Assembly: GCA_947494335.1 (NCBI GenBank)
Contig: CANLUT010000008.1
Location: 1 to 47,841 of the forward strand
DNA length: 47,841 nt
Reading direction: 5' to 3'
Origin: Oligoflexales bacterium
GTDB lineage: Bacteria > Bdellovibrionota_B > Oligoflexia > Oligoflexales > RGVZ01
The translations under genes and the position numbers were made by a program. Within the stretch, counting starts at the first letter, position 1. Each line of letters opens with the position of its first letter. Shown in pieces: positions 1-47,841 of the stretch. The notes below the pieces were generated by a model. The model made no database searches. It saw nothing but the letters and a program-made list of their open reading frames with translations, and was not told the origin of the DNA.

Positions 1-284
1 ATGACCAAAAGTTTTGGTTCATCTAGAAGGTTCGCAAATTGCGAAAATAGATTGGTAGGCTGAAGCATGTTCTGACGGACTATGCCGTTTTGAGTAACTA
101 AATCAGGATTATATTGAACTAACCCCTTCAGGTCTTTTAGGCATTTGCCCCTCTCCAGACAACGCCCAGCCGCCGCAGAGCCTGTTGTTTGAACTTTGAC
201 CGAATTCATTAAGACGCCACAGCCGGCTAAAATGCCAGCAATAGCGAGCGATAGAATTCTTACATAAAAATTACTTATCATCAT
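1..284 (-). CDS. Lipoprotein of unknown function (3' end outside window)
   Basis: The reading frame opens at 284 on the minus strand (two adjacent ATGs, 284 and 281) and is open to the window edge, giving 94 codons. The N-terminus is a lipoprotein signal peptide: a short hydrophobic stretch (ILSLAIAGILAGC) ending in the lipobox L-A-G-C, with the lipidated Cys near residue 22. The mature part seen is polar, has two further Cys in a C-x5-C arrangement (RCLERGKC), and matches no family I recognise. The ribosome site is weak (AGGTTGG). It is divergent from fni across a 400-nt gap. The call of a lipoprotein is firm; any function is unknown. Confidence 0.7.
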   Translation of the reverse strand, partial: MMISNFYVRILSLAIAGILAGCGVLMNSVKVQTTGSAAAGRCLERGKCLKDLKGLVQYNPDLVTQNGIVRQNMLQPTNLFSQFANLLDEPKLLV

Positions 285-683
285 AACTTGACCAACCTAT
301 TTAAGTAGTTCTCGGTCCATTTAGAGGAAGACTTTAGTTGGCGAATAGCTAGTTTTAGCCGGCCAAATAAAATCAATTATTTCATATATTTATGGCTCTC
401 TGAGGATTTGCTAGATATCGAAATCTTGGTGCAGAGCTCACATTTAAATCTCATCGAGTTTGCACCGGCTAGCTCCCCCCACCCCAAGAAAAAAACTCCT
501 TTCGGTCCGGGAGGTTTTGATGGACGATCTGCCGAGCGGCTAAGTGAGAATTTTCTAGAGATTGAGCTAGGATTCTCGTCTCAGGTTTTTGTTTGGGATT
601 ATCCCCTGGGACGTGTTAGATCGAGCAACAGGTCGAATCTTATTTCGGCCGGCTTTTAACCAACGGAGCCGGAACAACTCACA
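285..683. other. Intergenic region between divergent lipoprotein and fni
   Basis: About 400 nt separate the divergent lipoprotein and fni. It has an A+T-rich first half and a C-run near 476-486. I see no tRNA-like fold, no strong promoter pair and no convincing small gene. An 83-codon TTG-initiated frame at 408-659 has no ribosome site and no recognisable protein features. The region presumably holds the two divergent promoters. Confidence 0.4.
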
Positions 684-1898
684 ATGATTCGTGTCACACC
701 ACCAATGATAGTCGTCGCCAAAGATCTTCATGGATCTTTGATCGAAATTTCGGCGACCCATGCACGGATTGACTGGGAGCAGAGTTCAGATGACACGCAG
801 GTTGAAACGATTACCATTCAGCGCCACGGTGTTTCACCCTCCAAGGTCGACGTGGTGGCCGCAGGTCAAAATCTCTTTCGCTTCAAGGATAACAGCTTGG
901 CCACGATCCAGGACTTGATGCATGCGCTCAGGAAAAGCCAGCATCTGGAGCTTTGCGCCAATAGCGATATCGAGCACTCCTCAAAAGATAACGGATTTTC
1001 GGCTGTGACCTTACCAGTTGTCTCCCTCCCGGAGTTATCTTGGAATGATCTGAATACGTCGACATCTTTCATGAACAAAATATTTTCGGCCCCTGTGCTA
1101 ATTACGGGAATGACCGGTGGCGTCGAACAAGGAACGATGATCAATGAACGTCTTGCCCATTGCGCAGTGACCCACAACATCCCCATGGGTGTGGGATCTC
1201 AGCGTATGGCGCTGGAAAACCCTTCGCTAGCTGGTATTTTCAGACTTAAAGATAAATTTCCAGGCCTCTTCTTGATCGGAAATATTGGCATCGGGCAACT
1301 ATGTCGTAGTGATTTCCTCGATCAATGTCAGAGGGCCGTTGACATGATTCAAGCCGATGCTCTTGCCATCCACGTCAACGTTCTTCAAGAGCTCATCCAG
1401 GTTGAAGGTGATCGTGACTTTCGGGGAGTGATCGCCAAGATTGGATCTGTACAAGAGAAGTTAAGCGTTCCGGTTATTGTCAAAGAAGTCGGAGTTGGTC
1501 TCGATGCACTGACGGCCAAAAAACTCTGGGAGCAGGGCATTAGATATTTCGACGTCGGCGGCAGCGGAGGTACATCCTGGGCTCGAATCGAGGGTCTTCG
1601 TGCCTCAAATGAACTGATTCGCCGTCGTGGCGATATTTTCCGCGATTGGGGCTTGTCCACCGCTGAATCATTACTTGCGGTAAAGCGTACATTGCCTCAA
1701 GCAGAGGTGGTTGCTACTGGTGGCATTCGAGACGGTCTCACCGTACTGAAAGCTGTTCACTCCGGAGCAAAGATGGCAGGCATAGGGCTACCATTAATGA
1801 AAGCTGCCCTCGAGCATGACGAAGCCCCGACCCAATTGATGTCGGCTATCATCGACGAATTGAAGACCGCGATGATGGTTTCAGGTTTACAACTTTAA
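684..1898 (+). CDS. fni: Type 2 isopentenyl-diphosphate delta-isomerase with N-terminal extension
   Basis: FMN/NADPH-dependent isomerase that interconverts IPP and DMAPP, the last step supplying isoprenoids from the mevalonate pathway; cytosolic. The core starts near residue 82 (RKSQHLELC). Family motifs follow in order: MTGG, the GSQRMAL loop, a HVNVLQE segment with the catalytic-region Gln, EGDRDF, VKEVGVGL, the GGSGGTSW phosphate loop, and ATGGIRDG near the C-terminus. Family members are about 340-350 aa; this frame gives 404, so about 80 residues precede the core. An alternative start at ATG 918, preceded by AGGA at 4 nt, would give a 326-aa protein close to the family length. ATG 684 has only a distant GGAG. 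I keep 684 because the extension is open for 78 codons with protein-like composition. The family call is firm and the start is uncertain. Confidence 0.9.
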   Translation: MIRVTPPMIVVAKDLHGSLIEISATHARIDWEQSSDDTQVETITIQRHGVSPSKVDVVAAGQNLFRFKDNSLATIQDLMHALRKSQHLELCANSDIEHSSKDNGFSAVTLPVVSLPELSWNDLNTSTSFMNKIFSAPVLITGMTGGVEQGTMINERLAHCAVTHNIPMGVGSQRMALENPSLAGIFRLKDKFPGLFLIGNIGIGQLCRSDFLDQCQRAVDMIQADALAIHVNVLQELIQVEGDRDFRGVIAKIGSVQEKLSVPVIVKEVGVGLDALTAKKLWEQGIRYFDVGGSGGTSWARIEGLRASNELIRRRGDIFRDWGLSTAESLLAVKRTLPQAEVVATGGIRDGLTVLKAVHSGAKMAGIGLPLMKAALEHDEAPTQLMSAIIDELKTAMMVSGLQL

Positions 1899-1904
1899 TT
1901 CTCA

Positions 1905-2636
1905 TTAGCGCGCTGATTGTGACCATGCGGCAAGCTTTTCTGCATCGGTCGCACCTGGTTGCGCTTGGATAGCAGCAATTGCCTCTTGTGCGGCTGACCC
2001 GGCAGCACCGCCACTGGCAGCCCCTGCGGCTGCCAACGCACTTAAAATCGCCGTCGCATCATCAGCAGTCATCGACGAGAGACGTGAAGGATCATATCCA
2101 GACGCACTGTACGTAAACTTATTGAGATACATCACGGCATAAGCGCTTTGATAGAGAGTCATTTGTAGTACCGCACTGGCCGCATACTTATCGCTCGATG
2201 TCGATGACCTCAGTTCAGCAGGAATTGCCTCGAGGACTTCATTGGCAGCGTTCATATCGACTAAGCTTTGATCATATGCAGAACCGAGCGCTGCTGGCGT
2301 TGGGATCACACTGCTGAGTGTCTGTAACATCGACGAACTGCCACCAAAGTTGGAGGTCACAATGTTCAAAATATCAAGACCAGCTCTTGCCGCATAGGCT
2401 GCCGCGAGCAGTGGATAACGCTCGTAGTTTGAGGGCTCATCGGTAATCAGCTCATCGAGAAGGGTAATAGCTGTATCCAGATCACCATCATCTAATGCTA
2501 TCCGGGCATTCTCATATTTTGTACGCTGCGAACACTGTGACTTTGCAACACCCCCATCGCAGTCAAAGGCGTTTTTTGTGCCACATGCCATCAAAATTAA
2601 TAATGTGACTATCTGTACGAGTTGCTTCATGTTCAT
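1905..2636 (-). CDS. TPR-like lipoprotein
   Basis: 243-aa protein with a lipoprotein signal peptide (hydrophobic VTLLILMAC, lipobox L-M-A-C, Cys about residue 18). Residues about 40-90 look like a tetratricopeptide pair (ALDDGDLDTAITLLDEL, then YPLLAAAYAARAGLD). The rest is helical and Ala-rich near the C-terminus. Its start codon overlaps the stop of the upstream outer-membrane protein gene (ATGA-type overlap, 2633-2636), so the two are translationally coupled. The TPR segment resembles that of the lipoprotein at 10448-11317, suggesting paralogues. A scaffold or assembly role is possible but is inference. It is convergent with fni across 6 nt. Confidence 0.75.
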   Translation of the reverse strand: MNMKQLVQIVTLLILMACGTKNAFDCDGGVAKSQCSQRTKYENARIALDDGDLDTAITLLDELITDEPSNYERYPLLAAAYAARAGLDILNIVTSNFGGSSSMLQTLSSVIPTPAALGSAYDQSLVDMNAANEVLEAIPAELRSSTSSDKYAASAVLQMTLYQSAYAVMYLNKFTYSASGYDPSRLSSMTADDATAILSALAAAGAASGGAAGSAAQEAIAAIQAQPGATDAEKLAAWSQSAR

Positions 2637-3760
2637 AACCCCATCGTAAATCCCAATGAATAAATCGTTCGTGGATCAAGCCCCGGCTTGGACCCCAACT
2701 CCCTTGTGTAAATGGCTCCAGTCAATCGAATCAGCCACGCATCGAGTTCTAGTGCGTATGACGGCCAGCCATCGTAATAACCGATTCCAAGTCCAACATG
2801 CTGGCGGAATACCAGCTTCGTCCCCAACCGTACCCGCTTGAAGATCTCTTCGCCGTATGCCCCCTGAACATCTCTATAATCAAGGCTACAGTGGATAGCA
2901 TCTGTGCCTGTATGCAGGGTGTACGCCACACCGTAGCTAAGGGTTTGTTTGAGACTTTTCAGAGAGCCGTCCCCTGCGAGCTTTGTCCCGCCAACATCAT
3001 CAACTTTCAAAGCCAAACGAAAATCAGAGGACCGTCCCTGCTTAAAGAGCAGTAGACCCGCATCATATCCGTAGCCTGAGTTTGGTGAAATCAGAGACCT
3101 CAGACCTGATGGGGTTTGAAGTGCTTGCAAAGACTCGGTGTCAGTGAGCTCAATGGCCAGATCTGGCTCTCCGGCATAGAGGTATTTGGCCGTCACTCCA
3201 AACGACAACGCGTTAGTCAATGCCATCGACGCCGCACTCACAGCCACACCCTGATAGCTTTCTGCACGAAGGCGGACTGCTGGAAGTCCTGTATCGCCAA
3301 ATTTTTTGGCCGCAATATCGAAGACATTTCTTGAAAACGTCGAAAATCCAAACAGACGGTTGATGTATGAAAAATTATTTAAAAAGCCGGCGTGTAGAGG
3401 TGTTGTCATGACTTTGTCAACAAAAGTGGCTGTGCCGGATTCGCCCCCACCAGATCCACTTTGCAAGGATCTGACAAAGTCGACGCTATCTTTGCCAACC
3501 AGGATACTTGACTCATTACCAAACCAACGATGAAACCCAGGTCCGTAAGGAATGAGGGCGGGGTTACTGAAGATCATTCCCGCCTGACTTGCACGCGTCA
3601 GAGAGGCCCCGCCACTACCGATGTCGAAAGGATCCTCATAAATAGGAGCAGACCCCTTTGCAAAAGCCATTGACTGAGGAATAAGTGAATTTGAGTAAAG
3701 TGACCACGTCAGCAGCAATCTGCTGCTGGCGATTAACATCCATGTCGATCGCTTCTTCAT
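2633..3760 (-). CDS. Predicted outer-membrane beta-barrel protein
   Basis: 375-aa secreted protein, start taken at ATG 3760, where a basic N-terminus (MKKR) leads into a signal peptide ending near AFA. An in-frame start at 3811 only adds residues in front of it. The mature part opens with an acidic YEDPFDIGSGGAS segment followed by N-P-A, a pattern seen in porin-like barrel proteins. Alternating hydrophobic/polar strands and Gly-rich turns run to the C-terminus (YSLGFTMGL). First gene of a two-gene operon with the TPR lipoprotein downstream. The substrate is unknown. The barrel assignment rests on composition and strand pattern only. Confidence 0.65.
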   Translation of the reverse strand: MKKRSTWMLIASSRLLLTWSLYSNSLIPQSMAFAKGSAPIYEDPFDIGSGGASLTRASQAGMIFSNPALIPYGPGFHRWFGNESSILVGKDSVDFVRSLQSGSGGGESGTATFVDKVMTTPLHAGFLNNFSYINRLFGFSTFSRNVFDIAAKKFGDTGLPAVRLRAESYQGVAVSAASMALTNALSFGVTAKYLYAGEPDLAIELTDTESLQALQTPSGLRSLISPNSGYGYDAGLLLFKQGRSSDFRLALKVDDVGGTKLAGDGSLKSLKQTLSYGVAYTLHTGTDAIHCSLDYRDVQGAYGEEIFKRVRLGTKLVFRQHVGLGIGYYDGWPSYALELDAWLIRLTGAIYTRELGSKPGLDPRTIYSLGFTMGL

Positions 3761-3936
3761 AGCCGGCTTTTCGGAAGGCGGCAAAATCGCTGAAAAAATT
3801 AAGCATATCAATTCTTGATAAAAGCAAAAATTTTAACCAAATTCGCATATAATTCAGAAGTAAGAGGGACATCGGAAAATGTTGCCTTCATTGAGAAATG
3901 TCGCAAACATGTGTCATACTTGAGCCAGGAGCACAT

Positions 3937-4245
3937 ATGACACCAGCTATTCGAATTATCAGGTCTTCGCAAATTCCGGCAGCCAGCTTACTAGCCGCGG
4001 AAAAAGAGAGGCAGATCTTGGCGATTGCGATTAAAGTCGCTGAAGCGAGTGGATATGTCACACCTGATCGCGTCGACAGCTGTGTCGACAAGCTGAGAGA
4101 GGTTTCGGATAGATTCATGCAACGCTCTCCTGACGATTTAGCTCGTGATATCTCTAAACGAATGAGTAGCCCCGCAGGCGCCAGCGCATTCATGGCACAT
4201 GCCGATCTCGACTACGATCGGATCATGGAGCTCCTTGAAGGATAA
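3937..4245 (+). CDS. Small conserved-looking cytoplasmic protein, unknown
   Basis: 102-aa protein. The start at ATG 3937 is chosen because AGGAG lies 5 nt upstream; an earlier ATG at 3898 has no ribosome site. No signal peptide or membrane segment. It is helical, with an Ala/Lys-rich first half and a C-terminus ending in an acidic DLDYDRIMELLEG. I do not recognise the family. It lies 19 nt before the next small gene in the same direction, so the two are probably one operon. It is divergent from the outer-membrane protein gene, with the promoter region in 3761-3936. Confidence 0.6.
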   Translation: MTPAIRIIRSSQIPAASLLAAEKERQILAIAIKVAEASGYVTPDRVDSCVDKLREVSDRFMQRSPDDLARDISKRMSSPAGASAFMAHADLDYDRIMELLEG

Positions 4246-4264
4246 ATTTTTGGAAGAATCTCCG

Positions 4265-4576
4265 ATGACAGAAACAAAAACACGTACCGACCGCCTCATT
4301 AAAAACATTCTTTCGGGTTTATCTGGCTCCGTAGATGCCGATGCCCCGACCAAGGAGATTCTGTTCAGTTTGCTATCAAAGGCAGGCCGCAGCAAAGACG
4401 AGGTCATTCAAATTCTAGGCCGTGAAATTGGCCTTGCACTGGCCGCGATGTTAGCTAAGCCACTTGAGCAGATCACCGAAAATAAACGCGTGCGCATCAC
4501 GGTTGAACTCGTGCCCAAAGCTAAGAAAAAGGCACTCAAGCCGTCCAAGCGAAAGACGACGCGCCAAAGTCCATAA
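4265..4576 (+). CDS. Small basic-tailed protein, unknown
   Basis: 103-aa protein starting at ATG 4265, with GGAAG 8 nt upstream. A longer frame from 4199 would overlap the previous gene. The body is helical (RTDRLIKNILSGL, GREIGLALAAMLAKPLEQI), followed by a short strand-like segment and a strongly basic tail (KAKKKALKPSKRK) that could bind nucleic acid or another polyanion. The layout is reminiscent of small phasin- or regulator-like proteins, but I do not recognise a family. It is probably cotranscribed with 3937-4245. Confidence 0.55.
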   Translation: MTETKTRTDRLIKNILSGLSGSVDADAPTKEILFSLLSKAGRSKDEVIQILGREIGLALAAMLAKPLEQITENKRVRITVELVPKAKKKALKPSKRKTTRQSP

Positions 4577-4656
4577 GCAACCATCTTTTGCATGCTTTTC
4601 CCCCGGGAATTTTGTAACCTAGAGGCTACGAAAGACTTGGGGCTGAGAGGATGCAC

Positions 4657-5772
4657 ATGATTCTGCGACTAATCATTTGGTCACTAGTGCTGATGCCATT
4701 GCGGGCCATGGCTAATAGCCTGCCGTTTGTTGATGAGGTCATGTCAGATTATAGCTCCGATGCTGCACCTGGCGCTGGAGTGGTCGTAGTTAAGGATGGT
4801 CAAGTTCTTCATAACCGCGGGTATGGACAGGCTGACCGAGAGCAGAGTGTTGTTGTCACACAAAAAACATCTTTTCGCCTAGCGTCACTTAGCAAGCAAT
4901 TCATTGCCATGGGCGTGGCTATACTCGTTGAGCAAGGCTTGATGACCTATGAACAGAGTCTGACAGATTTACTACCGCAGTTCCCGGAGTATGGTCGACA
5001 AATCAAAATTCGCCATCTGATTCATCACCTTTCTGGCCTATACGACTACGAAGACTTAATCCCTGCCTCACAAACGACTCAAGTCTCCGACCAAGATGTT
5101 TTAAATCTCTACGTAGCAAAAACAAACTCGACTCGTTTTAGACCAGGAGCACAGCACGCTTACAGTAATGGCGGCTATGTTCTATTGGGACTAGTGATCG
5201 AATCCATCAGCGGCGAGCGACTGGACGCATTCCTTGCGAACAAAATATTTTCACCGCTTGGTATGGCAAGTGTTATGTACGAGGGCGAGAATACGCCGAT
5301 AACGGATCGTGCTTTTGGCTACAGTCAATCACCGTCCGGATGGCGAAGAACCGATCAAAGTATAACCAGCGCAACCCGTGGCGATGGCGGAATTTACGCC
5401 TCCGTCTCAGACCTTATCCTTTGGAACGAGGCTCTAACACCCAATAACCCCTCCCCGATCGTATCTGACAAAACACTAAGTGTCATTTTCACTTCTGGTC
5501 GTTTAAACAATGGCCAAGGATGCGGGTATGGATTTGGATGGCAAATCGATCAATGGCGAGGCCTGAAGCGCCAGAGCCACACCGGAAGTTCGATTGGCTT
5601 TCGAACTGCTATTCAACGTTACCCTGAGCAAAACCTGATGATAGCTGTCTTAACGAACCGCAACGGCGGTTCACCTTGGACCATTGCGGAGACTATAGCC
5701 GTCCACGTTCTGAAACTACCAGCCTCAGACAACTATTCGGCTCCTGTTATGAACCACGACATCATTCACTGA
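4657..5772 (+). CDS. Secreted serine hydrolase (class C beta-lactamase/penicillin-binding fold)
   Basis: 371-aa exported protein of the beta-lactamase/D-aminopeptidase/esterase family (PF00144 type). The start at ATG 4657 is preferred over ATG 4651 because GAGAGG lies 6 nt before it. Signal peptide with cleavage near AMA. Catalytic motifs are all visible: S-L-S-K at about residues 77-80 (nucleophile Ser and Lys), Y-S-N at 169-171, and H-T-G at 308-310 in place of the KTG box. The H-T-G form and the LSGLYDYED segment are usual for the esterase/peptidase members, so beta-lactam hydrolysis should not be assumed. Probably periplasmic; substrate unknown. Confidence 0.88.
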   Translation: MILRLIIWSLVLMPLRAMANSLPFVDEVMSDYSSDAAPGAGVVVVKDGQVLHNRGYGQADREQSVVVTQKTSFRLASLSKQFIAMGVAILVEQGLMTYEQSLTDLLPQFPEYGRQIKIRHLIHHLSGLYDYEDLIPASQTTQVSDQDVLNLYVAKTNSTRFRPGAQHAYSNGGYVLLGLVIESISGERLDAFLANKIFSPLGMASVMYEGENTPITDRAFGYSQSPSGWRRTDQSITSATRGDGGIYASVSDLILWNEALTPNNPSPIVSDKTLSVIFTSGRLNNGQGCGYGFGWQIDQWRGLKRQSHTGSSIGFRTAIQRYPEQNLMIAVLTNRNGGSPWTIAETIAVHVLKLPASDNYSAPVMNHDIIH

Positions 5773-5797
5773 TTTGTAAGTATGGCATTTGAGAGAT

Positions 5798-7141
5798 ATG
5801 ACTAAAGACGAAATCCCATTGCAAACCAAAACTACTGTCACCCTCCGCATTGAATCTATGGCATTTGGCGGCCGCGGCGTCGGTCGACACGATGGAAAAG
5901 TATACTTTATCAATGGCGCCATAGAGGGAGACCTTGCGACCATTGCCATCACCATGGAGGGTGATCGATACAACGAAGGAGATGTCATAGCTCTCCCTGA
6001 GCCATCACCAAAACGAGGATTATCCCCCTGTCCAGTGTCCGATCAATGCGGTGGCTGTCAGTGGCAAGGTATCTCTTATCAACACCAGATTGAGTGGAAG
6101 AAACAGTTTGTCCTGAACTCCCTGCGTCGGATCGGAAAATTGGGAGAGTCCATCACCGTCGACATCCTCCCCTCACCTCAAGACAACGGATACCGAAACC
6201 GTATTTTCGTCAGATCTCGACTGACTGCAGAAGGACAACTGAAGGTTGGATATTTTCGAGGAGGCTCGCGGGATTTTATTGCCATCACATCATGCGCGAT
6301 AGCAGAGCCGAGGCTTAATCGATTTATTGATCAACTTGTAAAAATAGACTTTAAAGACATCGCTAAATCAATGGGTCTGCGAGACGAGATCAAGTTTAGA
6401 TTCGAGATGCAAGATATACCCCTGCGCAGCGACCATGAGCCCCATATTCTTATGTCGATTTATGATTCTGATGATCAATCCGTCTCCCTTGATCCTATCA
6501 TAAAAAAATTTAGAGCGATGCCAGAGGTCGCTTGGGCCGGCTCCCAGCGAGAGCTTCCTGACGCGCCATTTTTTCCTTTTGAAAACGATCTGGGAATTAC
6601 GTTTCATACGGCAGCCGGGATGTTTCAGCAAATAAATATACCGCACAATCACACAGTAAGACGGCTTGTGCAGGAAACAGTGAAAAACCATAGCCCTAAA
6701 CGTGTGCTGGACGTCTTTTGTGGATCCGGGAATTTATCTCTACCAATCGCTCGTCAGGTATTATCGGTGGACGGCGTAGAGTTCTCAAAACGCGCCATTA
6801 GCGCAGCCCAGCACAATGCTAGCATCGCTGGCATCACAAATGCGCAGTATTTTTCTGGGGACTCGGAGAAGTTTTTATGGCGAGCTGCCAAACAAGGGAC
6901 CCAATATGATTTAGTGATCGCTGATCCGCCCAGAGAGGGCATGTATGCCTGCTTAATTCCTTTGATGAAGATTAAACCTAAAACGATTATCTATGTGTCC
7001 TGCGATCCGACGACACTGTCACGAGACCTTAGCTCTCTCTGCAAGCGCGATTATTCAGTTAAACGATTTATTGCGTTAGATTTCTTCCCCAACACGTATC
7101 ACATCGAGAGCTTTGTCATACTTGAGCGAAACGAGCGGTGA
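5798..7141 (+). CDS. rlmD: TrmA/RlmD-family RNA m5U methyltransferase
   Basis: 447-aa SAM-dependent 5-methyluridine methyltransferase. The start at ATG 5798 is preferred to TTG 5789. Domains in order: an N-terminal TRAM RNA-binding domain (MAFGGRGVGRHDGKV), a Fe-S cluster site with Cys in CPVSDQCGGCQWQ and a fourth Cys in ITSCAIAEP, a central RNA-recognition part, and a C-terminal Rossmann domain with the SAM loop DVFCGSGNLSLP, the DPPREGM motif and the catalytic-Cys motif VSCDPTTLSRDL. The TRAM plus Fe-S layout fits RlmD (23S rRNA U1939) better than TrmA, but relatives with other targets exist, so the symbol is a best guess. Its stop overlaps the next gene (GTGA). Confidence 0.88.
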   Translation: MTKDEIPLQTKTTVTLRIESMAFGGRGVGRHDGKVYFINGAIEGDLATIAITMEGDRYNEGDVIALPEPSPKRGLSPCPVSDQCGGCQWQGISYQHQIEWKKQFVLNSLRRIGKLGESITVDILPSPQDNGYRNRIFVRSRLTAEGQLKVGYFRGGSRDFIAITSCAIAEPRLNRFIDQLVKIDFKDIAKSMGLRDEIKFRFEMQDIPLRSDHEPHILMSIYDSDDQSVSLDPIIKKFRAMPEVAWAGSQRELPDAPFFPFENDLGITFHTAAGMFQQINIPHNHTVRRLVQETVKNHSPKRVLDVFCGSGNLSLPIARQVLSVDGVEFSKRAISAAQHNASIAGITNAQYFSGDSEKFLWRAAKQGTQYDLVIADPPREGMYACLIPLMKIKPKTIIYVSCDPTTLSRDLSSLCKRDYSVKRFIALDFFPNTYHIESFVILERNER

Positions 7142-7368
7142 AGCACATGGAGCAGACGCTGGGACAATCTAAATGTGCGCGCTGCCAGAATCCATTCATC
7201 TGTCGTAGCGACGCCATAACTCTATGCCACTGTAGCGATATCCAACTAACCCCGGCACAAAGACTCTATATAAGTGAGCGTTGGCAGGGCTGCCTGTGCG
7301 CAGGGTGCCTGAGAGACGTCTCGAAGATTGGCCCAGCTGAATTGCAAACATCTAAAATAATTAAATAA
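7138..7368 (+). CDS. Cysteine-rich CWC family small protein
   Basis: 76-aa protein, GTG start overlapping the stop of the methyltransferase gene (GTGA); an internal ATG at 7147 is the alternative. Cys are arranged as CARCQNPFICR, then LCHC, then CLCAGCL. This matches the layout of the Cys-rich CWC family (PF14375): a CxxC...FxC knuckle, a C-x-C pair and a final CxC..C. The family probably binds a metal, likely zinc; its function is not established. The frequent coupling of such small genes to rRNA-modification genes is only suggestive. Confidence 0.72.
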   Translation: MKHMEQTLGQSKCARCQNPFICRSDAITLCHCSDIQLTPAQRLYISERWQGCLCAGCLRDVSKIGPAELQTSKIIK

Positions 7369-7427
7369 AATAAGATTCTATTCATTTTCCTCTAAAATCC
7401 ACGGAGATCCTGCCGAACCCCTTCCAA

Positions 7428-7460
7428 GACGCCCCATAGGTCACCTGTGGGGACAGCGTC
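7428..7460 (+). promoter_or_regulatory. Hairpin in the leader of the PilZ-domain gene
   Basis: An inverted repeat can form a 9-bp stem (CCCCATAGG with CCTGTGGGG, one G-T pair) around a 3-nt loop. Outer GACG/CGTC arms close it again. It lies about 29 nt before the start codon at 7489 and is not followed by a T-run, so it reads better as a leader structure or operator than as a terminator. Confidence 0.35.
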
Positions 7461-7488
7461 CCAAATGCGCGGTAGAAGGAGTTTAGTC

Positions 7489-8217
7489 ATGTCCCAGATT
7501 ACAATGCTGTCTCTCGATGAAAAAACGCTGACCAGCGATCTTGATCGCGCCGGCTACCGGAAGATGGGTATTCATGTTAAATCGGCCACGTCCTACGAGG
7601 AAGCCGCCAAAACCTTGGAATCGATGCACATCGATATCATCGTAATGAATATGGATCATACGAAAGTCGATATCATAGACGTTGTTAAAAAAGTAAAAAG
7701 TGTCAGCGAATGGAGCGAAATTCCAATCGTGCTCACAAGTGTTCAATCTGCGGCCAAGATTAAACAACTAGCTAAAAAATCTGGTGCTGATCTTTTTGTT
7801 GAACAGCCCCTGCCACGTGACTACTTCATTGAAAAACTCAAAAATCTTTTATCGCAACAAACCCGTGGCCAACAAAGAGTTCAAGGATCCATTGCCGTTT
7901 CCTTCTCTTGGAAAGGCAAGATCCACTCCTGTCAAGTTGGTGATATGAGCCTGACTGGTCTGCTACTGACGACAGAGCTTGAAATCCCCTCAGGAGAGAT
8001 CATCGATCTTCAGATTCAACTCGGTGCAAGCAGCAAGCCTGTAAAAGTTAAAGGTGAGGTCGTCCGCCAAATTCAGGCAAAAAATCACGGTGGTAAAATT
8101 GAGCACGGTGGTATTGGCGTTCGATTCAATCAGTTTCAAGGCGATGGCCAGCAAAGAATCGAGTCTTGGGTTGCAAGAACCAGTGACTCGACGAATAAAA
8201 TGGCCTATTACCTTTAA
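7489..8217 (+). CDS. Degenerate receiver domain fused to a PilZ c-di-GMP-binding domain
   Basis: 242-aa cytoplasmic protein. The start at ATG 7489 has AAGGAG 7 nt upstream; an ATG at 7447 lacks one. Residues 1-122 have a CheY-like receiver layout, keeping the acidic pair (D10, E11) and T83. The residue aligned with the phospho-acceptor Asp is Asn54 (DIIVMN), and the conserved Lys before Pro is Gln106 (EQP). Phosphorylation is therefore unlikely. Residues about 126-215 are a PilZ domain with R-x3-R (R126, R130) and D-x-S-x2-G (DMSLTG), the c-di-GMP contacts. It is likely a c-di-GMP effector whose receiver part serves for protein contacts. Targets unknown. Confidence 0.85.
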   Translation: MSQITMLSLDEKTLTSDLDRAGYRKMGIHVKSATSYEEAAKTLESMHIDIIVMNMDHTKVDIIDVVKKVKSVSEWSEIPIVLTSVQSAAKIKQLAKKSGADLFVEQPLPRDYFIEKLKNLLSQQTRGQQRVQGSIAVSFSWKGKIHSCQVGDMSLTGLLLTTELEIPSGEIIDLQIQLGASSKPVKVKGEVVRQIQAKNHGGKIEHGGIGVRFNQFQGDGQQRIESWVARTSDSTNKMAYYL

Positions 8218-8239
8218 GTCACTCATAGGACCCTAGTGC

Positions 8240-8995
8240 ATGGCTAAAAAACCCAAGTCTCGCCTCGACGAGTCGCTCGTGAGGATCGGGCTGGCGGATG
8301 CCATTGAAACAGCTAAAGCACTCATTATGAGTGGTGACGTCGTCGTCGACGATCAGAGAGTTGATAAACCCGGAACACTAGTCTCTGAGGATGCAAAGAT
8401 CAGACTTAAGGATGATGGTCGCTTCGTCAGTCGAGGTGGCGACAAGCTACTGGCAGCTGTCGAAGACTTTGGTCTTTTAGATAGATTTAAAGACGCCAAG
8501 GTCCTCGATGTTGGCGCAAGTACAGGTGGCTTTACAGATTGTGTGCTGAGCTTGGGAGCAGCCCACGTGACAGCCCTTGATGTCGGTACAGCGCAACTAG
8601 CCTGGAAGCTTCGCCAGGACCCGCGCGTCACATCAATTGAAAAAACAGATATAAAAAAATTTGTTCCAAACGCCGGATCATCGTTTGACTGGGTTGTTGC
8701 TGACTTAAGCTTTACGTCTTTGGCGAAAATGATTCCAGACATCGTACGGGCTGCGCCCCGTGCAAAGATGATACTTCTTATCAAGCCACAATTTGAACTA
8801 CCAAGAGATTTAATCCCTGAAGGCGGCGTGGTCACCAATGATAAACATCGTCAATTGGCAGTCAGCCTCGTTGAAGAGGCCTGCAAAAAAGAAGGGTGTG
8901 TGGTAGACGGTCTAAAAGAGGCCAGAGTGACTGGCCGTCAAGGAAATCGAGAAATCTTTATATTGCTAAATCAAAATGCGACTCAAAAAGCTTAG
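8240..8995 (+). CDS. tlyA: TlyA-family rRNA 2'-O-methyltransferase
   Basis: 251-aa protein with an N-terminal S4 RNA-binding domain (SRLDESLVRIGLADAI...VVVDDQRVDKPG, residues about 7-60) and a C-terminal FtsJ/RrmJ-type SAM domain (VSRGGDKL, then LDVGASTGGFTDCVL, ALDVG, VADLSF, LIKPQFE). TlyA enzymes methylate 2'-OH groups of 16S/23S rRNA cytidines; older annotations call them hemolysin A. AGGA lies 9 nt before the ATG. The gene follows the PilZ gene by 22 nt and overlaps the convergent small gene by 4 nt at its 3' end. The length is normal for the family. Confidence 0.92.
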   Translation: MAKKPKSRLDESLVRIGLADAIETAKALIMSGDVVVDDQRVDKPGTLVSEDAKIRLKDDGRFVSRGGDKLLAAVEDFGLLDRFKDAKVLDVGASTGGFTDCVLSLGAAHVTALDVGTAQLAWKLRQDPRVTSIEKTDIKKFVPNAGSSFDWVVADLSFTSLAKMIPDIVRAAPRAKMILLIKPQFELPRDLIPEGGVVTNDKHRQLAVSLVEEACKKEGCVVDGLKEARVTGRQGNREIFILLNQNATQKA

Positions 8996-9258
8996 GAGGC
9001 GTAAAGGTGAGCCTCGCTTCGAATACAGTAGTAGAAATGCGCTGCATCCAATGCATCCACCCAAATGGTATCCTTACGATAATCGTAATGAGCATCAATA
9101 TGACGTAGCTTGATAGCCTCTAGAATAATATCTTCATCCAGATTGTAAGCCTCACTCATAGCGTCAATACTTAATTTGTTACCGCGATAGTCATCAGGAT
9201 TATGACCTAGTTCACGGAGTGCAAATTCAAAATCAGATTTCGAAACTTGTGGGGGCAT
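8992..9258 (-). CDS. Small protein with possible excisionase/MerR-like helix-turn-helix
   Basis: 88-aa cytoplasmic protein with an excellent ribosome site (AGGAGG 7 nt before ATG 9258), which argues strongly that it is expressed. The middle (LSIDAMSEAYNLDEDIILEA, then a basic/aromatic YDYRKDTIWVDALDAAHF) has the layout of an excisionase/MerR-type winged helix-turn-helix: helix, turn, helix, short wing with W, then an alpha segment. No partner recombinase is nearby, so a regulatory role is the more likely one. It overlaps the tlyA stop by 4 nt in convergent orientation. The DNA-binding call is tentative. Confidence 0.6.
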   Translation of the reverse strand: MPPQVSKSDFEFALRELGHNPDDYRGNKLSIDAMSEAYNLDEDIILEAIKLRHIDAHYDYRKDTIWVDALDAAHFYYCIRSEAHLYAS

Positions 9259-9415
9259 AGCGGGGCCTCCTGCAGTGAGTTAAGCCATCTGGGCAGTGCA
9301 TCTGCCCTAACTTGATTCTCACCTGCAAAGCCTTTAGGAGCAACGGGCAGAGAATTCCCGGCTGACTAATCACAGACACTCTTTGGCATAGCACTAATTC
9401 TAGGTACTTCCGCGA

Positions 9416-9436
9416 ACTAGGCAAGCAATGCCTAGT
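9416..9436. other. Perfect 8-bp inverted repeat in the intergenic region
   Basis: ACTAGGCA and TGCCTAGT flank a 5-nt loop. There is no T-run on either side, so it is more likely an operator for the divergent genes (8992-9258 minus, 9573 plus) than a terminator. The rest of the 314-nt gap 9259-9572 holds only this and the direct repeat at 9499-9571. Confidence 0.35.
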
Positions 9437-9498
9437 CAATAAAATACTCGTTATTCAACATATCTGTCCCGTCATAGTGGGATCACTCGTCCTCATCT

Positions 9499-9571
9499 GA
9501 TAAAATCAAAAGGCAGTAAGTTGTCAGTGATAACGGTCACACAAAAAAGTGAGATAAAGTCAAAAGGCAGT
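9499..9571 (+). repeat. Direct repeat with duplicated ribosome site
   Basis: A 19-bp sequence (GATAAARTCAAAAGGCAGT) occurs at 9499-9517 and 9553-9571 with one mismatch, 54 bp apart. The second copy supplies the AAGG ribosome site for ATG 9573. The first copy is followed by AAGTTG instead of a start codon in that position, so it looks like a small local duplication of the gene front. Confidence 0.6.
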
Positions 9572-9572
9572 C

Positions 9573-10463
9573 ATGATCTTGGAATTTAAAAGGCAAGCAA
9601 TCAAAACCTTAGTGTGGACGTCTATCATCGCAGAAATTACTGCGTGCCAGATTGTCAGCCGAAACAACAACAAGACTCCACCGGAAATTGCCCAGGACCC
9701 TGCCATAAACTTAATAGAAAAGGTAATTAACAAAGAGTTTCTGCCAGCATTAACTGATTCCCGCCGAGCACTGATGATTTTCGATACGGTCAATATTGAA
9801 AAAAATCAGCGAAGTGGACTTAGCGAGTACGTCTTTGAACTAGAAAAATCATTTCTTTCGACAGCCCAGGCAAGCACAAATAAATCGAAAGCTACTGAAA
9901 ATGAAGATTTCACCGAGGTATTTGTTCCTTTTCTGGTTGGCAAAAAGGAACGAACACTTGTCGGGCGACTAGCCAAAAACCGAGAGGATAAAAATGGCTT
10001 TAATGACAGCTTTGGAATTGCAATCCAGACGCCAGCGAAAATGTCTGACACCAGAACCTTAATTAGCCGAACCACGGAAGGCCCCGTAGGATCAAACGAA
10101 TCGTACTGGTTTTTTGACATGCCTGCCTTTAACTCCTTTTTGCAGGATCTTCGGGAAAGCACGTCCGACATTCTCGATCCATATTTGAGCCTGCAATTCA
10201 CTACATTCAATAAAACTTTGATGGTTACAGTTTGGTCAGAAAAGCCAAAAAAAGGTCCCTTTGACATTAATTGGACCGCATTTCGAGGCGAATCAGACCT
10301 GACAAAAGATGGGCGTCTATCAATCTCATTACTGACAACCTGTAACGGCGTTGACAGATTTGTTGAATTTGAGCTTGACACAAAAAATATGCCCTCATCG
10401 ATTACTGAAGCTGTCAATAAATCAATTCTGACTAAGGCAGATCCTAAATGCATAAAAAATTAG
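9573..10463 (+). CDS. Predicted lipoprotein of unknown function
   Basis: 296-aa protein, first gene of a four-gene operon. A basic N-terminus and hydrophobic stretch end in the lipobox I-T-A-C (Cys25). The mature part is polar, with mixed helix and strand; CNGVDRFVEF and a Cys near the C-terminus could form a disulfide. No family recognised. AAGG, 5 nt before ATG, lies inside the second copy of a local direct repeat. The coding region is visibly richer in A/T than the flanking tlyA region. It overlaps the next gene by 16 nt. Confidence 0.65.
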   Translation: MILEFKRQAIKTLVWTSIIAEITACQIVSRNNNKTPPEIAQDPAINLIEKVINKEFLPALTDSRRALMIFDTVNIEKNQRSGLSEYVFELEKSFLSTAQASTNKSKATENEDFTEVFVPFLVGKKERTLVGRLAKNREDKNGFNDSFGIAIQTPAKMSDTRTLISRTTEGPVGSNESYWFFDMPAFNSFLQDLRESTSDILDPYLSLQFTTFNKTLMVTVWSEKPKKGPFDINWTAFRGESDLTKDGRLSISLLTTCNGVDRFVEFELDTKNMPSSITEAVNKSILTKADPKCIKN

Positions 10464-11317
10464 ACTATGCCCCAGCAAAGAAATATTTTTTTATTTTCGC
10501 AACCTTTTGTCTCATCTTTTTTGCGATTGGCTGTAAGTCTATTGACGACGAAGTCACCCTAGACGATCATCTGGCAAATTTAATGAATAATCGAGAGTAC
10601 TCGGACGTCATCTCGACAATAGACAACCTGCCGGAAGCAAAGAGAGCAAGACCTGAATATCTTCTATATCGCGCCCAAGCATTTTGCGGCAAAGCTGGAT
10701 TTGACTTTGTCGCGCTTACCAAGGTTGGGAATAAAGCCCTGAATTTCAGTGAGCTAGAGCGCTCATTCTCACGGATTTTGAAAACAGAGAGCTCTCCAAA
10801 TGGAACCATCCAAGCGTCAAGTCTCAGCGCGGTGAGATCCTTGGTGTCGTTTGCAGGCTATATGAATATCGTGAGCGATTTTCCAAGCATCAAAGAAAAT
10901 GGGCGCACGTTACTCATGGAAAGCCTTCTTACGTTAAAGAAAATACCAGAAAAATCAGGTGAGTATTATCGGAAATCACTGGCTCAGTCTTTTATTCTGC
11001 ATTCGGTTTTAGCGTTGAACTCTGTTAAATCATCACTCCGACAGGATGCCGCAAGCAACGATGCTCTAGACATTTTTTGCTATATCGACGCCCAAAAATT
11101 CGCCTCTGAGATTCTATGGATTTTAGATCATATAAACGGCGCTCTTACGTCTGCCGAATTGATCAGGAAGATCTCCCCTGACTCTTCGCAGAAGCCAAGC
11201 AACCTAGAGGCCATCAGAATTAAAATCAAGCAATTGCAAAGCGATCCCGGAAATACTTCACCAAGCACCGTATCGTCCACGATCCTTGCCGCTCAAGCAA
11301 TACAATGCAAGTTATGA
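10448..11317 (+). CDS. TPR-like lipoprotein, probable paralogue of 1905-2636
   Basis: 289-aa lipoprotein: basic N-terminus, hydrophobic FIFATFCLIFFAIGC with lipobox A-I-G-C (Cys about 29). The mature start (LANLMNNREYSDVISTIDNL, then YLLYRAQAFCGKAGFDFVAL) aligns by eye with the TPR-like segment of the lipoprotein at 1905-2636, including the AGxD turn. The rest is helical. It overlaps the preceding gene by 16 nt and is coupled to the next by an ATGA overlap, so the four genes are one operon. It may act with the barrel-like protein that follows, as the 1905/2633 pair does; this is inference. Confidence 0.65.
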   Translation: MHKKLDYAPAKKYFFIFATFCLIFFAIGCKSIDDEVTLDDHLANLMNNREYSDVISTIDNLPEAKRARPEYLLYRAQAFCGKAGFDFVALTKVGNKALNFSELERSFSRILKTESSPNGTIQASSLSAVRSLVSFAGYMNIVSDFPSIKENGRTLLMESLLTLKKIPEKSGEYYRKSLAQSFILHSVLALNSVKSSLRQDAASNDALDIFCYIDAQKFASEILWILDHINGALTSAELIRKISPDSSQKPSNLEAIRIKIKQLQSDPGNTSPSTVSSTILAAQAIQCKL

Positions 11318-12420
11318 GAAAAAAATATAAATCAATCTTTCTTTGTACGATGTCAGCATCCTCACTTGCAGGGCGCGCAGGCGCACAGGAGTCTATCCCC
11401 GTAAGGCATATAGTTGGCATTCACGACACCCCCTCCAGCAACCTGACAAACGGAATTTGCCCCCAACTATATTCAACGACTGTTGGCGCCGTTTGTTCCA
11501 TAAATGAATCAACAGCTCCAGGTAGTGCAAAAATAGAGATGGACGCCATTGGAAAATTCGACGAGAAAACCTACGACGACTTCCACAAATTAGAAACAAA
11601 ACCAACTAGTGAATTAGTTCAAAAGTTTTTTTCATCAAAAAAATTCGACTCTGCATCCGGAATTGCCACAATTAGCAGCTACTTTAATCGTAGTCATATT
11701 TCATTCACGCCTATTCGACTAGTACAAGCCTACTACTTAACAAATCCGGTTTTCCCCGAAGTGCACTACATTCGGGCGATGGATAGCATCCTATCCTTAC
11801 AACACACTTTCCAGACAGAACTCCAACCGTTAAGTCAGTCCTTCAGACCAGGCCAACTACTCCTCAGTATCAAGCCCTGGATCATCCAACGTAATCGCGA
11901 CTATTTAGATGCAGACTTATCGGATATTCTCGCTGGAACAAAAACAAAAAAAAGCTCATCATCACTTCATCAAGATATCAATATAGCCGTTCGATACTCT
12001 CCTGGGACTCCTTGGTTTCGCGGAATTTCTCTCTCGGCAAAAAATCTAAATGGATCACGCGCCTGCGCTGACTGTGATGATCATCTTCTAGATATTGACA
12101 CGGAATTACGGCGCACCTTTCAGATCTCTGCCGACTTCGGGGGCTCATTTCCCGTAGGCGCATTTATCCTTGGAGTCGGCGTCGAAAGTCAGTCGGAAGA
12201 CGAGGCCAAAACACCCGCCAAGCTCAATGCGACTGCTGTCTACAAGCTTACATCATTTGGATTTTACTCTGCATTCAACGAGACAATTACAAAAGTTGGT
12301 TTTCTTTATCATGGCGACTTTTACAAAAGCGGAATTATTTATACAAATGAAAAGCAAGTCAATACACTTCGGTTTGAGAGGAAAAATGAGACATTTCTTG
12401 TTGTTGGTTGTTCTCTGTAG
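11314..12420 (+). CDS. Secreted, probably outer-membrane barrel-like protein
   Basis: 368-aa protein; ATG 11314 overlaps the previous stop (ATGA) and is preferred to ATG 11305. Signal peptide MRKKYKSIFLC...AGA with cleavage near AGAQ. The mature part shows alternating strand-like segments (ISLSAKNL, FQISADFGGSFPVGAFILGVGV, VYKLTSFGFYSAF) and ends LVVGCSL. Cys pairs are present (ACADC). No family recognised. The position after a TPR lipoprotein mirrors the barrel/lipoprotein pair at 1905-3760. The last 35 nt contain the ribosome site of the next gene. Confidence 0.6.
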   Translation: MRKKYKSIFLCTMSASSLAGRAGAQESIPVRHIVGIHDTPSSNLTNGICPQLYSTTVGAVCSINESTAPGSAKIEMDAIGKFDEKTYDDFHKLETKPTSELVQKFFSSKKFDSASGIATISSYFNRSHISFTPIRLVQAYYLTNPVFPEVHYIRAMDSILSLQHTFQTELQPLSQSFRPGQLLLSIKPWIIQRNRDYLDADLSDILAGTKTKKSSSSLHQDINIAVRYSPGTPWFRGISLSAKNLNGSRACADCDDHLLDIDTELRRTFQISADFGGSFPVGAFILGVGVESQSEDEAKTPAKLNATAVYKLTSFGFYSAFNETITKVGFLYHGDFYKSGIIYTNEKQVNTLRFERKNETFLVVGCSL

Positions 12421-13075
12421 CCTGATTTTTGATCGGCCTGCATGGGCCATCACAGAACCTGTCAGGCCTACAGAAAAAAAAGAAAAAATTGATCTATGGA
12501 GCACTCCCTATAATGAGGCGCTTCGCATTGAACGCCGCGCCTTTAATCAAAGAAGCAGTCTTGAGAAAATTGTGGGCGGGACTCTAGCTTTCGCACTTGG
12601 AACGTACGGATACTATAATGACGACAACCAGCAAATAGCAGGAAAACTTATCTATTCCGCAACCCAGAGCGGTGGAATTCTAGCGCTTTCTGACGGAATT
12701 ATCGGACTCAGTTCTTCGAGCACAGTCATCGCCTTGGACAATGCATTTCAAAAAAAAGGAGAGCTGACGTATTCCGACTACAAGCGAATCGTCGTTCAAT
12801 CTCGCCAAGCCTCAGAATTAGGGGAAATTAGAAAGACAGCAATTTCAACTGGACTTCTGGCGATTCTATATGGGTACAACACCTACAAAGAAGGCTCCGG
12901 GAATCAAGTTCTGAGAAACACTTTTGGGTTTCTTGCTTTTAATTTCACGCTATTCTCAGGGGTCAGCTTTTACAGATGGATTAATTTTGAGGAAATCGCT
13001 CCCACGCAGCCGAAAATTCAAATCGGAGCTTCGATTAACTCAGGTTCATCAGTCTCTATTAAGTATGACTTCTGA
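12386..13075 (+). CDS. Exported membrane protein, unknown
   Basis: 229-aa protein. The start is taken at ATG 12386, where GAGAGG lies 4 nt upstream and a clear signal peptide begins (MRHFLLLVVLC, cleavage near AWA). A longer frame from 12170 would overlap the previous gene by 250 nt and bury that signal peptide. Four further hydrophobic stretches follow (around TLAFALGTYGYY, GILALSDGIIGLS, TGLLAILYGYN, FGFLAFNFTLFSG). Last gene of the operon; overlaps the previous gene by 35 nt. Convergent with the patatin gene across 51 nt with no obvious terminator. Function unknown. Confidence 0.65.
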   Translation: MRHFLLLVVLCSLIFDRPAWAITEPVRPTEKKEKIDLWSTPYNEALRIERRAFNQRSSLEKIVGGTLAFALGTYGYYNDDNQQIAGKLIYSATQSGGILALSDGIIGLSSSSTVIALDNAFQKKGELTYSDYKRIVVQSRQASELGEIRKTAISTGLLAILYGYNTYKEGSGNQVLRNTFGFLAFNFTLFSGVSFYRWINFEEIAPTQPKIQIGASINSGSSVSIKYDF

Positions 13076-13126
13076 TCCCCGGTGAGCCATTATCAAAATT
13101 TTGGTTATCTAGATCAGGGTTTTACT

Positions 13127-14806
13127 TCAGTTACAACCAATAATCTTTCGACCACTCTTGTCCACCGAAGGCCACGTCGAAAAATGCGATCCTCGCGTCA
13201 CCAATGGGGCCTGCCAGCTATCAAGCGCAATGTCTGATTGCTCCTGAGCAGCAAATTTATTCCAATCCGTACACCAGACTCCGTTGGCATCTCTTAACGC
13301 GGAGGAGTAAGAACTTGATTCAGCATCGAGACTATAAATCCTGTCGTAGTCAGCTTCTGGCATACCAAGCAATTCGGCGAGACCGAAACGAGGTCGACCC
13401 TCAAACGGTCTGCCTTTCGTTATAAATGAGGTTTCACCCGTCCGACGAGTGAGATAAATGACCTCCTTACAACCCGCGAATCGAAGCACCTGCACTGGAT
13501 GCAGGTCAGCCCAACCGCCAAGAGAGACAGCACCGGCTGCGGATTCATCAGGACCGAATTCAACCACTTTACCCAATGACGGCTCACGCGGTGATTTTTC
13601 CAATATCTCACGCCATGTTTTCGGATACCCTAACCCAACCGCCTTTTGCGCCTTAGCATCTGTCGACGAATTACGCCACGAGTGAATCAAATTAGACGGT
13701 AACCCCGAACTGGTCCAATATCCAAATTTGACCGTCTCAAAGTTTAGTGCGAGCTTTCGATCAAGTCCGGATTGGTACTGCTGATCGTAGCTTTTCAGTG
13801 CATTAACTCCATCAGCGTCCTGAACGACCGAGGTGATCATGATACTAGCCATTCCCAGTCCTGGTGGCTCCTTCAGACGCGAGCTTTCACGCTTTTGATA
13901 CACCGAGCGCCAAGTGCGCACGAGACTGGTAAAAGCCTCCCCACAGGTGCCGACTCTAGCCTTTCGAATCGCAATTTCCTTCCAGAGCAAATCAGACGTC
14001 CCCGGGGAGCAATCATTCAAAAAATCCTTAAAACGAAGCTGGTCGACCTCTCGTCCAGCATAGAAGTCGCCTACACGTCCGATCATCCCCACAAAGTATG
14101 GGAAATTAATCAGACCTGGCCTAAAGAAGACGTCGGGATCCGTAGCATCCAAGTCTACAAGAGAAAGAGCTGCTTTACGCACTTCCAAAACACGATTTTT
14201 AAATCCGCCGTATTCAACATCAGCAGTGGGCTGAAGCATTCGTAGAATATCAGGATTGACGAGAGCCTTGATATCATCAGAGCTAAGAGCCGTTTTCAAA
14301 CTAGCTGCTAATTTAGTCAAATCCGAGGTCGGAACTTCAAACACCTTGTGTGATCTCAATTTTTGACCGATGACCACCGCTGATTGCAGTGATTGCCACT
14401 CAGGTTCTGTTGAAAGTTGCTCCGCAAAACCAACAAGAGACTTTAACAATAATGCGACAGCATCCTTTCGGCTCATTGCGTCAAGGCCGATAACACCAGG
14501 GTTCATAAGCATACTTTCATAGATAAAAGTAGATATGGTTGCTGAACTTCCGCCAGCGATCGCATCGATGACACCCCATTGTGAGGTAAGCCGCGCAAGA
14601 CCGGTGGCATGGGCGACGATATGGGTTCCGTTACCCCGCAAGGCTACACATCTTTCAAGGCGAAGATTTTTATCATCTCGTAACTCAGCCGTAGGTTTGC
14701 GCTCCTTACAAGCAGATACACCCAGCATTGCAAAACACAATAAAAGAATCGCAAAAAAGCTGGTTCGGCGAAGCATGGACAGATCAGTCTTAATTAGGAT
14801 TGTCAT
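13127..14806 (-). CDS. Patatin-like lipoprotein with altered active-site residues
   Basis: 559-aa lipoprotein: signal peptide with lipobox V-S-A-C (Cys33). The domain that follows has the patatin-phospholipase layout: a Gly-rich oxyanion segment (ALRGNGTHIVAHATGL, about 55-70), then the nucleophile elbow AIAGGSSAT (Ser87). The usual G-x-S-x-G is G-G-S-S-A here. The later D-G-G motif region reads VSLGGWADLHPV, so the residue aligned with the catalytic Asp is Leu. It may be a divergent lipase or an inactive relative. ATG 14806 is chosen because AAGGGG lies 8 nt upstream, inside the end of the DUF4301 gene; an internal ATG at 14776 is possible. Probably outer- or inner-membrane anchored. Confidence 0.75.
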   Translation of the reverse strand: MTILIKTDLSMLRRTSFFAILLLCFAMLGVSACKERKPTAELRDDKNLRLERCVALRGNGTHIVAHATGLARLTSQWGVIDAIAGGSSATISTFIYESMLMNPGVIGLDAMSRKDAVALLLKSLVGFAEQLSTEPEWQSLQSAVVIGQKLRSHKVFEVPTSDLTKLAASLKTALSSDDIKALVNPDILRMLQPTADVEYGGFKNRVLEVRKAALSLVDLDATDPDVFFRPGLINFPYFVGMIGRVGDFYAGREVDQLRFKDFLNDCSPGTSDLLWKEIAIRKARVGTCGEAFTSLVRTWRSVYQKRESSRLKEPPGLGMASIMITSVVQDADGVNALKSYDQQYQSGLDRKLALNFETVKFGYWTSSGLPSNLIHSWRNSSTDAKAQKAVGLGYPKTWREILEKSPREPSLGKVVEFGPDESAAGAVSLGGWADLHPVQVLRFAGCKEVIYLTRRTGETSFITKGRPFEGRPRFGLAELLGMPEADYDRIYSLDAESSSYSSALRDANGVWCTDWNKFAAQEQSDIALDSWQAPLVTRGSHFSTWPSVDKSGRKIIGCN

Positions 14807-14812
14807 ATCGTA

Positions 14813-16402
14813 TCACCCCTTATGATGATGATTAGCTGGTTTCTCAAGGGACCAAAATTGCGAAGTCCTGCTAGCAGCGTCGAAAATTGTCTTATGCGGA
14901 TTGAACAAAAAACGAGGTACTTCCGTGAAGATAACGTTGCAATGTCTGCTACTACCTAGAAGTTCGTAAAGTATCGACTCCTGGTAGAACACATCGCGTC
15001 CGCGCCAGGATTTTTTTGCAATGAGCCAGAAAGGATGCCCCTCCCACGAGGCCAAAGTCGCCTTGTTGGGAATCTCTGCAGCAACGAATACGGGATTGAA
15101 ATGGGTAGCCAAACGGGGATCCTCAAGAAACTTTTGGCGATCATCGGCCGATGCATGAGGCACTTCCAGACAAAGCTTTTGTGTGGCGCCATCGACCTCA
15201 GCAAAAACACATGTACCACCCACATCCTTTTGAGTGTTGGGCACCTGCCCCATGATCACCAAGGGACGATTCCAAGCACCAATGTCAGTCGGATAAGCAC
15301 CCGAACTATGAAAAAGAGACTCAAGCACGGCTTTCAAGGCGTTCTTAGGATCAGTCACTTTGATAGACCAAAGGTTTAAAAGCTCAAGCGCTCTACTTTC
15401 AGCAAAAGCCGTATCCGTTGATTTAAGAGCCCCCCGAATTCCATCTATCAACTCGAGTGTTTTCCGAAAAACATTTAAAAATTTCCTCGTCGCCTCTACA
15501 ACCTCTCCTGACGTTCCAGAAACATTGTCAATATTTCTAATGAAGACGCCTCTAGCCTCAGGAAAATCAATTTTTACATCTGGTAGCAAATTGGCCAAAG
15601 ACCCATGTCCTGCAGGAACGCTGCTAGGTTGCCCTTCAGCGTCCAAAGCAATTTTCCCTTCATGATCAAATCTGACGGTTGCCAGGGCTGCGCCCTGCTC
15701 GTAACACTTCACATCACTACTGGTCATGAGCGACGAAGAAACTCGCAAAAGATCATTCTGCCGCCCAGGAGGGCACACATAAATCTCGCCTGCAAAGTCA
15801 CCAACAGCCTGATGTTCGAGTAATTTCGTTTCAAAAAAAGTCAAACCATCCAAAACCGCTGGGTATAAAGCCTTTGGCGACTCCATCTCTCTTAATAGAT
15901 CCGCAGCAAGCGCTTCAGGAATAGAACCGGCATTGGCCTCAACAAGCTCCACCAATTGATGAAATGCTCGCGGGAGCGGACAAGATAAAATTTTCTGTTT
16001 GATCAATTCTCTTACAATCTGATTTATAGCCGGAGTATTTGCGCTTCGCAATGCGTCCATCAGGGGCTGTAAAGGCAGAAGATACCGACTAGACGCCCCA
16101 GCTGCAGGAACGAATGCTACGATCCCAATATCGGCATTATCTCGATACTCACTCGAAGGAAGAGGACAAATGCCACCGTTATCGAATCGGCAAGAGTCGA
16201 TAATTTTGAAAAATCGTCCCTGCGCACTGGAGAGGAACGAGTGAATATTTTTTTGATGGGCTTTCACGGCATCGATATCAAGCCCCATAGCTCTGATCCG
16301 ATCCACAAGATCCTGAGGCAAAATATTATTACTTGGTGAGCCAGAAGACCCGTTCAATGAAAACCTCAAAATAGAGAAAATGCCGTTTTTAACGAATCCC
16401 AT
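14813..16402 (-). CDS. DUF4301 family protein (nucleotidyltransferase-like)
   Basis: 529-aa cytoplasmic protein matching the DUF4301 layout (PF14134): N-terminal QDLVDRIRAMGLDIDAVKAH, a sugar-nucleotidyltransferase-like loop VPAAGASSRY (about 98-107), a GHGSLANLL motif, an IRNIDN motif, and a late segment with WNRPLVIMG and KSWRGRDVFY. Family length is about 500 aa, so it is complete. The fold resembles GT-A nucleotidyltransferases, but the reaction is not established. It is 6 nt upstream of the patatin-like gene and supplies its ribosome site, so the two are cotranscribed. No signal peptide. Confidence 0.78.
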   Translation of the reverse strand: MGFVKNGIFSILRFSLNGSSGSPSNNILPQDLVDRIRAMGLDIDAVKAHQKNIHSFLSSAQGRFFKIIDSCRFDNGGICPLPSSEYRDNADIGIVAFVPAAGASSRYLLPLQPLMDALRSANTPAINQIVRELIKQKILSCPLPRAFHQLVELVEANAGSIPEALAADLLREMESPKALYPAVLDGLTFFETKLLEHQAVGDFAGEIYVCPPGRQNDLLRVSSSLMTSSDVKCYEQGAALATVRFDHEGKIALDAEGQPSSVPAGHGSLANLLPDVKIDFPEARGVFIRNIDNVSGTSGEVVEATRKFLNVFRKTLELIDGIRGALKSTDTAFAESRALELLNLWSIKVTDPKNALKAVLESLFHSSGAYPTDIGAWNRPLVIMGQVPNTQKDVGGTCVFAEVDGATQKLCLEVPHASADDRQKFLEDPRLATHFNPVFVAAEIPNKATLASWEGHPFWLIAKKSWRGRDVFYQESILYELLGSSRHCNVIFTEVPRFLFNPHKTIFDAASRTSQFWSLEKPANHHHKG

Positions 16403-16462
16403 TATGCCACGAAGGCGGGTCGCAAAACAGCCAAAAAGGGCAAAGATTACTGCTTATTCAGC

Positions 16463-17695
16463 CTAAGGCCGATCCGTCCACTGATCGAGCAATCCGCCCG
16501 CCGCTAGCCGAACTCCTGGGGAGATGCTGCTTGTCAACTCCGACGCGACGGCGTCCAAAAGATCGCGCGATGGATGAACCTTCTTTAAAGCCCTCATAAT
16601 TGCAGCCTTATGCCAACCCAAATTAGCATCACTGAGCATACGGCGCACCAATTCACCATTCAACTTTGTCGGCGCAAGATCGGCCAATCTGGAGATGATC
16701 GCCTCCAAGACTTCGGGGGATATTTTATTTAAACTCTTGGCAATTAGGGCCTCAAGAAAGTCTGCCGAAACATGAGCAGATCGCCTCACAATCGCCTCTT
16801 GCCAACGGTTACTTAGCTGTAAAAACTTCTTCGGCAAATCAGATAGCGTCATAGTCATTGCAGCACAATATGCGGTCAGTGAATATCCGTAGTCAGTAAG
16901 CTCAACGCCACGGGTTTTTGAACGCCGCGCCTTTGACTCTTCAACGACAATGCCTGCAGCCGTAAAAATTTCACGCAGCGCCGGCCGATCAATAAGAATT
17001 TGACTCTCACCTTTACCAATACGAACTAGTACTGACAGCAATTCAGGAATGTTTTCCTCGAGCACAAATGGCTGCGCAGCATCACCGGCTGCTGCCAGCA
17101 TAGCGTATCGCATACGGTGAAAATCCATGGCCCAAGCTGTGGCTTTGCACTCGTGACCGAGCTCCAAAACGATCGTTGCAAGCATGGCATCATACTCAGG
17201 AATAAAAACCTGACTCTCAACTCTTTCAATTGCTTGTAGACCATCACGAAGTTTTCTGAGAACAGCAGTGCCTAGCCCCAAGTCCGCATCCAAGGCATCC
17301 TCGTCTCTAGCCCCCGCAGCGCAAACATAAGCCCACGTTAAAAACTCACGATCATCACAGCAAATACTGCGGGGGCGGTATAGCCCCAGCTCCATTGCCG
17401 CCTCAATCATGTCATGACAAATAATTTCCGCGTCACCCCTCGGAATTCCGTAGTCTAACTGCAAAAAATCAATCATTAGCGCCGAAAATACTGGAACTTG
17501 TAGCCAATCTCGATGCCGCATCATGGCGTACGCAAGGTCCACAAAAAGAATTCCACGGATACTACGCGCTAGCTGGGCAATCTTAGGTGTGTGACTTGTT
17601 ATTTCAGAAAACTCACGCTCAAGTGGCTTTAGTTCCCACTGGTTAAGACCAGCGTTCAAACTATTCATCTTATTGTCGATGACACTCCAGCTCAC
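16463..17695 (-). CDS. Helical protein with HEAT-like C-terminus, unknown
   Basis: 410-aa cytoplasmic protein. GTG 17695 is preferred because TTAGGAGG ends 4 nt before it; the frame can be extended to a TTG at 17740 without a ribosome site. It is predominantly helical throughout. The last 120 residues have a repeating two-helix pattern (ADFLEALIAKSLNKI, VLEAIISRLADLAP, RDLLDAVASEL) like HEAT/ARM scaffolds. No catalytic motif and no family recognised. It is 60 nt upstream of the DUF4301 gene in the same direction and divergent from the 1725-aa TPR gene, with 117 nt between the starts. Confidence 0.65.
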   Translation of the reverse strand: MSWSVIDNKMNSLNAGLNQWELKPLEREFSEITSHTPKIAQLARSIRGILFVDLAYAMMRHRDWLQVPVFSALMIDFLQLDYGIPRGDAEIICHDMIEAAMELGLYRPRSICCDDREFLTWAYVCAAGARDEDALDADLGLGTAVLRKLRDGLQAIERVESQVFIPEYDAMLATIVLELGHECKATAWAMDFHRMRYAMLAAAGDAAQPFVLEENIPELLSVLVRIGKGESQILIDRPALREIFTAAGIVVEESKARRSKTRGVELTDYGYSLTAYCAAMTMTLSDLPKKFLQLSNRWQEAIVRRSAHVSADFLEALIAKSLNKISPEVLEAIISRLADLAPTKLNGELVRRMLSDANLGWHKAAIMRALKKVHPSRDLLDAVASELTSSISPGVRLAAGGLLDQWTDRP

Positions 17696-17749
17696 ATGAC
17701 CTCCTAAGCCAGAAAAGCCAATGGATTTAGCAACTCTCAACCAATTCTT

Positions 17750-17755
17750 ATTATA
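17750..17755 (-). promoter_or_regulatory. Candidate -10 element for the 16463-17695 gene
   Basis: A perfect TATAAT lies on the minus strand, 54 nt before the GTG at 17695. No good -35 hexamer sits at 16-18 bp, so it is only a candidate. It is in the 117-nt divergent interval shared with the TPR gene. Confidence 0.25.
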
Positions 17756-17812
17756 TCCGATACTGCCTCAGATAACGAGTATTCGGGACCGCCACAAGTC
17801 ACCTGGAGACGC

Positions 17813-20800
17813 ATGTCAGAGACATCTGCAATTTTAGAGGCTTTGCTTGAAGAAAATGGATACCAAAAATCCATCTCAGGCCATGACGTCATATGGAGAC
17901 TACAAAACGATGACCCCAAATCGACAATTCAGGGGCGCGTTGAAATACTGGAGAGAAAAAGTCTTTTTCACATTACAAAATGCCAGCTGCGCTTGAATCC
18001 AGAGAGCATTGCTCAGAAAATCCGGACAAATTTCAAAAAACGATTCACGCGCACCGCATCGTGGATGCATACGATTGAGACAGATGGAAGAATTCGAATC
18101 ATTGCAGAGGTTTCAGCAGCACCAGATACAAAAACAACGGGCGTAGAGACACCAGCGCGAAGATCCACTAAGATGGGAACTTGCATCGGCTGGACCGTTA
18201 ACATTTCACACATCAATTCGCAAATTTCGCTTCAAATTACGGATACATTTCTTATCGGCGATTATATATCCCACTGGTGGCCAGATCTTGTCTCATCGGT
18301 AGCTGAATCCTATACACCTTTCTCCTTGAAGGCATGGACACCGAGGCATTTGACTGAGTATCAGCTCCCGCTCGCCATTGCAGGGGGCAAAGCGAAGAAA
18401 GCAAAATCACAGCGTCGGCCGTTCAACGAAACCATGGTAGTTGAATTGCCAATTCCGCTTAAAATCACCAAATCCAGAGATCTCATCACTCTTGAGACGA
18501 CATTGGAGCCCGCAACTCAAGCAGAAACCCCTCTCGAAATTATTGAAGCAAGAGAAACTTCCGAAACATGGAAGAGCATCGACACAAAAATTCTTTTTAG
18601 AAAGCAGCCCGACGCAGTCGCGCGACATGTTCCTTTGGACAATGACGTCTTGATGCGACTTGCCGCCGAACCAAATCTAAAGATTGAGCATCCGAAAAAA
18701 GACTTGGTCGCAATTATAGACTCCACGACCGATCGACGCCTCATGTCCATGACAGGTATCACACAGTTGGCATCAAGACTTGAGTCACAAAAATCCATCA
18801 TCCAGCACCTCTCAGCAACTATCCGTCAAATTTCAGAAACCTATGGCGCAATTGACTCCTTAGACCCTTTATCAAGAGTCGTTCCAGAAACACTCGGTGA
18901 CGCGTGGGCTTCAGTGGATCCCAATATGGCTTACCGATGCTGGAATGTCGCACTCGAAAACTCAAGCCAAAACCCTCGGATTCTCCGGAAGATCTCACAA
19001 ATGGCTAAAACCTCGGGGAACCTGGACATTGAAATCGACGCCACATTGAAAATATTGGCTCACGGACGTCGAAAGGTAGAAATCGCCGAAGGCGCAAACC
19101 GACTCGTGGAAATCATGGAGAGCGGTTCAGGCGCCACAGAGGCATGGGCTAGAAAAATAACGGATGGCCTAGAACGCGCATTAGGCCTTTGCAACGATGA
19201 TCCCACGCTAGCTCTTCAAATTGCAGAAATACTTGCCATCAATGGGCGACACCGAGATGTATTGACACACCTTGACGCCGTTCTCTCCCAAACTGAAAAA
19301 AGTCGTGATGCTCAGCTGGTTTTTAAGACAAACCTGATCATGGCCAGAATATGGCACAAAAAAGAGGGCAATATTAAGCTAGCTAACTACCGATATAACT
19401 GCGCACTTTCAGTGGGAGCGAAAATATCGGACAACGAGCTTGCAGAATTTGAGCAGTTCTTTATTGAATCAAAAAACAGCGATGGTGTTGAACGCGTCAT
19501 GCAAATGCGAGCATCACAACCCGACCCTCAGGCAAGAGTAAAAGCCTTGCATCGAAGTGCTCTTTACAATCACAAAGACGGAAATCTGCGGAAATCATCC
19601 ACAAATTTAATAGAGTTACTAGCAGAGGGCATTGTCGACATACAGTATTTGACAATCCTGGAATCTGCGGCCCAACAAATACCCACAATGACACAGGCCG
19701 TTGTTATCGCAATGATGCGCGCTGACATTAGCGCACTTAGTAGAGATGAACAGATTCGATGGAAACTCTCTGCTGCAAGAGCCGGACTTGAAATCCCAGA
19801 ATTGCAGGCTGATGCCATCGCAGCGATGACAACGCCTGGCATTCTGCCGCTTCTATCGAGCAAAGAGGCCAACATCATCTTGAAACACAAATTAGCTCAC
19901 GCTGACTCAATCGATGTCTCGAATTTTATCAGCAACCGACTTCCATATGCAGATCAGCAGGAGTACCAGCATCTATTAGTCACTGTTACGGAAAAAGATT
20001 TAATCTCCGCTGATGGACTCTACGAGAACGCATTCGCATCCCACGCAGGCCAATGTCATAGTTTGTCACTAAGCAAAACTCGACTGCTGAAGCACATTCA
20101 ATCCGAGCGAGTCAACGAACTGCGCGCTCTTTTGAAGGCTCACGAGATATCCCTGCAAGGAACACCCCAAGTCACATCACTGCGCGACAACGCAATCGAC
20201 CAAATTTGCGCAGCGCAAAATCATGTTTTTGCCGAGGAACTCGAGGATCTTTGTTCTGCAGCGATTTCCGATACATCTCCGGGATCAGCGAGCCGAAATA
20301 CCATTATTCACACGTTGATTGCATCCGGATTCCTATCAATCGGCAAAGGCTTCTTGATAAACGAAATCGCGAGCGGAAATATCTGTATCGTCGATGAGAC
20401 AGTCGTGGAAAGCTTGCTCGCCGATGACACATCAACTCTGGCAGACTGGCACAAACTATGTCGCAACGCAACTACCGACTCGAACCGGCGTTTGGAGCAC
20501 TCGCAACGATATTTTGACTTATGGATGGGAACGAATGAAAGACCATCTTTTCTCATCGATGTACTAGAGGATTTTGGATCGAGACATCCTCTTAGTTTAG
20601 AGAAACTGGAACTACTCGAGTTTCTCTGCGTCAGAGAGCGGAAGCTCGAACGATGGCTAAAGCAAATAGCAAAAAAGATTTCATCGTCTGACCAAGATGG
20701 TCAAAATGACCTATTATGCTGGGCCGTCCGAGTCGTCAATAGCAGGCTCGATAACTTTGAGCGTTCTGCCGAATTCTGCATCCAAGTTTGGACAGACAGA

Positions 20801-22990
20801 AATGAGCTAAATATAAGCGAAAACTTCATGCTTAGCTCTCTCTACGCGCAAGCCGGGTCAATTGATAGCGCACAAACTTACCTCCTAAAAATCTTGAACA
20901 ATCCCGAAATATTACATCATCCAGCGGCTCTAAAGGCCGGATTGGACATGCTGTCTCGATGTCGCCTAGATAAAGCACATTTCGCAACGATCACGCAAAC
21001 CCTGCTGTCATGGGCACGCGCCGGCACTGACTCCCAATTGACTGAATATCTGATCGAACGCTCGATTGAATGGCAGGTAGCTAGCAATGAAGATCTGAAC
21101 GCGATGTTCAAAAATTATTTTCACGTCGAATCGGCTGATCGACTCGCGACCATGGCCGTACAAATTCTATCGAAAGCTGAACGAGGTGGCAGCAATGTGC
21201 AACGTATGATCAACGATTGGCGGGAGCAGTTCTCATTGGTGGATCAACAGCCAAAATGGCTTGAGATGGTAGCCATACTAAATAAAGATCGTTATCTGGG
21301 ATTACTCAAGAAGAACGCCAGAAGCGAGGTCATACACTTTTTTGCGAACCACTTGTATAGCAGCGATAACCGTCGACTTGACTCGATTCCGGTGTTTGAA
21401 ACGCTAGCCCATGAGAATCCCCTAGATAACCGTTCTTGGATTCCCCTTTATTCCCTGTATGAGGAAACCGGAGCAAGACAAAAGCTCATTAGCCATCTAG
21501 AGCGAGTTATACCGCTGATCCAAAAAGACAGAAGTATTCTAGAACAGACGCCGTTCACCCTTGAATCCCTTACAAATTCACTGCGGAAGGCTCGAGCGGC
21601 GAATCAAGGCGGATTTGAACTCCATATAGATAGAGCATCTAGCAAGCAAAAGGACTTTGAGATTCAGGAAAGAGCAGCTCAAATGCAGAAGGCCTGGATC
21701 TCTGCCACACCAATGATTCAGATCGGACTTCCGCAAATCGCATTGCAGTCTGAAAGCGACGCCAACTCTACCGGCCAGGACTCCGGTAATAATACATGGT
21801 CGAGCGGATTGAACGCGTTTGATGCAGGAGCAGCAGCGTCTCTAGCCCCAGAGACGGACCATCAGCCTATTCATCAATTCTCGGAAATGAGCAACAGCGA
21901 AAAGACGCTCGTTGATAACCCCGTCGAGGCAGCACCTGGGTTTGAGGACTTGGATTTAGAGACGGGATCTCGGACAGGTCGCAATCCTCAGATTAATTGG
22001 CGAGACTTAATCGTTTCTGAGCGTGTGTCACCAAGCACGACCGAACGGATCATGACGATGGCTTTTGCTAGTGAGATTGAAAAGCACATCGCCGTCCAGT
22101 GCATCGCCTTGATGAATGGAGACATGAGATCCCTCGACGCTTGGCATTGGCAAGCATGGAGGAAGCCTGAAACATGTGACTACAGCCTTTCGCCAAAAGG
22201 TCGAATGCCGGATCTCACTAACTTGAAACATTACGGCGGACCATTGCATAAACTACTAAGGCTTATGCAACCCATATTGACGCGCGCTGCTCGTAGTCGT
22301 TTTGTAATCGACGCAAAACTGCAGGAACTTGGAATTCCGTCCGCGGTACAAATGTCACCGATTGAATTCGAACACCCAGTAATGGATCGATTGAGCTTGT
22401 CATTTTTCCGACCTCATATCGATGCGGCAAAGATTCGCCTTATGGATACCCCAGGAATGGGGAATCATGTCTTTTTTGATCTGCGCACGCGATTCATTCA
22501 TTTTGACGCCGAATGGCAAGCAAAACTCCCTAGAACCGTACTCGCACATAAATTTATAGAATTGATCGTGAATCATCAACGCGGCCAAAACGTTTTGATC
22601 GAGCTTAACCCGGTTACGCAAATTCTCCCCATACTGGATGATATTTCGTCCGTATTGACCTCCAGTGGGATCGCAAGACTGCAAATTGCATTCGGCATCC
22701 AACATAGAGACATCAGCCAGGATCTTCGCCACATCAACAAGGACCAACTTGTGTCACTACTTTCCGTCGCAGGAAAACCAAGCGCCAGAGATATCAAGGC
22801 ACTTCAATATGAAATGAAGATCAAGACCCTAGCAACAATTCTTGCTTCAACTCTGGATGTTGTCGGTATTATGGAGTCCCTATGCGAAAGGGACTTGTTT
22901 GAAAATGGAGTCTTGACGCCTAAATCAATCTTAAAAATGAATCCATTAGCCAAAGAAATACTTGAATTAGCTACTAATCTAAAAATTTAA
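17813..22990 (+). CDS. Giant TPR-repeat scaffold protein
   Basis: 1725-aa protein without signal peptide or membrane segment, so cytoplasmic. Residues 1-180 form a mixed alpha/beta N-terminal part. About 330-1330 is a long solenoid of TPR-like helix pairs (for example ALQIAEILAINGRHRDVLTHL, ENFMLSSLYAQAGSIDSAQTYL, RSWIPLYSLYEETGARQKL). A polar, Ser/Asp-rich linker (about 1340-1405) follows, then a folded C-terminal domain (about 1410-1725) containing WHWQAWRKP, FFDLRTRFIHFD and VLIELNPVTQIL, which I do not recognise. ACCTGGAG lies about 9 nt before ATG. It is convergent with epmA, with 1 nt between the stops. The solenoid suggests an assembly or regulatory scaffold. Giant TPR proteins are common in predatory and social bacteria; partners are unknown. 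Confidence 0.8.
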   Translation: MSETSAILEALLEENGYQKSISGHDVIWRLQNDDPKSTIQGRVEILERKSLFHITKCQLRLNPESIAQKIRTNFKKRFTRTASWMHTIETDGRIRIIAEVSAAPDTKTTGVETPARRSTKMGTCIGWTVNISHINSQISLQITDTFLIGDYISHWWPDLVSSVAESYTPFSLKAWTPRHLTEYQLPLAIAGGKAKKAKSQRRPFNETMVVELPIPLKITKSRDLITLETTLEPATQAETPLEIIEARETSETWKSIDTKILFRKQPDAVARHVPLDNDVLMRLAAEPNLKIEHPKKDLVAIIDSTTDRRLMSMTGITQLASRLESQKSIIQHLSATIRQISETYGAIDSLDPLSRVVPETLGDAWASVDPNMAYRCWNVALENSSQNPRILRKISQMAKTSGNLDIEIDATLKILAHGRRKVEIAEGANRLVEIMESGSGATEAWARKITDGLERALGLCNDDPTLALQIAEILAINGRHRDVLTHLDAVLSQTEKSRDAQLVFKTNLIMARIWHKKEGNIKLANYRYNCALSVGAKISDNELAEFEQFFIESKNSDGVERVMQMRASQPDPQARVKALHRSALYNHKDGNLRKSSTNLIELLAEGIVDIQYLTILESAAQQIPTMTQAVVIAMMRADISALSRDEQIRWKLSAARAGLEIPELQADAIAAMTTPGILPLLSSKEANIILKHKLAHADSIDVSNFISNRLPYADQQEYQHLLVTVTEKDLISADGLYENAFASHAGQCHSLSLSKTRLLKHIQSERVNELRALLKAHEISLQGTPQVTSLRDNAIDQICAAQNHVFAEELEDLCSAAISDTSPGSASRNTIIHTLIASGFLSIGKGFLINEIASGNICIVDETVVESLLADDTSTLADWHKLCRNATTDSNRRLEHSQRYFDLWMGTNERPSFLIDVLEDFGSRHPLSLEKLELLEFLCVRERKLERWLKQIAKKISSSDQDGQNDLLCWAVRVVNSRLDNFERSAEFCIQVWTDRNELNISENFMLSSLYAQAGSIDSAQTYLLKILNNPEILHHPAALKAGLDMLSRCRLDKAHFATITQTLLSWARAGTDSQLTEYLIERSIEWQVASNEDLNAMFKNYFHVESADRLATMAVQILSKAERGGSNVQRMINDWREQFSLVDQQPKWLEMVAILNKDRYLGLLKKNARSEVIHFFANHLYSSDNRRLDSIPVFETLAHENPLDNRSWIPLYSLYEETGARQKLISHLERVIPLIQKDRSILEQTPFTLESLTNSLRKARAANQGGFELHIDRASSKQKDFEIQERAAQMQKAWISATPMIQIGLPQIALQSESDANSTGQDSGNNTWSSGLNAFDAGAAASLAPETDHQPIHQFSEMSNSEKTLVDNPVEAAPGFEDLDLETGSRTGRNPQINWRDLIVSERVSPSTTERIMTMAFASEIEKHIAVQCIALMNGDMRSLDAWHWQAWRKPETCDYSLSPKGRMPDLTNLKHYGGPLHKLLRLMQPILTRAARSRFVIDAKLQELGIPSAVQMSPIEFEHPVMDRLSLSFFRPHIDAAKIRLMDTPGMGNHVFFDLRTRFIHFDAEWQAKLPRTVLAHKFIELIVNHQRGQNVLIELNPVTQILPILDDISSVLTSSGIARLQIAFGIQHRDISQDLRHINKDQLVSLLSVAGKPSARDIKALQYEMKIKTLATILASTLDVVGIMESLCERDLFENGVLTPKSILKMNPLAKEILELATNLKI

Positions 22991-22991
22991 A

Positions 22992-23969
22992 TTATTTCAT
23001 CTCACGAAATAACAAAGAAGAGTCGAGCGAAGACGATCCGGCTAGCAGAGCCAACCACCGATCAAATCCCAGTGCGTTTCCGGCGCAGGGCTTTGTAAAG
23101 TTTTTCATCGCAAGATAAAAATCCTCATCCTCTGGGGAATCTGGATAGCCATGCGACCGTCTCAAGGCCATCGCCTCTCCTATGCGCTTGCGATTCTCGG
23201 ACTCACCGGTCAACTCATAAAAACCATTACATAGTTCGACACGCCCCAGGTAAAATTCAAATCGCGACGCTCTACCATTTTGGACCACGGCAAGCGCCGA
23301 CTGCGACGGCGGATAATCCATCAAGACACAGCCTTTAATCTTGGCAATCTGCGGCTCAATTTTTTCAATAAGAGTTTTGAAGTAGGCTATTTCAAAGTCG
23401 TCGGTATTTTGCACCGATAAAACGCCAGCCTCAATTGCTTTTTTCGCAAGCTCAGGATCACCATCAACAAGATCAATGCCTGCCCATGATTTAAAGGCGT
23501 CAAATACACCAATCCATTCAAATTTCTTTGGCAGTAGATCGGGAACTTTTATTTCATAAAGCCTGGCAAACGCGTCTGCAGTCTCTCGCAGATAATCTTC
23601 TGTCTCTTTGATCATTTGGTGATATGACATTCCTGAACAATACCACTCGAGCATTGTAAATTCTGGATTATGCCATTCACTCATTTCACCATGATTACGA
23701 AAGCAAGGACCAATCTGAAATGACTTTTCGACACCTAAAGCCATGATGCGCTTCATATGCAACTCAGGACTACTACGAAGCCAGCGCTGATGTCTCTTTT
23801 GCGCGTGATCGGACCATGACGTCTCAAAATACTGAAGATGAACCTCGGTACCAGGACAACGGGCCACAACCGGCGTGTCTACTTCCAGGTATCCTCGTGT
23901 CTCGAAAAAACCACGAGTCGCCTTACGCAGGGCGTCACGGCGTTTGAGAACCGCTAACCCGTCGTTCAT
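22992..23969 (-). CDS. epmA: EF-P (R)-beta-lysyl ligase EpmA-like (GenX/PoxA)
   Basis: 325 aa, the same length as E. coli EpmA. It is a class II lysyl-tRNA-synthetase catalytic core without an anticodon-binding domain. Visible motifs: motif 1 region (RGYLEVDTPVVARCPGTE), SPELHMKRIMALG, motif 2 FRNHGEMSEWHNPEFTML, the ELCNGFYELTGE segment, and motif 3 GNALGFDRWLALL. EpmA attaches lysine to elongation factor P, which relieves ribosome stalling at polyproline. Its partners epmB and efp are not in this window. The start overlaps the uvrA-like stop (TGATG), so it is the last gene of the pdxA-uvrA-epmA operon. Confidence 0.92.
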   Translation of the reverse strand: MNDGLAVLKRRDALRKATRGFFETRGYLEVDTPVVARCPGTEVHLQYFETSWSDHAQKRHQRWLRSSPELHMKRIMALGVEKSFQIGPCFRNHGEMSEWHNPEFTMLEWYCSGMSYHQMIKETEDYLRETADAFARLYEIKVPDLLPKKFEWIGVFDAFKSWAGIDLVDGDPELAKKAIEAGVLSVQNTDDFEIAYFKTLIEKIEPQIAKIKGCVLMDYPPSQSALAVVQNGRASRFEFYLGRVELCNGFYELTGESENRKRIGEAMALRRSHGYPDSPEDEDFYLAMKNFTKPCAGNALGFDRWLALLAGSSSLDSSLLFREMK

Positions 23970-26488
23970 CAGTGCAGCTCCTTTGGAACGCCCTCATAGA
24001 CAAGCTCTCCGCCAGCATCAGCTGCGCCGGGACCAATCGTCAAACACCAGTCGGCTGCTCGAATCACATCCTGATTGTGCTCCACGACTATGAGCGTTGC
24101 GCCTGCGTCAGCTAATTCACGCATGACAGAAATAAGTCGCGTCACGTCTTCAAAATGCAGTCCCGTGGTCGGCTCATCCAGAATCAAAACACTTCCCTGC
24201 CCCATTTTCTTTGAGAAATAAGGCACCATCTTGAGTCTTTGAGCCTCACCGCCAGATAGGCTGGCACTTGGCTGTCCAAGCTTTAAGTACCCCAACCCCA
24301 AACTTTGCGCGGGAGCTAACTTCTGGATAATTTTCTTGTGATGAGCAAAGCGTGCTACAGCTTCATCAACACTCAGATTTAAAACATCATAAATAGAGAG
24401 ACCATTAAACTTCACATCCAGTACGTGTGAGCGGAATCGTCTGCCCCGGCAAACAGGGCATTGCACCCGTGCATCAGCCAAAAAACGCATCGTCAGATTG
24501 AGCTCTCCTCGACCTTTGCATTCAGGACAACGGCCACCTTCTACATGAATCGAGAACGACTTCGCCGTAAGCCCTGCCACTTGAGCATCTGGCAACGAGG
24601 CATAAAGATCACGGAGATCACCTAGAACATCTAGATATGTTGCAGGCATACTCACGCTACTTTTTGCGACTGGACGCCGATCAATTAAGTCAACACGTAG
24701 CAAGTCATCATGCCCCGTAAAAGACTCGCAATGGACCCAGGATTTTTTCTTTGCCTTCTTGTCATCAAGATTCATGGCAGCTAAAAGATTAGGAACCAAC
24801 ACTCCCAAAACAAGACTACTCTTTCCAGCCCCACTAACACCGGTAACGACGGTCATAGCCTCTAGAGGAATGCGAGCTTTTTTCATTCGTAAATTATTGA
24901 TTTTTGGTTTTTGTATCTCGAGAAATCTCGACTTAGAACGATCAATTTTTTTGCGAGTGATAGCCACCGGCTTACGCACAAGCCACTCAGCAGTCTTCGA
25001 CATCTTGGTAAATTTGCCGGCATCCTTTGGGATAAACGAAGCCTGCAAATGCCCTCCGTCAGCACCACCCGTTGGACCGAGGTCCACAATATAATCGGCG
25101 GCCCGCATGATGTCTTCATCATGATCAACAATTAGAATCGTGTTCCCCTGATCACGAAGTGCTTTAAGACTTTGAATCATCGTCGCAAGCTCTGTGTGAT
25201 GAAGCCCCTGACTGGGTTCATCGAGAACATAAAGAATTCCCCTCAGGTTCTCGCTCAAAACTCCCGAAAGCTTGACGCGTTGCGCTTCGCCCCCCGACAA
25301 ACTTCGCACACGTCGAGCCAGCGAGAGATAACCAATATTCATGTCCACCAAACGACCAATGGATGCGCAAACCTCCGAGTAAACGCGCTCGAACGCTGGA
25401 TTGCCGTTCAGATTGCCACGAACGGCGAGATCAGCGAACTGCTGACGCAGGTGGGTGAGCGGCATATTCAGGATTTCGTGGATTGTCTTGCCGCCTAGAA
25501 GGATTGCTTCTGCGTCTTTTTGGACTCCGGTCCCGTAGCAGGTTTCACAGCGCACTTCGGTCTCACCTAAAACCTCCTCATCATCCACCCCATCTTCGGA
25601 CTCAACGACATCAAGCTCGCCGTAGCCATCACAGTCATCACATCGTCCAAGAGAGTTAGAATTGAAGTAACGAGAGTCTAGACGTGGCCATGAAAATCCA
25701 CATTCGGGACAACCGGCCTGAGTTGAAAACACGTGTTTTCCATCAACATTCCAACGTCCTTTGTCGTCTACAAATACCCATTCACCGTATCCACCCGACT
25801 GCTCAAGCACAGCCTGTACACCGCGAACCAGCCTCTCGGGGGCATCAGGCTTAACCTTCAATAGATCGATGAGAATTTTGATAGTGTGTTTTTCTTCACG
25901 GGCCAGCTCGGGGATAGGATCGAGATTTGTCACCACACCGTCAATCCACGCCTTGGTGTAACCCCTTGCAGAAAACGCCGTTAGTTCTTTTCTGAAAATA
26001 CCTTTTTTCGACTCAGCCATCGGCACGACAAGTGCAATGGTTTTTCCGGATGCCGCCTCAACAATGTGACGTACAATTTCTTCTTTAGACATGGCGGACG
26101 TCGGGCGACGATGCTTCGGACAAAGCTGCTCACCAAATCGCGCAAACATCACTGCAATCATCTCTGATATATCGGTCAATGATCCAAGTGTTGCGCGATG
26201 GCTGGGGGCGGTTTCGTTTTGAGCCAGGGCGATGGCCGGGCTCAATCCTGAGATCTGCCTGACGGCTGGGCGGGTGCCTAGATCCAAGAACTGACGGCTA
26301 TAGTGTGACAGCGTGTAGAAAAACCGGCGCTGACTTTCTGCTAGCACTGTATCAAAGGCCAAAGAGCTTTTACCGCTACCACTGACACCTGTAACAACGG
26401 TGATGGCACCGCGCCTAATATCAACATCAATATTTTTGAGATTGTGCTCATTGGCGCCGCGAACTTTTATGTAATCATGAATGGTCAT
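23969..26488 (-). CDS. Short UvrA-like ABC ATPase lacking the insertion domain
   Basis: 839-aa UvrA-family protein; true UvrA is about 940. ATG 26488 has AGGGGG 5-6 nt upstream and lies 1 nt after the pdxA stop. First half: Walker A GVSGSGKSSL, a CPKH zinc site, a UvrB-binding-like region (about 140-235), CPECG and CDDCDGYG, then a short acidic loop (ESEDGVDDEEVLGE) before CETCYGTG, signature LSGGEAQRVKL and Walker B LYVLDEPSQGL. Second half: GVSGAGKSSL, the zinc module CPECKGRGE...CPVCRGRR, LSGGEAQRLKM and LILDEPTTGL. The roughly 130-residue damage-sensing insertion domain of UvrA is reduced to the acidic loop. It could be a UvrA paralogue with another role or a minimal repair protein. Confidence 0.85.
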   Translation of the reverse strand: MTIHDYIKVRGANEHNLKNIDVDIRRGAITVVTGVSGSGKSSLAFDTVLAESQRRFFYTLSHYSRQFLDLGTRPAVRQISGLSPAIALAQNETAPSHRATLGSLTDISEMIAVMFARFGEQLCPKHRRPTSAMSKEEIVRHIVEAASGKTIALVVPMAESKKGIFRKELTAFSARGYTKAWIDGVVTNLDPIPELAREEKHTIKILIDLLKVKPDAPERLVRGVQAVLEQSGGYGEWVFVDDKGRWNVDGKHVFSTQAGCPECGFSWPRLDSRYFNSNSLGRCDDCDGYGELDVVESEDGVDDEEVLGETEVRCETCYGTGVQKDAEAILLGGKTIHEILNMPLTHLRQQFADLAVRGNLNGNPAFERVYSEVCASIGRLVDMNIGYLSLARRVRSLSGGEAQRVKLSGVLSENLRGILYVLDEPSQGLHHTELATMIQSLKALRDQGNTILIVDHDEDIMRAADYIVDLGPTGGADGGHLQASFIPKDAGKFTKMSKTAEWLVRKPVAITRKKIDRSKSRFLEIQKPKINNLRMKKARIPLEAMTVVTGVSGAGKSSLVLGVLVPNLLAAMNLDDKKAKKKSWVHCESFTGHDDLLRVDLIDRRPVAKSSVSMPATYLDVLGDLRDLYASLPDAQVAGLTAKSFSIHVEGGRCPECKGRGELNLTMRFLADARVQCPVCRGRRFRSHVLDVKFNGLSIYDVLNLSVDEAVARFAHHKKIIQKLAPAQSLGLGYLKLGQPSASLSGGEAQRLKMVPYFSKKMGQGSVLILDEPTTGLHFEDVTRLISVMRELADAGATLIVVEHNQDVIRAADWCLTIGPGAADAGGELVYEGVPKELH

Positions 26489-26489
26489 T

Positions 26490-27467
26490 TCAGCCCCCTT
26501 GCCCGGACAGCCAGCGTTCACAAACTTTAGCTGATGCATCGAAACTCTTGATGCTAGCTCTACCTGTTAAATACAAATCAGCGGCGGGCCCATGATCCGG
26601 TGACACACGCAAATGAGGAAGACCCATCGATATGTTAACGGCATCATCAAAATGCACTGTTTTCAGCGGACCAAGACCTTGATCATGATACATGGCCAAA
26701 ACCACATCAAACTCACCTTTTAAAGCCCTGTAAAACACTGTGTCGGCAGGAAATGGGCCTTTGACATTGATACCCTCCTGGCTAGCACAGGAAACGGCGG
26801 GTGTGATGTGAGTGGAATCTTGATTTCCGAAAAGTCCCCCATCACCACCATGAGGATTTAACGCACACACAGCTATCCGCGGAGACGCTAGATTAAAAAG
26901 TCTTTTTGAGGCCGCATTCAGGACCTTAATCTTGTTAAACACCAAATCTGCGGTTATGGTTGGCGTCACTTCAGAAAGGGGCAAGTGATTGGTTGCCAGA
27001 GCCACGCGAAGCTCTGGTCCGGCGAGCATCATCACGGCCTTTGCTTGCCAAAGGGCTTCAAAGAACTCGGTTTGACCCGGATGCTTAAAACCGGCGAGGG
27101 AAATCGCTTTTTTGTTGATGGGAGCCGTCAGCACAGCAATCGGACCACTAGGTTTAGCCGGGACTGCGTCAAGCGCTGCTTTCGCGATGAGGCCACGATC
27201 AAGCTCTGACAATTGACGCGCATCCACTTGCGGTGCACCTGGGATTGGATCGTACCAATAAACACCTGGTTTTCCCGGCGCCTCTGGTGACTCAACAAAA
27301 CTAATCTGCGGCAACTGGAGCCCCAGAGCCTTTGCCTGATGAGTCAATTGCCACTTACTACCAACACCCACGACAGGGCGATGCCGAGCCATACCCGGAA
27401 CAACGACTCGAAGGAACGCTTCGATGTTGATGCTAAGGGGATCACCACAGGTGTAAATCAAGGTCAT
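26490..27467 (-). CDS. pdxA: 4-hydroxythreonine-4-phosphate dehydrogenase
   Basis: 325-aa NAD-dependent enzyme of the DXP-dependent pyridoxal phosphate pathway. Conserved segments: N-terminal YTCGDPLSINIE, GHPGQTEFFEA, ATNHLPLSEV, NPHGGDGGLFGNQD, MYHDQGLGPLKTVHF with metal-binding His, and GLPHLRVSPDHGPAADL. ATG 27467 aligns with the family's usual N-terminus. A TTG at 27500 would add 11 residues and is not better supported. First gene of the operon with the short uvrA and epmA. It is divergent from the barrel gene at 27643. The second residue of the usual TxGDPxGI motif differs here (CGDPLSI), a conservative change. Confidence 0.93.
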   Translation of the reverse strand: MTLIYTCGDPLSINIEAFLRVVVPGMARHRPVVGVGSKWQLTHQAKALGLQLPQISFVESPEAPGKPGVYWYDPIPGAPQVDARQLSELDRGLIAKAALDAVPAKPSGPIAVLTAPINKKAISLAGFKHPGQTEFFEALWQAKAVMMLAGPELRVALATNHLPLSEVTPTITADLVFNKIKVLNAASKRLFNLASPRIAVCALNPHGGDGGLFGNQDSTHITPAVSCASQEGINVKGPFPADTVFYRALKGEFDVVLAMYHDQGLGPLKTVHFDDAVNISMGLPHLRVSPDHGPAADLYLTGRASIKSFDASAKVCERWLSGQGG

Positions 27468-27642
27468 AGGAACTAATCTCGAGACTGACTCCTCATCCAA
27501 AAAACTTCATGCGCTGAGAGACGGTCCATGATAGGTTTAAAGGATGTAGGAACCGATTAATTTTGCCGTCCGGTCCACATGTTAGACCTTCCAAGTCGCT
27601 CTGACAAACGGATTTGATGGCTATGCTGCCACGGAGAGATGC

Positions 27643-28986
27643 TTGACCATGGAATGTCGAAGAATTTGTAAAAATTTGCTGCTCTTTTCCGCTAGCATGA
27701 CCATTTTGTTCATTACTTTGTCGGCCCCCCTTAAGGCCAATAACCAGCCCCTTCAAGTTAGATCATCGATGGCCATGTACCTGCTTGGCTCTTACCAGCG
27801 ACCAGTGGACGATAGCCCGGCAAATCCTGACAATTCAATCCTTGGACTTGAAGGCCAAAGCCTTTCATTCGACGTGAGACCAAGCATCAAGGCCGACAGC
27901 GGCCAATTCCAACTGATCGCTAGGCCCCAGTTTAAGACCACCCTGTCCCGCATTAAAAAAGGTGCCACAGAGAACTCGGAACACCCAGAGACCAAGGCCA
28001 AGTGGCTTGAAAGTTACGGGATTTTAAACGCCTCCGACAAAATTCTCGTGAGTTATGGCCTTCAGAATTATCAGTGGGGAGCCGCAGAATCTCTTAATCC
28101 CAGTAATCGCATCTTTCATGAAAATATCGACAGCAAGGGAGTCCTCTCCGCTGTTCAAGGTAAAAATATTTTTCGAGTCAATTTTTCTTGGACCAAACAT
28201 CTTTCATCGATCCTTATGAGCGAGACGGAAAAGGCACGGGATGCCTCTGAGTTTCGTTCTGGTGAGGAGTTTGAAACACGCACACTGATGAAGCATGAAA
28301 TGAACTGGAATAGCGGCGCCGATTACGTGGGAGTCGTTTACGGAGCCCAGGAGAAAGGCGGACCATGGGTCGGAGAGTACTTCAACTTAAGCCTTTTTGA
28401 TGGACTGACTTTGTATGGTGATGCCTCGCACGGACGAAACTCTGAGGCGTGGTACCCGGTGGTGGAACGTTCAGCACAAGTACCAACAGCGAACATCGTA
28501 CAGATGAGACAATCTGAATTAACAGGCAATAAGTTTTTTACGATGGCCGTCGGCGGGCTTCGCTATGGTTTTGTTGGAGGAAGTGACCTGAGATTTGAAT
28601 ATATTCTCAACTCCGCTGGATGGACCAAAGAAGACAGTCAGCGTGCTGTTTTGGCTTTGAATAAGTCGAATCAACTTCAGCTTCCCGACTTTGAAACCAA
28701 TTTGAAACGAATCTTGAAACCAGGACTTGAATATCGTGGCCAGAAATACGGAATGGTGTCACTTCGAGTCCCTGATGCCTTTGATTTGAGAGACCTTACT
28801 ATTTATGGACGCTACTTGCGCTCACTGACCGACGGTAGTTCTAGTATTTATGGAAGCGTGGAATACGCGTTCTGGTCAGCGTCGACCTTCGTGCTGTCGG
28901 GATTTACGACAACAGGCAAGGCAGACACTGAGCTTCGTGGCGTGGTTGCGTCAAACATCACAGCTGGCATTCGACAGGACTTCTGA
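27643..28986 (+). CDS. Predicted outer-membrane beta-barrel protein
   Basis: 447-aa protein; TTG 27643 has GGAG 6 nt upstream, while ATG 27649 has it at 12 nt, so the TTG is preferred. Signal peptide (hydrophobic SASMTILFITLSA, cleavage near LKA). The mature protein is rich in alternating strands (LSFDVRPSIKA, FQLIARPQFKTTL, KYGMVSLRVPD, SIYGSVEYAFW, TFVLSGFTTTG) and ends in D-F, a typical barrel C-terminal Phe recognised by BamA. Porin or channel for unknown substrate. It overlaps the PAP2 gene by 1 nt (TGATG), so the two are cotranscribed. Confidence 0.75.
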   Translation: MTMECRRICKNLLLFSASMTILFITLSAPLKANNQPLQVRSSMAMYLLGSYQRPVDDSPANPDNSILGLEGQSLSFDVRPSIKADSGQFQLIARPQFKTTLSRIKKGATENSEHPETKAKWLESYGILNASDKILVSYGLQNYQWGAAESLNPSNRIFHENIDSKGVLSAVQGKNIFRVNFSWTKHLSSILMSETEKARDASEFRSGEEFETRTLMKHEMNWNSGADYVGVVYGAQEKGGPWVGEYFNLSLFDGLTLYGDASHGRNSEAWYPVVERSAQVPTANIVQMRQSELTGNKFFTMAVGGLRYGFVGGSDLRFEYILNSAGWTKEDSQRAVLALNKSNQLQLPDFETNLKRILKPGLEYRGQKYGMVSLRVPDAFDLRDLTIYGRYLRSLTDGSSSIYGSVEYAFWSASTFVLSGFTTTGKADTELRGVVASNITAGIRQDF

Positions 28987-29708
28987 TGAATATCGGGCGA
29001 TGGCGCTCCCTCGGAATTTTCATGGTAGGAGTGATCCTGTCCCTTGGGGTCATGCAGTTTGAAGCTCCTGTGGTATTAGAGCTCTTTCGCAACCCGAACA
29101 TTCCTTTCAGAAACTTTATGGCAAACAGCTATTTCGAGGGCCGACCATTTGGCGGCAGTGATATTGGCGTAACAATTGCGGTCGTCGCGTTCTTGGCGTG
29201 GATTTATCGTCGCAAGCAAGGCGTCAACAATAACGGCATCTCGCAAACATCTTTAAAGTTTTTATGGCTCACTGCGCTTTGCACGGCATTGCTTGCGGTT
29301 CATAGTTTAAAATGGATCATCAGCCGCGCACGACCCAAAATGATTCTCTCTATTGATATGACTCCTGAGTCACTTTCATTGATGACATGGCCTGGATTCA
29401 TGTCTTGGGATGGTCCACGTGGAGTTGACTACAACAGCTTTCCCAGTGGTCATACCGCATCGTGCGCCATCATGATTGCCTACGCTTATCTTATGTGGCC
29501 AAAACATCGTGGTGCGGCAAGTCTCGTGTTTGCTGTCGTGACCGTTTATTCCGGCGCGATGGCTACTGCGAGGAGTATGTCGGGAATGCACTGGATCAGT
29601 GACAGCATTGCGTCCTATTTCCTGGCTTGGCTGATCGTCGATATCTTCGCAAAACGACTTAATATTTCATCACCCTCAGTGTCCGAAGACAACCCTCTAA
29701 AATTATAA
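28986..29708 (+). CDS. PAP2-family membrane phosphatase
   Basis: 240-aa integral membrane protein with about six hydrophobic segments. The three PAP2 phosphatase motifs are present: K-W-I-I-S-R-A-R-P (motif 1), F-P-S-G-H-T-A (motif 2, with the catalytic-site His) and a variant motif 3 ARSMSGMHWISD (nucleophile His and partner Asp). Family members dephosphorylate lipid phosphates such as undecaprenyl pyrophosphate, phosphatidylglycerol phosphate or lipid A. Coupling to an outer-membrane barrel gene favours an envelope-lipid substrate, but this cannot be read from sequence. The active site faces the periplasm in this family. Confidence 0.85.
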   Translation: MNIGRWRSLGIFMVGVILSLGVMQFEAPVVLELFRNPNIPFRNFMANSYFEGRPFGGSDIGVTIAVVAFLAWIYRRKQGVNNNGISQTSLKFLWLTALCTALLAVHSLKWIISRARPKMILSIDMTPESLSLMTWPGFMSWDGPRGVDYNSFPSGHTASCAIMIAYAYLMWPKHRGAASLVFAVVTVYSGAMATARSMSGMHWISDSIASYFLAWLIVDIFAKRLNISSPSVSEDNPLKL

Positions 29709-29852
29709 CCACATGATTTTATAAGTCATTAAGACGGCTGCGGCGGTTTTAGGATTGCGGTTCCACTGACCTACGGGTATCATTTTGAACTCGACTCAAG
29801 TCAGCGAAATTTAAACGGATTACTTTAATTTCAGAAACGGGAGCACCCCACC

Positions 29853-30539
29853 TTGAACGCCAGTCCAGCCATCATCCAACTAAAAGACGTCAAGAAAAGC
29901 TATAAGCTTGGGGAAACCGATGTACCGGCTCTGAAGGGGATCAATATTGAATTAAAACGTGGCGAATTTACGGCCGTCGTCGGAGCCAGTGGTAGTGGAA
30001 AAAGTACATTACTTAATATCGTCGGATGTATCGATGATCCAGATTCTGGAAGCGTCCTGGTCGACGGAGTTGAAGTGACAAAACTGGATGATGACTCAAA
30101 AAGCGCTCTCCGCAATCGCAAAATCGGCTTTATCTTTCAATCGTTTAACCTCGTTCCAGTTCTAAATGTTTATGAAAACGTTGAACTGCCTCTACTTATC
30201 AACCCCGACATTCCTCGCTCTGAGCACCAGGACCGCGTCAGTCAAGCTCTCAAGGATGTTGCGATCGATCACCTCGCCAAAAACCTCCCCGATCAATTAT
30301 CAGGTGGACAAAGACAACGGGTGGCTATTGCACGCGCTTTAGCAGGAAGTCCGGCGCTAGTCTTAGCAGATGAACCAACAGCAAACTTAGATAGTGTGAA
30401 CTCTCACCGAATCATCGATTTGATGCTGGAACTAAACGCCAAGCGTGGTGTTACGTTTCTGTTCTCCACCCACGATGAAAAACTCATGGCGCGCGTATCG
30501 CGCCATATTCAGATTGCCGATGGACTGATTAAGGCATGA
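29853..30539 (+). CDS. ABC transporter ATP-binding protein (LolD/MacB type)
   Basis: 228-aa cytoplasmic ATPase. TTG start with GGGAG 9 nt upstream. Motifs: Walker A GASGSGKSTL, a Q-loop in IFQSFNLVPVLNVYENVELP that is typical of the LolD/MacB/FtsE branch, signature LSGGQRQRVAIARAL, Walker B LVLADEPTANLD, and H-loop STHD. It pairs with the FtsX-like permease whose ATG overlaps its stop (ATGA), and with the second permease at 32728. This branch moves lipoproteins, peptides or other substrates by mechanotransmission rather than through a channel. The LolA-like protein in the operon favours a lipoprotein or lipid cargo. Confidence 0.92.
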   Translation: MNASPAIIQLKDVKKSYKLGETDVPALKGINIELKRGEFTAVVGASGSGKSTLLNIVGCIDDPDSGSVLVDGVEVTKLDDDSKSALRNRKIGFIFQSFNLVPVLNVYENVELPLLINPDIPRSEHQDRVSQALKDVAIDHLAKNLPDQLSGGQRQRVAIARALAGSPALVLADEPTANLDSVNSHRIIDLMLELNAKRGVTFLFSTHDEKLMARVSRHIQIADGLIKA

Positions 30540-31909
30540 GTCGACTTTTTGACAAAAATCTTGCGACACTTGCTTGGAGAAACCTTCGGCGGAATACGCG
30601 GCGAAATTTAGCTACCGGCTTAGCCATTGCTGCCGGATTTACGGCATTTATGTTGGCCGCTGGATACGCATACCGCGTCCAAAGGGTTCTTTCGTCTTAT
30701 ACGGTTTACGCCCTGCACGTAGGTCACATCGGGATCTACAAGAAGGGCGCCCTTGAGATGTTTAGCATCAAGCCCAAAGACTACGCCATGTCGGCAGACG
30801 ATCAGAAGATTGTCGATGACGTTCTAAAGGACATGGACAATATCGAAATGTCAGGCCGCTACCTGTCCGGACAAGGACTTATCGGTAATGGATGCAAAAC
30901 CTTTCCATTTATGGCAAGCGGCGTAGATCTCACTATTGAAGACAAAGTGATGAACCACCGCACGCTTAAACGCTGGAACGAGCATTTATACAAGCATCGC
31001 ACTGGGCAGTCGCTATGGGAATTCCCCGACTCATTTGGCGCAGTCTCTATCTCTGCAGGATTAGCGCAACTACTAGGCAAAACTAAAGTTCACAGTGAGC
31101 TCGGCGAGGCCAAGCCTGTGATGATTACTGACTGCACCGCACCAGATGCCAGAGCACTGTTCGGTGCTGATGCTAACGTTCAATTTGCCGCTGGCTCGTG
31201 GGACGGCACATTAAGTGCACTTGACGGCGAGATTGTTGGGCGTTTTACCACGGGCCTTCAGGAAACGAACAACACCGCGGTGACGATGTCATTAGCCCAT
31301 CTGCAAAAACTCTTGAACACTGAGAGTATTGGCAACATGAGTGTATGGCTCAAGGAACCGTTACTTCTTGATTTGACCATCACCAACCTGCGTTCCAAAC
31401 TGCAAAAAGCTGCTCCGCATCTGGAGGCCTTACCCTGGCGCGATGAGCGGCTAAGCCCCTATTACACTGGGACGATGCAGTTCATCTTTGTCATGGTTTC
31501 ATTCATTGGATGCGTTCTAGCGGTGGTCATCATCCTTAGTATTTTCAATTCAGCGACCATGACTGTAATTGAGCGCAGCCAGGAAGTCGGCATGTTCCGA
31601 AGCATTGGCTACAACAGCAAAACCATGCGCAAGATTTTCCTCATGGAAGGCTTCTTCCTAACCGGGATTTCTCTGGCCTGCGGAATCGTATTAGGTCTTT
31701 TGGCCATGTTTTTAGTCAATAGGCTACACATCACTCTTGAGCCACCCGGTGTATCGGGAGGCATTCAGTTGATATTATCTCCAAACGCGCTGATTATCCT
31801 TGTCGGTTCCGCCATCGTGAGCTTGCTTGGCGTCGGTAGCACGTGGATTGCAGTGACCAGCGTCGTTCGTCAGAATATTGCAAAACTTGTCAGTGGCGCT
31901 CACAGGTAA
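30536..31909 (+). CDS. ABC permease, FtsX/LolC-like (first of two)
   Basis: 457-aa protein. It has one N-terminal membrane segment after a basic WRNLRRNTRRNLATG motif, a large periplasmic domain (about 55-315), and three C-terminal membrane segments (FIFVMVSFIGCVLAVVIIL, then GISLACGIVLGLLAMFL, then LIILVGSAIVSLLGVGS). The pre-TM segment MTVIERSQEVGMFRSIGY matches the FtsX-domain signature of LolC/E and MacB. It overlaps the ATPase gene by 4 nt. It is paralogous to the permease at 32728; the two may form a heterodimer like LolC/LolE. Inner membrane. Confidence 0.9.
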   Translation: MSRLFDKNLATLAWRNLRRNTRRNLATGLAIAAGFTAFMLAAGYAYRVQRVLSSYTVYALHVGHIGIYKKGALEMFSIKPKDYAMSADDQKIVDDVLKDMDNIEMSGRYLSGQGLIGNGCKTFPFMASGVDLTIEDKVMNHRTLKRWNEHLYKHRTGQSLWEFPDSFGAVSISAGLAQLLGKTKVHSELGEAKPVMITDCTAPDARALFGADANVQFAAGSWDGTLSALDGEIVGRFTTGLQETNNTAVTMSLAHLQKLLNTESIGNMSVWLKEPLLLDLTITNLRSKLQKAAPHLEALPWRDERLSPYYTGTMQFIFVMVSFIGCVLAVVIILSIFNSATMTVIERSQEVGMFRSIGYNSKTMRKIFLMEGFFLTGISLACGIVLGLLAMFLVNRLHITLEPPGVSGGIQLILSPNALIILVGSAIVSLLGVGSTWIAVTSVVRQNIAKLVSGAHR

Positions 31910-31937
31910 ACGCCACCTCAACATAGGAGACTTAGTT

Positions 31938-32714
31938 ATGAAATTAAACGCAACATTCATCAGCAGCTTCATTCTGGCGTGCGCCATTAGCACCCAACTT
32001 TCTGCAGCACCAGCGCAAGCGCAGGCATCAGAACCAACACCAGAAGACCTATTAAAGGATAGTGACCGCGCACGCGGATCGGCCGCGGTGGCTGATGGCA
32101 TTTCTTGGGAAGTCGCTGTTGACTCCAATGATGGATCTACAAAGAGCTCTGTCACCTATGACTTAAAAGTCAAAGCCAATGACGCGCTCGCCGAAGCCAC
32201 AGCTCCTGCACGTAATAAGGGCGAAATGATGCTATTTAACGATCGTAACATCTGGTTTTTCAAACCAGGCATGAAAAAGCCACTTGCTATTTCTCCACGT
32301 CAAAAGCTCATGGGTCAAGCAGCTAACGGCGACATCGCATCGACCAACTACGCGCGCGACTATGAAGGAAAGATTGTCGCCACGGAAAAAGTAGACGGCC
32401 AAGACGCCTGGAAGATGGAACTTAAGGCAAAGGCGAAAAACGTAACTTATGACCAAATTCGTTACTGGGTTAGCAAAAAAGACAAAGTCGGAATTAAGGC
32501 CGAATTTTTGACCGTAAGTGGTGATATCTTTAAACGCGCGTCATTTGAATACAAGAACAAGATCGACGTAGGTGGCAAGCAAACACCGTTCGTCAGCAAA
32601 ATGACGATTATTGATGCAAAAAACGAAAAGCAAACGACGACACTCAATTATAAAAGCCCACGTCCCGCTAAGCATGCAGACGCCGTGTTTAACGTAAATA
32701 ACCTCGTTCGCTGA
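31938..32714 (+). CDS. Outer-membrane lipoprotein-sorting protein (LolA-like fold)
   Basis: 258-aa exported protein. ATG 31938 has AGGAG 8 nt upstream; a longer frame from 31878 would run back into the permease gene. Signal peptide ends near AQA. The mature part matches the outer-membrane lipoprotein-sorting family (PF17131; LolA-like half-barrel): DLLKDSDRARG at the start, GEMMLFNDRNIWFFKPGMKKP, SNYAxDYEGK-type ASTNYARDYEGKIVA, and a C-terminal fold ending AVFNVNNL. It probably accepts lipid or lipoprotein from the ABC permeases and carries it through the periplasm. It sits between the two permease genes. Confidence 0.88.
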   Translation: MKLNATFISSFILACAISTQLSAAPAQAQASEPTPEDLLKDSDRARGSAAVADGISWEVAVDSNDGSTKSSVTYDLKVKANDALAEATAPARNKGEMMLFNDRNIWFFKPGMKKPLAISPRQKLMGQAANGDIASTNYARDYEGKIVATEKVDGQDAWKMELKAKAKNVTYDQIRYWVSKKDKVGIKAEFLTVSGDIFKRASFEYKNKIDVGGKQTPFVSKMTIIDAKNEKQTTTLNYKSPRPAKHADAVFNVNNLVR

Positions 32715-32727
32715 TCGGAGTCGCAGC

Positions 32728-34062
32728 TTGTTAAGCACTGCAAAAAAACGAATGGCAAAAATCGGCTGGCGGAACGTGACGCGCAACTGGCGTCACAGCT
32801 TAGCGAGCAGTCTGGCAATTCTTGCAGGCTTTACAGCTGTGTCATTGTTCGATGGGTTTTTGACGGAACTCGCCCGAGTCACCGAAGAGGGCTACTCTGT
32901 TAGGGGCATGCAGGGGCACATTGTTATTCAGCGTAAAGATGCCCAGTATAAACTGGTGGAAGACAGCTTCGCATACTCCATGACTAAGCAGGAGCAGGAT
33001 GTCGTAGAAGAGCTGCTGAAAGCAGATCCTGATTTTGACCTGCGTGTAAGATTTCTTGAGGTCAAAGGGATGTTGGCCAATGGCATCAATAACGCAATAT
33101 TTATCGGAGCAGCGGTCGACGTAGACGATGGGCGCAGGATGCGAGAGCCCACTTGGGCTTGGAATACTGTTGCTGGTAAGCCTCTTCATTTGGTCGACGC
33201 TGACAACTCCGTTTTGATTGGTACGGCTTTGGGCAAGATGCTTGACTGCGAAGCAAGTGTGGACATCATCAACATCACGAAACGAACTGGCGGATACATC
33301 CCAGCTGAACGCCCATTCAAATGTGAGCGGAATTCATTGCAGTTAAGTGCCACGACAGAGGCAGCCCAGGTTAACGCTCTGGATCTAACGGTGGCAGGAA
33401 TTGTGGACGGCGGGTTTCGTGAGCAGGACAAGCACTGGATTATTATCTCGCTCCCGGCAGCTCAGAAACTCCTCGATACCGACAAAATCACGACGATATC
33501 GGTTCGGCTCAAAAACGAGCGCGCGATACCGGCGTTTATCGCGCGGCTGCGCGAGCAAACTAAAGCCAAGGGTCTCGATCTCGATATCATGCGCTGGCAG
33601 GATCATCAGGTGGGTGCATTCATGCGTGGCAGTATGCAGATTCTGAACTCGTTTAGAAATCTGTTCATGGTGATTGTGGTCTTGATTTGCGTCCTATCGG
33701 TCTCTAACACCATGATGAAATCAGTCACTGAGCGTATCAGAGAGATCGGCAGCCTAAGAAGCTTTGGCTTTAAGCGCGAGGATATCGCAGCCATGTTTAC
33801 CTTTGAGGGTCTATTCCTAGCCCTTCTCAGCTGCGTGGCAGGTCTCGTGGTCACCATTTTGCTGTCCTTTGCCATCAACAACAGCGGCATCACGTACAAA
33901 GCGGGCTTACTATCCGCCCCCATTTATCTCATGGTCGCCTTCAGCCCACTGGTCTGGTTGATGAATACCATTTGGCTCACAGCTTTGGCTGCCGGCACCG
34001 CCTGGCTCGCTTCACGCAAAGCCTCTCGCATGGTCATCGCCGACGCCATGCGCCACGTTTAA
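32728..34062 (+). CDS. ABC permease, FtsX/LolE-like (second of two)
   Basis: 444-aa protein; TTG start with GGAG 7 nt upstream. Same layout as the first permease: IGWRNVTRNWRHSLASSLAI at the start (N-terminal membrane segment), a periplasmic domain, three C-terminal membrane segments (FRNLFMVIVVLICVLSVSN, GLFLALLSCVAGLVVTILL, WLTALAAGTAWLA) and the FtsX signature SVTERIREIGSLRSFGF. With 29853 and 30536 it would make an ATPase plus two unlike permeases, the LolCDE composition. It ends at 34062, directly at the repeat cluster. Confidence 0.9.
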   Translation: MLSTAKKRMAKIGWRNVTRNWRHSLASSLAILAGFTAVSLFDGFLTELARVTEEGYSVRGMQGHIVIQRKDAQYKLVEDSFAYSMTKQEQDVVEELLKADPDFDLRVRFLEVKGMLANGINNAIFIGAAVDVDDGRRMREPTWAWNTVAGKPLHLVDADNSVLIGTALGKMLDCEASVDIINITKRTGGYIPAERPFKCERNSLQLSATTEAAQVNALDLTVAGIVDGGFREQDKHWIIISLPAAQKLLDTDKITTISVRLKNERAIPAFIARLREQTKAKGLDLDIMRWQDHQVGAFMRGSMQILNSFRNLFMVIVVLICVLSVSNTMMKSVTERIREIGSLRSFGFKREDIAAMFTFEGLFLALLSCVAGLVVTILLSFAINNSGITYKAGLLSAPIYLMVAFSPLVWLMNTIWLTALAAGTAWLASRKASRMVIADAMRHV

Positions 34063-34237
34063 TTTGGGGACACACTTAATTGGTGCACTTATTAATTGGT
34101 GCCATTAATTGGCATTAATTGGTGCCACCCTACCTATTTCAATCGAAATAGGTAGGGTGGCACCAATTAATTTCGGGTGGCACCAATTAATTCAGAAATA
34201 GGTAGGGTGGCACCAATTAATGGATGCACCAATTAAT
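34063..34237. repeat. REP-like cluster of inverted and direct repeats
   Basis: At least six copies of a core TTAATTGGTGC (three or more forward at 34075-34128, and reverse copies CACCAATTAA at 34161-34170, 34181-34190, 34211-34220 and 34228-34237) fill 175 bp. The centre is a perfect 27-bp inverted repeat, 34114-34140 against 34145-34171, around a 4-nt loop. Its right arm is repeated without change at 34195-34221, a 50-bp period. The core carries GGTGCCACCC and TAATT halves. It begins right after the permease stop and its far edge lies inside the crotonase remnant. It resembles repetitive extragenic palindromes; the permease transcript may use it as a terminator or stabiliser. Confidence 0.85.
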
Positions 34238-34563
34238 ACTGGCACTGGCAAGGTTTCCAATCCCTCGTAAAATCAGCGCATGGTGCGGGCATAGTCACGT
34301 CCCTGTGTCTTCTCGTGGAGTTCCCCAAGTTCAGAAAGGTCTCCGCCAGCAATCCAAATCGTATTGTTTGATTTAATGACAGTCTCCGCCGTGATCACGA
34401 TGGCCCTGATTCGGGACTCAAGGCTCTTGCGGGTCATCTCCATCGTTTCTGTAAGTTCGCGCGCAACCGTTGTACCAATGGCGTTGAGCCTATCGGGTCT
34501 ACTTACGTGCCAGTTTTGCCAGAAGAGATTATCCATGGAATGGTTGCTTACTTTTACGGTCAT
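34238..34563 (-). pseudogene. Remnant of an enoyl-CoA hydratase/isomerase (crotonase) gene
   Basis: The frame from ATG 34563 encodes the N-terminal part of a crotonase: VSRPDRLNAIG, ELTETMEM, RIRAIVITA, IAGGDLSELGELHE (the oxyanion-loop region, about 30-85). An in-frame TGA at 34273-34275 stops it, yet the same frame beyond continues family-like (FYEGLETLPVPVL) until the repeat cluster at 34237. The remaining 160 or so residues expected in a 260-aa crotonase, with the second glycine-rich catalytic loop, are absent. It is therefore broken twice: by a nonsense codon and by truncation at the repeats. A product, if any, would be 96 aa and inactive. Confidence 0.75.
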
Positions 34564-34684
34564 GGCCAACAGTACTCCATACATTCTTGTAGTAGTGAAT
34601 ACAAAATTTTTAAATTAGGCTGGGTGATTTTTAGCGAGATCTGGTATGGTAGCTGATAACTACACCTACCCGATGGAGTTTCAT

Positions 34685-35149
34685 ATGATCAAAACGTTGC
34701 TAAGTTTGGCGCTGATATCAGTCACGTGCACAACAAGCTGTACAAAATGCTCGAGTAAAAGTGGAGGAGATGGTGAGGCCAAGGTTGCGACCGGACAAGT
34801 TGCCGGTACTCCTGTTATTGATACGTCTGACTTAAAAATAGAAACGCTGAAGCCAGGTTCAGGTGCTGTCGCTCAAAACGGCAAGAAAGTCACCGTCCAC
34901 TATGTTGGCAAACTTGAGAATGGCACCGAGTTTGACTCAAGCGAGAAGCGCAAGACGCCTTTCACGTTTGTGCTTGGGGCAGGTCAAGTTATCGTTGGCT
35001 GGGACAAAGGAGTTGAAGGTATGAAAGCTGGCGAGCGCCGACGTTTAAAAATACCATCGGCCCTCGGCTACGGAAGCCAAGGCGTGGGTCAAACGATTCC
35101 GCCGAATTCTAATCTAGTATTTGAAGTTGAATTACTTAACGTCGAATGA
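34685..35149 (+). CDS. FKBP-type peptidyl-prolyl isomerase, lipoprotein
   Basis: 154-aa protein. ATG 34685 has GGAG 6 nt upstream; the frame opening at 34646 is in a poor context. Signal peptide with Cys at VTC or TSC as the lipidation site (TTSC fits best). A short Gly/Ser linker leads to one FKBP domain of about 100 residues: VTVHYVGKLENGTEFDSS, PFTFVLGAGQVIVGWDKGV, GMKAGERRRLKIPSALGYG, IPPNSNLVFEVELL. All the usual active-site aromatic and Asp positions are present. It catalyses cis-trans isomerisation of X-Pro bonds and aids folding in the periplasm. Followed by a strong terminator at 35185. Confidence 0.93.
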   Translation: MIKTLLSLALISVTCTTSCTKCSSKSGGDGEAKVATGQVAGTPVIDTSDLKIETLKPGSGAVAQNGKKVTVHYVGKLENGTEFDSSEKRKTPFTFVLGAGQVIVGWDKGVEGMKAGERRRLKIPSALGYGSQGVGQTIPPNSNLVFEVELLNVE

Positions 35150-35184
35150 AACCTTAAACAATTCGCAACAGCCAGATAAACATG

Positions 35185-35223
35185 AAATCGCACAAGCCTT
35201 AGCCGCCTTGTGCGATTTTTTTT
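35185..35223 (+). terminator. Intrinsic terminator after the FKBP gene
   Basis: A perfect 12-bp stem (AAATCGCACAAG with CTTGTGCGATTT) and a 10-nt loop are followed by a run of T that continues to 35223. It lies 36 nt after the FKBP stop. Strong by both stem and T-run. Confidence 0.9.
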
Positions 35224-35580
35224 GAACTTTTAAAGCTAAATTTTGTTTTTACCAAAAAAAAATTGGTTCAATTAAAAGTCGGAAATTTGGTAACCAATCA
35301 CATTACGACCAATTAATGCAATATCTCCGGCACTTGCGCTTGGCGCATTTCAAACGGCCCTAACTTATGCGTAGAAATTCTACGTCGCATCATCATGCAA
35401 ATTTAAATTGACAATATGATAAAAACACCGCTTAACGAGGCGGAATAGCCGGCGAAATTCTCTTTTAGTCGCCCTTTGACAAAGCTCTGTCAGCCTTGAT
35501 TGCCACAGCCTACATCGATAATAATTGAAATATCAGTGAATAAATTCAACTTATTTTTGGTGCGGTGACCTGAGATTTAA
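35224..35580. other. A/T-rich region upstream of the 970-aa protein gene
   Basis: About 360 nt without a gene, with several small palindromes: ACCAA...TTGGT arms at 35251-35267, TTGGTAACCAA-type at 35287-35297, and CGTAGAA-A-TTCTACG at 35370-35384. Two TTGACA hexamers (35408, 35476) occur without a good -10 at normal spacing. The pattern suggests an operator-rich control region for the adhesin-like genes downstream. Confidence 0.4.
35496..35522 (+). promoter_or_regulatory. Candidate promoter of the 970-aa protein gene
   Basis: TTGATT (35496-35501) and GATAAT (35517-35522) are close to consensus but only 15 bp apart. Initiation would be about 50 nt before ATG 35581. Weak evidence. Confidence 0.25.
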
Positions 35581-38493
35581 ATGCGTGGCACTAAACTAAA
35601 TTTTAACAAGCTTGTCCGGCGACTGCTGGTCGTGTCTTGCGCTTTTTTAACGGGATCAACGACGATCTTTTCTGAAGGCGCGACCGAACAAGGTGCCTCT
35701 GAAAAAATAAATTCGAGCAAAGTTTATTATGTGACGTGGCAAATTAATCGAGATGTTGGTCCTTTCCTGCGTCAGATCAAGACAAGGATAACAAGCGTTC
35801 CAGCGCCACATAACGACGTTAAGCTATACGATGGACGTCAATGGGATGAATTCGTAGATGTATTCTTGACTAAGAAAGATTCTTCCTCCACGCAGCCGTT
35901 TCCTGTGATGATTCCGCTTCCTGCCGCTTGCTTTGACCGGAATCTTTCAGCAGACAAAAAGGATGCTTGTTTAAAAGCCCCAGCATCATTCAGTGATGGA
36001 TTTGTTGAACTGGAATTGCAAGAAGTTCCCTCGTTTAAAAGTCTAGCCGATATCGTCAATTCCAACGGTGTACCGGCGACGGATGCAAGTCACCGCTTTT
36101 ATAATCAAGATCGTTGGCCAAACATCATTAAAAACTTGAACCCGAAGCTAGACGCATCGGGGATGATTCGTCCAGGCACGGTGTTGATTTTTCCAAAAGT
36201 TGTTAGCTTATCTCAATCGTCAAGTGCGATGGAGGTTCCGGCCACGGTCGATGCAGAAACGTCGGGCTCTGAAAATACTGCATCAAACATTACTAGCATG
36301 CGCCCGGACGACGCAGCAAATGTGATTTCTGATCAGCCGAGTCCTAGTCTAGCAGCATCCGAGCCGCCATTATCTCAACAATCATCCCAGCAGAATCTTG
36401 GATCCTTTGGCTCAAAATCAAAAATTTATTTCACTACGATTTCGTTAGACCGAAAGGCTGGACCTTACTTAAAACAAATTATCGCCAAGATTGGTGATGT
36501 GCCATCTCCTTATAATAGTACTGATCTCTATGATGGGCGTACATGGGAAGGCATGGTCGATGCTTTACTTACGAAGCAGGACTCATCAACAAAAAAACCG
36601 ATTGATGTTATGGTTCCGCTCCCGGCCGGATGCTTTGCGCTTCGTTCTTCAACACCTAAAAAAGATGCGTGCCTAAAAAATCCTACAAACTTTGCTTCCG
36701 GCGCTTTGACGCTTGGTCTTCATACGGTCGGTGATCGTGCGAATTTAGATACAGTACTCGCCGCGAATGGTGTGCCGGCGTCTTCAAAAGAGTTGAGTTT
36801 CTACAACCGTGCTCGTTGGGCGTTGGTTGTTCAAAACTTCAACCCAGGCAGGTCCAACTGGTCGTCGATAGGCGCTGGTGAAGCGATCGTTCTCCCAAAA
36901 ATTATTACAGTTGGGGAGGCTATGACGGCTTCTGATACTACGTCAACTGATGTTTTGGGGTCATCAGTGGATCAGGGCGCAATCGCTGGCAGTAGCGGCA
37001 ACCCTGATGTTGTTGCGGTTGATTCCACAGAAACAAAACCCGCCGCAGGCTATTATTCAGAAGTAGAGGCTGCGGCAGCAGAAAATGCTGCTCGAGTGGC
37101 TAGAATTGCAGATCTTGCAAGAGCCCAAAAAGAAGCCGCGGAAGCTGAGGCACTCAAGGCAAAATATGAGGCAGATTACGCCGAAGCTATTCGTCGTAAA
37201 AACGAAGCCTCGGCTACAATTGCTGGGACTCTCAAACCTACAAGCGGGGCAACGGAAGCGACGGAAGCATTGAAGGATGCAAAAGCAGCAGAAGCTGCTC
37301 AAGCCGAGGAGGCATCTAAAGCCGCGGATTTGAGCGCCGCAGCGAAAGCTGCTGAAGCTGCAGCTGCTGCAGAAGCGGCAAAGGCCGCGGAGGCAGCCCG
37401 TGCTGCCGAAGCTGCGAAGGCTGCCGAAGCTGAGCGTATCGCGCGCGCGGCAGCAAAAGCAAAAGCCGAAGAAGCGGCTCGCATTGCCCAGGCTGCAAAA
37501 GCTGCTGAAGCAGCAAAAGCAGCCGAAGCGGCTCGAGCTTTGCAGGCTGCAGAAGCCGCCCGCGCGGCAGAGGCTGCGAAAGCTGCAAAGGCTAAGAAAG
37601 CCGCAGAGGCACTTGCAGCGGCCAAAGCAGCTGAAGCCCTCTCTAACAAAGTCGCGATTGAAGCAGAACGCGGTGCTAAAGCAGCCCAGGCGGCTAAATC
37701 TGCGGAGGAAGCCGTAACTGCCCTTGCAGCTGAGGCCGCAGAACGTGCTAAGCGCTTAGCGGATGCTAAGCGGTCCATGTCTGGTAACGCCGGCGACTGG
37801 GAGCGACTACCGGGAAAAAGCATTAATTTTTCACTTGCAAGAAACGTGTTGAGCTCAGCCAAGTCACCGATGCTCAAAAAGCAGACGGCTACGACTTTGA
37901 TGTATACGCAGGCCGATGATGAGACAATGGAGTTTTTTGGCGGTGTATCTCATTCGTCATTTGTTAAAGGTCAGTCTGAGTCAGAGCTTCTGACCAGGAC
38001 TGATGATCCATTGGAATATTTCAGGTTTTCTAGCTTGGATTTCGGCGCAAGGTTTTTCTTCCAGGGACTCGCGTCAAATATGGAGCTTTATGCCGGTCTT
38101 TACGCGCGTGTCGCACTTATGGATATTCGTTATTACATTTCGAATCAATCAGACGGCGTAGCGTATCTGTTAGAAGACCATACCGATCATAATGTTGGAC
38201 TTGGAATTACTGGTGGCTTAACGGTAACTAAAAAGTCTATGCGCTACCGATTAAGTGCGGTCAAAGATCTCTATGAATTCGTGGATCAATCCCTTCTCAT
38301 CGACCGAGGTAATAATCGGTTAACGATCAGCTATTACACCCCTCGCCCAGAGGGAAGAAAGCAATCACAGCATAACTATGACTTTTTCTTTGAGTCAGAA
38401 ACCGTAGATATTCATTTGATTGAGAAGGAAGCGAATTTAAATGCCCAAATGAAGCGATTCTCTGTGGGATTAGGACTTGGAGTTGCTTGGTAA
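35581..38493 (+). CDS. Exported LysM-like / coiled-coil / barrel-like envelope protein
   Basis: 970-aa protein with a basic N-terminus and signal peptide (about 1-34). Two 160-aa repeats follow (about 48-206 and 281-440). Each has YDGR.W, VPLPA.CF, a Cys pair with C-x12-C spacing (117/130, 351/364), and a closing segment reminiscent of LysM (SLADIVNSNGVP, then NLNP, PGTVLIFPK). Residues 493-731 are an Ala/Glu/Lys coiled coil (AEAAKAAEAA type) that could span the periplasm, as in TolA. Residues 732-970 have amphipathic strands with aromatic ends, closing VGLGLGVAW, like a small outer-membrane barrel. ATG 35581 is the first start after an in-frame TAA; no good ribosome site. It precedes the giant Ig-repeat lipoprotein by 160 nt. 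The function is inferred as an envelope anchor. Confidence 0.75.
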   Translation: MRGTKLNFNKLVRRLLVVSCAFLTGSTTIFSEGATEQGASEKINSSKVYYVTWQINRDVGPFLRQIKTRITSVPAPHNDVKLYDGRQWDEFVDVFLTKKDSSSTQPFPVMIPLPAACFDRNLSADKKDACLKAPASFSDGFVELELQEVPSFKSLADIVNSNGVPATDASHRFYNQDRWPNIIKNLNPKLDASGMIRPGTVLIFPKVVSLSQSSSAMEVPATVDAETSGSENTASNITSMRPDDAANVISDQPSPSLAASEPPLSQQSSQQNLGSFGSKSKIYFTTISLDRKAGPYLKQIIAKIGDVPSPYNSTDLYDGRTWEGMVDALLTKQDSSTKKPIDVMVPLPAGCFALRSSTPKKDACLKNPTNFASGALTLGLHTVGDRANLDTVLAANGVPASSKELSFYNRARWALVVQNFNPGRSNWSSIGAGEAIVLPKIITVGEAMTASDTTSTDVLGSSVDQGAIAGSSGNPDVVAVDSTETKPAAGYYSEVEAAAAENAARVARIADLARAQKEAAEAEALKAKYEADYAEAIRRKNEASATIAGTLKPTSGATEATEALKDAKAAEAAQAEEASKAADLSAAAKAAEAAAAAEAAKAAEAARAAEAAKAAEAERIARAAAKAKAEEAARIAQAAKAAEAAKAAEAARALQAAEAARAAEAAKAAKAKKAAEALAAAKAAEALSNKVAIEAERGAKAAQAAKSAEEAVTALAAEAAERAKRLADAKRSMSGNAGDWERLPGKSINFSLARNVLSSAKSPMLKKQTATTLMYTQADDETMEFFGGVSHSSFVKGQSESELLTRTDDPLEYFRFSSLDFGARFFFQGLASNMELYAGLYARVALMDIRYYISNQSDGVAYLLEDHTDHNVGLGITGGLTVTKKSMRYRLSAVKDLYEFVDQSLLIDRGNNRLTISYYTPRPEGRKQSQHNYDFFFESETVDIHLIEKEANLNAQMKRFSVGLGLGVAW

Positions 38494-38653
38494 GGTTCAA
38501 AGTTATGCCCCTCATAAGAATTAAGGAGTTAGGGGCTAGAGAGGTCTCTGAATACGGTTTTAAATATCCAATTTAATGGGAGAAATTCGAGAAGCTAAAG
38601 GATTTGGGCAGGGTTCCGAGCCAGTACAAGCTGGAAAGCACATTGGATAATCT
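38494..38653 (+). other. Spacer between the coiled-coil protein and giant lipoprotein genes
   Basis: 160 nt with a weak inverted repeat (GCCCCT...AGGGGC) and no T-run. I see no strong terminator, so read-through from the upstream gene into the giant lipoprotein gene is possible. A GGA about 7 nt before ATG 38654 is a poor ribosome site. Confidence 0.3.
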
Positions 38654-41600
38654 ATGTTTTTAAAAGGTTTGACAAATTGGCGCTCAAAAGTGGCACCTGG
38701 TGCTGCTTGGGCGTTGCTTTGCGTTTTACCCCTCTCAAGCTGTGACTCGAAATTCTCTGGATCCGTTGCCAACAGTAACAAAAGAAATAACCCACTTGCC
38801 GGTGTGGTCAGTGTGGAAGGCTCCATTAGCTTTGAGGGAACCTCTTCGAGCGCTCTTCGTGCCAGCGAAGGCTGTAGCGATGTAGCGACCGTTTATATGA
38901 CACTTTTTGCTCGATGGGACGGTAGTAAGTTTGCTGAGGTCCAACAACGGTTGACATCGGTCAAGGCCGACCCTGATAACACCTACTTCTTTGGAAACCT
39001 GGATGATCTCGGTATCAACTTAGACTCTAAAACAGACGTTTGGAAAGTTGAAGCTGAGCGTTGCGGCGAATACTTTTCGCGCATCATTACCGGCAGAAGG
39101 GCGCAAGATCTATCAAGTGCCACTACGGCTATCGACTTCGCTGTTGACCGTACGCTCCTTACAGCATCACTCGACGATGCGGTCAATAAAAAATTGCCAG
39201 AACTTGATGCTCTTTATGTCCTTGCGATGAAATCACCAACAAGCGAAACAATTGTTGAACATATCAAAGCAGATCGACGCGGTGAAAAAGCCTATGACAC
39301 GGTATTTGGTGCTGTAGTTGTTGAGCTTGAAAAAATAGAACCAAGAATCCTAAGCCAGGCCGTACCTACAAAAATTTCAGCGACCCACAGGACTAAGTTT
39401 GAAGTCCAGGCAGTTTACTACTCCACAAAATATGCTGTTGATTACCAGTGGCGTCTCAACGGTGTTGATGTCGGAACCGAGGCAATTTACTACTGGCGTC
39501 CCCGAGGTAACCAAACAGGCCCCCACAAGCTTGAACTCACGGTTGGGATAGTCAACCGCGCTGCGGCTCTCAGTCTGCAGGGTAAAACTAAACTTGCAGA
39601 CCCGGAATTCACCTCAAAATACTTTTCCTGGGATCTTGTCGTTCAAGATGCAGCTCTTGACCCGAAAACACCAGTTATTTCTGGACTAGCATTAGCCAAT
39701 CAGGCAGCAGACGGTTTCATCAATAACGCGGACTCCTCAAGTTCGTCACCACTAGCATCATTAAGTGCTTCGAATTTTGATAAAGCTGAATATGCATTAG
39801 TTTCGCCGTCAACCGGCTGCGATGAAAGTATAAGCTACCCGCTCAATGCGATTCCTGCCATTAGTTCGCTAGCAGCCAACGGGAACTACAAACTCTGTGC
39901 CATGTTGAGTTTAACTGACGGTGGGCAGGCCTTTGCCAAAACTTCATTGCTTATTCGCGACATCGAGATTCCCCTAGTCACTTATTCGACCGTTTTCCCG
40001 GCAGCTGGTTCGCCTGAAAAGAAGCCAACGCTCATGGGAACAGTTTCGAAGCCATCCATGGTGACCCTCTATTACGACGCAAGCTGCACTAGTAGTAAAT
40101 CTGAAGCCTGGACTAATACAGTATTCGCATCACCTGGTATTCGGGCGCGAGATGATATTCCGAGCAACGTCACTACAAAAATTTATGCGCAAGCAATTGA
40201 TCCAGCAGGCAACCCATCTGAATGTAAAGAACTCGTGTCATATGTTCATGACGATATTCTGCCGAGTGTCTCAGAAGTTAGCTCTACAGCGAATAGTGGT
40301 GGCTATAAAGCTGGAGCGAATATACCAATCACCATAAAGTTCTCTGAAATTGTCAAAGTCACTGGTGCCCCACAATTGCGTCTCGCAACGGGGGGGGCCC
40401 AGACTGTTTTGTCTTACCGGAGTGGTGGTGACACTGACACACTGACTTTTGACTACACGGTGTCGGCCGGCGAGCAAGCTAATTTGCTGGATTATGACGG
40501 TATATCGGCTCTAAGTTTGAATGGCGGAACTATCAAGGATTTGGTGGGTAATTCAGCGAACCTTCAGTTACCGATTCCGGGCAGTGTCGGCAGTCTTTCA
40601 AATAGTAAACAGTTTATTATCGACACAGAGTCTCCCAACTTTAGTTATTCATCCATAGTCCCTGCGGCAGCCTCAAGTTCACGTACGCCTACAATAACAA
40701 TAAGTCTATCAGAGCCAGCAACAGTCACACTGTATAGTAATTCATCTTGCTCTGTTGAGATCTCAGAGGCTGCGAACCTACAAACGGGGCCAGGTCAAAC
40801 ATTAACGACGAATAACTTAAATCAGAACAGTGTAACCACGATTTTTGCTCAAGCAGTAGATGCTGTAGGAAACAAGTCATCCTGCGGAAATGTAATAGTT
40901 TACACTCATGACGATGTGCTGCCATCAGTCGTGTCATTTGGACGTGCTGCGGGTCAGGCTGCTTTAACCAATTCCCTACCGGTTAATTTCAGTCTGGTTT
41001 TTAACGAACCGATCAATGTGGCTAGTTTCACGGTAGATGACCTAAATAACGCTGGTACAGCAACAGGGGTCACATGGACGATCACGGATTCAGGCGATCA
41101 TAGATCATTTACAATTGGCGCTTCTGCTGCAAATAATGGGACGATCATACCGCAGCTTTCGGCAGGCGCAATCACTGACCCGGCGGCAAACACTAATAGC
41201 TCTGAGTCGACAGCCAGTAACTCCGTTGGATACTCTGTGGCTCCATTGACTGTTACCATCAATCAGGCCGCATCCCAAATCGACCCAATCAATGCCCTTC
41301 CCATACTGTTCATGGTTGAATTCTCCGAAGAGCTGGATCCGGCCAGTTTCACGGCGGCAGATATCACTCAGAATGGTACTGCTAGTGGAATTACTTGGGA
41401 AGTTGCAACCTCTGACAATAAATCCTATGTCCTATCGGCGTCTGCGATTGGCGTTGAGGGTACTCTCCTGCCCGTAATCCTTCAAAATGCTGTTAGCGAC
41501 AAGTTTGGTAATAAAAATGCAAACTCCACATCAACTGACAATCTTGTTCGCTACCAAATCTCTCCCCCGGTTATTTCCCTTTCATCTGTTTCGCCTGGCA

Positions 41601-44600
41601 ATCCATCCCCGACATTAATGCCGACAATTTTGGGAACCACCTCTGTTGAGTCATCATTGACTCTTTATTTGGACAGTTCCTGTTTAGATTCTGCGTCTGA
41701 AACAGCAAATAATATGATATTTGCTAGTCCAGGTATTACGTTGAATCGTGCTGTTCCCGCCAATACTCAATCAGTAATTTACGCAAAAGCCCTTGATCTT
41801 GCCGGTAACTTAAGCGGCTGTGAGCCTTTAGTGACATATCTTCACGATGCAATTAATCCCTCGGTCATTGCTGTTTCATCAACAAAAGCCGATGGATTCT
41901 ACATGGCCGGTGTCGAAATTCCGGTCACAATCAAGTTCTCAGAGATTGTTAATGTGGTTGGTACCCCTCAGCTCACCTTGGAGACAGGCTCCATGTTAGC
42001 GGTTGTGGACTACACGAGCGGATCAGGCACTGATACATTGACGTTTAAATACACCGTTGCACCAGGACAAACTTCTGAAGACCTGGATTACATTTTTGTA
42101 GATCCTTTGAGCCTTAATAGCGGATCGATTAAAGATCTGGCTGGGAATAATGCGTCTCTTGCTCTCCCTGCTCCAGGGGCATCAGGAAGCATCAGTGCGA
42201 ATAAGAACATTGTCGTTGACACAACGACGCCGACAATATCCTTCTTGATGACGACTCCGGCATCGCCAGGTAATACAAGAACGCCGCAAGTGACATTTGA
42301 TGTGTCTGAGGACATGTCAAAAGTAGAATTATTCAAAGACAACACTTGCGGAGCGTTAATTTCGGGTTCGAGCACAGCAGTGCCAGGTGGGAATTCGGTC
42401 ACAACGAATACGTTGGCACTGAATATTGCAACCGTGATCTTTGCTCGAGGGCAGGATCTCGCTGGTAATATTTCAGCCTGTACCCGATTGACTACTTATA
42501 TTCATGACGGCGTTGTGCCAACGATTGTATCTGTTTCAACCAATGCCCCTGATGGTACTTATGGTCTAGGCCAAACGATCCCAGTAATCGTCACTTTCAC
42601 GGAACCAGTTCTGGTGACCGGCACTCCACAACTGACCCTATTTACACTTCCTAACAATGCCGTTGTAAATTACACATCCGGATCCAGTGGAAACCAGCTG
42701 ACATTCAATTACACGTTGGGCCAGGGGCAGACCTCATCTGACCTTGAGTATTTGTCAACTCTCGCGCTTTCGCTTAACGGTGGAACGATCAAAGACTTTG
42801 CAGCCAACAATGCGGTTTTGACCCTGCCAGGGCCAGGTGAAGAAACGAGCTTAGGTGGATCGTCATCCATCTCGATTGATACAACGCCGGCAACCGTCTC
42901 GTATCAATCCACGTCACCGGCATCTCCTTCTACAAACGTTGCGCCGAATGTGAATATGAGTTTGTCTGAGGCAGCTACCGTAACCCTATATAGCAATGAT
43001 CAATGTACGACTCAGATCTCAGCGGGAGTTAGTTTGCCCTCGGGTGGTGGTCGGTCAATCAGAACCTATAGTTTGTCTCAGAATACGGCAACGTCGATAT
43101 TTGCCAAGGCTTTGGACTCGGTTGGCAATACGTCCGGTTGTCAGAGTTTGGTTGTCTATACACATGACAATACACCGCCTGCAGTGTCGTCATTTGCCAG
43201 ATCGTCGATTCAGCCCTCTTTAACGAATTCATTGCCGATCGACTTCACGTTGACGTTTAGCGAGCCGATTAACCCTGCGACGTTTACGGCGTCTGATATT
43301 GTGAACCTAGGGACTTCTTCAGGAATTGCCTGGGATATCCTTGATCTCGGAGATCACAAGACGTTCACGTTGTCGGCAAGCAGCGCATCGAACGGAACCC
43401 TTTTTCCAAGACTGTCGAGTGCCGCGGTTTCTGATTACGCTAACAACGCCAACTCCGGTGTCAGTGACTCCCAGAATAATGTGGATTATCTTGTCGCCGC
43501 TCAATCGGTAACGATCAACCAAGACGACGGACAGGCAGATCCAGTCAGATTCCTTCCCATACGTTTTAAGGTCACATTTTCTGAAGCGGTTGGCTCTTCG
43601 AGTTTTACGACAGCTGACATTATTCAAAATGGATCAGCCAGTGGGATCAGCTGGTCGTTGTCCACATCAGATAATATAGTTTGGATCCTCTCGGCCAACT
43701 CAGTCAATGTGGCTGGTACGTTGATCCCAACGATTGCGGCCAACACTGTTGTCGATAAGTATGGCAATGCCAACGCAGCGTCCACAGCGACCGATAATAC
43801 GATTACATATGATATGACCCCTCCGACCCTGTCGTATTCATCAGTGCAGCCAGCTAACCCCTCTCAGTCAGGTAATCCGACTATTTTGGGTACCGTTTCA
43901 GAGACAGCCAATGTTGCTCTGTATTTCGATAGCGGGTGTTCGACAGCCAAGTCAAGCAGCCTGCCAAACACTGTGTTCTCAAGTCCTGGAATTCAGGTGA
44001 CTTCGGCTGTGACCCAAGACGACTACACACCCATCTACGGTAAAGCGACGGACCTTGCCGGCAATGAGTCAGCTTGTACGAGTCTTCTCAGCTATTTCCA
44101 AGACGTGACGGTACCATCGGTAGTTTCGGTGACTTCGACGCTAGCTAATGGCAGCTACAGGGTTGGCCAGGTTGTTCCAGTAACCGTGAATTTCTCTGAG
44201 CCTGTATTTTTAACTGGCAGTATTCAGCTTGCGTTAAAAACTGGCTTCACAAATACCGTCTTAAGTAATCCAATCGGGTCAGGCACTAATGCTCTTACCT
44301 TCACATATATCGTGGCTTCTGGAGATACATCCGCACGACTTGATTACGCATCAGGCTCGAGCCTGCAGCTGGTTTCCGGTACTTTAAAGGATCTCGTGGG
44401 TAACAACGCCGTTTTGACACTGCCTGCCCCCGGGGCTAGCGGAAGTCTTGGCAATACAAAGAATTTGATTATCGACACTGAGAATCCAGTGATTGCTATG
44501 TCCGGCACGACACCTGTCTCCCCAGGCAACAGTCAAAATCCACAGATCCAGTACACAATAACGGAGTCTGTCCCGGTTATTCGATTCTTTAATGACAATG

Positions 44601-47600
44601 GTTGTTCAGTAGGTATTTCGGGTCAGTCTACTGCTACCATGGGTGCTAACACATTCACCGCATTCACAATGACACCTAATACAACCTTGTCCGTGTACGT
44701 CCTGGCAACAGACGCAGCTGGTAATTCATCTGGTTGCAATAAAATTGGCGAGTATGCTCACGACGGCGGACCGCCAATGGTGTCTTCGGTGACTTCAACC
44801 ACCCCGAACGGTCCGTATGGCCCTGGTCGTTTGATACCGATCACTGTAACTTTCACCGAACCCGTATATGTAACTGGGACGCCTGTAATTTCCTTGGCGA
44901 CGGGTGTACCCAGTTCAGTCGCTTCTTATGTCTCCGGTTCGGGTAGTACGACTCTGACGTTTAACTATACAGTCGTCAATGGCGAGACGTCGGCAAAATT
45001 AGACTACGCGTCGACAACAGCTTTGAATTTGAATGGCGGCGCTATCCGCGATCTATCATTGAATGACGCTGTATTGACTTTACCTGGTATCGGCGGAGCA
45101 AACAGCCTCGGTGGTCAAAAATCAATTATTATTGATACTACAATTCCGACAGTGGCTTACACATCTATTGCACCAAGCGCCACCTCAACTTCTCAGAATC
45201 CAACTCTAACCCTGACCGTTTCAGAGCCATCAACTGTGACTCTGTTTAGTGATTCTAGTTGTTCTAACGCTATTGCTGCAGCGAAAGCACTAGTCCCGGG
45301 TCTTAATCAAACCATAACAACGAATACGCTCCTAGTTAATAGCTCTACAACAATTTTTGCACAATCCGTAGACGCGGCTAATAACGTTTCTGCATGTAGT
45401 TCAATGGTGGTTTATATCCATGACAACGTGGCCCCTGTTATTAACTCGTTTGCTCGTAGCACTGCCCAGGCTGCTGCCACGAACTCATTGGCGATTAATT
45501 TCTCGATAACATTTAATGAAGCCCTTGACGCTAGTACGTTTACCGCAAGCGATATAGAAAATGCTGGATCGGCTACTGGTGTTACTTGGGTTGTGACAGA
45601 TTCCGGTGACCAACGAACATTTAATATCGCAGCGACCGTAGCGTCAAACGGCACTTTACAGCCCAAACTTCTTAGTGGATCAGTATCCGATCGAGCAGGT
45701 ACATTCAATGCGGGTGTTTCCACCTCCTCAAACAACGTAAACTATATTGTTGCGCCGCTTACGGTCACCCTCGAGCAGGCTAACGCTCAAGCAGATCCAA
45801 TCAACGTCGCGCCTATCCGGTACAGAGTTGTGTTCTCGGATGCCGTAGCCCCTGGAAGCTTTACAACGGCAGATATTTCACAGGTTGGAACTGCCAGCTC
45901 TGTGACTTGGGCTCTCAGTTCCACTGATAATATCACATGGGATTTAACAGCCACATCCGTGGGCTCGAGCGGAACAGTAATCCCTTCGATTCCGGCGAAC
46001 TCCGTGCAGGATAATTTCGGGAACTTGAATGGCGCATCATTCTCGTTAGATGCATCCGTGGTTTATGACGTGGTTGCTCCAACTATAGCATTCTCGTCAC
46101 TATCACCGGCAAACCCAGGAATGAGTTTAAAACCGACAATCTTAGGCTCGACATCCGAGCCTGCCACTCTTGCTCTATACTTTGACAGTTCATGTACGAC
46201 ATCGAGATCTGATTTTGCACCGAACACCATTTTCGCGAGTCCTGGTATCACCCTGACGGCGAATGTAAACACTAATACAACGACGACCGTCTATGGTAAA
46301 GCTGTCGATCCCGCAGGTAACTATTCGCTTTGTACCGAACTTGTTACGTATATTCACGACGGCATGCCGCCAGCGGTTACAAGTGTTTCTTCGACCCTCG
46401 ATAATGGCTATTACAAGGCTGGGCAAGTAATCCCGATCCAACTGAGCTTCTCAAAAGTTGTTTATGTTACGGGAACACCGACCCTTACGCTTGAGACCGG
46501 CACAACCGATGCGGTGGTGGCGTACTCGGCTGGTTCTGGAACAAATACGCTAACATTTAATTATACGGTTTTTGCTGGCGATAATTCGGCTAGGCTCAAT
46601 TATCAGTCGACTACTGCCTTGAGTTTGGGGACAGCTACGATTAGGGACGCCGTTGGAAACCCAGCGACGCTGACTTTGCCGGATCTGGTCTCTGCGGTAA
46701 GTCTCTCCGGCAATAAAAATATTGTTGTTGATACAACACCCACAACGATTTCTTTCAACTCTATTGCACCCGTATCGCCCGGGGCATCGCTTACCCCGTC
46801 AGTTACGCTTTCTTTATCAGAGCAAGTCAGTAATGTGCAGTTATATTTGACAGCTGGTTGCATCTCGCCAATATCAATTGCGATGCCAGGTGTAGCGGGT
46901 GCGAATGTACTGACTACGAATACCCTTACAGCTAACGCGACATCATCTATTTACGCGCAAACAACCGACCTTGCGGGTAATAGTTCATCCTGCTCTCTAA
47001 TGACTAGCTACCTTCATGATGGAGTGGCTCCAACCGTCTCGTCGGTAACGTCCAGTGCTGCAAATGGTACTTACGGAGTTGGCCAAACGATTCCGATTGT
47101 TGTCTCCCTGTCCGAGAATGTATTTGTTGTAGGAACGCCAAGAATTTTGATGAGTCCTGGAAGTGGTTCAAGTTATGCGACCTACGCATCCGGATCTGGA
47201 AGCGGCACTTTGACATTCAATTACGTGGTGAGTTCGGGCGACAATGCGGCTGATCTCGATTATGCGACTTCCGGTGCGTTTGATGTTAATGGCGGGTCAA
47301 TCAAAGACGTATCAGGTAACACTGCTGCTTTGAGTCTGCCTACTTTGGGTGGTGCCAACAGTCTTGCGGGACAAAAAGCGATAGTCATTGACTCTACGGC
47401 GCCAATCCTTAATTTCACGTCCATTGCACCCGTATCGCCGGGGGTTTCTCGTTCACCAGCGGTTACTTTAACCGTATCTGAGTCGGCTAATGTGACACTG
47501 TACCGAGAAAATACATGTACAGGTGAGATTTCAGCTTCAACGTCACTCGTCACGGGGCCTTTCCAAACGATTACAACATTTGCACTCGACGGCAATGCTG

Positions 47601-47841
47601 TCACGACCATATTTGGCAAGGGTGTGGATCCTTACGGGAACGCCTCAAGCTGTACCAGCCTTGTGGTTTATACCCATGACAATATTGCGCCAGCGGTTAG
47701 TTCGTTTGTGAGAGCTGCGGGTCAGCCTTCCCTCACAAACTCTCTACCAATGAACTTCACAGTGACCTTTAATGAGCCAGTTAATAGTGCATCGTTTACT
47801 GCAAGTGATATCGGTAACAACGGCACAGCCACTGGCGTCAC
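38654..47841 (+). CDS. Giant lipoprotein with Ig-like repeat array (3' end outside window)
   Basis: The frame is open from ATG 38654 (first start after an in-frame TAA at 38648) to the window edge, at least 3062 codons. The signal peptide ends in lipobox L-S-S-C (Cys30), with Asp at +2. About 440 N-terminal residues are unique, with a PKD-like DYQWRLNGVDVG segment. From codon 441 there are 25 Ig-like modules. A (124 aa) has IPITVxFSEPV, TLTFxYTV, LDY, LNGG.IKD and IDT. B/B' (96/98 aa) has a Cys pair and a closing YxHD. C (107 aa) has TNSLPIxF and FTxSDI. D (107 aa) has FTxADI, NGTASGI and SDN. They resemble bacterial Ig-like domains of large adhesins. It is probably a surface or periplasmic adhesin/fibre; ligand unknown. 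No inner stop was noted at the points checked. Confidence 0.88.
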   Translation, partial: MFLKGLTNWRSKVAPGAAWALLCVLPLSSCDSKFSGSVANSNKRNNPLAGVVSVEGSISFEGTSSSALRASEGCSDVATVYMTLFARWDGSKFAEVQQRLTSVKADPDNTYFFGNLDDLGINLDSKTDVWKVEAERCGEYFSRIITGRRAQDLSSATTAIDFAVDRTLLTASLDDAVNKKLPELDALYVLAMKSPTSETIVEHIKADRRGEKAYDTVFGAVVVELEKIEPRILSQAVPTKISATHRTKFEVQAVYYSTKYAVDYQWRLNGVDVGTEAIYYWRPRGNQTGPHKLELTVGIVNRAAALSLQGKTKLADPEFTSKYFSWDLVVQDAALDPKTPVISGLALANQAADGFINNADSSSSSPLASLSASNFDKAEYALVSPSTGCDESISYPLNAIPAISSLAANGNYKLCAMLSLTDGGQAFAKTSLLIRDIEIPLVTYSTVFPAAGSPEKKPTLMGTVSKPSMVTLYYDASCTSSKSEAWTNTVFASPGIRARDDIPSNVTTKIYAQAIDPAGNPSECKELVSYVHDDILPSVSEVSSTANSGGYKAGANIPITIKFSEIVKVTGAPQLRLATGGAQTVLSYRSGGDTDTLTFDYTVSAGEQANLLDYDGISALSLNGGTIKDLVGNSANLQLPIPGSVGSLSNSKQFIIDTESPNFSYSSIVPAAASSSRTPTITISLSEPATVTLYSNSSCSVEISEAANLQTGPGQTLTTNNLNQNSVTTIFAQAVDAVGNKSSCGNVIVYTHDDVLPSVVSFGRAAGQAALTNSLPVNFSLVFNEPINVASFTVDDLNNAGTATGVTWTITDSGDHRSFTIGASAANNGTIIPQLSAGAITDPAANTNSSESTASNSVGYSVAPLTVTINQAASQIDPINALPILFMVEFSEELDPASFTAADITQNGTASGITWEVATSDNKSYVLSASAIGVEGTLLPVILQNAVSDKFGNKNANSTSTDNLVRYQISPPVISLSSVSPGNPSPTLMPTILGTTSVESSLTLYLDSSCLDSASETANNMIFASPGITLNRAVPANTQSVIYAKALDLAGNLSGCEPLVTYLHDAINPSVIAVSSTKADGFYMAGVEIPVTIKFSEIVNVVGTPQLTLETGSMLAVVDYTSGSGTDTLTFKYTVAPGQTSEDLDYIFVDPLSLNSGSIKDLAGNNASLALPAPGASGSISANKNIVVDTTTPTISFLMTTPASPGNTRTPQVTFDVSEDMSKVELFKDNTCGALISGSSTAVPGGNSVTTNTLALNIATVIFARGQDLAGNISACTRLTTYIHDGVVPTIVSVSTNAPDGTYGLGQTIPVIVTFTEPVLVTGTPQLTLFTLPNNAVVNYTSGSSGNQLTFNYTLGQGQTSSDLEYLSTLALSLNGGTIKDFAANNAVLTLPGPGEETSLGGSSSISIDTTPATVSYQSTSPASPSTNVAPNVNMSLSEAATVTLYSNDQCTTQISAGVSLPSGGGRSIRTYSLSQNTATSIFAKALDSVGNTSGCQSLVVYTHDNTPPAVSSFARSSIQPSLTNSLPIDFTLTFSEPINPATFTASDIVNLGTSSGIAWDILDLGDHKTFTLSASSASNGTLFPRLSSAAVSDYANNANSGVSDSQNNVDYLVAAQSVTINQDDGQADPVRFLPIRFKVTFSEAVGSSSFTTADIIQNGSASGISWSLSTSDNIVWILSANSVNVAGTLIPTIAANTVVDKYGNANAASTATDNTITYDMTPPTLSYSSVQPANPSQSGNPTILGTVSETANVALYFDSGCSTAKSSSLPNTVFSSPGIQVTSAVTQDDYTPIYGKATDLAGNESACTSLLSYFQDVTVPSVVSVTSTLANGSYRVGQVVPVTVNFSEPVFLTGSIQLALKTGFTNTVLSNPIGSGTNALTFTYIVASGDTSARLDYASGSSLQLVSGTLKDLVGNNAVLTLPAPGASGSLGNTKNLIIDTENPVIAMSGTTPVSPGNSQNPQIQYTITESVPVIRFFNDNGCSVGISGQSTATMGANTFTAFTMTPNTTLSVYVLATDAAGNSSGCNKIGEYAHDGGPPMVSSVTSTTPNGPYGPGRLIPITVTFTEPVYVTGTPVISLATGVPSSVASYVSGSGSTTLTFNYTVVNGETSAKLDYASTTALNLNGGAIRDLSLNDAVLTLPGIGGANSLGGQKSIIIDTTIPTVAYTSIAPSATSTSQNPTLTLTVSEPSTVTLFSDSSCSNAIAAAKALVPGLNQTITTNTLLVNSSTTIFAQSVDAANNVSACSSMVVYIHDNVAPVINSFARSTAQAAATNSLAINFSITFNEALDASTFTASDIENAGSATGVTWVVTDSGDQRTFNIAATVASNGTLQPKLLSGSVSDRAGTFNAGVSTSSNNVNYIVAPLTVTLEQANAQADPINVAPIRYRVVFSDAVAPGSFTTADISQVGTASSVTWALSSTDNITWDLTATSVGSSGTVIPSIPANSVQDNFGNLNGASFSLDASVVYDVVAPTIAFSSLSPANPGMSLKPTILGSTSEPATLALYFDSSCTTSRSDFAPNTIFASPGITLTANVNTNTTTTVYGKAVDPAGNYSLCTELVTYIHDGMPPAVTSVSSTLDNGYYKAGQVIPIQLSFSKVVYVTGTPTLTLETGTTDAVVAYSAGSGTNTLTFNYTVFAGDNSARLNYQSTTALSLGTATIRDAVGNPATLTLPDLVSAVSLSGNKNIVVDTTPTTISFNSIAPVSPGASLTPSVTLSLSEQVSNVQLYLTAGCISPISIAMPGVAGANVLTTNTLTANATSSIYAQTTDLAGNSSSCSLMTSYLHDGVAPTVSSVTSSAANGTYGVGQTIPIVVSLSENVFVVGTPRILMSPGSGSSYATYASGSGSGTLTFNYVVSSGDNAADLDYATSGAFDVNGGSIKDVSGNTAALSLPTLGGANSLAGQKAIVIDSTAPILNFTSIAPVSPGVSRSPAVTLTVSESANVTLYRENTCTGEISASTSLVTGPFQTITTFALDGNAVTTIFGKGVDPYGNASSCTSLVVYTHDNIAPAVSSFVRAAGQPSLTNSLPMNFTVTFNEPVNSASFTASDIGNNGTATGV
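39974..41569 (+). repeat. Ig superrepeat 1, short form (B'-A-B-C-D)
   Basis: 532 codons: B' 39974, A 40268, B 40640, C 40928, D 41249. It is exactly 220 codons (one A-B pair) shorter than the following units, so it has lost, or never gained, one A-B pair. Confidence 0.8.
41570..43825 (+). repeat. Ig superrepeat 2 (B'-A-B-A-B-C-D)
   Basis: Exactly 752 codons: B' 41570, A 41864, B 42236, A 42524, B 42896, C 43184, D 43505. Module lengths are 98, 124, 96, 124, 96, 107 and 107 codons. The next unit repeats these lengths. Confidence 0.85.
43826..46081 (+). repeat. Ig superrepeat 3 (B'-A-B-A-B-C-D)
   Basis: Again exactly 752 codons, with modules starting at 43826, 44120, 44492, 44780, 45152, 45440 and 45761. 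The sequence has diverged from unit 2 at the DNA level, but module order and lengths are the same. This B' is the only B-type module ending FQD instead of xHD. Confidence 0.85.
46082..47841 (+). repeat. Ig superrepeat 4, cut by window edge
   Basis: Modules B' 46082, A 46376, B 46748, A 47036, B 47408 and C 47696 follow the same order and lengths; the window ends inside C. If the pattern holds, the missing part is the rest of C and a D. Confidence 0.8.

Follow-up and report, generated by a model that had tools for sequence, protein, structure and literature searches.

The window analysed here is the entire contig C8 (47,841 nt) of an Oligoflexales genome (G000), and past its right edge extends a giant gene whose product carries Ig-like modules of four kinds in a seven-module unit of 752 residues, B-A-B-A-B-C-D. 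An ordered multi-domain unit repeated in register, with clades specific to each phase, is the arrangement of titin-like super-repeats, and this arrangement was found here. If, as we infer, the gene continues on contig C3, the reading frame in the window would be the N-terminal fifth of a giant lipoprotein that is probably longer than 14,000 residues, and a reading of the single contig concealed about four fifths of the gene. On C3 the array has a third level of order, in which alternating units are paired. This offers a bacterial, intron-free case of hierarchical array growth, from a domain pair to a seven-domain block and on to a fourteen-domain block.

The array in the window

A single frame is kept from the start of the giant gene to the contig end. 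The gene and the parts of its product are placed as follows.

38654-47839, + strand: 5' part of the giant lipoprotein gene, an open reading frame of 3062 codons with no stop before the contig end
38654-38743, + strand: signal peptide and lipobox LSSC, read from the translation by eye
38744-39970, + strand: non-array head of about 410 residues, before the first Ba module
39971-41566, + strand: first short block, 532 residues, with Ba 39971, A 40253, B 40634, C 40913 and D 41234 (module HMMs, phases by tree)
41567-43822, + strand: full block 1, 752 residues, with Ba 41567, Aa 41849, Bb 42230, Ab 42509, Bc 42890, C 43169 and D 43490 (HMMs and lags)
43823-46078, + strand: full block 2, 752 residues, with Ba 43823, Aa 44105, Bb 44486, Ab 44765, Bc 45146, C 45425 and D 45746 (HMMs)
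46079-47839, + strand: block 3, cut by the contig end, with Ba 46079, Aa 46361, Bb 46742, Ab 47021, Bc 47402 and C 47681 (partial) (HMMs)

The N-terminus has the sequence features of a bacterial lipoprotein, a signal peptide and a lipobox ending in cysteine (...LCVLPLSSC, residues 22-30). Cys 30 is the predicted site of lipidation, with Asp at +2. No Pfam match was found in the head that follows, and its residues 1-320 have no relative among the 42 other genomes of the order. The last 100 residues or so of the head are Ig-like, and their identity to modules of another giant, encoded on contig C6, is about 40%.

Is the array as regular as it looks? The sequence-only reading had proposed an arrangement B'-A-B-A-B-C-D of four module kinds, the B' starts lying at 39974, 41570, 43826 and 46082. 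The module HMMs give the same order, reading from 39971 as B-A-B-C-D / B-A-B-A-B-C-D / B-A-B-A-B-C-D / B-A-B-A-B-C(cut). They place the starts at about 39971, 41567, 43823 and 46079, one codon away, and the spacings come out as proposed at 1596, 2256 and 2256 nt. The first block had been described as short by one A-B pair, and the shortfall is exactly that, 220 residues or 660 nt; of the division of this pair into 372 and 288 nt the sum holds, while the A/B boundary lies a few residues away. Comparison of the product with itself gave lag peaks at 752, 1504, 532 and 220 residues, and the DNA of the reading frame gave peaks at 2256, 4512, 1596 and 660 nt. At lag 752, 891 of 1870 residues of the window array are identical, against a mean of 151 in shuffles (sd 11, max 194). 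The three complete units in the window have 752 residues each, with identical module lengths of 110, 105, 97, 127, 93, 127 and 91 residues. Within the window this bears out the claim of exactly 752 codons and constant module lengths. Over the whole array, however, the unit ranges from 751 to 755 residues, so the constancy is local to the window and the "strict register" claimed for the array is not kept.

How did such an array arise? The C and D modules are related to each other (about 35% identity), and the A modules among themselves and the B modules among themselves are likewise related. Modules of the same phase are closer than modules of different phases: the identity is 54% for Ba-Ba versus 39% for Ba-Bb and 42% for Ba-Bc, and 49% for C-C versus 35% for C-D. 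For the A modules the phase gap is small (56-57% in the same phase versus 52% in the other). The tree of B modules needs 5 changes to account for four phase groups versus a mean of 36.6 after shuffling, and the tree of A modules 6 changes for three phase groups versus 20.6, many forks of both trees being weak. As the modules cluster by phase, it was whole blocks that were copied. Thus the growth by multi-module blocks that had been proposed is supported, by these clades and by the pairing of units described below, while the route may have been the proposed unequal crossing-over or another kind of tandem duplication. To call the nested periodicity unusual, as the sequence-only reading did, is fair for bacteria, but in domain-repeat proteins the duplication of multi-domain blocks in mid-repeat is the common mode of growth (Bjorklund 2006, PMC1553488).

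Continuation on contig C3 and history of the array

Where does the gene go beyond the window? One 752-residue unit, used as query against the same genome, returned a row of matches on contig C3 that reaches the end of that contig. From this contig end to its stop the C3 frame counts 11,093 codons, with 12 full units followed by tandem RCC1-type propeller repeats and the stop. The array on C3 has the same orientation as the C8 part and a phase compatible with it. C8 breaks off after 55 residues of a unit, and on C3 the array resumes at residue 349; the gap would correspond to about 293 residues plus some number of whole units. No overlap between the two ends was found with exact words down to 20. 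This array is present at only 2 of the 16 contig ends, C8-right and C3-right, and since only these two carry it, in compatible orientation and phase, one gene across both contigs is the simplest reading. It would have at least about 14,450 codons.

It is improbable in our estimate that the C8 and C3 parts come from two distinct genes that share this type of array and are both interrupted where their contigs stop. Two such genes would explain why the ends do not overlap and would fit the slight difference in G+C between the parts (0.479 vs 0.515), and contig ends interrupt further giant genes of this genome too. On the other hand, the array is found at two ends only, which are turned towards each other with compatible orientation and phase, and the identity of the units drops outwards from the interior via units B01-B03 to units A3-A1. 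Then could the periodicity itself be an artefact of mis-joined or multiplied copies? Repeat arrays can be collapsed in assembly, and the contigs do terminate within the array. Assembly errors from tandem repeats are on record (PMC6868369). Still, we regard an artefact as hardly credible. Units of the window are identical at only about 50% of residues and 52-53% of bases, the frame stays open through 9.2 kb and 33 kb, and dN/dS indicates selection on separate copies. Copies that are only about half identical would not be mistaken for one another or multiplied by an assembler, which rules out multiplication for the window part. Collapsed copies could lie only in the unseen gap between C8 and C3.

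Contig C6 is also cut inside an Ig-type giant and was considered as a continuation of C8. It was rejected, since the C6 giant is built of different modules (lag 514), and the array-module HMMs matched none of them.

On C3 the successive units measure 752, 751, 752, 755, 751, 753, 751, 753, 751, 753, 751 and 754 residues, and a last unit is cut after 666; over both contigs 15 units are complete. In the C3 part the identity is 44.5% at lag 1504 versus 21% at lag 752. Part of this contrast arises because the alternation of 751 and 753 shifts lag 752 out of step, so identities based on alignment are the fair test. For aligned pairs among units B04-B12, units of the same parity share 62-92% of their residues and units of different parity 55-59%, ranges that do not overlap. 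The alternating lengths, 751 and 753, add up to 1504 residues, and in B04-B12 the alternating units form a superunit of this length with 14 modules. The closest pairs are in the interior (B09/B11 with 92% and B08/B10 with 85% amino acid identity), while the flanking units A1-B03 show 48-59%, and similarity declines towards both flanks. The parity of the superunit together with the interior position of the youngest copies indicates that the array grew by seven-module blocks first, and later from within by blocks of fourteen.

Is the exchange of blocks still going on? The closest copies, B09/B11, have only 82% DNA identity and already a dS of about 0.9. With most other unit pairs saturated, the block copying in the sequenced part is old, and no sign of recent or ongoing exchange was seen in that part. 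For the two youngest pairs dN/dS is about 0.05-0.10 (Nei-Gojobori; near saturation and hence approximate). Constancy of length since the copying is what purifying selection on Ig folds yields.

Relatives and known multi-domain arrays

The same A and B modules are found in two species of the genus. In G003 they form an array B-A-B-A-B-A-B-A-B-A-B in a protein of 2187 residues (G003:C68), and in G001 a shorter B/A array in a protein of 1983 residues (G001:C20). The B modules of both alternate between the Ba and Bb clades, in the manner of Ba-A-Bb-A, with a period of about 443-445 residues. Both proteins have a lipobox and a propeller towards the C-terminus, as the giant does. They differ in being only about 2000 residues long, in having neither the C-D pair in the array nor the third B phase, and in carrying a Kelch propeller, whereas here the period is 752 and the repeats are of the RCC1 type. 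In a second gene of G001, two Big_12-like domains precede B-A-B-A and a weak C-like domain follows (E 4e-5); a gene of this type is a possible source of the C-D pair.

In the class sample of 58 genomes only this genome spans the whole unit, with no full-unit match in any other. So far, then, the third B phase, the C-D pair within the array and the seven-module unit are confined to this genome. In a genome collection of about 85,000 species, scanned with two peptide patterns, partial matches turned up at five loci (Spirochaetes, Oligoflexia, Chloroflexota), with no seven-module unit among the matches listed; the genome studied here is possibly outside that collection, and the scan is no proof of absence. 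No relative was found in the viral collection.

Super-repeats of 7 and 11 domains are known from titin (PMC3859903). The 7- and 11-domain Ig/FnIII blocks of the titin A-band and the seven-module unit of nebulin resemble the present array in that an ordered multi-domain unit is repeated in one chain, and growth in mid-array by multi-domain blocks is already known from both proteins. However, these are eukaryotic, intracellular and exon-split, whereas here there is an uninterrupted bacterial lipoprotein gene with a further doubling to 14 domains. No sequence homology to the titin domains was found, a profile search of all PDB chains returning no homologue of known structure at E 0.01; the fold alone is in common. 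Short arrays of the same modules persist in sister species, and the origin of super-repeats like those of titin and nebulin can here be tested without exon shuffling. The case also allows one to ask whether selection fixes the super-repeat length or block copying merely yields it as a by-product.

Among bacterial proteins, MpAFP of M. primoryensis, yrIlm of Y. ruckeri and the giant adhesin of M. mulieris share the long Ig-like stalk, in some with a non-stalk end domain, and reach up to megadalton size (PMC8286594, PMC4083281, PMC6868369, PMC10619420). The giant adhesins described in the last three of these papers repeat a single domain kind, sometimes identically. Here, in contrast to bacterial fibrillar adhesins, there are four module kinds, a seven-domain unit and old diverged copies, with a predicted lipid anchor at the N-terminus and a putative RCC1 tip. 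The words "RCC1" and "propeller" are absent from the text of the fibrillar-adhesin paper PMC8286594. In the open-access literature, which leaves most subscription papers outside, no account was found of a bacterial super-repeat that has seven domains and has doubled further.

Fold, neighbourhood and a proposed fibre

The AlphaFold model of one unit, built on a 14-row alignment, is all beta with a mean pLDDT of 90.7 and a pTM of 0.42, a low value as expected if the domains are beads on a string. Big_5 matches lie above the Pfam cut-off, and Big_12 above it in the tail. By these matches and the all-beta model, the array has the tandem Ig-like domains that mark the stalks of fibrillar adhesins. 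A Foldseek search with the model placed titin I65-I70 and GhpA of Aureispira among the best of many Ig-like proteins, with scores of a generic fold. GhpA, the grappling hook (PDB 9fly, 9flu), is likewise a giant bacterial beta-sandwich protein, but with about 14% identity and a TM-score of 0.34 it is a generic Ig-like match. Two cysteines, spaced by about 45 residues, are invariant in all B modules of the aligned units, and no cysteine is conserved in the A, C or D modules of these units. The invariant pair makes one disulfide staple per B domain likely, and such staples would imply folding outside the cytoplasm.

The C-terminal tail on C3 contains about 13 RCC1 repeats by pattern and by Pfam (PF00415, E 7.7e-122, 13 stretches; PF25390, E 4.1e-212), beyond the threshold of the RCC1-repeat family, and then a last beta domain before the stop. 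It is assigned as a putative propeller from these sequence profiles, the fold predicted from the single sequence having a pLDDT of only 31.6, and its repeats are the candidate for a terminal adhesive domain. We know of no single role for bacterial RCC1 propellers.

Upstream of the giant gene lie the following genes.

29853-34062, + strand: Lol-like ABC genes, comprising a LolD-like ATPase (29853-30539), LolC/E-FtsX permeases (30536-31909 and 32728-34062) and a LolA_like protein (31878-32714)
34646-35149, + strand: FKBP prolyl isomerase
35581-38493, + strand: orphan exported protein of 970 residues, directly upstream of the giant gene

The Lol-like genes score below the equivalog cut-offs, and the LolA_like gene sits between the two permeases; the cluster may encode a lipoprotein exporter that has diverged, or else a MacB-like system of another sort. 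Its position and type suggest a possible role in handling the giant lipoprotein. The 970-residue protein has two similar segments of about 150 residues, a coiled-coil-like stretch rich in Ala, Lys and Glu that carries 18-bp DNA repeats, and a beta-rich C-terminus. It has no Pfam match and no relative in the 42 other genomes of the order. Since both this protein and head residues 1-320 are absent from those genomes, the locus is lineage-specific, and homology tells nothing about the function of either.

What, then, might the giant protein do? To judge from its sequence it is most likely a surface lipoprotein fibre. With some confidence, though well short of certainty, we favour a giant secreted fibre with a stepwise-grown array, in which a disulfide-stapled Ig stalk presents the propeller tip away from the cell as an adhesin. 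To the observed arrangement and history of the array this proposal would add lipidation, surface exposure, extension and binding. The N-terminal lipid would tether the protein to the cell. The stalk would consist of about 120 stiff Ig-like beta domains, the B domains among them stapled by disulfides, and at about 4 nm per domain it could extend to roughly half a micrometre. The tip would then be shown to a surface, a polymer or another cell. Growth would have started from an array of the (Ba-A-Bb-A) type common to the sister species, gone on by gain of a third B and the C-D pair, then by copying of the seven-domain block, and at last by copying of block pairs in the interior. Two known adhesin types were rejected for this protein. 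An RTX/LapA-type adhesin, which would carry RTX repeats and a type I secretion signal at the C-terminus and a retention domain at the N-terminus, does not agree with a C-terminus of RCC1 repeats, beta domain and stop and an N-terminus with a lipobox; an invasin or intimin would begin with an outer-membrane beta-barrel, not with a lipoprotein signal and a head that has no Pfam match.

The protein might instead be no adhesin at all but a structural fibre of the envelope, or else a scaffold shed into a matrix; its propeller would then serve to anchor it and not to bind a ligand. In E. coli, Asp at +2 of the lipobox favours retention in the inner membrane, and this residue counts against a surface position if the rule applies in the present host; the upstream Lol-like and prolyl isomerase genes would suit envelope assembly as well. 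Yet a stalk of about half a micrometre exceeds any periplasm by far, and the tip domain varies between the sister genes (RCC1 versus Kelch), as ligand-binding ends do. We hold this alternative to be unlikely, though one to be kept in mind. A different question is whether the spacing of 752 residues is itself the function, as a ruler that sets sites at fixed intervals of about 28 or 56 nm and whose length is kept by selection, as with titin super-repeats and the thick filament. It would account for unit lengths that vary by a few residues at most while identity falls to 48%, and for odd and even units that deviate by -1 and +1 and sum to 1504. But Ig-like domains resist indels in any case, and the same spacing arises from block copying alone; moreover, the first block is short by an A-B pair, the last one is truncated, and the sister species have a different period of 443 residues. 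A ruler thus seems rather doubtful to us. As a long shot only, one may imagine a bacterial molecular ruler of the titin type, whose alternating units, with different binding faces at intervals of about 28/56 nm, would arrange a polymer partner, or a sheath of several proteins, along the half micrometre or more of the fibre, the doubling to 14 domains having been selected for its spacing.

The assembly of this genome breaks mainly at giant paralogues. At least 7 of its 16 contig ends are cut in giant Ig-type or related lipoprotein genes (C1-left, C8-left, C5-right, C8-right, C3-right, C4-left and C6-right), and C1-left and C8-left (window 1-300, - strand) have near-identical N-terminal coding sequence up to the break. 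C5-left and C6-left (L106, L107) end in long polyglutamine-coding runs, apparently of one lipoprotein gene. Contig C1 holds another giant lipoprotein frame at about 1228334-1254000 (L090, L091, L113), of 8582 residues with a weak periodicity of about 1105-1110 residues. The truncated giants at C4-left (L105, 1566 residues) and C6-right (L092, 1805 residues) have block periods of 918 and 514 residues, which suggests that copying of multi-domain blocks is general in this genome. Elsewhere in the Oligoflexia, a reading frame of 12,914 residues (G058:C77, L114-L116) has scattered A- and C/D-like modules with no clear period, and a lipoprotein of 6734 residues from the same order (G016:C9, L093-L094) has a clean single-domain repeat of 102 residues.
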